This document shows, piece after piece, positions 1 to 36,969 of a stretch of DNA of 36,969 nucleotides; the stretch's first letter is position 1; the number at the start of each line of letters is the position of its first letter. The notes beneath the pieces are model-generated. The model was not told where the DNA came from and searched no databases. It saw nothing but the letters and a program-made list of their open reading frames with translations. Location: the NCBI GenBank assembly GCA_003058525.1, contig QBVD01000066.1:1-36969 (forward strand), written 5' to 3'. A program made the translations under genes and the position numbers. Source of the stretch: a gamma proteobacterium symbiont of Ctena orbiculata. Lineage in GTDB: Bacteria > Pseudomonadota > Gammaproteobacteria > Chromatiales > Chromatiaceae.

Positions 1-51
1 TAATCGTAATATCTCTCTTAATTGTCGCATCGATAGTCTCTTCGTTGGCAT
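1..51 (-). CDS. istA: IS21-family transposase IstA, N-terminal fragment cut by window edge
   Basis: The minus strand opens with ATG at 51 and reads MPTKRLSMRQLREILRL before the window ends. This matches the characteristic N-terminus of one IstA subgroup (MPTKRLSMR.LREILRL), where IstA is the DDE transposase of IS21-type elements that works with the ATPase IstB. A GGGA ribosome-binding site lies about seven bases upstream. IS21-type terminal repeats follow immediately on the right, supporting the call. Only 17 codons are visible, so whether the gene is intact cannot be judged. Confidence 0.72.
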   Translation of the reverse strand, partial: MPTKRLSMRQLREILRL

Positions 52-112
52 CACCGTTCCCGATAGGCAAAATCGGTTAGGTTAGCAGTGGAAAATCAAT
101 GCGTGGGATGGG

Positions 113-247
113 ATTCTGGCATCGTGAACGGTGATTCTGGAAACAACGCAAAAGCGTTCATGATCAACCAGAATGAGTGTTCACGATGAATCAGAATAGG
201 TGTTCATGATCGTTCAGAATCAGTGTTCACGTTCGGCCAGAATATGC
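113..247. repeat. IS21-type terminal repeats, two inverted groups
   Basis: Units of the form GTTCAYGATNNNYCAGAAT recur with a 23-bp period on the plus strand at 156-178, 179-201, 202-224 and 225-243. One full and one half unit in the opposite orientation lie at 113-140, next to istA. The two groups meet at a small dyad AACGC-AAAA-GCGTT (145-158). Multiple short terminal repeats are a hallmark of IS21-family ends. The left group fits the end of the istA element. The right group faces away from it, as if belonging to a second element end, but no IS body follows; the MITE-like element begins at the last unit. Confidence 0.65.
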
Positions 248-382
248 ACTTTAGACGAATTTCAGAATTCTCGTCATTCCGGCGCAGGCCGGAATCCAGG
301 AATACCGTACCATCAAGCATTCCGGATTCCGGCCTGCGCCGGGATGACGGTGGTTCTTGGCTTTAAGTATGCGCCATTCTGG
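237..382 (+). mobile_element. MITE-like palindromic element, copy 1
   Basis: This is a 146-bp element with ends CCAGAAT and ATTCTGG and a long imperfect internal palindrome built from CGTCATTCCGGCGCAGGCC and its complement. The same element occurs inverted at 19923-20069; the cores are nearly identical and the ends differ slightly. It has no coding capacity of its own. No clear target duplication is visible here, and its left end merges with the last IS21-type repeat unit, so the exact boundary is uncertain. The CGTCATTCC...GGAATGACG type of palindrome is widespread in proteobacterial intergenic DNA. Confidence 0.65.
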
Positions 383-414
383 TCAGCTCCCTTTTTCATT
401 GATAGAGTTGATAA

Positions 415-612
415 CAGCAGAAGGATGAGTACTTTATTAATGTTGAAGCTCATGGCAGTGTTGACCTCATTTCCAAGGGAACCCATGAAAGATCTGTCAA
501 TAATAAAGACGAAATTTACGCTAGAATTTTAGAAGGATTGGCAACTATCACTCAGCAAACAGATCCAGGCGGCACACTCATCTTTACCACCCCACATGTT
601 CGGCTGACATAA
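415..612 (+). pseudogene. Remnant of an unknown gene lacking its 5' end
   Basis: After a TAA at 412-414 this frame is open for 65 codons, has protein-like composition (FINVEAHGSVDLISKGTHER near the start, FTTPHVRLT at the end) and stops at 610-612. It has no ATG, GTG or TTG start near its beginning. It ends 17 bases before the next gene, as an operon partner would. The MITE-like element and IS repeats lie just upstream, so the likely explanation is that the 5' part was lost or displaced by mobile DNA. I do not recognise the family. Confidence 0.45.
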
Positions 613-629
613 AGCGTCATGAGGCAATC

Positions 630-968
630 GTGGAATATCGCGTCAGAGCAAAATTCGTACTCAATAAACTTCCGGTCTTTTATCAGGTTTTAGTTGACGG
701 AACGATCGCGAACCAAAAACCGGATGGAGCAGAGATCTTGTCATCTATGAAGCAGGCCAAGATCACCGACCCAAACACAATCGAATGGTTTGAAACCTGT
801 TACTGTTCGTCCCCCTTAAAACACGAGCGAGAGACAGTTTATGACAAATACCTGGTAAAGATTGAAACCGACCTCGTGGAGGAACGGGGAGAAATCGAAG
901 GTGATTCATTCTGGTCTTTTTTGGAAAACCATAGTAAGACATATTTTACTACGTCTTATAAACCATAA
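630..968 (+). CDS. Hypothetical protein (112 aa)
   Basis: This is a small soluble protein of unknown function beginning with GTG at 630; a GAGG motif five bases upstream decides the start. It is rich in charged residues (EIEGDSFWSFLENH near the C-terminus) and has one CYC motif in the middle. There is no signal peptide or membrane segment. It follows the gene remnant at 415-612 closely, so the two may once have formed an operon. A terminator-like hairpin follows at 987. Base composition is more AT-rich than in the downstream housekeeping genes, consistent with accessory DNA. Confidence 0.6.
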   Translation: MEYRVRAKFVLNKLPVFYQVLVDGTIANQKPDGAEILSSMKQAKITDPNTIEWFETCYCSSPLKHERETVYDKYLVKIETDLVEERGEIEGDSFWSFLENHSKTYFTTSYKP

Positions 969-986
969 ATACACGAGATCAGTAAC

Positions 987-1008
987 AAGCGATCATCTAT
1001 CGTTTTTT
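987..1008 (+). terminator. Putative Rho-independent terminator
   Basis: A seven-pair stem (AAGCGAT with ATCGTTT, one G-T pair) around a CATCT loop runs into TTTTTTG. It sits 18 bases after the stop of the preceding small gene. The stem is weak. Confidence 0.45.
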
Positions 1009-1108
1009 GTTTGCCCCCGACTCCTTTAATACCAAAACGTTAAGGTGCACGGATATATTCGCACCATAATGATAATATCCAGCATAAATCTCCCTCAACC
1101 CGGAAAAG

Positions 1109-1483
1109 ATGGCAATGCAAATAATATTAGTGCGACTGAGTTACTGGATTGCGGCACTAGCTGATTTTGCAATCGCAATTCTGACATGGATGCCGGAAAG
1201 AATGGGCGTAGACGAAATCGTTTATCCGGGTGGTCTTGCGTCCGTTATTGCATTTTCATGGGGTGTGATGTTGCTGATAGCCGATAGAAAGCCTCTTGAG
1301 CGAAAATGGATTCTGATTCCAACAATACTTGTCGTAGCGTTAATCGCGGCAATTAGAACGAAATTCGCACTGGACGGGGCAATCGAATTCAGTTTCCCCC
1401 TGCTTCTTTTTGCAATTACTCTGATTATCCTTATGGCGTATAGCTATTACTACGCAACTAAAATGCAAATGAGCAAGAACTAA
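1109..1483 (+). CDS. Small membrane protein, unknown function
   Basis: The 124-residue protein has four hydrophobic stretches (about residues 8-26, 43-58, 67-84 and 94-113) and a short charged C-terminus ending KMQMSKN, so it should be an inner-membrane protein. No catalytic motif is visible. The start could be ATG 1109 or ATG 1115; a GGAAAAG sequence just upstream fits the second slightly better. It stands alone between the small unknown gene and the YdjM-like gene, on the same strand. I do not recognise a family. Confidence 0.6.
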   Translation: MAMQIILVRLSYWIAALADFAIAILTWMPERMGVDEIVYPGGLASVIAFSWGVMLLIADRKPLERKWILIPTILVVALIAAIRTKFALDGAIEFSFPLLLFAITLIILMAYSYYYATKMQMSKN

Positions 1484-1506
1484 AAGGGAGCGGCGTGTGA
1501 ACGGCT

Positions 1507-1525
1507 GAAGAGACGGAATCTCTTC
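1507..1525. other. Stem-loop between genes
   Basis: GAAGAGA and TCTCTTC form a perfect seven-pair stem around CGGAA, 24 bases after the preceding stop. It lacks a T-run, so it is not a standard terminator; it could protect the 3' end of the upstream transcript. Confidence 0.35.
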
Positions 1526-1600
1526 GATTGCGGAGTCTCCGATTCTCAGACACAATCCGTTTCCTACCCGTTTATATTCCTCTTCGTGGAGTAATCGCGT

Positions 1601-2620
1601 ATGGATCCGTTCACTCAGATATTGCTCGGTGCGGCCGTCGGCCACGCGACGCTGGGTGCACGTGTCGGTCGCAAGGCACTCTTCTGGGGGGGCGTATTCG
1701 GCGGGATGCCCGATCTCGACGTGGTCATACCCCACGCGGACGCGGTGGCGGCCGTAACCAACCACCGCGGCTTCAGCCACTCCCTGGTCACGCACACCAT
1801 CATCGCGCCGATCCTGGGTGCCGGGCTCGCACGCCTGCATGCGAGAGATGGTGCGTCAATCGCTCGCTGGACCCTGCTCGTGTGGCTCGCGCTCGCAACA
1901 CACGCCTTGCTCGATGCGACCACAATCTACGGCACACAGCTCTTCTGGCCGAGCACGGGGCCGCCGGTCGGGCTCGGCAGCATCTTTATTATCGATCCCC
2001 TGTATACGCTGCTGCTGCTCGTCGGGGTGCTTTGGGCTGCGCTCGCCAGGCGCAAGCCAACCGTCGGACGACGCGCGAATAGGATCGGCCTTGGCCTGAG
2101 TACCGTCTATCTCGCAGGCGCCATCTTCATCCAGGCGCAGGTTCGTGACATCGCCGAGAGTGAACTGGAACGCCAGGGCGCTGCGTACGATCGGCTTATA
2201 GCGACGCCGACACCATTCAATCTGTTGCTCTGGCGCTTCGTCGCTGTGACGCCGCATGGCTACCGGGAAGGCTACTATTCGCTGCTCGACCCGTTGCCCG
2301 AGATCCGATTCGAACAGTATTCAAGCGACGAAAGCCTGCTCTCGTCGGTCGATGATGCGCCCGCAGTGACGCGCCTGCGCTGGTTCACCAAGGGCTTCTA
2401 TCGCGTGCGGGAGATCGACGGTCGAGTGGAGATCACCGATTTACGCATGGGCTTCGAACCGCGCTACATATTCTCCTTCGTTGTCGGTCACCGACAGGAA
2501 GGAGTTATTCGCCCGTTGATCCCGTCCGAACGCGTCCCCGCCGAGCGCCCCGACGCCGAGGCATTGCGGTGGGTGTGGCGGCGAATGCTTGGCGAGACGA
2601 ATCGGGCTGACCCACATTAA
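1601..2620 (+). CDS. YdjM-family membrane-bound metal-dependent hydrolase
   Basis: The 339-residue protein carries the signature of the YdjM/LexA-inducible membrane hydrolase family: an N-terminal DPFTQILLGAAVGHA, a GGMPDLD motif, NHRGFSHSL and THALLDATT, whose His and Asp residues are the likely metal ligands. Several hydrophobic segments in the first 200 residues place it in the inner membrane; the C-terminal 130 residues look soluble. GGAG lies about nine bases upstream of the ATG. Substrate and physiological role are unknown for the family. The gene is visibly more GC-rich than its left neighbours, which suggests a different recent history or simply the boundary of the accessory DNA. Confidence 0.8.
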   Translation: MDPFTQILLGAAVGHATLGARVGRKALFWGGVFGGMPDLDVVIPHADAVAAVTNHRGFSHSLVTHTIIAPILGAGLARLHARDGASIARWTLLVWLALATHALLDATTIYGTQLFWPSTGPPVGLGSIFIIDPLYTLLLLVGVLWAALARRKPTVGRRANRIGLGLSTVYLAGAIFIQAQVRDIAESELERQGAAYDRLIATPTPFNLLLWRFVAVTPHGYREGYYSLLDPLPEIRFEQYSSDESLLSSVDDAPAVTRLRWFTKGFYRVREIDGRVEITDLRMGFEPRYIFSFVVGHRQEGVIRPLIPSERVPAERPDAEALRWVWRRMLGETNRADPH

Positions 2621-2643
2621 ATAAACACTAATTCATTCCAGGC

Positions 2644-2664
2644 ATTGATTGCATGCCAATCAAT
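2644..2664. other. Perfect 8-bp stem-loop downstream of the YdjM-like gene
   Basis: ATTGATTG, loop CATGC, CAATCAAT. It lies 24 bases after the stop codon. No T-run follows on either strand, so terminator function is uncertain. Confidence 0.4.
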
Positions 2665-2765
2665 CTCTATCGTGGGTAGGCAGATTTAAACACCGACATG
2701 AAATCGAATTAACAACCCGCCATCGCCGGATCGCCTTGGCACTACCACAATGAAAGGACTCACGC

Positions 2766-3182
2766 ATGGATATCAAACAAACGCTCGCCCTCACCCTTGT
2801 CTCGATCCTGATACTCAGCACGCCGATTCCCGCCCATGCCAGAAACTGCATCAAGGGTAAGCCCTGCGGCAAAGGATGCATCGCACTCAACAAAACCTGC
2901 CGCATCGGCACAGATCCCAGCGGCAGCGGCAACACATTAAGATACGATCCTGCACTGCAACCGGGCGCCGTCATCCGCCGATCCGTGCTTAAGCTGCCCA
3001 AGGTCTATATCGTTATTGCGGATTCGGTCAACGCAAAGGAGTTACCCCACTCGTCAAATATCACCGGGCGATACAAACAGGGCCAAAGGGTGTTTGTTTA
3101 TGAAACCGAGCACGCCTGGGCGCGGATCTCCAATATGCAACCGGATGAATGGGTAAAGCTGGAGGCTTTGCGATTGAAATAG
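2766..3182 (+). CDS. Small exported Cys-rich protein with SH3-like C-terminus
   Basis: The 138-residue product starts with a clear Sec signal peptide (hydrophobic core about residues 8-22, cleavage after AHA). The mature N-terminus carries a compact cysteine cluster, CIKGKPCGKGC...CR, a motif seen in small exported proteins of unknown role. The C-terminal half (about residues 75-138) resembles a bacterial SH3-like fold, with alternating beta segments ending in WVKLEALRL. AAGGA lies seven bases before the ATG. It converges with the first of the three surface-protein genes, with 25 bases between stops. Function is unknown; wall or metal binding are possibilities only. Confidence 0.65.
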   Translation: MDIKQTLALTLVSILILSTPIPAHARNCIKGKPCGKGCIALNKTCRIGTDPSGSGNTLRYDPALQPGAVIRRSVLKLPKVYIVIADSVNAKELPHSSNITGRYKQGQRVFVYETEHAWARISNMQPDEWVKLEALRLK

Positions 3183-3207
3183 AGTGCCAAAGCTGTGGCA
3201 GTTATCA

Positions 3208-5013
3208 CTAATTACGATTCACGCTGCGAATCAACTCAATCGTCTCACCCAGCTGGGCTGGCCCGACGTCGGCCGACATGGCGGCGAAACCGATGACGGG
3301 GACACCGTCCCAATAGTTATTGACACCACTGCCCAAACCACCCGTGGGTTGGGTCAGGGCTCCGATACTGGAACTACTTTCATAATTACGGTCGTCATCC
3401 GTATAAAATATAAAAGTCGACCAACCAGCCTGAAAACCTGAATCCAAAGTAAGCGCCAGTTCATTCTCGTTGGGTGACCCGAACAAAGCGCTAGAACTAC
3501 CGTTCGTCCTACGGAGGGTATTTACATTGACACTTCGTTGTAAGAACAATTCATGTGGTGGAGGATAAGGATTAAGCGGCGCAAGACCAGGATCACCATG
3601 ACCTAGCGTACCCACGTCTAGCTCATAATCGTAATATATGATACCGGTATAGACATCTCTGCTATCACCCTGACGCAATTCAAACCCGGCATTAATGCAG
3701 TGGTTCCCTGCGCCATCGTGCGGGTAGTCCTGAACCACAGCACCCAACGCGACAAGAGTCACCTCACGGCCGTCATTGACGCCATCATCCAGCTCACCCA
3801 CACAAGCCGTCACGTTTGAATCCAACTGGTTGGTCAACAATCCTCCGTTATAGATACCATGTTTGCGCATTGGAAAGGTCAAGACTACGTCCGTCTCACC
3901 AAAGACACTCTCTTCAACAAAATAGGGCCCTGACACCTTATACGCACTAAGTACGATGGCCATAGGCAGAGGATTGGAACCCATCGGTACCGACGGCTGC
4001 GGCGAGATGTCATGCAACGCACCAGTGTCGTACTCGGTCAAGGGTAGGGTTTCGCCCTTCATGTCATCCCCAAGTGCATTGGTGATGTAGGCCTCCCGGA
4101 CATCTCCCGAAGCCAGGGAGGGCAGACGGTAGTGCACCGGATCATCGGGCAGGTAGTGCTGGGCGACGGTCGTGTATCGGTCAATATGCACGCCCTCCTG
4201 CACGAAGGCCGAACCCGTAGCCACGTTGATCATGATGCCGAAGGCATTAATGCCTCCGCTTGGCGCCACCAGGCCAGCGTTGTGGCTGTGGTCGTAGGGC
4301 CGTGCCGGATCGCCGTTGTCCTGGGCCACTCCGCTACTACCCATGCTGCCTGGCTCAAAGCCGTTGATTGCATTTACACTCGCCGCACCCACCGCCCAGG
4401 CATCCGCCACAACGGAACAGTCCGCCGGTATACCATTGGCATCATGCAACAGGCCGTACATCGTGATGGAGCGATCACCCGCACCGCTGTCGATTATCCC
4501 GTCAGCGACTCCGCCGGCATCGATCTCGGCCTCAAGTCCCCCATCAATGGCCGGTCCGGCGCCATCGGCAATGTCACCCATCTCGATGATCTCCACATAG
4601 CCTTCCGTCAGATCTGCGTCTGTAGTGGCTGTGTAGGGATTTTGAACATCGATGCCGGCCTGCAGCCCGGCCTTGGCGGGATAGGTGCAGCTCTCGTCCT
4701 CGGTAATCAGGTTAGGCAGCCCCGTATCCGGATTCATACGCAGGGTGGCGTTCCAGACATCGGTGGGGGAGAGATAGAGGTTGATATTCAGCAGATCCGC
4801 ACCAATGCGTGAGTCTAGCAGGCGCACCCGCACCGCCTTGTACATACCGCTGGTATTGGTCACCGTGAAGTTGGTGATGAAGTTGTTGTTGACCGTGTAG
4901 TAAGGCAGTAAGGCCACCTGGCCGGTATGATCATAGTTGATATGGGCAGCGGAGGTAATGCTCGCTGCGGCCATGAGCAGCAGGGCTATGAAAGACTTGA
5001 GTCCTTTCAACAT
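3208..5013 (-). CDS. Exported protein of tandem paralog family, copy 1 (distal)
   Basis: The 601-residue protein has a signal peptide (MLKGLKSFIALLLM, cleavage near AHA) and no further membrane segment, so it is exported to the periplasm or surface. The N-terminal part contains GQVALLPYYTVNNN and VRVRLLDSRIGADLLN, typical of an all-beta fold; an Asp/Gly-rich stretch lies at about 150-180. About residues 455-560 differ from the other copies; the C-terminus (PVIGFAAMSADVGPAQLGET) is again shared. AGGAG precedes the ATG. It is the last gene of a three-copy tandem array on this strand, 64 bases from copy 2. I know of no assigned function for the family. Confidence 0.75.
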   Translation of the reverse strand: MLKGLKSFIALLLMAAASITSAAHINYDHTGQVALLPYYTVNNNFITNFTVTNTSGMYKAVRVRLLDSRIGADLLNINLYLSPTDVWNATLRMNPDTGLPNLITEDESCTYPAKAGLQAGIDVQNPYTATTDADLTEGYVEIIEMGDIADGAGPAIDGGLEAEIDAGGVADGIIDSGAGDRSITMYGLLHDANGIPADCSVVADAWAVGAASVNAINGFEPGSMGSSGVAQDNGDPARPYDHSHNAGLVAPSGGINAFGIMINVATGSAFVQEGVHIDRYTTVAQHYLPDDPVHYRLPSLASGDVREAYITNALGDDMKGETLPLTEYDTGALHDISPQPSVPMGSNPLPMAIVLSAYKVSGPYFVEESVFGETDVVLTFPMRKHGIYNGGLLTNQLDSNVTACVGELDDGVNDGREVTLVALGAVVQDYPHDGAGNHCINAGFELRQGDSRDVYTGIIYYDYELDVGTLGHGDPGLAPLNPYPPPHELFLQRSVNVNTLRRTNGSSSALFGSPNENELALTLDSGFQAGWSTFIFYTDDDRNYESSSSIGALTQPTGGLGSGVNNYWDGVPVIGFAAMSADVGPAQLGETIELIRSVNRN

Positions 5014-5077
5014 GGATCTTACTCCTGAATTCTGTTACTCATTAAGCATCGAAAATTGAATAAAGAGTACCCGCTGT

Positions 5078-6892
5078 TCAGTCACGATTCGTTTCCCGAA
5101 TCAATTCAACCGTCTCGCCCAGCTGGGCTGGCCCGACATCGGCTGCCATGGCGGAAAAACCAATCACGGGAACACCTGTCCAGCTGTTATTTACACCGGT
5201 ACCTAAACCACCTACAGGTTCAGTCAAGACGCCCATACTGGGGTTACTTTCATAGATATATGTATTCAAGTAATTGTTTATGTAAAAGATGGAAGTCATC
5301 CATCCAGCCTGAAAACCAGGATCCAGGGTAAACTCAAATTCGTTTTCATTAGGTGAACCGAACAAAGAACTGGTGATACCAGTCGACTTGCGAATTGTAT
5401 TCACATTAACGTTACGTTCTAAAAATAATGCATGTGGAATACCTATTGGACTAACCCCTCCAAAATTATTTTCTCCATGACCTAACGTAGCCACAGCTAC
5501 CTCATAATCGTAATATACGATATTAGTATAAAGATCCCTGTCTTCTCCCTGCTTCAATTCAGTTCCGGCATTTGCGCAGTGGTTACCCGCCCCATCGTGC
5601 GGATAGTCCTGAACCAGCTCCCCTAACGAACCGAGGGTCACCTCCCGGCCATCGTTGACACCGTCATCCAAGGCACCCACACAAGCCATCTCGTTCGGAT
5701 CCAGTTGGTTTGTGAGGGTGCCGCCGTTATAGATCCCATGCTTGCGCATCGGAAAGGTCAACACAATATCTGTCTCTCCAAAGACGTTCTCATCAATAAA
5801 ATAGGGGCCTGATACCGTATCAGCGCTGAGCACCATGGCAATCGGCAATGGATTCGACCCCATCGGCACCGATGGCAGCGGCGAGATGTCATGCAGCGCG
5901 CCGGTGTCGTACTCGGTCAAAGGCAGAGTGTCGCCCTTCATGTCATCCCCAAGTGCATTGGTGATGTAGGCCTCCCGGACATCTCCCGAAGCCAGGGACG
6001 GCAGGCGGTAGTGCACCAGATCATCGGGCAGATAGTGCTGGGCCACTGTTGCATAGCGGTCAATGTGCACCCCCTCCTGCACAAAGGCCGCCCCTGATGC
6101 AATGTTGATCATGATGCCGTAAGCGTTGATACCCCCGCTCGGCGCCACCAGGCCGGCGTTGTGGCTGTGATCGTAGGGCAGGGCCGGATCGCCGTTGTCC
6201 TGGGCCACTCCGCTACTACCCATGCTGCCTGGTTCAAAGCCGTTGATCGTGCTTGCACTCACCGTGCCCGCCGCCCAGGCATCCGCCACTACGGAACAGT
6301 CCGCCGGTATACCATTGGCATCATGCAACAGGCCGTACATCGTGATGGAACGATCACCCGCACCGCTGTCGATTAGCCCGTCAGCGACTCCGCCGGCATC
6401 GATCTCGGCCTCAAGTCCCCCATCAATGGCCGGTCCGGCGCCATCGGCAATGTCACCCATCTCGATGATCTCCACATAGCCTTCCGTCAGATCTGCGTCT
6501 GTAGTGGCTGTGTAGGGATTTTCAAAATCGATGCCGGCTTGCAGGCCGGCCTTGGCGGGATAGGTGCAGCTCTCGTCCTCGGTGATCAGGTTGGGCAGCC
6601 CCGTATCCGGATTCATGCGCAGGGTGGCGTTCCAGACATCGTAGGGGGAGAGGTAGAGGTTGATGTTAAGCAGGTCCGCACCGATGCGGGAGTCGAGCAG
6701 ACGCACCCGCACCGCCTTGTACTTAACGGTGGTATTGGTCACCGTGAAGTTGGTGATGAAATTGTTGTTGACCGTGTAGTAGGGCAGCAGGGCCACCTGG
6801 CCGGTGCGGTCGTGGTTGATATGGACCGCGAAGGTAGTACTCGTTACGGCCATGAGCAGCAGGGTGATAAAAGACTTGAGTCCTTTCAACAT
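5078..6892 (-). CDS. Exported protein of tandem paralog family, copy 2 (middle)
   Basis: The 604-residue protein is organised like its neighbours: signal peptide, conserved beta-rich N-terminal two thirds, a variable segment at about residues 455-565, and the shared C-terminal PVIGFSAMAADVGPAQLGET. It is closest to copy 1: large parts of the two genes are almost identical at DNA level, for instance 6300-6519 against 4421-4640. Conserved cysteines (ESCTYP, PADCSVV, ACVG, NHCANAG) suggest disulfides in an exported fold. A GGGAG site precedes the ATG. The 82-base gap to copy 3 and 64-base gap to copy 1 suggest one transcript. Function is not known. Confidence 0.75.
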   Translation of the reverse strand: MLKGLKSFITLLLMAVTSTTFAVHINHDRTGQVALLPYYTVNNNFITNFTVTNTTVKYKAVRVRLLDSRIGADLLNINLYLSPYDVWNATLRMNPDTGLPNLITEDESCTYPAKAGLQAGIDFENPYTATTDADLTEGYVEIIEMGDIADGAGPAIDGGLEAEIDAGGVADGLIDSGAGDRSITMYGLLHDANGIPADCSVVADAWAAGTVSASTINGFEPGSMGSSGVAQDNGDPALPYDHSHNAGLVAPSGGINAYGIMINIASGAAFVQEGVHIDRYATVAQHYLPDDLVHYRLPSLASGDVREAYITNALGDDMKGDTLPLTEYDTGALHDISPLPSVPMGSNPLPIAMVLSADTVSGPYFIDENVFGETDIVLTFPMRKHGIYNGGTLTNQLDPNEMACVGALDDGVNDGREVTLGSLGELVQDYPHDGAGNHCANAGTELKQGEDRDLYTNIVYYDYEVAVATLGHGENNFGGVSPIGIPHALFLERNVNVNTIRKSTGITSSLFGSPNENEFEFTLDPGFQAGWMTSIFYINNYLNTYIYESNPSMGVLTEPVGGLGTGVNNSWTGVPVIGFSAMAADVGPAQLGETVELIRETNRD

Positions 6893-6974
6893 GAATCTGA
6901 CTCCCTAGTTCTATTATTCATAAAGTGCCGGCTATAGTGATGACGGTACACTGTTCTGTTAAGCATTCTGGTGT

Positions 6975-8780
6975 TCATTCACGATTCGTCTCCCGAATCA
7001 GCTCAACCGTCTCACCCACCTGAGTGGGTCTGATATCGGCTGCCATGGCGGAAAATCCGATCACCGGAACACCGGTCCAGGTATTGCTGACATCAAAACC
7101 CAGGCCACCGTCAGGTTCAATCAGTGCTGTGATGCCCTGGTTAGACGCATAATCGGAGAGCACGCTGAACTTTATCCAACCCGCTTGGATACCACCATAA
7201 ATATTCCAATTGAATACATTTGGCGCCGGTGTAAAGAATACACTTTGATTGCCTCCAGCCCACCTGTTTACAGAAATTACATTAACAGACCGGTTGACTG
7301 TAGCGACGATTGATGGCAATAGCTCGGGTGGCGTCGTTGGCCAAGAGTTGTTCACTGAAAAGAGTCCTTCCTGTTCTTCATAGTTTCTATACACCATTCG
7401 TAATAGAAAGTCTTGATTGTCGTAATTGATAAAACCCGCATTGGTGCAGAGGTTGCCGGCACCATCATGGGGAAAGTCCTGAAACACCGCAGCTAGCGTC
7501 GGCAGGGTTACGACATGGCCATCACTGATACCATCACCCAGAGACCCTGCACAGGCGGCTTCGTTTGTATCCTGTTGATTGGTGAGTGCGCCGCCATTGA
7601 AGATCCCGTGCTTGCGCATCGGAAAGGTCAATACAATGTCCGTCTCACCATGTGTATCGTCAAAGCCACCCACAACATAAAAAGGGGCTGCCACACTCTC
7701 TGCGCTGAGCACCATGGCAATCGGCAGGGGATTCGACCCCATTGGTACCGACGGCAGCGGCGAGATATCGTGCAAAGCGCCGGTGTCGTACTCGGTCAGG
7801 GGCATAGTGTCGCCCTTCTTCCCATCACCCTGTGCATTGGTGATGTAGGCCTCCCGGATGTCCCCAGACGCTAGGGACGGTAAACGGTAATTTACCGGGT
7901 CATCGGGCAGGTAGTGTTGAGCGACGGTCGTGTAACGGTCGATGTGCACCCCCTCCTGCACAAAAGCCGCCCCAGATGCCATATTAATCACGATACCGTA
8001 GGTGTTGATGCCCCCGCTCGGCATCACCAGGCCGGCGTTGTGGCTGTCGGCATAGGGTAGTGCCGAGTCGCCGCTATCCTGAGCCACTCCATTCGCACCC
8101 ATGCTGCCCGGCTCGAAGCCGTTGATGTTGCTTGCACTCACCGCACCCGCCGTCCAGGCATCCTCTACCACGGAACAGTCCGCCGGCTGCCCGTTGGCAT
8201 CATGTAGCAGGCCCGCCGTGATGTCGATGTCACCAGCAACTGCATTGATAGCACCGTCAGCGATACCACTCGCATCAATCTCGGCATAGAAGCCACCATC
8301 GGCAGCCGGACCAAGGCCGTCAGCGATTTCACCCATCTCGATGATCTCCACATAGCCTTCTGTAACATCGTCGTCCGTTGTGGCTGTGTAGGGATTTTGA
8401 AAATCGATACCGGCCTGCAGCCCGGCCTTGTCGGGATAGGTGCAGCTTTCGTCCTCGGTGATCAGGTTGGGCAGTCCCGTATCCGGATTCATACGCAGGG
8501 TGGCGTTCCAGACATCGAAGGGAGAGAGATAGAGGTTGATGTTCAGCAGGTCCGCGCCAATGCGGGAATCGAGCAGGCGTACCCGCACCGCCTTGTACTT
8601 ACCGGTGGTATTGGTCACCGTGAAGTTGGTGATTAAGTTGCTGATGGACTTGTTGCTGACCGTGTAGTAAGGCAGCAGGGCCACCTGCCCGGTGCGGTCG
8701 TAGTTGATATGGACCGCGAGTGTGGAACCACTTGCGGTTATGAGTAGCAGGACGATGATAGATTTGAGTCCATTCAGCAC
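6975..8780 (-). CDS. Exported protein of tandem paralog family, copy 3 (promoter-proximal)
   Basis: The 601-residue protein is the first gene of the array and starts with GTG; an AAGGAG site eight bases upstream decides this. It has the same plan as copies 1 and 2 but is the most divergent. It carries a four-residue insertion after PYYTVSNK, a different Asp-rich loop (about 155-180), and a quite different segment from about 455 to 560 where the SLFGSPNENE motif of the others is absent. The cysteine positions and the C-terminal PVIGFSAMAAD are kept. The 100 bases upstream must hold the promoter of the array, divergent from the acetyltransferase gene. Function is not known. Confidence 0.75.
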   Translation of the reverse strand: MLNGLKSIIVLLLITASGSTLAVHINYDRTGQVALLPYYTVSNKSISNLITNFTVTNTTGKYKAVRVRLLDSRIGADLLNINLYLSPFDVWNATLRMNPDTGLPNLITEDESCTYPDKAGLQAGIDFQNPYTATTDDDVTEGYVEIIEMGEIADGLGPAADGGFYAEIDASGIADGAINAVAGDIDITAGLLHDANGQPADCSVVEDAWTAGAVSASNINGFEPGSMGANGVAQDSGDSALPYADSHNAGLVMPSGGINTYGIVINMASGAAFVQEGVHIDRYTTVAQHYLPDDPVNYRLPSLASGDIREAYITNAQGDGKKGDTMPLTEYDTGALHDISPLPSVPMGSNPLPIAMVLSAESVAAPFYVVGGFDDTHGETDIVLTFPMRKHGIFNGGALTNQQDTNEAACAGSLGDGISDGHVVTLPTLAAVFQDFPHDGAGNLCTNAGFINYDNQDFLLRMVYRNYEEQEGLFSVNNSWPTTPPELLPSIVATVNRSVNVISVNRWAGGNQSVFFTPAPNVFNWNIYGGIQAGWIKFSVLSDYASNQGITALIEPDGGLGFDVSNTWTGVPVIGFSAMAADIRPTQVGETVELIRETNRE

Positions 8781-8880
8781 GGATCTGACTCCTTGATATC
8801 CTTTGGAAACCTAGCACAATGATTAGTGAATCATCCCAAGGACACTAAAATAACATTGATCAAGTTATGGCGCACGAAAA

Positions 8881-9297
8881 ATGAGTAGTGCAGAACAATA
8901 TGACATCACGGCGGCTGACAACACCCATTTCGAAGGGATAGTCGAGCTGTTCACCACACCCGAAGAGTTTTTCTTGATCTATCCATCCGGAACCTGGCCT
9001 TTCGACAAGGCGCAACTCGAAAGACTCAGCAAGGAGCGGAGGGACTTCACGGTAGTCCTGGACACCGGACGTGTCATCGGTTTCGCCAATCTCTATACCA
9101 GCATCGCCGGCGACCGGTATTTCATCGGCAACCTGGTCATATCGGATGCCTACCGGGGCCAGGGTATTGGCAGGCGCCTGGTCCGGCACATGTGCGACAG
9201 GATCTTCGAACGCTACGCTTCAACCGTCTACATTTCGGTGTTCACCGACAACACCCCGGCACTGCTGCATATGCGTCTCGATGCGCGGAGCTGGTGA
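8881..9297 (+). CDS. GNAT-family N-acetyltransferase, short C-terminus
   Basis: The acetyl-CoA-binding motif A is clear: NLVISDAYRGQGIGRRLVRHM at about residues 82-102 contains the Q/R-x-x-G-x-G/A loop. The N-terminal region contains EEFFLIYPSGTWPF, usual for a GNAT subgroup acting on unknown small molecules or proteins. At 138 residues it is shorter than typical members: after VFTDNTPALL the usual YxRLGF strand is missing and the protein continues HMRLDARSW. The sequence therefore looks as if an internal piece near the end was lost. No strong ribosome-binding site precedes the ATG. It is divergent from the surface-protein array. Confidence 0.7.
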   Translation: MSSAEQYDITAADNTHFEGIVELFTTPEEFFLIYPSGTWPFDKAQLERLSKERRDFTVVLDTGRVIGFANLYTSIAGDRYFIGNLVISDAYRGQGIGRRLVRHMCDRIFERYASTVYISVFTDNTPALLHMRLDARSW

Positions 9298-9304
9298 GTT
9301 CATC

Positions 9305-9437
9305 GGTGCGGCAAGCCGCACCCTACAGCCGATGGCACGCATAGCACTGTATTCGGGAGAACTGCCAGTTTAAGTCCGCAATTGAACGCTAATTAACGCA
9401 AATCATATTTCCTGCGTAGGGTGCGGCTTGCCGCACC
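9305..9437. repeat. Pair of 22-bp inverted repeats, each itself palindromic
   Basis: GGTGCGGCAAGCCGCACC at 9305-9322 is a perfect palindrome. With the following CCTAC it recurs exactly inverted at 9416-9437. The pair flanks 89 bases without a gene and fills most of the spacer between the acetyltransferase gene and the RND pump gene (9298-9586). No other feature is seen in that spacer. The outward position could act in transcript ending for the convergent genes. Confidence 0.6.
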
Positions 9438-9586
9438 GTCAAACTATCAGGATAGGTTTGTGCCATGCTGGCCTTACAAATTGGTGTAGCAGGACCCCAC
9501 CCTACAGCTCAATGCCAGGAGAGGGACCTATCAGTGTTCATTCGCCTCCTGATAAGACCTCCCGTCAAGAGTACTCCAGTCAAGCA

Positions 9587-12500
9587 TCACTCCCCGGCAC
9601 GAATGAACTCGACCCGGTTGCGCATCGCCGCGTAGTAGACCACCGGAATCACCACCAGGGTCAGCACCGTGGAGACGAACAGGCCGAATATCAGCGAGAC
9701 CGCCAGGCCGCTGAATATCGGGTCGTCGAGGATGAAGAATCCACCCGCCATCGCAGCCAAGGCAGTCAAGGCAATCGGCTTGGCGCGTACCGCCGCCGAG
9801 TCGATTACAGCCTGTTCCAGTGCCACCCCCTCCCGCACCTGCTGGTTGATGAAATCGACCAGCAGGATGGAGTTGCGCACAATAATGCCCGCCAGGGCGA
9901 TCATGCCGATCATGGAAGTGGCGGTGAACTGGGCCCCAATCAGCGCATGCCCGGGCAGGATGCCGATCACGGTGAGCGGAATCGGCGCCATGATCACCAA
10001 TGGCACCAGGTAGGAGCGGAACTGGGCCACCACCAGCAGGTAGATCATCAACAGGCCCACCGAATAGGCGATGCCCATGTCGCGGAAGGTATCGTAGGTG
10101 ATCTGCCACTCCCCGTCCCACTTCAGACTGTAGGCGTAGGGATTCTCCGGCTGCTGCAGGAACCACTGCTCGATGCCGCCATCGCCCTGCAACTGATCCG
10201 AGATCTCGAACAGGCCGTAGAGCGGGCTGTCGGTCTCCCCCGCCATGTCACCGGTGACATAGACCACCGGCAGCAGATCCTTATGGTGTATCGAGTACTC
10301 CCTGACCCGCGGGATCACCTGCACGATCTCCGACAGGGGGACCAGCTTGCCGCTCTGGGCGCGTACCCGCAGGGCGAGCACCTGATCCAGATCGGCCTTA
10401 TCTTCTTCAGCGTATTCGATCCGGATCGGCACCGCATATTTCAGATTCTCCCCATGGAGATAACTGGCATCCTCGCCTGCGAGCACGGTTGACAGGGCCT
10501 CCGCCACCGCACTCTGCGGTACACCCAGCCGGGAGGCCTTGGCCCGGTCGACCTGGACCACGAACTTGGCGGATGGATACTCCACGCTGTCGTCCACATC
10601 GATGATATCGGGGGTATTCTCGAACACCTTGCGCACCTCCCAGGCCGCCTCGGTCTGGCCCTCGTAATCAAGGCCGTAGACCTCGGCCACCAGGGGCGAC
10701 ATTACCGGCGGTCCGGGGGGTACCTCCACCACCTTCAGATTGCCGTTATACTCCCGGGCAATAGTCTGCAGCGGTCCCCGCACCGCCAACGCCACCTCAT
10801 GGCTCTTGCGTTCACGCTGTTGCTTGTCCACCAGATTGACCTGGATGTCGCCCAGGTTGGCCCCTTCACGCAGATAGTACTGCCTGACCAGGCCATTGAA
10901 GCCGATAGGGGAGGCGGTGCCGGCATAGACCTGGTAGTCGGAGACCTCCTCGACGCCGCCCAGATAGTCCCCCAGCTCATCCAGCACCCGCGCCGTCTGC
11001 TCCAGGCTGGTCCCCTCCGGCATATCGAGCACCACCTGGAACTCTGACTTGTTGTCGAAGGGGAGCATCTTCAGCACCACCGACTTGGTCGCCACCAAGG
11101 CGAGGGAGGCGGCGATCAGCAGCAAGATCGATCCCAGCAGCACCCAGCGCATGCGATTGCCTCGTTTGCCCACGAGGAAGGGGGCCATCACCCGGCTGAA
11201 GAAGCGGCTCAGCGCCGTCTCCTGGTTTTCGTCATGGGCATGGCTGGCGATCCGTTCCGCCTGGCTGGCCAGAATCCGGTTGGTCATCCAAGGGGTGAAG
11301 ACAAAGGCCACCACCAGGGAGATCAGCATGCCGGTGCTGGCATTGATCGGGATCGGGCTCATATAGGGTCCCATCAACCCGGTGACGAAGGCCATCGGCA
11401 GCAACGCCGCAATAACGGTAAAGGTCGCCAGAATGGTCGGACCGCCGACCTCGTCCACCGCCTTGGGGATCGCCTCCAGCAGATGCCTGGAACCCATCTG
11501 CAGGTGGCGATGGATGTTCTCCACCACCACGATGGCGTCATCCACCAGGATGCCGATGGAGAAGATCAGGGCGAACAGGGAGACCCGGTTGAGGGTGAAG
11601 CCCCAGGCCCAAGAAGCGAACAGGGTGATCGCCAGGGTCACCACCACCGCGGCGCCGACGATGAACGCCTCGCGCCAACCGATGGTCAGCAGCACCAGCC
11701 CCACCACCGAGAGGGTGGCGAAGGCGAGCTTGCTGATCAGCTTGTTGGCCTTGGCCTCGGCGGTGGCGCCATAATTTCGGGTGATGGTGGCGTGCACACC
11801 CTCAGGAATGAAGATGCCGTCCAGTTGTTCGAAGCGCTTGATCACCGACTTGGCGATATCCACCGCGTTGGTACCCGCCTTCTTGGCGACCACCACGGTG
11901 ACCGCGGGAAACTTCCCACCCTTGGGCAGCTGTTTCTGCTCCCCTTGCGGGCCCGCCCCCATCCAGACATAGTGCTGGGGCTGATCCGGCCGATGGACCA
12001 CCTCGGCGACATCTCGCAGATAGACGGCCTTGCCCTCTCTCACGCCGACCACCAGGCTGCCGATCTCATCGGGAGAGGTGAGAAAGGTGCCCGCCTGCAC
12101 CAGCAGCTCCCGGTTTTCGGCGGTGACCTCGATGTTGTCGCGGATATGATTGCCCGCCTGCAGGGCGGTGCGCAGATCGCTCAGATCGATGCCGTGTCCC
12201 GCCAGCGACTGGGGGTCGAGCAGCACATGCACCACCCGGTCCGGATTGCCGATGGTGTAGATATCCCGGGTGCCGGGAACCCGCTTCAATTCAGACTCGA
12301 TGGCATGGGCGACCTGGCCCAACTCGTAGGCGCCGATTGCCGGGTCTTCCGACCAGAGGGTTGCGGTCACGATGGGCACGTCATCGATGCCCTTCGGCTT
12401 AATGATCGGCTGTCCCACCCCGAGCCCCTGGGGCAGCCAGTCCTGGTTTGCGTAGACCTTGCTGAAGAGCCTTACGATTGCATCCTCCCGATCCTCGCCC

Positions 12501-12808
12501 ACCAGAAACTGCACGGTCAGCACCGCCATGCCGGGACGGGAGGTGGAGTAGACATGCTTGATGCCGTCGATCTCCGACAGCACCTGCTCAGCCGGAGTCG
12601 CCACCAGGTTCTCGATCTCGGTGGCGGTGGCGCCGGGAAAGGGAATGAAGACATTGGCAAAGGTAACGTTGATCTGCGGCTCTTCCTCACGCGGCGTCAC
12701 CAGTACGGCGAATACCCCCAGCAGCAGCCCCACCAGGGCCAGCAGAGGCGTGATCTCAGTGATCAGGAAGCGCTTGGCGACGCTGCCCGAGATACCCAGC
12801 TTACTCAT
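9587..12808 (-). CDS. RND efflux pump, inner-membrane transporter (AcrB/HAE1-like)
   Basis: The 1073-residue protein has the length and layout of RND drug/proton antiporters: one N-terminal membrane helix, a large periplasmic loop, a membrane bundle, a second loop and a second bundle. Helix 4 carries the proton-relay pair in GILVDDAIVVVENIH (about residue 420). The helix-10 segment GIIVRNSILLVDF has Arg where AcrB has Lys940. It overlaps the adaptor gene by eight bases (ATGAGTAA), so the two are translationally coupled and form one export system. No outer-membrane TolC partner is in the window, so it presumably uses one encoded elsewhere. The substrate cannot be told. Confidence 0.9.
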   Translation of the reverse strand: MSKLGISGSVAKRFLITEITPLLALVGLLLGVFAVLVTPREEEPQINVTFANVFIPFPGATATEIENLVATPAEQVLSEIDGIKHVYSTSRPGMAVLTVQFLVGEDREDAIVRLFSKVYANQDWLPQGLGVGQPIIKPKGIDDVPIVTATLWSEDPAIGAYELGQVAHAIESELKRVPGTRDIYTIGNPDRVVHVLLDPQSLAGHGIDLSDLRTALQAGNHIRDNIEVTAENRELLVQAGTFLTSPDEIGSLVVGVREGKAVYLRDVAEVVHRPDQPQHYVWMGAGPQGEQKQLPKGGKFPAVTVVVAKKAGTNAVDIAKSVIKRFEQLDGIFIPEGVHATITRNYGATAEAKANKLISKLAFATLSVVGLVLLTIGWREAFIVGAAVVVTLAITLFASWAWGFTLNRVSLFALIFSIGILVDDAIVVVENIHRHLQMGSRHLLEAIPKAVDEVGGPTILATFTVIAALLPMAFVTGLMGPYMSPIPINASTGMLISLVVAFVFTPWMTNRILASQAERIASHAHDENQETALSRFFSRVMAPFLVGKRGNRMRWVLLGSILLLIAASLALVATKSVVLKMLPFDNKSEFQVVLDMPEGTSLEQTARVLDELGDYLGGVEEVSDYQVYAGTASPIGFNGLVRQYYLREGANLGDIQVNLVDKQQRERKSHEVALAVRGPLQTIAREYNGNLKVVEVPPGPPVMSPLVAEVYGLDYEGQTEAAWEVRKVFENTPDIIDVDDSVEYPSAKFVVQVDRAKASRLGVPQSAVAEALSTVLAGEDASYLHGENLKYAVPIRIEYAEEDKADLDQVLALRVRAQSGKLVPLSEIVQVIPRVREYSIHHKDLLPVVYVTGDMAGETDSPLYGLFEISDQLQGDGGIEQWFLQQPENPYAYSLKWDGEWQITYDTFRDMGIAYSVGLLMIYLLVVAQFRSYLVPLVIMAPIPLTVIGILPGHALIGAQFTATSMIGMIALAGIIVRNSILLVDFINQQVREGVALEQAVIDSAAVRAKPIALTALAAMAGGFFILDDPIFSGLAVSLIFGLFVSTVLTLVVIPVVYYAAMRNRVEFIRAGE

Positions 12809-13850
12809 CGTGACTCTCCGCCAACTGCTGTTTCAATAAGGTGGCGGCGGCCACGGGGTCGGTTGCCACTGCTTCACCCTCGGAGAGTCCGGCGATAATC
12901 GACAGCATGCCGTCGACGGCATGTTCTGCGGCCCGTATCAACCGGAAACGGATCCGCTGGTCTTGACCGACCACATAGACCGCGGTCACCTCGGAGCGAT
13001 AGACCACGGCCTCACGCGGCACCACCAGCTCCTTCTTGACGCCGGTCACGAAGGCAGTCTTGACGAACATGCCGGGAAACAGATCCTTCAACCCTTGCGG
13101 CAGATCGACTCTCACCCTGAAGGTGCTGCTGCTCTGGTCGGCAAAGGGAAAGATAGTCAGACCCTCTCCCTGAATCGCCTCGCCGTTCGGCAGCAGAACC
13201 CGCGCCATACCCTGCGCCCGTATCACCGGGATCAGGCTCTGGGGCAGTTCCACACTGACCCGCAGCTGGTCGAGAGAGATACCGCTCATCAACTTCTGCC
13301 CCGGGGAGGCGATCTCACCCACCTCCACATGGCGATGGGTGACAATGCCGCTGTAGGGCGCCTTGACCCGGGTGTATTCAAACTGCTCTTTGGCCTGGGA
13401 CAGGCGGGCGTCCGCCGCCTCCCTGCGCGCCTTGGCGGATTTCAGCGCAGCGGTGGATTTATCCAGTTGGGACTGGGATGCAAGCTTGCGTCCGAAGAGA
13501 TCCTTGGTGCGCTTGAAGTCATCCCGGGACTCCTGCAGTCGAGCTGCGGCCTCCTTCAGGTCGGCCCGGGCCTGATCCAGGCCGGCCTTCTGCTCGGTAT
13601 CTTTCAGTTGCACCACCACCTGTCCCTTTTCCACATAGTCATCCACATCGAACAGGATCTCTTCCACCTGACCCCGGGTCTGGGCTGAAAGTGTGGTCTG
13701 ATTGATCGCCTCGACCACCCCGTCGAGCCAAAACTCCCTGACCGCTTCCCGTTTTGCCACGGTGACGGTATCGAGCTCGGCCGATTCAACCGCCGATAAA
13801 CCGGGCAGCAGCACAAGGCCAAACATTAATGGAATCAGTAAACGCCTCAT
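12801..13850 (-). CDS. RND efflux periplasmic adaptor (membrane fusion protein, AcrA-like)
   Basis: The 349-residue protein has a signal peptide (MRRLLIPLMFGLVLLPGLSA) without a lipobox. It continues with the adaptor order: a beta segment, half of the lipoyl domain (TRGQVEEILFDVDDYVEKG), a coiled-coil hairpin at about 85-155 rich in Ala, Lys and Glu, the second lipoyl half (VKAPYSGIVTHRHVEVGE), then beta-barrel and membrane-proximal domains. Such proteins bridge the RND pump and an outer-membrane channel. GGAG lies eight bases before the ATG. It is the first gene of the pump operon; its promoter must lie in the AT-rich spacer 13851-14030 shared with ubiD on the other strand. Confidence 0.9.
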   Translation of the reverse strand: MRRLLIPLMFGLVLLPGLSAVESAELDTVTVAKREAVREFWLDGVVEAINQTTLSAQTRGQVEEILFDVDDYVEKGQVVVQLKDTEQKAGLDQARADLKEAAARLQESRDDFKRTKDLFGRKLASQSQLDKSTAALKSAKARREAADARLSQAKEQFEYTRVKAPYSGIVTHRHVEVGEIASPGQKLMSGISLDQLRVSVELPQSLIPVIRAQGMARVLLPNGEAIQGEGLTIFPFADQSSSTFRVRVDLPQGLKDLFPGMFVKTAFVTGVKKELVVPREAVVYRSEVTAVYVVGQDQRIRFRLIRAAEHAVDGMLSIIAGLSEGEAVATDPVAAATLLKQQLAESHDE

Positions 13851-13972
13851 TGTAAGGACTCCGATAAGTATATTAGATTTTTCTTATATTAGTGTCTCGC
13901 CAAGATTTTTCAACCACATACATCAATTTTGGCAGTTATTTACGACGACAATCACCACATCACGGGTATCGC

Positions 13973-14000
13973 TTGACCTCCATGCTGCCTCTGGTAATGT
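13973..14000 (+). promoter_or_regulatory. Candidate sigma-70 promoter of ubiD
   Basis: TTGACC (13973-13978), 16 bases, TAATGT (13995-14000), about 30 bases before the ubiD ATG. Both boxes deviate from consensus, so this is tentative. Confidence 0.4.
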
Positions 14001-14030
14001 CTCAGGCAGATACAATCGACAGCCGGCCCC

Positions 14031-15497
14031 ATGAAGTACAAAGACTTACGTGATTTCATTCAACAGCTTGAATCCCGCGGTGATCTGAAGCGTATTCACA
14101 CCGAGGTGGATCCCAAGCTGGAGATCACCGAAATCTGCGACCGCACCCTGCGCCGTGGCGGCCCGGCCCTGCTGTTCGAGAAGGTCAAGGGTTCCCCCTA
14201 TCCACTGCTCGGAAACCTGTTCGGTACGCCGGAACGGGTCGCCATGGGCATGGGTGAAGAGCGCGTCGACGCCTTGCGGGAAGTGGGCAGGCTGCTGGCG
14301 TTTCTCAAAGAGCCAGATCCGCCCAAGGGCATGAAGGACGCCTGGGACAAGCTGCCGGTTTTCCGCAAGGTGCTCGATATGGCTCCCAAAGAACTGCGCA
14401 ACGCACCTTGCCAGACCGTTACACAACAGGGGGACGAGGTCGACCTGACCCGACTGCCGATTCAAACCTGCTGGCCCGAGGATGCCGCTCCGCTGATCAC
14501 CTGGGGCCTGGTCATTACCCGCGGCCCCAACAAGTCGCGCCAGAATCTCGGTATCTACCGCATGCAGCTGCTCGGCCCCAACCGTCTTATCATGCGCTGG
14601 CTGGCCCATCGCGGCGGGGCGCTCGATTTCCGCGACTGGCAGTCGGCGCATCCCGGAGAACCCTTCCCGGTCTGTGTCGCCCTCGGGGCCGACCCGGCCA
14701 CCATCCTGGGTGCGGTGACCCCGGTGCCGGATACACTCTCCGAATATGCCTTTGCCGGATTGCTGCGCGGCAGCCGCACCGAGGTGGTGAAATGTATCGA
14801 TTCCGAGCTTCAGGTCCCCGCCTCCGCGGAGTTCGTGCTGGAGGGCCATATCCATCCCGACGATATGGCAATGGAAGGTCCTTATGGCGACCACACAGGT
14901 TACTACAACGAGGTGGAGCACTTCCCGGTTTTCACGGTATCGCGCCTGACCCATCGCGAGGAACCGATCTATCACAGCACCTATACCGGCCGCCCCCCGG
15001 ATGAACCGGCGGTACTCGGTATGGCATTGAACGAGGTTTTCGTACCGATTCTGCAGAAACAGTTTCCTGAGATCGTCGATTTTTATCTTCCCCCCGAGGG
15101 CTGTTCCTACAGGCTTGCAATTGTCAGTATGAAAAAGCAGTATCCCGGACATGCCAAGCGCGTCATGATGGGGGTATGGTCATTCCTGAGGCAGTTTATG
15201 TACACCAAGTTCGTGATCGTCGTCGATGATGATGTCGATACCCGGGACTGGCAGGATGTCATTTGGGCCATGACCACCCGCATGGATCCGGCACGGGACA
15301 CCACCATCGTTGAAAACACACCCATCGACTATCTCGACTTCGCCTCGCCGGTATCGGGTCTCGGATCCAAAATCGGGCTTGATGCGACGAACAAACTGCC
15401 CGGCGAGACAGACCGGGAGTGGGGACGGCCGATCACCATGACACCGAGCGTCAAGCAACGCATCGATCAGATTTGGGATCAGCTGGGGATCGACTAA
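14031..15497 (+). CDS. ubiD: UbiD, polyprenyl-4-hydroxybenzoate decarboxylase
   Basis: The 488-residue protein matches UbiD over its full usual length. It begins [22 protein letters not shown] and holds the family core [13 protein letters not shown] at about residue 282, close to the catalytic Glu and the prenylated-FMN site. UbiD decarboxylates the polyprenyl-hydroxybenzoate intermediate in ubiquinone biosynthesis and needs the prFMN supplied by UbiX, which is not in this window. It is followed after 46 bases by the ParA-like gene on the same strand and is divergent from the efflux operon. A flavin-type oxidoreductase of the FNR class lies nearby (17288), a frequent neighbour of ubiD in gammaproteobacteria. 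Confidence 0.95.
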
Positions 15498-15543
15498 ACT
15501 AAAGCCTGATAAGACTAATCCACAAAGAGGGTAGGGAAGTATA

Positions 15544-16170
15544 ATGCGCACAATCATGTTGATGAACGCCAAGGGGGGTTGTGGCAAAACCACCATCGCT
15601 ACCAACCTGGCCACCTGGTACGCCGATGAAGGCAAAAAAGTCGCCTTGGCAGACTTTGATACGCAGCAGTCGACCATCGACTGGCTGGAAGCAAGAAAAG
15701 ATTACGAGGGCATCCCCGATATCCAGGCCATCAATGCGGTGAACGAGCCGGTCAGGCCCGCCAAAGGGACTGATCTGCTGATCATGGACGCACCTGCCGG
15801 TGTGCATGGCAAGGCCATCAATAAAATGTTGCTTCGCGTGGACACACTGATCCTTCCCGTGCTTCCCTCCCCCATCGATATGCGCGCCTGCAGCCGCTTC
15901 CTCACCGAACTGCTGGCCAGCGGCCGGGTCTCAAAAAATCAGACACGTATCGGCATTGTCGCCAACCGTGCCAAGGAGCAGACACGTATCTACCACGACC
16001 TGGAGACCTACCTGGGTCATCTCAAGATCCCCTTTATCACCCATCTGCGGGAGAGCCAAAACTATATCCGCTCCGCGGAAAAGGGCCTGGCCATATTCGA
16101 ACTGGCCCCGTCCCAGGTCTACAAGGATGTCATTCTCTGGGATCCGCTGTTCAAATGGTTGAAGGTTTAA
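15544..16170 (+). CDS. ParA/MinD-type ATPase without ParB partner
   Basis: The 208-residue protein has the deviant Walker A box KGGCGKTT (residues 10-17), the Walker A' DFDTQQS (about 38-44) and LLIMDAPAG (about 78), so it is a ParA-superfamily dimerising ATPase. Short, single-domain members of this type often position cargo such as chemoreceptor arrays or microcompartments rather than plasmids. No ParB or centromere-like site is nearby. AGGGA lies seven bases before the ATG. It is 46 bases downstream of ubiD and may share its transcript. The cargo is unknown. Confidence 0.85.
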   Translation: MRTIMLMNAKGGCGKTTIATNLATWYADEGKKVALADFDTQQSTIDWLEARKDYEGIPDIQAINAVNEPVRPAKGTDLLIMDAPAGVHGKAINKMLLRVDTLILPVLPSPIDMRACSRFLTELLASGRVSKNQTRIGIVANRAKEQTRIYHDLETYLGHLKIPFITHLRESQNYIRSAEKGLAIFELAPSQVYKDVILWDPLFKWLKV

Positions 16171-16290
16171 TACCGGATTTTACAGTTCAACCCACGACTC
16201 CGACGGTTGACGCTTATCATTCGCAGTAGCGGCAGGGATGCCGCGTGAGCCCCATCAGTATGGAGATCAGAACAAGGGAAGCACCGATAT

Positions 16291-17151
16291 CTATACACAG
16301 GCCGATAGCCCCTTCTCCAGATCCGGATAGTCCAACACAACTTCCAGCTCTTCAAGCAGTTTACGATTGTTCAATCTGCGTGACTCTTTCAGATAGGAGA
16401 GCATCCCCGGCGATAGCCTTTGTTGCGCCTCCTCAAGGGAGATGACCGGCGGCCGCGGCAAGCCGAGAAAATCGGCAACCCGGTTGAAATAACGGGTCAT
16501 CGGTTCAGGGACGCCATCGCAGACATTGTACACCTCCCTTGACGCGCCACGTTGCATGGCGGTCCGTACAATCTTTACCAGGTCGAGGCTGTGGATATGG
16601 TTGGTGATGGGGGCATCCTCCTCGGCCACCATGGGTTGGCCACTACGCAATCGCTCAACCGGCAGTTTCCCGGGACCATAGATACCGGCCACCCGCAGTA
16701 TCACCAGTTCACGCCCGGTTCGTTCACTCCAGGCGCGCCAACGCAGTTCTGCATCGAGACGCCGTTTCGCCCGATCCGCGATCGGGGCAGGCGGGCGAGT
16801 CTCATCCACCCACGCCCCCCGGCAGTCACCATAGACGCCACTGGTGCTCAGATAGACCACTCTTTGTGGCGAAGGCCCCTCCATAAACTGCTCGATGAGG
16901 CGGCCGACCCGTCCATCTTGCTGACCGCGAGGCGGTGGTGGCGTAAAATAGAATAGCTGCTGAGACTCAATCAGGTTCGCTGCCGTGAAAGGCTGATCCA
17001 GATCGATCTGAACCGCTTCGATACCGGCATGTTCGAGTCTTTCGATACTCTGTTGCGTGCGCACGATCCCGGTGACAGGTATTCCCTCGGCGGAATATGC
17101 CTGCGCCAACCTGGTACCAATATCACCGCATCCAATTATGGCCACACCCAT
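16291..17151 (-). CDS. NAD(P)-dependent epimerase/dehydratase family protein (SDR, YeeZ-like)
   Basis: The protein begins MGVAIIGCGDIGTRLA, a Rossmann nucleotide-binding glycine motif. It continues with VVYLSTSGVYGD, the SDR Ser/Tyr region, and ILRVAGIYGPGK. This is the pattern of the extended SDR subgroup that includes E. coli YeeZ. The open frame extends 19 codons further up to 17208, but the conserved N-terminus and the GGGAG at about eleven bases favour ATG 17151. The product is then 286 residues. Substrate is not known. It is transcribed towards the ParA gene (convergent) and is divergent from the FNR-type oxidoreductase. Confidence 0.8.
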   Translation of the reverse strand: MGVAIIGCGDIGTRLAQAYSAEGIPVTGIVRTQQSIERLEHAGIEAVQIDLDQPFTAANLIESQQLFYFTPPPPRGQQDGRVGRLIEQFMEGPSPQRVVYLSTSGVYGDCRGAWVDETRPPAPIADRAKRRLDAELRWRAWSERTGRELVILRVAGIYGPGKLPVERLRSGQPMVAEEDAPITNHIHSLDLVKIVRTAMQRGASREVYNVCDGVPEPMTRYFNRVADFLGLPRPPVISLEEAQQRLSPGMLSYLKESRRLNNRKLLEELEVVLDYPDLEKGLSACV

Positions 17152-17287
17152 AACCCAATGGACTCCCGGTTTAATTCCTGACAAAAATAGGAGAGAATTC
17201 CACTCCAACCCAATAATTACAGAAGGTCGATTGAGGATAACGTATTGTTATGCCGATTGTATCGACTCATGAATGAGAAACTACCCC

Positions 17288-18313
17288 ATGAGTTTTAAAG
17301 TGCATGTTGAGCCAAGCGGCCACGAATTCTCAGTCGAAACGGGTGAGACCATACTCGATGCCGCGATCAGGCAGGGCGTCAATCTACCCTACGGCTGCCG
17401 CAACGGCTTCTGTGGCGACTGTCTGGCGACCCTTGCAGCAGGCCAGGTCGACTACCCCAACGGGAAACCACCCGTGATGGCCGATGACAGCAATGGCGAA
17501 TGCTATATTTGCCAGGCGGCTCCCGCCACTGACCTCATCATCGCAGTCAAAGAGATCGCCCAGTCAAAGGATCTACCGGTCCGCACCATGCCCTGTAAGA
17601 TCGACCGCATTGAGCGACTCAACGAAGATGTCATCAGACTCTACCTGAAGCTGCCCGAGGGAGAGCGCCTTCAGTTCCTGGCCGGCCAATACCTCAATTT
17701 TATCCTTCAGGATGGTACCAAACGGGCCTTCTCCATCGCCAACGCCCCCCATGATGACGACTTTATCGAACTGCATATCCGTCATGTCGACGGCGGTCTC
17801 TTTACCGACTTACTCTTCAACGGTATGGAGGAGAAGACCATCATGCGTATCGAGGCGCCCCTCGGCAGCTACTATCTGCGGGAAGATTCTACCAAACCGA
17901 TTATCCTGATGGGTGGCGGTACTGGCTTTGCCCCCCTCAAGGGTATCATAGAGCACGCTTTCCAGATCGGTATCCAACGACCTATGCATCTCTATTGGGG
18001 CGTACGTTCCAAGAGCGATCTCTATCTGCCGGACCTGCCTGAGAAATGGGCCGCCGAATACCCCCATTTCAGCTATACGCCGGTGCTTTCAGAACCTGAT
18101 GACGACTGGTCCGGACGAGCGGGTTGGGTGCACGAGGCCGTTATCGTGGACCACCCTGATCTGAGCGGCCACGAGGTCTATATGAGCGGTCCGCCTCCGA
18201 TGATAGAAGCCGGCAAAGAGGCATTTCTCAGCCATGGCCTGGCCGGGGAAGAGCTCTATTCGGATTCGTTTGAATACGGTGCCGCCGCTACCAGGCAAAA
18301 GACTGGGACCTAG
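17288..18313 (+). CDS. Ferredoxin-fused NAD(P)H flavin oxidoreductase (CDP-6-deoxyglucoseen reductase-like)
   Basis: The protein combines an N-terminal plant-type 2Fe-2S ferredoxin (CRNGFCGDC plus a later Cys in CYICQ) with an FNR-type domain: RAFSIANAP binds FAD, GGGTGFAPLKG is the NAD(P) phosphate loop, and YMSGPPPMI lies near the nicotinamide. Such proteins pass electrons from NAD(P)H through FAD to the iron-sulfur cluster and on to a partner. The homologues annotated as CDP-6-deoxy-delta-3,4-glucoseen reductases are often near ubiD in gammaproteobacteria, without deoxysugar genes, as here. The frame is open from ATG 17273, but MSFKVHVEPSGHEF at 17288 matches the family start. Partner unknown. 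Confidence 0.85.
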   Translation: MSFKVHVEPSGHEFSVETGETILDAAIRQGVNLPYGCRNGFCGDCLATLAAGQVDYPNGKPPVMADDSNGECYICQAAPATDLIIAVKEIAQSKDLPVRTMPCKIDRIERLNEDVIRLYLKLPEGERLQFLAGQYLNFILQDGTKRAFSIANAPHDDDFIELHIRHVDGGLFTDLLFNGMEEKTIMRIEAPLGSYYLREDSTKPIILMGGGTGFAPLKGIIEHAFQIGIQRPMHLYWGVRSKSDLYLPDLPEKWAAEYPHFSYTPVLSEPDDDWSGRAGWVHEAVIVDHPDLSGHEVYMSGPPPMIEAGKEAFLSHGLAGEELYSDSFEYGAAATRQKTGT

Positions 18314-18326
18314 GGCTCTTTACTGT

Positions 18327-18785
18327 TCAACGATTTGAGCCCATGGCACGGGTGTGTGCATCGAAACCGCCTCTTGCCTGCCATTCGCGCATCCCACCCT
18401 GCAGGATTCTCACGTTCTCATGGCCCGCCAGGCGGAGAGCGAAACCGGCCTGAGCCGACAGTGATCCGGTATTGCAGTAGACCAGCACCGCCTTGTCCCG
18501 GGGTAACTCCGAACGCCGGGCCAGAATCTGACGCCATTCGATATTGACCGCCCCGGGAATATGCTCCTGCTCATACTGGGACGCACTGCGCGTATCGACA
18601 ACGAAGAAGTTACCCCAATCCTCGGCGGGTATCTGTTGTGAAAAGATGGTTGCACCACCGTAATCGACGAACTCGAGATACTCCTCCATCGCCTCGACAA
18701 TTTCACTCCCTTCATCTGCCTCAGCGTTGTGGGCGCCCAGGATAAGGCAGAGTACCAGTATTCTCTTCATCGGATATCGTTTCAT
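18327..18785 (-). CDS. Exported single-domain rhodanese-like protein
   Basis: The 152-residue protein has a signal peptide (hydrophobic ILVLCLILGAHNAEA), then one rhodanese domain: VVDTRSASQYEQEHIPGAVNI is the CH2A-like segment and VYCNTGSLS holds the active-site Cys104. Rhodaneses transfer sulfane sulfur or act as sulfur carriers. Location in the periplasm fits roles in periplasmic sulfur or thiol chemistry. The start is ATG 18785 or ATG 18770; neither has a good ribosome-binding site. The stop lies 14 bases from the stop of the convergent oxidoreductase gene. Confidence 0.85.
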   Translation of the reverse strand: MKRYPMKRILVLCLILGAHNAEADEGSEIVEAMEEYLEFVDYGGATIFSQQIPAEDWGNFFVVDTRSASQYEQEHIPGAVNIEWRQILARRSELPRDKAVLVYCNTGSLSAQAGFALRLAGHENVRILQGGMREWQARGGFDAHTRAMGSNR

Positions 18786-18906
18786 GGGGAAGCGCTCTTA
18801 TTCGATTCTGTCATCGGCAAGCGACGGACAGGCCGGCAGCATGCTTGAGGTACACTATACCGATAACGTACTTACCCAATAACCCCGTGACAACTAAGAT
18901 AATATA

Positions 18907-19245
18907 ATGACACCGGATGAAATCACGCTGATCAGAGAGAGGTTGCTGCAACTGCAAACCGAGTTGCGCGCAGTGGATGAAATGTCCCGGTCGGCGGGAG
19001 AGACCGTTGAACTGGACCAAAGCCGGGTCGGACGTCTCAGCCGCATGGACGCCATGCAGGCACAGCAAATGGCGCAGGAAACCGCTCGGAGGCGCCAACA
19101 TCAACAATTGATGATAGAGGGGGCCTTGCGTCGAATCGAAGCCGGTGAATATGGCTACTGTTTCATCTGCGGGGAGGAAATCGATGCCCGTCGACTTGCA
19201 GCCGACCCGACGAATACACGCTGTATTGCTTGCGCCGAGGTGTAA
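18907..19245 (+). CDS. DksA/TraR-family C4 zinc finger protein
   Basis: The 112-residue protein has an N-terminal coiled-coil half (residues 5-75) and a C4 zinc finger made of Cys85, Cys88, Cys106 and Cys109 (GYCFICGEEI...TRCIACAEV). This is the TraR/DksA class that binds in the RNA polymerase secondary channel. It is shorter than DksA itself (about 150). The hairpin tip sequence DQSRVGRLSRMDA differs from the DksA tip, so it is a paralog, and binding with ppGpp cannot be assumed. It stands alone, divergent from the rhodanese gene. Confidence 0.9.
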   Translation: MTPDEITLIRERLLQLQTELRAVDEMSRSAGETVELDQSRVGRLSRMDAMQAQQMAQETARRRQHQQLMIEGALRRIEAGEYGYCFICGEEIDARRLAADPTNTRCIACAEV

Positions 19246-19321
19246 AATAGCCTATCAACTTCAGTTCTGATGCCATGGGGCTCTATTCCATACACCAATC
19301 TTGTGCTCAGGAGTCATTTCG

Positions 19322-19795
19322 ATGCGCAAACGAATCATCCCGGATAGATTGCAGGATAGCCACTCTCACAACCAGGACTGGCTGAGTCTGAATGAGATTG
19401 CCGAGGTTGAAATAACCTCTGAGGATAGCGAGCACCCAATCGAGTCGGCACTGCTGTTCAAAGAGACCTCAGGATGGCGTGCCTCCCGGCCCGGGAAACA
19501 GACCATCCGGCTACTCTTTACCGAACCTCAGAGCATCAGGCTGGTTCGGCTCAAGTTCACGGAGCGCCAAACTCAACGTACCCAACAGTATCAGCTGCGC
19601 TATTCGCTGGACGGTGGACGATCATTCCAGGAAATCGCCAGACAGCAATGGAATTTCAGCCCTCAAGGATCCACGTCCGAGACGGAAGAACATCAGGTCG
19701 ACCTTACAGCCGTCACACTGCTTGAGTTGGTCATTATCCCGGATATAAGCGGCGGTGACGCGATTGCATCCTTGTCTCAGTTCAGGCTTGCTTAA
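19322..19795 (+). CDS. Small discoidin-like (F5/8 type C-like) protein
   Basis: The product of 157 residues starts MRKRIIPDRL; AGGAG nine bases upstream of ATG 19322 decides this over the ATG at 19301. Alternating beta segments with SIRLVRLKF, QYQLRYSLDGGRSFQEIARQ and VTLLELVIIP look like a galactose-binding/discoidin beta-sandwich, which often binds carbohydrate. There is no signal peptide, so it probably acts in the cytoplasm. It follows the DksA-like gene by 76 bases and may be cotranscribed. The domain assignment is by pattern only. Confidence 0.6.
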   Translation: MRKRIIPDRLQDSHSHNQDWLSLNEIAEVEITSEDSEHPIESALLFKETSGWRASRPGKQTIRLLFTEPQSIRLVRLKFTERQTQRTQQYQLRYSLDGGRSFQEIARQQWNFSPQGSTSETEEHQVDLTAVTLLELVIIPDISGGDAIASLSQFRLA

Positions 19796-19857
19796 AACGA
19801 GCGCCGGCCAAATTGTGCACTGCCCGACCGCATCATCATAGCCGCAAATCAACAAGC

Positions 19858-19876
19858 GGCGCGGCAGGGCCGCGCC
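19858..19876. repeat. GC-rich palindrome
   Basis: GGCGCGGC, loop AGG, GCCGCGCC, followed by CTAC. It resembles the palindromes at 9305 and 9420 in build and in the flanking CCTAC. It lies in the spacer 19796-20137, which otherwise holds the MITE copy and the palindrome at 20070. Confidence 0.5.
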
Positions 19877-19922
19877 CTACCATCAAAGACCGGTAGCCAA
19901 ACCCGGAGATAACCTGCTAGGG

Positions 19923-20069
19923 CCGAATGACGCTTACTTAAGCCAAGAACCACCGTCATCCCGGCGCAGGCCGGGATCCAGAATGCTTGATGGTGACGGT
20001 ATTGCTGGATTCCGGCCTGCACCGGAATGACGAAAATCCTGAAATTCGTATAAAGTAAGTGCCATTCGG
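19923..20069 (-). mobile_element. MITE-like palindromic element, copy 2, with 6-bp target duplication
   Basis: This is the same element as at 237-382, in reverse orientation, 147 bp. Its terminal inverted repeats start CCGAATG and end CATTCGG and extend inward over the CTTACTT/AAGTAAG stretch. It is flanked on both sides by CTAGGG (19917-19922 and 20070-20075), the expected target-site duplication. The element has no open frame of use. The right CTAGGG is also the first arm of the palindrome at 20070-20104, so the element went into the edge of an older repeat. Confidence 0.75.
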
Positions 20070-20104
20070 CTAGGGCCTATTAACACTAATCCAATAGGCC
20101 CTAG
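20070..20104. repeat. Perfect palindrome with 12-bp arms (TAGGGCCTATT family)
   Basis: CTAGGGCCTATT, loop AACACTAATCC, AATAGGCCCTAG. The left arm plus loop occurs, with small changes, at 33753-33777 and 36721-36745. It lies 33 bases after the methyltransferase stop on the other strand and may end its transcript. Confidence 0.7.
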
Positions 20105-20137
20105 TATCACTCATACTTCACAGAAAAGAGCACTCCA

Positions 20138-21262
20138 TCAATTCAATGAATCGCTGACCCGACCAGGCATTTTTCGGATGATATAGAAATAGTTCTGAAA
20201 ATCGTGATCCAACTCCTTTACCACAATATCATCGAAACCAGCCTCATTCAGCATCTTTAAGGCAAGCTCCCTGCCCCACACCGTACCCAGGCCGGCACCG
20301 TCCTGAGCTAATGAAACCGTCATACAGTGCATGGTCGAGAGGGTGTAGAGCAGTGGTCCGATCGGGTGTTCAAGATTGTTGTGCAGATGACTCGATCCCT
20401 TGATGTCCTGCATCAGATAGATGCCGTCATCACGCAGCGCACTATGAATGGCAGAGAGTACCATGTCCGGTGATTTCTGATCATGGATGGCATCGAAGGT
20501 TACGATCCAATCATAAGCCCCTTGTTCATCCAGGGTGGCGACATCCTTGACCTCAAACAGAAGGTTGTTCAATCCTTGCCGGTCCGCCTCTTTGCGTGCC
20601 CATTCGATGGCCTCCTGCGAGAAGTCATAGCCTGTGAAGCGGCTGTTCGGAAAGGCTCTCGCCAATTGCAGCAGCGCCTGTCCGCGGCCGCAGCCCACAT
20701 CCAATACATCGATGCCCTGTTCCAGACGCGACAGCTGCCCGTCGATCAGCGGCAGGATTTGTTCAAACAGGGCGCTGACCACTGTCTGGCCGCTATCCTC
20801 GGCCATCACTTCATGAAAGCGTGTATAGCGTTCGTAGGGGACGCCGCCGCCATTGTAAAAGCAATCTATGACTTCCTCTTCCACCTGCCCGAGCAAAGGA
20901 ATGTATTGAGCAAACACTGCGACGTTGTCCGGGCTGGCATCTCTGGTCAACAGATCCGCATGGGCCGGAGGCAGGGAATAGCAACCAGAATCCGCATCAT
21001 AGGTAACGATAGCGGCAGTCACCATAGCACCCAACCACTCCCGGACATAACGCTCATTCAATCCGGCGGACTCAGCGATCCCTTGACTATCACTCGGCGG
21101 GATCCTGGCCATCGTATCGAACAGTGCGGTGCGGTGACCGATGGAAATCATCAATGCAATCGCTCCATGATTGAGTATCTGTAATAGTTCTTCGGCAAAA
21201 ATCGCGGTTTGGTCATTGGATTCTGACTGGCCGACGGGGGGTAGATTGACGGGTTGGCACAT
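20138..21262 (-). CDS. SAM-dependent methyltransferase with N-terminal winged-helix domain
   Basis: The C-terminal half is a class I methyltransferase: VLDVGCGRGQALLQLA is motif I, YDFSQEAIEWAR motif II, and DWIVTFDAIHDQ motif IV. The N-terminal 100 residues (ALFDTMARIPPSDSQGIAESAGLNERYVREWL) form the dimerisation/winged-helix fold usual for O- or C-methyltransferases of small molecules. ATG 21262 (MCQPVNLP) is chosen because AGGAG lies eight bases upstream, rather than the ATG seven codons before. The product is 374 residues. The substrate is unknown. The gene is divergent from the large BTAD regulator, which is the obvious candidate to control it. Confidence 0.8.
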   Translation of the reverse strand: MCQPVNLPPVGQSESNDQTAIFAEELLQILNHGAIALMISIGHRTALFDTMARIPPSDSQGIAESAGLNERYVREWLGAMVTAAIVTYDADSGCYSLPPAHADLLTRDASPDNVAVFAQYIPLLGQVEEEVIDCFYNGGGVPYERYTRFHEVMAEDSGQTVVSALFEQILPLIDGQLSRLEQGIDVLDVGCGRGQALLQLARAFPNSRFTGYDFSQEAIEWARKEADRQGLNNLLFEVKDVATLDEQGAYDWIVTFDAIHDQKSPDMVLSAIHSALRDDGIYLMQDIKGSSHLHNNLEHPIGPLLYTLSTMHCMTVSLAQDGAGLGTVWGRELALKMLNEAGFDDIVVKELDHDFQNYFYIIRKMPGRVSDSLN

Positions 21263-21342
21263 AACTTGTCTCCTTTGGTGCATTGTTGTGTCAGTTGAAA
21301 TACGCTTTTTCCAAGACGTTATGTGCTACCTTAATTAGCAAG

Positions 21343-21383
21343 CGTCACAGTAGCCGGCCGCTATCCGTCAAAAGAACGTCAAA
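21343..21383 (-). promoter_or_regulatory. Direct heptamer repeats, candidate regulator operator
   Basis: On the minus strand TTTGACG stands at 21383-21377 and again at 21372-21366, separated by four bases (11-bp period); a third copy with one mismatch, TGTGACG, lies at 21349-21343. SARP/BTAD regulators bind direct heptamers with this exact spacing. The spacer between the methyltransferase and regulator genes is 266 bases and holds nothing else that is clear. Confidence 0.5.
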
Positions 21384-21528
21384 AACAACCGAATGGTTAT
21401 TTTTTTGAGGGCCTGTACCTATTTTTTCATTTGGGCCTGCATGCATGGCTATGACGACACCTCCCACGCTTGCAAGTACCTCTGAATTGAACAACCACAC
21501 ATAACGGAGCCAACACCGGGAACCCTGT

Positions 21529-21801
21529 ATGGAACTGTCACTTTTCGGCGGCTTTCAACTGATTGACGATAGCGGCACTGCTGTCGATTTGAGGTCGCGC
21601 AAAGCCAAGGCACTCCTGGCCTGGCTGGCCTTGCACCAGGAGAAGCCTCAACCCAGGGACAGGTTGGCGCTGCTATTGTGGGAGGAGAGCAATGATGCCC
21701 AAGCCCGGCACAGTCTGCGCCAGGCTCTCAGCGGATTGCGCAAGGTATTGGGCGATCATGCCGATGCGCTTGCTGCCGATCAGGAGAGCGTGTTACTTTA
21801 A
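21529..21801 (+). CDS. BTAD-type regulator, N-terminal DNA-binding piece before an in-frame TAA
   Basis: The 90 residues form the OmpR-like winged helix of SARP/AfsR/BTAD regulators: MELSLFGGFQLIDDSGTAV starts the domain, RSRKAKALLAWLAL and RDRLALLLWEES follow, and HSLRQALSGLRKVLG is the recognition region. The frame hits TAA at 21799-21801 and then continues open, in the same frame, into the large gene that starts at 21844. The sequence before and after the stop reads on naturally, so this is the N-terminus of one protein split by a nonsense codon (CAA to TAA would do it), a readthrough site, or an error in the sequence. GGGA about eight bases upstream supports the ATG. Confidence 0.75.
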   Translation: MELSLFGGFQLIDDSGTAVDLRSRKAKALLAWLALHQEKPQPRDRLALLLWEESNDAQARHSLRQALSGLRKVLGDHADALAADQESVLL

Positions 21802-21843
21802 AGCGGTCATATCGATACCGATACCGGAACGTTCGATAGCCTG

Positions 21844-24800
21844 TTGCAGCATCAGCAGTCTCCAGAGCATCTGATCGAGTTGGCATCTCTCTACAATGGC
21901 GAGTTCCTGGAAGGCTTCAACCCCCGCGCTAACAACTATGAAGAGTGGCTGATGACCCAACGCAGCCACTACCGGGAACATGCCATCAGCGGTATGTCTA
22001 AACTGCTGGATCACTACCTGGATACCGCTCAGTTTGAGTCGGGAATCCGTCTGGGGATAAGACTGCTCGGCAGCGATCCCCTCCAGGAGCAGGTCCATCG
22101 CACCCTGATGCAACTCTATGCCCGGCTTAACCGACCCGCCGACGCCCTGCGACAATATCGCCAATGCCGCCGTTTGCTGATACGCGAACTCGGCCTCCCT
22201 CCACAGCCAGAGACAGAGCAACTGTATAGTGATATCCGCCGTCAACGCAGCGGGGATGACCGTGACAACGAAGCTGTCGAACCGGACAGTCCACCCACCC
22301 GAAAACCATATCTGCAGCAACCCTCATCTAAGCAGACCGCTCAGCCCCAACCCCAGCTGTTGCGCACGGTGGCCGTTGCCCATCTCCATCTGGGGCACTA
22401 TCTTGATTTGATGGCTGCAGGTGATCCTGAGAAATTGCACAGGGCGAACAAGCAGTTGCTTGCTCACCTGGCCCCCCTGATCAATCGCTATGGCGGAATC
22501 CTACATCACCACCATGGGGATGCCATAGTCATACTCTTCGGTCTCGAAAAAGCCCATGGCAATGAGTGTGAAAAAGTGCTTCAAACGGTTTTCGAACTGA
22601 TAACGAAAACCGAACGGTCCAGTGATTGGCCGCATCAACTGGGGATTCAGTGCGGTATCGCCACAGGTTCTGTGTTGAGCGATCCCGACGGAGCCGTATC
22701 CGGGGCGGTATTTGCCCAGGCGGAAAAGTTGGCGCGCTCAGGTGCGCCTGGAGACATTCTGCTTACCGAGCCGGCCTATCTGGGTCTTCGTCTGAATATC
22801 GAGGCGACAAGACGGGATGATACGGCATGGCGTGTCGCGACAGTCAAATCAGGGGAGGCGCAACATAAAAACTGGCCCCCCTTCGTCGGACGAAGCCGGG
22901 AGTTGAGGCAATTCAAAGCCGCCCTGGTGGCCTGCACCGAAGATCTGGCGGGCGAAACCTATCTGCTTCGTGGAGAAGCGGGAATAGGTAAAACACGTCT
23001 CGTGGGGGAGATCTGCCGACATGCAGTTCAGATGGGCGTCATTCCTCACCGGACACTGGTGCTTGACTTCGGTATGGAGTCAGCGACAGAACCCATTCCC
23101 TCACTGCTGCGTCAACTCATGGGACTCGGCAATCGTGCCAAGGCTGATGAGATCGAAGCTTCGGTAAAGCAGGCAATGGGGCAGGCGTGGAACCCGGCCA
23201 TCTACCCAAGCACACTGCAACGCTTGTTTCATCTGACCATCGATGAGGAATCGGCCACCTCGATCGACAGCATCGGCGACGAGGCACAGCGCCGAGGGGC
23301 TCAACAAATCCTCCGATCCATTCTCGCAAATGCATCTCAGTCAGCCCCGCGACTGCTGATTGTGGAAGATATCCACTGGGCCGATCAGACGACCCTTAAC
23401 CATATCGCCGAACTCACGGATAGTGTCAGTCGACATGCGGCGCTGCTGCTCATTACATCCCGAGTAGAAGGCGAACCCCTCGATCCGGCATGGCGCAGCG
23501 CTATGCATGGGGCGCCCTTGACCACGCTCGATCTAAGCCCACTATCCAAAGAGCATGCAAGAAACCTGGCGCAACAGATCGCCGACCGGGATCAGGCATT
23601 CGTTACCGCATGTATCGACCGTTCGGGAGGCAATCCTTTATATCTCGAGCAGCTGCTTCTGGGTACCACCGATCCGGGGAAGAATGTACCGGACTCGATC
23701 CATAGCCTGGTGATGTCGAGACTCGATCTGCTCGCCGATGAGGACCGGCTGGCCGTTCAAGCCGCATCAGTGCTGGGGCAAAGATTCAGGCTGGATGCCG
23801 TGCTCCAGCTACTCGGTAAAAACGATTATCGACCCGATGCCCTGCTCAATCAACGCCTGCTGCAACCCGAGGGAGAGGACTATCTCTTTGTCCACGTACT
23901 GTTGCGCGATGCTATCTACGACTCATTACTGGCATCCCATAGGCGTGCCCTCCATTTACGGGCAGCGGCATGGTACCGACAACGTGACGCCGCCCTGCAT
24001 GCCCGGCATCTCGACTTTGGTGGCAGTGAGGATGCGGCGGACGCCTATCTGCAGGCGGCCCTGCTGGCGGTACGCATGGCTGACTTCGAGCAGGCCTTGT
24101 CGCTGGCCTCCCGTGGTGCCGAAATTGCGCAATCAGCGCAATTGAGCACCCAACTAAACTGCCTGCAAGGCGACCTGCTGATCCAGGCAGGCGCAATCTC
24201 ATCCGCCATCCATGCCTTCGCCGCTGCCGCAGACTCGGCTAGCGATGAACAAATCCGATGTCGTGCATTGATCGGACGAGCCACCGGCCTGACGGTACAG
24301 GACAAACTGGATCAGGCGCTGGAGACACTTGATCATGCCGCACCCCTGGCGGAGATGAGCCAAAACACCGCCTTGCTCACAGAACTGCACTATCGAAGGG
24401 GTGATATTCTTTTCGCCCTGGCTCGAACTGATGAGTGTCTGCACGCCCACCAACAGGCTGAGACCCTGGCCAGAGAGTCCGCCAGCCCGCTGCTTGAGAT
24501 TCGCGCCCAGGCCGGGATGGCGGATGCCTGTTACGCCAAAGGGCTGATAATGACGGCAAGGGGTTACTTCGAGCGATGTCTGGAACTGGCGAGGGCAGAA
24601 CAGCGCCTGCCCCAGGAAGTCGGCAACCTATCCATGTATGGTTTGACCCATCTCTATACCGGCTCGGTAGCCGAGGCATTGGCGACCCTGCAGGAAGCGG
24701 GAAAACTCGCTGCAGAGTATGGCAATCTCAGGGCCGAGATGACGGCCTATATGAATCTCGGCCTGGTGTTGCTGTTTACCGAAGATATCGATTCCGCGGA

Positions 24801-25368
24801 ACGTTACGGTCATTTCGGCCTGAAGCTGGCGCAGCAGCTCCGTGCCAGTCGTTTTTACGGTGACAACCTTGCCCAAATCGGTGAAGCCAAGGTACTGAAG
24901 GGGGAGATTCAAGAGGGCCTCCACTACCTGGAGCGCGCCTACCGGGCGGCACTTGATTCCGTACCGACCCACATCGCTCCCTATATTCTCGGGGTGTTGG
25001 CGCGCGTGACCAGGAATGAGAAGCAGCGCCAGGATGCGATTCGCGAAGGGCAGCGCTACCTGGACCAGGGCAGCCTCAGCCACAACTATCTCCATTTCTA
25101 TCAGAACATGATTGAGGTCTATCTGCACAAGGCGGAACCGGAAAGGATGCTCTATTACGCGGATGCCTTGGCGGAATACACCCGGGACGAACCACTCCCC
25201 TGGAGTGATTTCTATATCGAACGCGGTCGCCTATTGGCATCACACCTTAGTGGCGAATGCGACCAGATGTCTCAGCAGGCCGAAAATCTGCTCGATGCGG
25301 CGGCCAGGGCGGGCATTCATACGGGCACGCAGGAACTGAAGGCCGTTATTGCGACCGGAACAAAATAG
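21844..25368 (+). CDS. Large BTAD/cyclase-like/AAA ATPase/TPR regulator, part after the in-frame stop
   Basis: The 1174 residues continue the regulator begun at 21529. Order: bacterial transcriptional activation domain (1-130, GEFLEGFNPRANNYEEWL), class III cyclase-like domain (about 172-335), AAA/STAND ATPase with Walker A GEAGIGKTRL (377) and Walker B LLIVEDIHWAD (503), then a long TPR-like helical region to the end. In the cyclase-like domain the second metal Asp is kept (HGDAIVILFG), but the first is replaced (VAVAHLHLGHY instead of D-x-x-G), so it is probably not catalytic. Without the winged helix it cannot bind DNA itself. ATG 21844 has no good ribosome-binding site. It ends one base before the stop of the convergent diguanylate cyclase gene. 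Confidence 0.85.
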   Translation: MQHQQSPEHLIELASLYNGEFLEGFNPRANNYEEWLMTQRSHYREHAISGMSKLLDHYLDTAQFESGIRLGIRLLGSDPLQEQVHRTLMQLYARLNRPADALRQYRQCRRLLIRELGLPPQPETEQLYSDIRRQRSGDDRDNEAVEPDSPPTRKPYLQQPSSKQTAQPQPQLLRTVAVAHLHLGHYLDLMAAGDPEKLHRANKQLLAHLAPLINRYGGILHHHHGDAIVILFGLEKAHGNECEKVLQTVFELITKTERSSDWPHQLGIQCGIATGSVLSDPDGAVSGAVFAQAEKLARSGAPGDILLTEPAYLGLRLNIEATRRDDTAWRVATVKSGEAQHKNWPPFVGRSRELRQFKAALVACTEDLAGETYLLRGEAGIGKTRLVGEICRHAVQMGVIPHRTLVLDFGMESATEPIPSLLRQLMGLGNRAKADEIEASVKQAMGQAWNPAIYPSTLQRLFHLTIDEESATSIDSIGDEAQRRGAQQILRSILANASQSAPRLLIVEDIHWADQTTLNHIAELTDSVSRHAALLLITSRVEGEPLDPAWRSAMHGAPLTTLDLSPLSKEHARNLAQQIADRDQAFVTACIDRSGGNPLYLEQLLLGTTDPGKNVPDSIHSLVMSRLDLLADEDRLAVQAASVLGQRFRLDAVLQLLGKNDYRPDALLNQRLLQPEGEDYLFVHVLLRDAIYDSLLASHRRALHLRAAAWYRQRDAALHARHLDFGGSEDAADAYLQAALLAVRMADFEQALSLASRGAEIAQSAQLSTQLNCLQGDLLIQAGAISSAIHAFAAAADSASDEQIRCRALIGRATGLTVQDKLDQALETLDHAAPLAEMSQNTALLTELHYRRGDILFALARTDECLHAHQQAETLARESASPLLEIRAQAGMADACYAKGLIMTARGYFERCLELARAEQRLPQEVGNLSMYGLTHLYTGSVAEALATLQEAGKLAAEYGNLRAEMTAYMNLGLVLLFTEDIDSAERYGHFGLKLAQQLRASRFYGDNLAQIGEAKVLKGEIQEGLHYLERAYRAALDSVPTHIAPYILGVLARVTRNEKQRQDAIREGQRYLDQGSLSHNYLHFYQNMIEVYLHKAEPERMLYYADALAEYTRDEPLPWSDFYIERGRLLASHLSGECDQMSQQAENLLDAAARAGIHTGTQELKAVIATGTK

Positions 25369-25369
25369 A

Positions 25370-27058
25370 TTACTCGTTGATCACTGCAAGGCGCGAGATG
25401 AATTCGCCAGCGGTTGAGATCACCACCTGATTGCGCCCCCTTTTCTTTGCCTCGTAGAGCGCTTTATCGGCGCGGTTCAACAGATCGTTGAAATCGATAT
25501 CACCATCCTCGATCTCACTGACGCCGACACTGATAGTGATGGAAATCAACTGCTGTCCCTCTTGATAGGGCATCGCGGCTATCTGATCACAAATCCGCTG
25601 TGCCAAATTACTACCGTTCTCGATATCCGTTTCCGGCAGCAGAATCGTGAACTCCTCTCCACCGTAACGGGCCATAAAATCCTGCCCGCGGATCGAACCG
25701 ACGCAGATATCGGCCACATGCCTCAGCACACTATCCCCGACATTGTGGCCATAGGTGTCGTTAATCGATTTGAAATGGTCGAGATCCAGCATCAATACGG
25801 AGAGATGTCTGGTGAAACGGGTCGCGCGCTTGAACTCGCGCAACGCGACCTTATCCAGTTCACGCCGATTGGCCAGCCCGGTCAGATCATCGGTGGTGGC
25901 ATATTGCTGAAGCTTCCGGAAGGCCTGTTTTTTCTGCACGCTGTTCTTGGCAAACAGGACACTGATCACCCCCGCAACCAAAAACAGCAGCACGTAGGTA
26001 ATGGTGGCAACGATCATGCGTTTGGCTGTAAGGTCTTCAATCAGGCTATTGGAGATATGAGAGAGGAAGATCCAGTATCGCTTCTCCGCCCTGTTAGGGG
26101 AGGGGACGATCGTTTCATCGACATTTTCCAATGTTCCCAGCCTGTTGCGTACTAAAGGATAGGCCCACTTGAATATATAAACGCCGTCATCGGTAAAGAA
26201 TGAACCTTTTTCGCTGCTGGTGACGGCAGCCCAGACATCGGGCTTTTGTGTAGCGAAGGTCTCGTCACGACCATACATAAAACCCCACAATTGCTCCTCA
26301 GGCACGCCCTGCAGCCAATGGCCCTTACTATTGAGCATCACCGCATTGCCGCGCAGGGTTTCGAAATTGTCGGCGATCCGTTGCAACAGTTCATTCGGGG
26401 TATAATTGATGATGACGACACCCCGCTTTCCCCCATAACCGTCGGAAACCGGTGTCGCAAAGCGGACCGTGGGCCTGATCGGCTGTTCGATCTTGCCCTG
26501 TTCCACATTCAGATCCAGGGGAGAGATATAGATCTCACCCAATGCCAGCTTCATCGCCTCCTTGAAATAGTAGCGATCCGCCTTATTTTGCATCTCACTC
26601 TGGGGAACGATCTCCTGCACATTGTCGTCACTGTTGATGCGAATGACTTCCATGCCGCTGTTATCGATGTATCGCAATTGAAAATATTTCGGTTTCCGTC
26701 TTGCGAAGAGTGAAAACTCACGTGCGACACGTATCCAGTTCTTCAGGCTCGGATCATGGATGTAACTTCTGAGCACTTCCCCTTCCGCCAGCACCATGAG
26801 GTCCGAGAGCTTCTGTTCAAACAGCAGCGAGGTCAATTCGCTGGCGCTGTTCAGCGCCGCTTCCTCACGAATCAGTGTCGTCTGCAGTTCATATTTTTCC
26901 GTCTGGGTGGAGAAGGCATAAAAAATCGACGCCAGCAGCAGGGAGGCCGGAATGAACAGCATCAGGAAACTGAGTATCAACTCCTTATGCTCAGAAAAAC
27001 CGTTCTCTTCAATCTCACTCTCACCGCCGCTCTCGACAGGTGGTACGGGATTATTCAT
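25370..27058 (-). CDS. Membrane diguanylate cyclase with periplasmic sensor domain (GGDEF)
   Basis: The 562-residue protein has a membrane helix at about 27-50, a periplasmic double-Cache-like sensor (about 50-335, RYIDNSGMEVIRIN and GEIYISPLDLN), a second helix at about 347-370, then a GGDEF domain. The active-site loop is GGEEF and the inhibitory RxxD site is kept in RGQDFMARYGGEEF, so it should make c-di-GMP from two GTP with product inhibition. Its ATG lies within the stop of the upstream cytochrome gene (ATGA, four-base overlap), so the two are translationally coupled. The ligand of the sensor domain is not known. Confidence 0.9.
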   Translation of the reverse strand: MNNPVPPVESGGESEIEENGFSEHKELILSFLMLFIPASLLLASIFYAFSTQTEKYELQTTLIREEAALNSASELTSLLFEQKLSDLMVLAEGEVLRSYIHDPSLKNWIRVAREFSLFARRKPKYFQLRYIDNSGMEVIRINSDDNVQEIVPQSEMQNKADRYYFKEAMKLALGEIYISPLDLNVEQGKIEQPIRPTVRFATPVSDGYGGKRGVVIINYTPNELLQRIADNFETLRGNAVMLNSKGHWLQGVPEEQLWGFMYGRDETFATQKPDVWAAVTSSEKGSFFTDDGVYIFKWAYPLVRNRLGTLENVDETIVPSPNRAEKRYWIFLSHISNSLIEDLTAKRMIVATITYVLLFLVAGVISVLFAKNSVQKKQAFRKLQQYATTDDLTGLANRRELDKVALREFKRATRFTRHLSVLMLDLDHFKSINDTYGHNVGDSVLRHVADICVGSIRGQDFMARYGGEEFTILLPETDIENGSNLAQRICDQIAAMPYQEGQQLISITISVGVSEIEDGDIDFNDLLNRADKALYEAKKRGRNQVVISTAGEFISRLAVINE

Positions 27059-27774
27059 CTCTCCTGCAACCCGCGATCTTTCCAGGTACGCTCGGAACGC
27101 CTCTCTGCAACCGGCAGCATCCTGGATACATAGTCGGATATCGCTTTGAAATCACGATCGTCAAAGGTTTCGATGACTTTAACCATCTCTTTGTTGCTGT
27201 TGCGCCGCTTGCCGTTCTGTATCCAGATCAGCTGGCGCAGAAGATAGTTGTAGTGTTGGCCATGGATGGCCGGATAGGCCTTTTCGAATAGCCCCTGACC
27301 TTGTTCACCATGGCATTCAATGCAGTACTGTTTGTAGAGCTTTTCACCATGCTCGAGGTCACTGCCGTCACCCTTGCCGGTGGCGATTGTCATCTTCAAC
27401 GATTCGATATAGTGAGCCACATCCGCAATGGCTTGAGCGCCACCTATCTCTTCAGGTATGGCAAAAGGGTACATGGAGGGATTATCGCGATTTTTGGCGC
27501 GAATATCGGCCAGTTGCTTGATCACTACCGAACGGTGCTGACCGGCAATTTGCGGATAGGCACCATTCGGGGTTCCCCAGCCTTCCGGCATATGGCAAAC
27601 CGCACAAGTCTCATACACGGCCCTGCCCCGTGCATAATCCGGGTCCAGGCTCATGGCCTCTATACGTTCCAGATCAGCGTTGTCCCAACCTGCATTGGCA
27701 TTGGGTATTACTATTGACAGGGAAAAGACAATTAATTTTACCCAATTATTGTACACGGCTCTTGAAGCCCTCAC
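27055..27774 (-). CDS. Di-haem cytochrome c (c4-like), exported
   Basis: A signal peptide (VKLIVFSLSIVIPNANA) is followed by two haem-binding motifs, CAVCH and CIECH, in two similar halves, as in cytochrome c4. Possible axial Met ligands follow each (PSMYPF and KEMVKV). Such proteins are periplasmic electron carriers to terminal oxidases or from reductases. The frame starts with GTG at 27774; another GTG six codons later (VYNNWVK) is equally possible, as neither has a good ribosome-binding site. It overlaps the diguanylate cyclase gene by four bases. It lies downstream of the hemY terminator, so it should have its own promoter. Confidence 0.88.
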   Translation of the reverse strand: MRASRAVYNNWVKLIVFSLSIVIPNANAGWDNADLERIEAMSLDPDYARGRAVYETCAVCHMPEGWGTPNGAYPQIAGQHRSVVIKQLADIRAKNRDNPSMYPFAIPEEIGGAQAIADVAHYIESLKMTIATGKGDGSDLEHGEKLYKQYCIECHGEQGQGLFEKAYPAIHGQHYNYLLRQLIWIQNGKRRNSNKEMVKVIETFDDRDFKAISDYVSRMLPVAERRSERTWKDRGLQER

Positions 27775-27863
27775 GCTGGTCAGTTGTTTATCTGGTGTGC
27801 AACTCCTTTTGAACGGTCATATGTTATCGATGTATAACCCTTATTAGGTATGGGATATATATG

Positions 27864-27890
27864 AAAAAAACTGGTTGTTCAACCAACTGT
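27864..27890 (-). terminator. Rho-independent terminator of the hem operon
   Basis: Reading the minus strand after hemY: TTGGTTGAACAACCAG followed by TTTTTTT (27870-27864). The stem is short (TGGTT with AACCA) but the T-run is good and the position, about 65 bases after the hemY stop, fits. Confidence 0.55.
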
Positions 27891-27951
27891 TTTGCTCAAT
27901 TACAACCAATTAACATTATAGTAAAGATGAATTCTGCCACAGCAAGCAAGA

Positions 27952-29235
27952 TCAGGATCTTGCAGGTGTGTTCAAAGACTCACTGTATGCGGCATCGTCG
28001 ACAACCGATTTATTGCTCAATACAGGCCTGTTACCTATGGGCGGCAGGGACCGCTGCGGTTCCGAATGTTGCAAGGCCAGGCCTGCACGGAAACAGCGTA
28101 ACGCCCCATCGTCTTCACCCAGACGCTCCAACAACAGACCGAGCTGTTGATAGGACTCTGGTGTCGCTGAGATGCCGATACTGGCTTCCAGATAGCTGCG
28201 CGCCTTACCCCACAATTTGTTCTGCAGGGAGAGCCTGGCCAACGTCAACAGCAGTCCAGAGTCCTCCTGGCGGCTCTTAAGCCAGCCCTCCGCCATCTCC
28301 AACTGGTGGGAGGGGTTGGCAAGTTCGATCAGACCGTACAGGTTGACCAGTTCGCTGTTCCACTCGCGCTGCAAAGAGGCGGCTATCAACGGTTCAATCC
28401 GGGATCCTGCGTCCAGGGCCATCATATATTCGCAATATTCAAGCAATATCTCCTGCAGTTGCCTGATGCCCTTGGGTATGCGCGACCAGTATTGCACCAG
28501 GCCTTCAAGGGTTGAGGATTCCTGCTTCAGGCGCTCGCGATAGACACGTATCTCCAGCTCCTGGTAGTCGGATTCGTTGATGACCTTGCGGCGTTTCAGC
28601 TCCGGCAGCATCTCTTCCAATTTTTTCCACTCACCGAGATTTTCATACAGTTTCTTCAGTAAGGTCAGCACATAATTGTGTTTTGGCGACAGTGATCGCA
28701 CATGCATCAGGGTCGCCAGGGCCTGCTCGTACTGCTGATGAGCCAACTGCAATTCAGCCTGGGTGAGCCCCACCGCCACGTCGGCCGAGGGCATGCTCTC
28801 GTGGGCCAGGTGGAGATAGTCATCCCGCCGGGTATGTTCGCCCTGCAGCTGAGCGGCGCGGGCTGCCGCCAGATAGTTAAGCAAAGGGGTTTCGGATTGA
28901 GCGACATTACGTGTCAGATGCCTCTCCGCAACCTTCCAGCGCCCTTCAGCGAGCTCCACCAGCCCACGGGTCAGGGCCTGTCTGGCCTTGAAGCTTCGGC
29001 GCTTTCTCCGCCACTCGGCCACACGCTCCGGCATTTGCCAGATTCGTGAAGCCGTCCTGAGGGCAATATAGGCAACCAGAAACAGCGCCAACATGGCCAG
29101 GCTGAACAGCGCAAGGCTACCTTCGATGGTCCAATGACCATAACCGATCAGGATATAACCGTTATCCTGCTTAACCAGCAGTGTGATCGCTACTGCGGCG
29201 AACAGCGCAAGAAAAGCTGCGATCAATGTTCTCAC
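27952..29235 (-). CDS. hemY: HemY, inner-membrane TPR protein of haem biosynthesis
   Basis: The 427-residue protein has two N-terminal membrane helices (about 2-20 and 39-62) with the HemY_N pattern GYGHWTIEGSLALFSL, then a long TPR-rich periplasm- or cytoplasm-facing region (YEQALATLMHVRSL, RSYLEASIGI). In gammaproteobacteria hemY is the last gene of hemCDXY and is distinct from the oxidase called HemY in Bacillus; its exact role is not settled. Its start overlaps the end of hemX by four bases, so the two are coupled. Confidence 0.9.
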   Translation of the reverse strand: MRTLIAAFLALFAAVAITLLVKQDNGYILIGYGHWTIEGSLALFSLAMLALFLVAYIALRTASRIWQMPERVAEWRRKRRSFKARQALTRGLVELAEGRWKVAERHLTRNVAQSETPLLNYLAAARAAQLQGEHTRRDDYLHLAHESMPSADVAVGLTQAELQLAHQQYEQALATLMHVRSLSPKHNYVLTLLKKLYENLGEWKKLEEMLPELKRRKVINESDYQELEIRVYRERLKQESSTLEGLVQYWSRIPKGIRQLQEILLEYCEYMMALDAGSRIEPLIAASLQREWNSELVNLYGLIELANPSHQLEMAEGWLKSRQEDSGLLLTLARLSLQNKLWGKARSYLEASIGISATPESYQQLGLLLERLGEDDGALRCFRAGLALQHSEPQRSLPPIGNRPVLSNKSVVDDAAYSESLNTPARS

Positions 29236-30401
29236 CGGAGACCCTCCCGGTTCATCGTTTGCCGTCTCTTCTGCAGCGCACGCAAGGAGCCGGAGATGTC
29301 CGGCAGCTCAGGTGCGATCACCCTTGCCGCCAATCCCTCCAGTTGTGACTTGAACCCGACCACTTCAGGTGCCGTTGCCTGGAAATAGTGATCGACCCAC
29401 TCCGCCGCACTGGTCAGGTTGTCGGTATAGAGGGCCTGGTTTCGTCCCATCATCGCCGCTTTCGCATTCTCGATTTTGAGACTTAGATTCTGCAGCAGAA
29501 AGTAGCGCTGCTCGGGTGGCAGCATGGCGCTTACAGGACGATCATGATGACGTATCACCATCATCGATTTGAATCCCTGCCAAAAATCGTCAAGCAGTTT
29601 TTGCAGTGTGAATTCCCCATTATCGGCAATTTCCGGCAAGGAATCCGGCTGAGCCGAGATAGGACCCTGAACCATTCCTGCATCCCGCAGGGGAAGCGCT
29701 TCAACTCGTTTCGCAAGGGCATTCAGTTCGGCGCTGATTCCGGCACTGTCCACCTTCGGCAGGGCTGTCAACCGGGTGATCTCAGCAGCGATTTTCTCCC
29801 GCACTCCCGACCAACCGGGATCACCGCTTGCAGTCAGTCGCTCATCCGCAGATTTCAACGCCTCCAGGGCCGTATCCGGGTCGCCCATGAGGGTTAGCCG
29901 ATGATTGGCGACACGCATCAGATATTCGGCCTCTGCGACCCGCCATTGCCCCTCCCTGCCTCCCATACGGGTTTGAATCTCCGCCAGCGAGCGGTAGAGT
30001 TGATCGCCCTGTTGCTGTGATGCCTCCCTTGCCAACCGGATTGTCTCGGCCTGCTTCTCCAGGGCACTCTTTTGTGCCGCAATCGCCTTTTGCTGCTGTT
30101 CGAAATGCTGTCGTGTCTGCGCCAGTTGCCGCTCAAATTGAGACTGCTCCTGATTGGCCTTTACCAGATCATCATTGAGTGAGACCAGGGTCTGTTTCAT
30201 GTCAAGCCAATAGCGGTAGCCAAGCACCAGACCGGCTGTCACCGTCAACAGCGCTACAACCGCCAGTAGGATAGGTAGACGGGTGGAGCCGGTTCTGCCT
30301 GCGGATTCATCGATTCGCTCCACCTCACCCTCGATGGTATCCGTGAATTCCGCCTCAGTTTCTGCCTGGCTGCTGCCAGATTCATCGATTTTTTCACTCA
30401 T
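29232..30401 (-). CDS. hemX: HemX, membrane-anchored protein of the hemCDXY operon
   Basis: An acidic cytoplasmic N-terminus (about 45 residues) is followed by one membrane helix (LPILLAVVALLTVTAGLVLG) and a long coiled coil (about 75-140, rich in Gln, Glu and Ala). The family motif WRVAEAEYLMRVANHRL follows at about 155. It is often annotated uroporphyrinogen-III C-methyltransferase, but it lacks any SAM-binding fold that I can see; a scaffold role is more likely. It lies 79 bases after hemD and overlaps hemY. Confidence 0.9.
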   Translation of the reverse strand: MSEKIDESGSSQAETEAEFTDTIEGEVERIDESAGRTGSTRLPILLAVVALLTVTAGLVLGYRYWLDMKQTLVSLNDDLVKANQEQSQFERQLAQTRQHFEQQQKAIAAQKSALEKQAETIRLAREASQQQGDQLYRSLAEIQTRMGGREGQWRVAEAEYLMRVANHRLTLMGDPDTALEALKSADERLTASGDPGWSGVREKIAAEITRLTALPKVDSAGISAELNALAKRVEALPLRDAGMVQGPISAQPDSLPEIADNGEFTLQKLLDDFWQGFKSMMVIRHHDRPVSAMLPPEQRYFLLQNLSLKIENAKAAMMGRNQALYTDNLTSAAEWVDHYFQATAPEVVGFKSQLEGLAARVIAPELPDISGSLRALQKRRQTMNREGLR

Positions 30402-30480
30402 ATCCAGTTCGCTCTCAACTCCCGTATCAGCTATCCCGCAACGCCAGTCCTACCCTTTCGGCCTGATCGTACAGACTCAT

Positions 30481-31242
30481 TCAGGAGGTACATTCTACCC
30501 AGTTCTGAATCGCCGACATGATGGCATCATCGTTCGCGCCAGCGGCGAGCAGGACGGTCTGAAATCCCCTGCTTTCAGCATGTCTGAGCATCCGCTCGCT
30601 GATCACCAGGAGTGGCGTATGCTGTAACAGGGGCCAGCCTGAATCTCCCACCAGCGCGATCAGATTTTCCATGACTTCGATACTGGTGACAGTCACCAGA
30701 TCGACCTGCTCCTGCCATTGCGCCAATAGCGGGTAAGGGTCGACTGCCGGTCTGACGCGACGATAGACTTCAGCATAACCTACTTCAGCACCTCTCGCCT
30801 GAAGGCCCTCGCCCAATAGAGCCCGACCCCCTTCGCCACGAACGATCAGCACCTTTTGACCCGTCATCTCCTGCAACGGGGCCAGCATCAGCAGTCCCTC
30901 GCTGTCATATCGATCCGCGGGCAACAGATCGATACTATACCCGGACTGACGCAATGCTGCCGCTGTCGCCTCTCCGACCGCCCCCAGGGTAGCCTGAAGC
31001 CGATTGCCCGCTAACAATTTCAAGGCATGGAAGACGGCATTGGGACTGACAAAGATGATCACGTCCCAGCTCCGCTGCAACAGGTCACGCACCGGACCGG
31101 GTTGTTCGCAGGCAAGGATTTCCAGTGCCGGAAAGCGAATCGCCCTCCCCTGGCCGGTCTGAATCCGCTCTACCAGGCCATCCGCCTGATGAGCAGCCCG
31201 CGTAACCAGGATACCTCTGCCTTTCAAGTCAAGATCCGACAT
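30481..31242 (-). CDS. hemD: Uroporphyrinogen-III synthase
   Basis: HemD closes and inverts ring D of hydroxymethylbilane to give uroporphyrinogen III, the branch point to haem, sirohaem and cobalamin. The 253-residue protein has the two-lobed family layout: GRGILVTRAAHQADGL at the start, IIFVSPNAVFHALKLL, VGEATAAALRQSGY, and VTVTSIEVMENLIAL in the second lobe. The family is poorly conserved, so the position between hemC and hemX is important support. It follows hemC by 38 bases. Confidence 0.92.
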   Translation of the reverse strand: MSDLDLKGRGILVTRAAHQADGLVERIQTGQGRAIRFPALEILACEQPGPVRDLLQRSWDVIIFVSPNAVFHALKLLAGNRLQATLGAVGEATAAALRQSGYSIDLLPADRYDSEGLLMLAPLQEMTGQKVLIVRGEGGRALLGEGLQARGAEVGYAEVYRRVRPAVDPYPLLAQWQEQVDLVTVTSIEVMENLIALVGDSGWPLLQHTPLLVISERMLRHAESRGFQTVLLAAGANDDAIMSAIQNWVECTS

Positions 31243-31280
31243 GCTTCTCCAATCGGGAAACGGGACATCGCCGCCAACCT

Positions 31281-32210
31281 TCAGTGGGTATCATAGAGGG
31301 CCTTCAGAATCTCATCAGCCCCCCACTCCAGCAGCCGATCCGCCAACCCTTCGCCCATTGCACGGGCCTCCTGGGTTTTACCCTCGACCTCGCCGCGGAT
31401 GATGCGGCTGCCATCAGGCTCACCCACCAGACCCCGTAACCAGAGATTATCCGATTCCAGCATGGCATAACCGGCGATGGGAACCTGGCAACCCCCGTTC
31501 AGACGCTGATTCATGGCCCGCTCGGCCCCCACGCAATAGGCGGTTTCCGCATGGTGCAGTGGTGTGATCAGGTCATTCACCCGCGGATCGTCCACCCGGC
31601 ATTCGATACCCACCGCACCCTGTCCGATGGCGGGCAGACTCTGTTCGGGACCGATCAGGGCGGTTATTCGATCCTCGAAACCCAGTCGTTTCAAACCGGC
31701 GGCAGCCAGAATGATGGCATCATATTCCCCATCATCAAGTTTACGCAGACGGGTGTTCACATTGCCGCGCAGGGATTTGATCACCAGATCAGGTCTTACT
31801 TCAGCCAGCTGGCATTGACGCCGCAGACTGGAGGTACCGACACAAGCCCTCTGTGGCAATTGGTCGATGCTTTGATAGCGATTGGAAACAAAGGCATCCC
31901 GTGGATCTTCCCGCTGCATGATCACCGGCAGATGCAACCCCGATGGCAGCTCTACCGGCACATCCTTCATCGAATGCACCGCGATATCCGCCTCGCCACT
32001 GATCAGACCCTGCTCCAGCTCCTTGATGAATAATCCTTTGCCCCCGATCTTGGCCAGTGGGGTATCAAGGATCTTGTCACCCTGGGTGGTCATTCCCATC
32101 AGCTCTACCCGAATATCCGGGTGGACCCTTTTCAATTCAGCGGCGACATGTTCGGCCTGCCACATGGCCAAAGGTGATTTACGGGTGGCGATGGTTATCG
32201 TCTGGGACAT
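31281..32210 (-). CDS. hemC: Hydroxymethylbilane synthase (porphobilinogen deaminase)
   Basis: HemC joins four porphobilinogen units into hydroxymethylbilane using a dipyrromethane cofactor bound to a Cys. The 309 residues match the full family length: [17 protein letters not shown] at the N-terminus, [11 protein letters not shown], the Arg-rich substrate site [11 protein letters not shown] and [14 protein letters not shown], and the cofactor Cys in [12 protein letters not shown] at about residue 242. GAGG lies ten bases before the ATG. It is the first gene of hemCDXY here, and 133 bases separate it from the cytochrome gene upstream. Confidence 0.96.
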
Positions 32211-32343
32211 GGATGGGGGGCCTCAAAATTCAGAGCGGGTACAACGGAGCGCCTGTCGGCTGATTATCATTCTCACTAGTCGGGTGCCTATGCTAAAGCC
32301 TGCAAGAGATCCACGCAATCAACCATCAGCTGGCCACTGGCAA

Positions 32344-33009
32344 TCATGGTTCCCCGTTCGCATAGTAATGCAGCAATGCTTCAACACCCTTGGCGCCGTG
32401 TCTGCGCATAAGCAGGGATAACTGATCCGCCATCTCATCATCCCCCTGATTGACCCCCACCAGATAGTCCCATAAGGTCCAGCGCAGATAGTCCATCCAG
32501 CCTCCATGCAAATGTGGCACACCCGCTTCAGACGGCATCTCGGGGTCGCCATGACAATCTCGACAATAGCGACGATGCAATACACGCCCGCGATCGACAA
32601 GGCGCCAGTCCGTGGTCTGCTTGGGAATGGTAAAGGACTGCTGACTGAAGTAGTCGGCCATAATTACGAAGTCACCTTCGTCATAGCCCTGGACCAGACG
32701 TCCCATCACCGTGCCAAAACGGCCGCCATGGCTGAAGGATCGCAACACCTTGAGCAGATAATCTCTCGGCAGGCCGGCCAGGGAAGGTATCGCCGGGGAG
32801 TGGCTCTGGCCTTGCGGACCGTGACATGGAAAACAGGACTGCACAATCAGTGGCAAGGCTTGCGGCTGCTCTGTTTCTCCGTCTGCACCCTCGCTGGCCA
32901 GGCTACCCGTTGGATACTGCTGCAACAAAGCCCAGGCCAATAGCAATGGGAGCCACTTCCACAGCCTGCCTGATCTCATTATGCCGCGCAGGATACGAGC
33001 CCCGGTCAC
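32344..33009 (-). CDS. Di-haem cytochrome c, coupled to algR
   Basis: The 221-residue protein has a signal sequence (WLPLLLAWALLQQYPTGSLAS) and two haem motifs, CFPCH and CRDCH, the first followed by PSLAGLPRDYLLKVL as in cytochromes of the c4/c553 type. The second half is less usual and lacks a close c4 pattern. The frame begins with GTG at 33009, which overlaps the algR stop (GTGA); ATG 32979 is an alternative start closer to the signal peptide, though neither has a well-spaced ribosome-binding site. Its place between algR and hemC suggests a shared transcript. Confidence 0.82.
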   Translation of the reverse strand: MTGARILRGIMRSGRLWKWLPLLLAWALLQQYPTGSLASEGADGETEQPQALPLIVQSCFPCHGPQGQSHSPAIPSLAGLPRDYLLKVLRSFSHGGRFGTVMGRLVQGYDEGDFVIMADYFSQQSFTIPKQTTDWRLVDRGRVLHRRYCRDCHGDPEMPSEAGVPHLHGGWMDYLRWTLWDYLVGVNQGDDEMADQLSLLMRRHGAKGVEALLHYYANGEP

Positions 33010-33737
33010 TCCTCCCCCCGCAACACACGCCTCACTTCAGGGAGGTGTCGCCGACTGACTTCCAGTGTCTCGTCACAACCGCGCAGGACCACTCGCGGAA
33101 TGCCGTCACTTCCCTTTTCAAGTCCCACCAGATGGCGCCTCACCACCAAGGCATTACGGTGGATGCGCAACAACCAGTCGCCATAGCGCTCCTGCAATCC
33201 TTTCAGGCTCTCCTCGAGCAACAGCTCACCCTCCTCGTGCCGGGCCATGACATATTTCGAGTCTGCACGCAGATAGATCACCTGATCCAAAGGCACCGTC
33301 CTCAATCCGCCCCGATAACTGGCGTGCAGTTTTGGGGCCTGACGTTCCTCGACCGTTGTGGAAGTGAGCTGGCTTCGGGTAACACGCTGGCTGCGTTGCA
33401 GCGCGGTCAACAGCCGCTCACGGCGTACCGGTTTCAACAAATAGTCCTGTGCGGATGATTCAAAGGCCTGCAGTGCGTGTTCCTCATAAGCCGTGGTGAA
33501 GATAACTGCCGGTGGCCGATCGCTTTCAGCCAGCCGCCGCGCGGCCTCCAATCCATCCATCCCAGGCATGCGTATATCCATCAATACCAGGTCAGCGCCT
33601 TGCTCCTTGAACTGCTGTAGTGCCTCTTCCCCGTTGGCCGCCTCACCCACCATTTGATAGGGGCTGCCAAGCTCTTCGATCAATGCCGCCAGGCGCTGTC
33701 TTGCCAGGGCCTCGTCATCCACTACCAATATTTTCAA
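33006..33737 (-). CDS. algR: AlgR-type LytTR response regulator
   Basis: An N-terminal receiver (ILVVDDEALARQRL, phospho-acceptor in LVLMDIRMPGMDG, Lys in YLLKPV) is followed by a LytTR DNA-binding domain (about 140-240, RIHRNALVVRRHLVGLE). ATG at 33752 is possible, but GGAGG lies inside those first codons, eight bases before a TTG at 33737. Starting there gives (M)KILVVDDE, the usual family N-terminus, and puts the phospho-Asp at residue 54, as in Pseudomonas AlgR. The kinase partner AlgZ is just upstream. AlgR-type regulators control alginate, pili or biofilm genes in Pseudomonas; targets here are unknown. Confidence 0.9.
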   Translation of the reverse strand: MKILVVDDEALARQRLAALIEELGSPYQMVGEAANGEEALQQFKEQGADLVLMDIRMPGMDGLEAARRLAESDRPPAVIFTTAYEEHALQAFESSAQDYLLKPVRRERLLTALQRSQRVTRSQLTSTTVEERQAPKLHASYRGGLRTVPLDQVIYLRADSKYVMARHEEGELLLEESLKGLQERYGDWLLRIHRNALVVRRHLVGLEKGSDGIPRVVLRGCDETLEVSRRHLPEVRRVLRGEE

Positions 33738-33752
33738 AGCTCCATCCTCCAT

Positions 33753-33779
33753 AGGGCCTGTTCACACTCATCCAATAGC
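33753..33779. repeat. TAGGGCCTGTT-family repeat between algZ and algR
   Basis: AGGGCCTGTTCACACTCATC followed by CAATAGCC. It is a variant of the repeat at 20071 and 36721. It fills most of the space between the algZ stop and the algR ribosome-binding site. Confidence 0.5.
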
Positions 33780-33784
33780 CACTG

Positions 33785-34864
33785 TTACTCCCACCAGGGA
33801 TGCGGAATCGCCAATCTGACCTGATGCTCTCCATCGATATTCGATTCGGTCAAGCTCGCTTCCAAATCGTACACACCCGCAAGGCGTGCGCGGATATTCT
33901 CCATTGCCAATCGGTTGCCCTCACGATGACTCCGCTCATCGGCTTCCGGCAGGGTGTTGCGGATACTCAAATTTATCCGATTGCGTCGATAACGGCCCGT
34001 AATGGTGATCGTGCCGCCCTTTGCGGCAGGCTCGATACCGTGGTAAACCGCATTCTCCAGCAACGGCTGTATGATCATCGGCGGGATCTTGGCCTGTTCC
34101 GGCAGGTCATTGAGATCCCACACAAGGTTCAGCCGTTCGCCCAAACGATAGTGTTCGATACTGAGATACTGGCGGGCCAGATCCAGCTCTCTACCCAGAC
34201 TGGAAAGCTGGCTGGCATCACCGAGAGAAACCCTGAACAGATCGGCAAGGTCCTCCACCACCTCTTCGGCCATCGCAGGGTCACTCCGGGTGAGACTGGC
34301 AATGGTGTTCATGCTGTTAAACAGGAAGTGGGGGCGAATACGGGAGTAGAGGGCCTGCAATCGGGCGCTGTTCTCAGCCTCCTCCTGCCGCCGCCACAGA
34401 TATTGCAGATAGAGGTAGTGGAGTACCAATACACCTACGATGGCACTGATACCCAGGGTACGCCAAATCAGGTCGGTGTGATTATGGGGCAACATCGCCA
34501 GCTGCATGCTGCTGTTCATCCAGACAATCAGGTGGGATACAAGCCATGCCATTCCGAGCAGGATGAGGAACACACTCATGCCTGCCCACCAATTCCCCAG
34601 TCTGTTGAGATGCGGACGCAGCAGACAGATCAACACCGCCGTGCTCAGGCCGATCCACTGCACCAGTAACGAGATCAGACTCAGGACCGAAAAAAAGCCG
34701 CTCAAGCGATCGGTCACTGCCAGGGACAACAGAATGGCAAGCAGTTCACCGATCACGACCACCGCGAATACGGCCCGCATGGCACACAGATTGGGGATAA
34801 AGATCACCCTGCCATCAGAATCCGATGGTCGTTTCCTTTCAGATTGTGTCTCACTCTGCTGCAT
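33785..34864 (-). CDS. algZ: AlgZ/FimS-type sensor histidine kinase
   Basis: The 359-residue protein has several N-terminal membrane helices (about 30-53, 58-83, 94-116 and 137-155) without a large periplasmic domain, then the LytS-type kinase core: RIRPHFLFNSMNTI with His179 as the likely phospho-site, PLLENAVYHGIEP as N box, and a less typical ATP lid. This is the atypical kinase class paired with LytTR regulators. GAGG lies just before the ATG. It precedes algR by 32-47 bases and is divergent from argH, as in Pseudomonas and many other gammaproteobacteria. Confidence 0.92.
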   Translation of the reverse strand: MQQSETQSERKRPSDSDGRVIFIPNLCAMRAVFAVVVIGELLAILLSLAVTDRLSGFFSVLSLISLLVQWIGLSTAVLICLLRPHLNRLGNWWAGMSVFLILLGMAWLVSHLIVWMNSSMQLAMLPHNHTDLIWRTLGISAIVGVLVLHYLYLQYLWRRQEEAENSARLQALYSRIRPHFLFNSMNTIASLTRSDPAMAEEVVEDLADLFRVSLGDASQLSSLGRELDLARQYLSIEHYRLGERLNLVWDLNDLPEQAKIPPMIIQPLLENAVYHGIEPAAKGGTITITGRYRRNRINLSIRNTLPEADERSHREGNRLAMENIRARLAGVYDLEASLTESNIDGEHQVRLAIPHPWWE

Positions 34865-34876
34865 TCATCCTCTGCC

Positions 34877-34885
34877 TGCTATAAT
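34877..34885 (+). promoter_or_regulatory. Extended -10 promoter of argH
   Basis: TGCTATAAT contains a perfect -10 box with the TG extension and lies 33 bases before the argH ATG. No good -35 box is visible, as expected for an extended -10 promoter. Confidence 0.55.
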
Positions 34886-34917
34886 CCGGCCTGCTTACAA
34901 ATTCAGGACAATCCTAC

Positions 34918-36312
34918 ATGAGCGACAGTCACGCGCCTACGAAACCCTGGTCAGGCCGCTTCAATGAACCGACCGATGCCTTTGTTGAGGCATTCACCGC
35001 ATCTGTCGGCTTTGACCAGCGACTCTACCAATATGACATTCAAGGCTCCATCGCCCACGCCACCATGCTGGCCCGTCAGGGCATTCTGAGCGATAGCGAA
35101 CGCGATGCCATCGTGCACGGCCTGAAGCAGATCCGCAAACGCATCGAACAAGGAGATTTCTCCTGGTCCATCTCCCTGGAAGATGTGCATATGAATGTCG
35201 AATCCGCCCTCACAGAGGCTATCGGCGATGCCGGTAAAAAACTTCACACCGGCCGCTCTCGCAATGATCAGGTTGCCACCGATATCCGACTCTGGCTGCG
35301 AGACGAAATCGACCAGATCAGAGACGCCATTCTCCGTTTGCAAACCGCCTTGCTGGATAAGGCCGATCTGGAGGCTGATACCATATTACCAGGCTTTACC
35401 CACCTGCAAACGGCACAACCGGTATCCTTCGGTCACCACATGATGGCCTGGTTCGAGATGCTGGAGCGCGACCGGGAGCGCCTGGCCGACTGTAACAGGC
35501 GGCTCAATGTGATGCCTCTGGGCGCCGCCGCACTGGCCGGTACCACCTACCCGATCGACCGTCACATGACCGCCGAACTGCTGGGCTTCTCGAGACCGGC
35601 GGATAATTCTCTGGACGCCGTCTCGGACCGTGATTTCGCCATCGAATTCAGCGCCGCAGCGAGTATTTTGATGATGCATCTGTCGAGATTCTCCGAGGAG
35701 CTGATCATCTGGTCCTCCGCACAATTTGGTTTTATCGAACTCTCCGACAGTTTCTGCACCGGCTCGTCGATCATGCCGCAGAAGAAGAACCCGGATGTCC
35801 CTGAGCTGATTCGGGGCAAGAGTGGCCGCATTTTCGGTCATCTGATCGCATTGCTGACCCTGATGAAGAGCCAGCCCCTGGCCTACAACAAGGACAATCA
35901 GGAAGACAAGGAGCCCCTGTTCGACAGCGTGGACAATCTGAAGGGGTCATTGAAGGTTTTTGCCGATATGGTCCCCGCCATCAACTGCCGCAAGGAGGCC
36001 ATGCGACAGGCAACCATGCAGGGATTCGCCACCGCCACCGACCTGGCCGACTACCTGGTGCGCAAGGGCATTCCCTTTCGCGACGCCCATGAGGTGGTAG
36101 GCAGGGCGGTTGCATTCGGTGTTGCCGAAGGGCGCGATCTCTCGCAGATGAAACTGGAGGAGTTGCAGCGTTTCTCCAGTGAAATCGAGGCGGATGTATT
36201 CGGTATCCTCACCCTCGAAGGTTCCCTCGCCGCGCGAGACCATATCGGCGGCACCGCCCCCAATCAGGTACGCCGTGCAATTGCCCGCGCCAGAGAGCGT
36301 CTTGCCACCTGA
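34918..36312 (+). CDS. argH: Argininosuccinate lyase
   Basis: ArgH splits argininosuccinate into arginine and fumarate, the last step of arginine synthesis. The 464 residues match the family over full length: [10 protein letters not shown] at the start, [13 protein letters not shown] and [16 protein letters not shown] in the catalytic regions, and the fumarase/lyase signature [12 protein letters not shown] at about residue 282 with the flexible catalytic Ser. It is divergent from algZ with a 53-base spacer and followed after seven bases by a small VOC gene. Confidence 0.97.
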
Positions 36313-36319
36313 TATCACG

Positions 36320-36703
36320 ATGATCCGACTGCACCATGTCAGCCTGCTCGTCGCCGATACCCGGCGCTCGTTGGCTTTTTACCGGGACCTATTGGGCTTG
36401 GAGGTCGATCCGGCTCGTCCCGATCTGGGTTTCCCCGGGGCCTGGCTGAAGGTGGGTGATCTGCAGATCCATCTGCTGGAGCTGGATAATCCCGACGCCC
36501 TTGCCGAGCCTCCGGAACATGGCGGACGGGACCGTCATGCCGCCTTCATGGTTGATGATTTCAAAGCCATGCGTGCCAAGCTGGATCAAGCGGGCATTGA
36601 CTATACGATGAGCCGCTCAGGCCGCGAGGCGCTGTTTTGCCGGGATCCGGATCAAAACACGATTGAATTGATCGCCGGGCAGCTACCCTCATCTGGATCT
36701 TAG
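36320..36703 (+). CDS. VOC-family (glyoxalase/bleomycin resistance-like) protein
   Basis: A single vicinal-oxygen-chelate domain of 127 residues: MIRLHHVSLLVADTRRSLAFYRDLLGL at the start, LQIHLLEL, HAAFMVDDF and DPDQNTIELIAG at the end. The first His, the Glu in LLEL, the middle His and the last Glu are candidate metal ligands. The frame is open further upstream inside argH, but the fold starts at ATG 36320. It lies seven bases after the argH stop, so cotranscription is likely. The substrate is not known. Confidence 0.85.
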   Translation: MIRLHHVSLLVADTRRSLAFYRDLLGLEVDPARPDLGFPGAWLKVGDLQIHLLELDNPDALAEPPEHGGRDRHAAFMVDDFKAMRAKLDQAGIDYTMSRSGREALFCRDPDQNTIELIAGQLPSSGS

Positions 36704-36720
36704 CAGTATCAACCGCCCCT

Positions 36721-36969
36721 TAGGGCCTGTTAACACTAATCCAATCGACTCTGCTGGAGCTGTTATTTTACCCAGCAAGGCAGAATGAGCGAGGTTTAGC
36801 CGTGCTAAATGAGCGAATGATAACGCCGCTGGGTGGAAAAACAGCCCCAGCCCTTCGGGTTGTGCCTGAAAATGCGCCACTCGGCGTTGCTCGTCGCTCA
36901 TTTGGAATCACCAAACCTCACTCCTCGCGCCTTGATTGGCGCATTTTCAGACACAACAGAGCCGATTGG
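36721..36969. repeat. Nested inverted-repeat element, continuing past the window
   Basis: It starts with TAGGGCCTGTTAACACTAAT and CCAATCGACTCTG; the window ends with CAGAGCCGATTGG, the near-exact complement of the latter. Inside are two further inverted pairs: 36759-36776 with 36828-36845 (around CCCAGC/GCTGGG) and 36861-36879 with 36937-36955 (18 of 19 matching). No gene is seen in 36704-36969. It looks like a non-autonomous mobile or structured repeat. Confidence 0.6.

Follow-up and report, generated by a model that had tools for sequence, protein, structure and literature searches.

A tandem array of three exported proteins with a constant frame and a variable segment, probable surface proteins, in a Candidatus Thiodiazotropha symbiont of Ctena orbiculata

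The window, i.e. the whole stretch of 36,969 nucleotides analysed here, belongs to the draft genome of a Ctena orbiculata symbiont (G000), which was placed in the genus Candidatus Thiodiazotropha, the symbionts of lucinid clams. It carries three adjacent genes of near-equal length, A (3208-5013, 601 aa), B (5078-6892, 604 aa) and C (6975-8780, 601 aa, GTG start), each a full-length open frame encoding a member of the same exported family. A preliminary description of the locus had given the lengths and coordinates exactly; its strand is corrected here to the minus strand, so that the reading order is C, B, A. An AAGGAG-like stretch was seen by eye immediately 5' of the GTG of gene C, and a terminator-like hairpin (3185-3200, minus strand), a match to the consensus only, lies directly 3' of gene A. 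Nine hairpins of this kind were observed in the region for 4.7 expected by shuffling, and a promoter scan was uninformative (8 observed, 5.7 expected). In line with the export proposed earlier, the N terminus of each protein reads, on inspection by eye, as a Sec signal peptide some 22 residues long (minus strand, 4948-5013 in A, 6827-6892 in B and 8715-8780 in C). The neighbours scanned around the array encode an RND pump and its adaptor, YdjM and an SH3-domain protein. Altogether the genome holds five full copies of the gene, A, B and C in the window and two others (C37 and C104).

A and B are 83% identical, while C shares 68% with A and 70% with B. The differences cluster in residues ~446-560, hereafter V (minus strand, 3334-3678 in A, 5201-5557 in B and approximately 7098-7430 in C). 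In an alignment of seven array-clade members, including the G056 sequence with an X at its stop, the number of invariant columns per 20 was 5 to 18 across residues 21-440, dropped to 0-3 across residues 441-560, and was 10 at 561-580 and 6 at 581-600. The motif SLFGSPNENE is found in B and its variant ALFGSPNENE in A, and it is absent from C. These data uphold the earlier picture of a local array of exported proteins that share a constant frame and vary in a single C-terminal patch. The difference in V relative to that in the frame had a median ratio of 2.42 over 21 array-clade pairs, compared to 1.12 over 66 pairs of the core clade, whose members are orthologues of a conserved single-copy gene. 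Since V of this core orthologue is scarcely more variable than its frame, V is not inherently unconstrained. When V of A was used as a query in G000, the same five full genes were the only matches (E up to 1), so that no separate V cassette was detected in this genome.

Comparison with relatives revealed that the array varies between strains, in copy number as well as in the variable segment. Within the species one other genome, the complete G056, was compared: it has one copy at the locus where G000 has three, this single copy carries an in-frame stop, and its V is not identical to those of G000. In this one genome both strain comparisons called for in the preliminary description thus came out in its favour. 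The flanks of the locus are 98.2% and 94.8% identical between the two genomes, against ~81% for the gene. Flank comparison further delimited a stretch of G000 (3153-8947) that is missing at the same site in four relatives, the flanks being 106-139 bases apart in G009, G015 and G005 and 530 in G003. The array is present in 3 of the 21 genomes searched in the species and genus, plus G056, and most of the genus is devoid of an array-clade copy. A collapsed or mis-joined repeat might be suspected in a draft of 112 contigs, but the three genes are 17-32% different from one another and sit within a contig whose neighbours are uniform, and a related copy occupies the same site in the complete genome; we rejected such an artefact as scarcely credible. 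The array is probably an accessory, strain-variable complement to the conserved single-copy core gene, which would supply the bulk of the coat.

The first ~450 residues are indeed strongly conserved, but selection on a scaffold is not supported as the sole cause: part of the likeness looks like the outcome of gene conversion, visible as a synonymous mosaic. Between A and B, pS was 0.00 at residues 128-177 and 0.71 at residues 478-527, and the longest stretch in which the residues common to both proteins use identical codons counted 58 codons (residues 119-180), a length attained in 0 of 2000 permutations. A run of 39, likewise reached in 0 of 2000 permutations, was found between core orthologues of different species; because such long runs also occur there, a run alone is no proof of conversion between neighbours. 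V behaved differently in G056. In trees the frame of the G056 protein falls together with A and B, and its middle segment is 89% identical to B and 74% to G012, another species, whereas its V is 63% identical to that of G012 and 33-40% identical to those of A-C. These identities indicate, with moderate support, that V of G056 has a history different from that of its frame. The clade tests on V were selected after the identities were known; one gave a borderline result (p 0.046), and for V the complete array clade was not rejected (p 0.373). We discarded the idea that V of C derived from the core copy (40-41% identity to the core compared to 26-28% to A and B, support 80/74), as the alternative was not rejected. 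A shufflon or invertible array was also discarded, A, B and C having the same orientation and the only array-spanning inverted repeat found being 15 nt long.

The preliminary description had suggested a binding family under diversification. No pairwise dN/dS above 1 was obtained among the pairs compared, synonymous sites in V being near or at saturation, and the claim of diversifying selection drew no support from this comparison. This result would suit ordinary duplicates of a surface protein, in which V, as the part under least constraint, has drifted and the remainder is held similar by gene conversion, without any selection for diversity. The average codon bias of the array genes, the in-frame stop in the only same-species allele and the two internally deleted remnants of family genes found in relatives point the same way. 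Yet A, B and C keep full-length open frames, and the median V/frame ratio of 1.12 in the core clade, against 2.42 in the array clade, argues against simple drift. We regard this explanation as rather unlikely, and give selection for diversity of V an even chance.

Domain and sequence searches gave little indication of function. Pfam returned no family for A, B or C, whose sequences showed no cytoplasmic domain, and NCBIfam only TIGR03760 for C, at E 0.21, far below the cut-off. Over 22 family members the best match in these two collections was lipo_TamL (E 0.0018, in 2 of 22), a stray weak match, and PHROGs returned no family for B or for one phage member. Sequence searches of the PDB gave no significant match, the four matches of one search all being at E 0.72 and above, and a search for near-identical plasmid DNA returned nothing useful. 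AlphaFold2 applied to six bacterial sequences reached a pLDDT of 27.8 and was set aside; the structure model used is that of a phage family member, L116, and not of A, B or C. Foldseek comparison of this model with the PDB yielded nothing at E 0.001 or better, and its best matches were galectin-like beta-sandwiches with E values from 0.012 upwards. A search of BFVD folds gave two matches with E <0.001, taken as noise in view of TM-scores of 0.06-0.12. As the L116 model has no significant structural match, an S-layer fold is not shown. Its strand list, examined by eye, appears beta-sandwich-like with helices rather than barrel-like, and an outer-membrane porin was rejected on this predicted topology. 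Residues 446-490 of B, as tested, have no counterpart in the model, while residues 496-560 align to model positions 350-388, which would make the first half of V an insertion when compared with the phage protein.

The gene neighbourhood of relatives follows the order T2SS - lipoprotein - family protein - PpiC - Wzm/Wzt. When 12 further core loci of the genus were compared, all 12 had open frames matching the PpiC and lipoprotein neighbours of the core copy, and 11 had those matching its Wzt and Wzm neighbours. We also surveyed 21 loci in 17 genomes, picked because each holds a homologue. At 12 of these loci a PpiC domain was located no more than 5 kb away, and at 4 a secretin no more than 12 kb away; in 5 of the 17 genomes, with one locus each (G151, G252, G211, G237 and G067), neither was found on the contig. 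Runs of T2SS genes were directly read beside homologues in G022, G029 and G109. The Comamonas odontotermitis plasmid protein WP_224153019.1, annotated as 'cell surface protein', is a homologue (24.7% identity over 84% of the G049 member) in the order gspD, one hypothetical gene, WP_224153019.1, peptidylprolyl isomerase, ABC exporter. It shares with the family the T2SS - PpiC - ABC exporter setting; unlike A-C it is a single copy. No dedicated secretion genes lie within 12 kb of the Thiodiazotropha core copies in the four genomes measured, and neither T2SS, PpiC nor Wzm/Wzt genes were found beside the array; two matches to GspK-type T2SS genes occur elsewhere in G000. Because relatives have T2SS genes, PpiC and Wzm/Wzt as neighbours, the proteins are probably located on the outer surface. 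Of the earlier 'surface or periplasmic' suggestion the first half is thus the more probable: a periplasmic solute-binding role was rejected, as no such domain was found and the neighbourhood is surface-linked.

The preliminary description had offered attachment or recognition as possible roles. V might bind ligands of the clam gill or mucus, the array matching several lucinid hosts, since the genus inhabits lucinid clams and the array is an accessory trait (3 of 21 genomes plus G056). On the other hand, the wider family also has members on a Comamonas plasmid of rhizosphere source and on Nitratiruptor plasmids of the vent type, and an array-clade copy is missing from most of the genus, which makes a host-specificity factor quite improbable. 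A 2026 study of host-specific expression in Ca. T. endolucinida reported known interaction mechanisms without differential expression and many differentially expressed hypothetical genes (PMC13137333); this result neither supports nor excludes such a role.

Phages offer another reading of V. Unexpectedly, the same family is encoded on 18 viral contigs; a collection of phage records gave no match, and a second viral DNA pattern 0 matches. In 8 of the 9 contigs inspected the gene lies directly upstream of a terminase-like gene, one of these terminases being confirmed by PHROGs. In addition, superinfection exclusion has been proposed as the role of an S-layer protein that the OM43 phage Melnitz encodes (PMC9004378). 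The proteins could accordingly be phage receptors or shields, with V varying for phage escape and the phage copies altering the surface of the infected cell. However, the phage genes form a clade of their own, far from the array (profile match of 31% identity over 264 columns), and no Thiodiazotropha phage is known here. We consider this reading unlikely. An extended version, which we put forward as very doubtful, would make of the T2SS, lipoprotein, coat protein, PpiC and O-antigen exporter a previously undescribed surface-protein system and phage battleground, in which frames are homogenised by conversion, outward-facing V segments pass between strains and between species, and the coat gene has been taken up by marine phages, which express it late and so remodel the infected-cell surface against competing phages.

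Taken together, the neighbourhood of relatives, a genomic position like that of the S-layer protein Slr4, the acidic composition of the family proteins (pI 4.05-4.27) and the marked codon bias of the core copy, which ranks 99 of 102 in codon adaptation, suggest that the family most likely consists of Sec-exported, type II-secreted, S-layer-like surface proteins. Against this, the codon adaptation of A, B and C is ordinary (61, 70 and 72 of 102), unlike that of a massively expressed coat, and secretin linkage is a minority feature (4 of 21 homologue loci). We give about even odds to the reading that A, B and C are alternative forms of one secreted cell-surface protein, working like an S-layer or surface-coat subunit; a true crystalline S-layer is possible, though we hold it doubtful. 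In this scheme the signal peptide, read from the sequence, would direct Sec export; a PpiC-type isomerase and a small lipoprotein would aid folding, the T2SS would carry the protein across the outer membrane and surface polysaccharide would retain it, as the neighbourhood suggests, the array proteins needing T2SS, PpiC, lipoprotein and exporter genes located elsewhere in the genome. Export, assembly and anchoring would be the common task of the frame (residues 23-445 plus about 40 at the C terminus), with its copies homogenised partly by gene conversion. V would escape homogenisation, differing between copies, strains and species; it is probably outward-facing, and its diversity may be maintained because it alters what phages, hosts and neighbours see. 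If so, the family provides a concrete protein of the outer surface that contains its own variable site, an export set that is likely dedicated to it and a link to phages, and strain-level surface variation of lucinid symbionts becomes directly testable. It would also give a name to a large 'hypothetical / cell surface protein' family of Gammaproteobacteria, Comamonas, Nitratiruptor and viral contigs. Few descriptions exist of the surface coats of chemosynthetic animal symbionts, and the full text of open-licence PMC returned no paper pairing Thiodiazotropha with an S-layer.

Among known systems, Slr4 of Pseudoalteromonas tunicata is an S-layer protein with a coding region of 1,737 bp, a Sec/SPI signal peptide and no Pfam domain, whose gene lies directly downstream of a T2SS operon (PMC7821379, PMC11094555). 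The array proteins are of similar size, carry a Sec signal peptide and are likewise devoid of Pfam domains, a likeness by published description and not by sequence, and homologues in G022, G109 and Comamonas also lie directly downstream of T2SS genes. The square lattice, the EM phenotype on deletion and the very high abundance demonstrated for Slr4 (PMC7821379, PMC11094555) set it apart from the proteins described here; conversely, the tandem array with its variable segment is a feature of G000 that goes unmentioned for Slr4 in the parts of these articles drawn on here. The S-layer of Aeromonas is secreted by a dedicated T2SS (PMC7821379), the same route as proposed here, and is likened by route, not by sequence. 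Compared to Gram-negative S-layer proteins of the Slr4, VapA and RsaA kind, A, B and C have a Sec signal peptide, read by eye, but no sequence or fold relation was found (PDB sequences and Foldseek of the L116 model). Dedicated secretion genes are absent beside the array and found as a secretin near 4 of 21 homologues and in Comamonas, with T2SS genes elsewhere in G000; very high expression, judged from codons alone, would fit the core copy (99 of 102) rather than A-C (61-72 of 102). The sap system of Campylobacter fetus comprises several copies per genome, recombinant forms, strain-variable copy number and type, and glycosylation and LPS genes beside the locus (PMC4943207). Silent promoterless copies and DNA inversion are features of sap, whereas V of A matches five full genes only and the inverted repeat is 15 nt; an exporter of the sapCDEF type I kind is absent from the scanned array neighbours. 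Likened by description and not by sequence, the two systems nevertheless share several copies per genome, a copy number and type varying between strains, recombinant forms, and homologues with conserved and divergent parts that recombine, in a different place and to a different extent.

The three paralogs stand head to tail on the minus strand with intergenic gaps of 64-82 bases, gene C coming first in reading order (8780-6975, 601 codons), followed by B (6892-5078, 604 codons) and A (5013-3208, 601 codons). Each protein carries a Sec-type signal peptide, read by eye, and four cysteines, and has a calculated pI of 4.22-4.27. The variable segment V (residues ~446-560, the rest being referred to as the frame) is situated after the fourth conserved cysteine (439) and ahead of a GVPVIGF motif. 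The array is bordered on one side by genes for a YdjM-type membrane protein and an SH3-domain protein and on the other by an RND pump and an adaptor. An inverted repeat of 30 nt (arms 90% complementary, 89 nt between them) is found at 9297-9445. Further along, a frame of 1,174 residues at 21844-25368 matches TIGR03903, the TOMM-system kinase/cyclase fusion, below the cut-off (161.9 bits, cut-off 705.75). The host genome (G000) is a 4.74 Mb draft estimated to be complete, and it belongs to the lucinid-clam symbiont genus Candidatus Thiodiazotropha.

Using B as a query, matches were obtained in 21 of 56 relatives (own genome counted) and in 15 of the 20 same-genus genomes. Twelve of these 20 possess a near relative (at least 54% identity over most of the protein), G009 with its split copy included, the remaining three matches being distant and N-terminal only. 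Class-wide, a match was seen in 10 of 274 sampled genomes, again counting the own one. A tree of 23 proteins separated a core orthologue (C37 in G000), of which most of these genomes have one copy, from an array clade composed of A, B, C, one G012 gene and two tandem G016 genes, with C104, another full copy in G000, as sister. On this two-group tree, the array is an accessory branch that has undergone repeated duplication. In G009 a frameshift or a sequencing error breaks the core copy (L051:8217-10035) into two frames, one of 74 and one of 556 codons. Two short open frames of 142 codons in G015 (L057:7353-7778) and 238 codons in G012 (L043:7567-8280) keep the family N terminus and a C-terminal GVPVIGF-like tail and have lost the middle; they are independent internal deletions, either remnants or mini-proteins. 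In the distant genome G060 (L095:7174-19769), three family members of much greater size (717, 928 and 799 codons) are clustered near a gene for the isomerase PpiC.

At the array site, the complete genome of the same species, G056, holds one family gene (G056:C1:3131210-3132997), 81% identical to B, whose single in-frame TAA marks either a pseudogene or a sequencing error. Identity between the two genomes in the DNA around the array is 98.2% (8,421 bases) and 94.8% (2,229 bases), dropping to 83.5% and 89.8% right next to it; elsewhere it is 97.7% over 4,761 bases (C37 region) and 99.9% over 3,317 (C104 region). The array flanks are only 124, 106 and 139 bases apart in G009, G015 and G005, so that the site is empty in these genomes. 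They are 530 bases apart in G003, and in G016, G002 and G010 they enclose about 4 kb in which the search with B found no family gene. Given the single copy of G056 and these flank intervals, both copy number and presence of the array vary within and between species.

Synonymous difference (pS) between A and B is distributed as a mosaic: it is absent (0.00) from residues 128-177, stands at 0.17 in 78-127 and 178-227, and rises to 0.6-0.7 in 328-427 and 478-577. Across shared residues, the longest run of identical codons between A and B is 58 (residues 119-180), a length reached in none of 2000 permutations; that between A and C is 23 (residues 36-62; 1 of 2000), and that between B and C is unremarkable (242 of 2000). 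No signal was obtained with this test for the two G016 genes or the two G012 C175 genes (187 and 181 of 2000). Among interspecies core pairs, G000 C37 and G015 share a run of 39 identical codons (0 of 2000) and G000 C37 and G003 have no long run (314 of 2000). Since one interspecies core pair was also positive, the test reveals recent shared descent of a patch and not the route by which it arose.

In V the values are dS 1.27 and dN 0.27 for A-B, dS 2.87 and dN 0.82 for B-C and a saturated dS for A-C, and in none of these three pairs did dN/dS in V exceed 1. The ratio of amino-acid difference in V to that in the frame has a median of 2.42 (1.82-5.45) over 21 non-independent pairs of the array clade and of 1.12 (0.46-3.02) over 66 pairs, likewise non-independent, of the core clade. 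The excess variation of V is specific to the array clade, so V is not intrinsically free to vary. Over residues 301-445 the G056 array-site gene shares 89% identity with B and 74% with G012, while its V shares 63% with G012 and 40, 34 and 33% with B, A and C. Trees were built on 22 rows; of the 26 proteins, the one from G029, the two-frame copy of G009 and both core-type copies of G056 were left aside. G056 grouped with A and B in the frame tree (96/92) and with G012 in the V tree (97/98). In constraint tests, for which the groups were picked after the identities were known, the frame rejected G056+G012 by a narrow margin (p-AU 0.046), and A+B+G056 (0.025) and A+B+C+G056 (0.005) were rejected for V; A+B+C+G056 for the frame (0.165) and the whole array clade for V (0.373) were not. 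These sequence comparisons and trees indicate that V of G056 has its own history, distinct from that of its frame. The pattern would be the same whether V was exchanged or old lineages of V persist under continued rewriting of the frame by conversion.

The core copy of G000 is flanked by genes for a PpiC isomerase, a Wzm/Wzt-type (O-antigen-type ABC) exporter, a lipid A acyltransferase-like protein, glycosyltransferases and a small protein. Among 12 other core loci compared, all 12 have frames matching the core gene and its PpiC and small-protein neighbours, and 11 have those of Wzt and Wzm. Homologues in G109, G029, G022, G019 and G049 are each directly preceded by a small putative lipoprotein to which the small protein of G000 aligns (25-39% identity); this putative lipoprotein (L038:9495-9995; counterparts in L094, L096, L097, L100, L104 and L047) directly precedes the family gene, has no Pfam family in the two members scanned, and is a possible export or anchoring partner. 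Type II secretion (T2SS) genes E, F, K, a pseudopilin and the secretin run ahead of the lipoprotein and homologue in G022, and the order in G109 is secretin, lipoprotein, homologue, PpiC, permease (by eye) and Wzt-type ATPase. On a Comamonas odontotermitis plasmid the annotated order is gspK, PilN-domain, gspM, gspD, hypothetical and 'cell surface protein', the latter being the homologue, followed by peptidylprolyl isomerase, ABC permease and ABC ATPase, and on Nitratiruptor plasmids homologues lie near peptidylprolyl isomerase and prepilin genes. In a sample of 21 homologue loci from 17 genomes, a subset picked for holding a homologue, with several short contigs and three rows from the one G060 cluster (two credited with the same PpiC), 12 had a PpiC domain no farther than 5 kb away, and 4 had a secretin no farther than 12 kb away.

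The family also has a phage branch. An IMG/VR profile search combined with a DNA motif scan yielded 18 viral contigs encoding members of ~450 residues; IMG/VR contigs with family members are L105, L106, L116-L128, L138, L139, L141 and L142. The gene is whole in L106 and split into two frames in L105. The six phage members placed in the tree form a single clade (100/100), and in 8 of 9 contigs inspected the gene is directly upstream of a 416-residue terminase-like frame, identified as terminase by PHROGs in L106. The L106 protein had no match among 50,697 phage records. Profile comparison of phage and array proteins (probability 99.1, E 4.5e-19 over 264 columns) supports their relatedness. A model from six bacterial sequences was unusable (pLDDT 27.8); the phage member L116, modelled with 16 phage-contig and 6 bacterial sequences, reached pLDDT 73.9 and pTM 0.82. 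The predicted fold is beta-rich with a few helices, and weak at 289-309, 323-339 and the C-terminus. Foldseek against the PDB gave no match at E 0.001 or better, the best being parts of galectin-type beta-sandwiches (E 0.012-0.1). The phage form lacks a counterpart to the positions tested in the first half of V; the second half corresponds to model positions 350-388.

Most likely, the family is a T2SS-exported coat protein that requires a dedicated isomerase and would be held on surface polysaccharide. Export is predicted from the protein sequences and a surface position is suggested by the gene neighbourhood; we infer that the proteins may form a lattice, that V may be exposed and that selection may act on it. 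The array would supply variant subunits, V altering what is presented. Codon adaptation, referenced to 20 ribosomal-operon genes, ranked the core copy 99, C104 82, A 70, B 72 and C 61 among 102 background frames, which hints at a strongly expressed core coat with modestly expressed array variants.

Our literature search retrieved no paper treating both Thiodiazotropha and S-layer, and none joining at least four of cell surface protein, peptidylprolyl isomerase, type II secretion, Wzt and S-layer. The accessible portions of lucinid-symbiont papers (PMC11171427, PMC13137333, PMC12172469, PMC6872982, PMC9938160) contain no protein that can be equated with the array family; adhesin-like proteins of another kind appear in excerpts of the first. 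As for known systems, the available text on phage Melnitz reports a putative S-layer protein with a proposed role in superinfection (PMC9004378). In Campylobacter fetus, according to excerpts, S-layer genes occur in several copies and in recombinant forms, next to LPS/glycosylation genes (PMC4943207). According to the sections available, the gene of Slr4 sits immediately downstream of a T2SS operon (PMC7821379, PMC11094555), a setting like that of the family homologues in G022, G109 and Comamonas.
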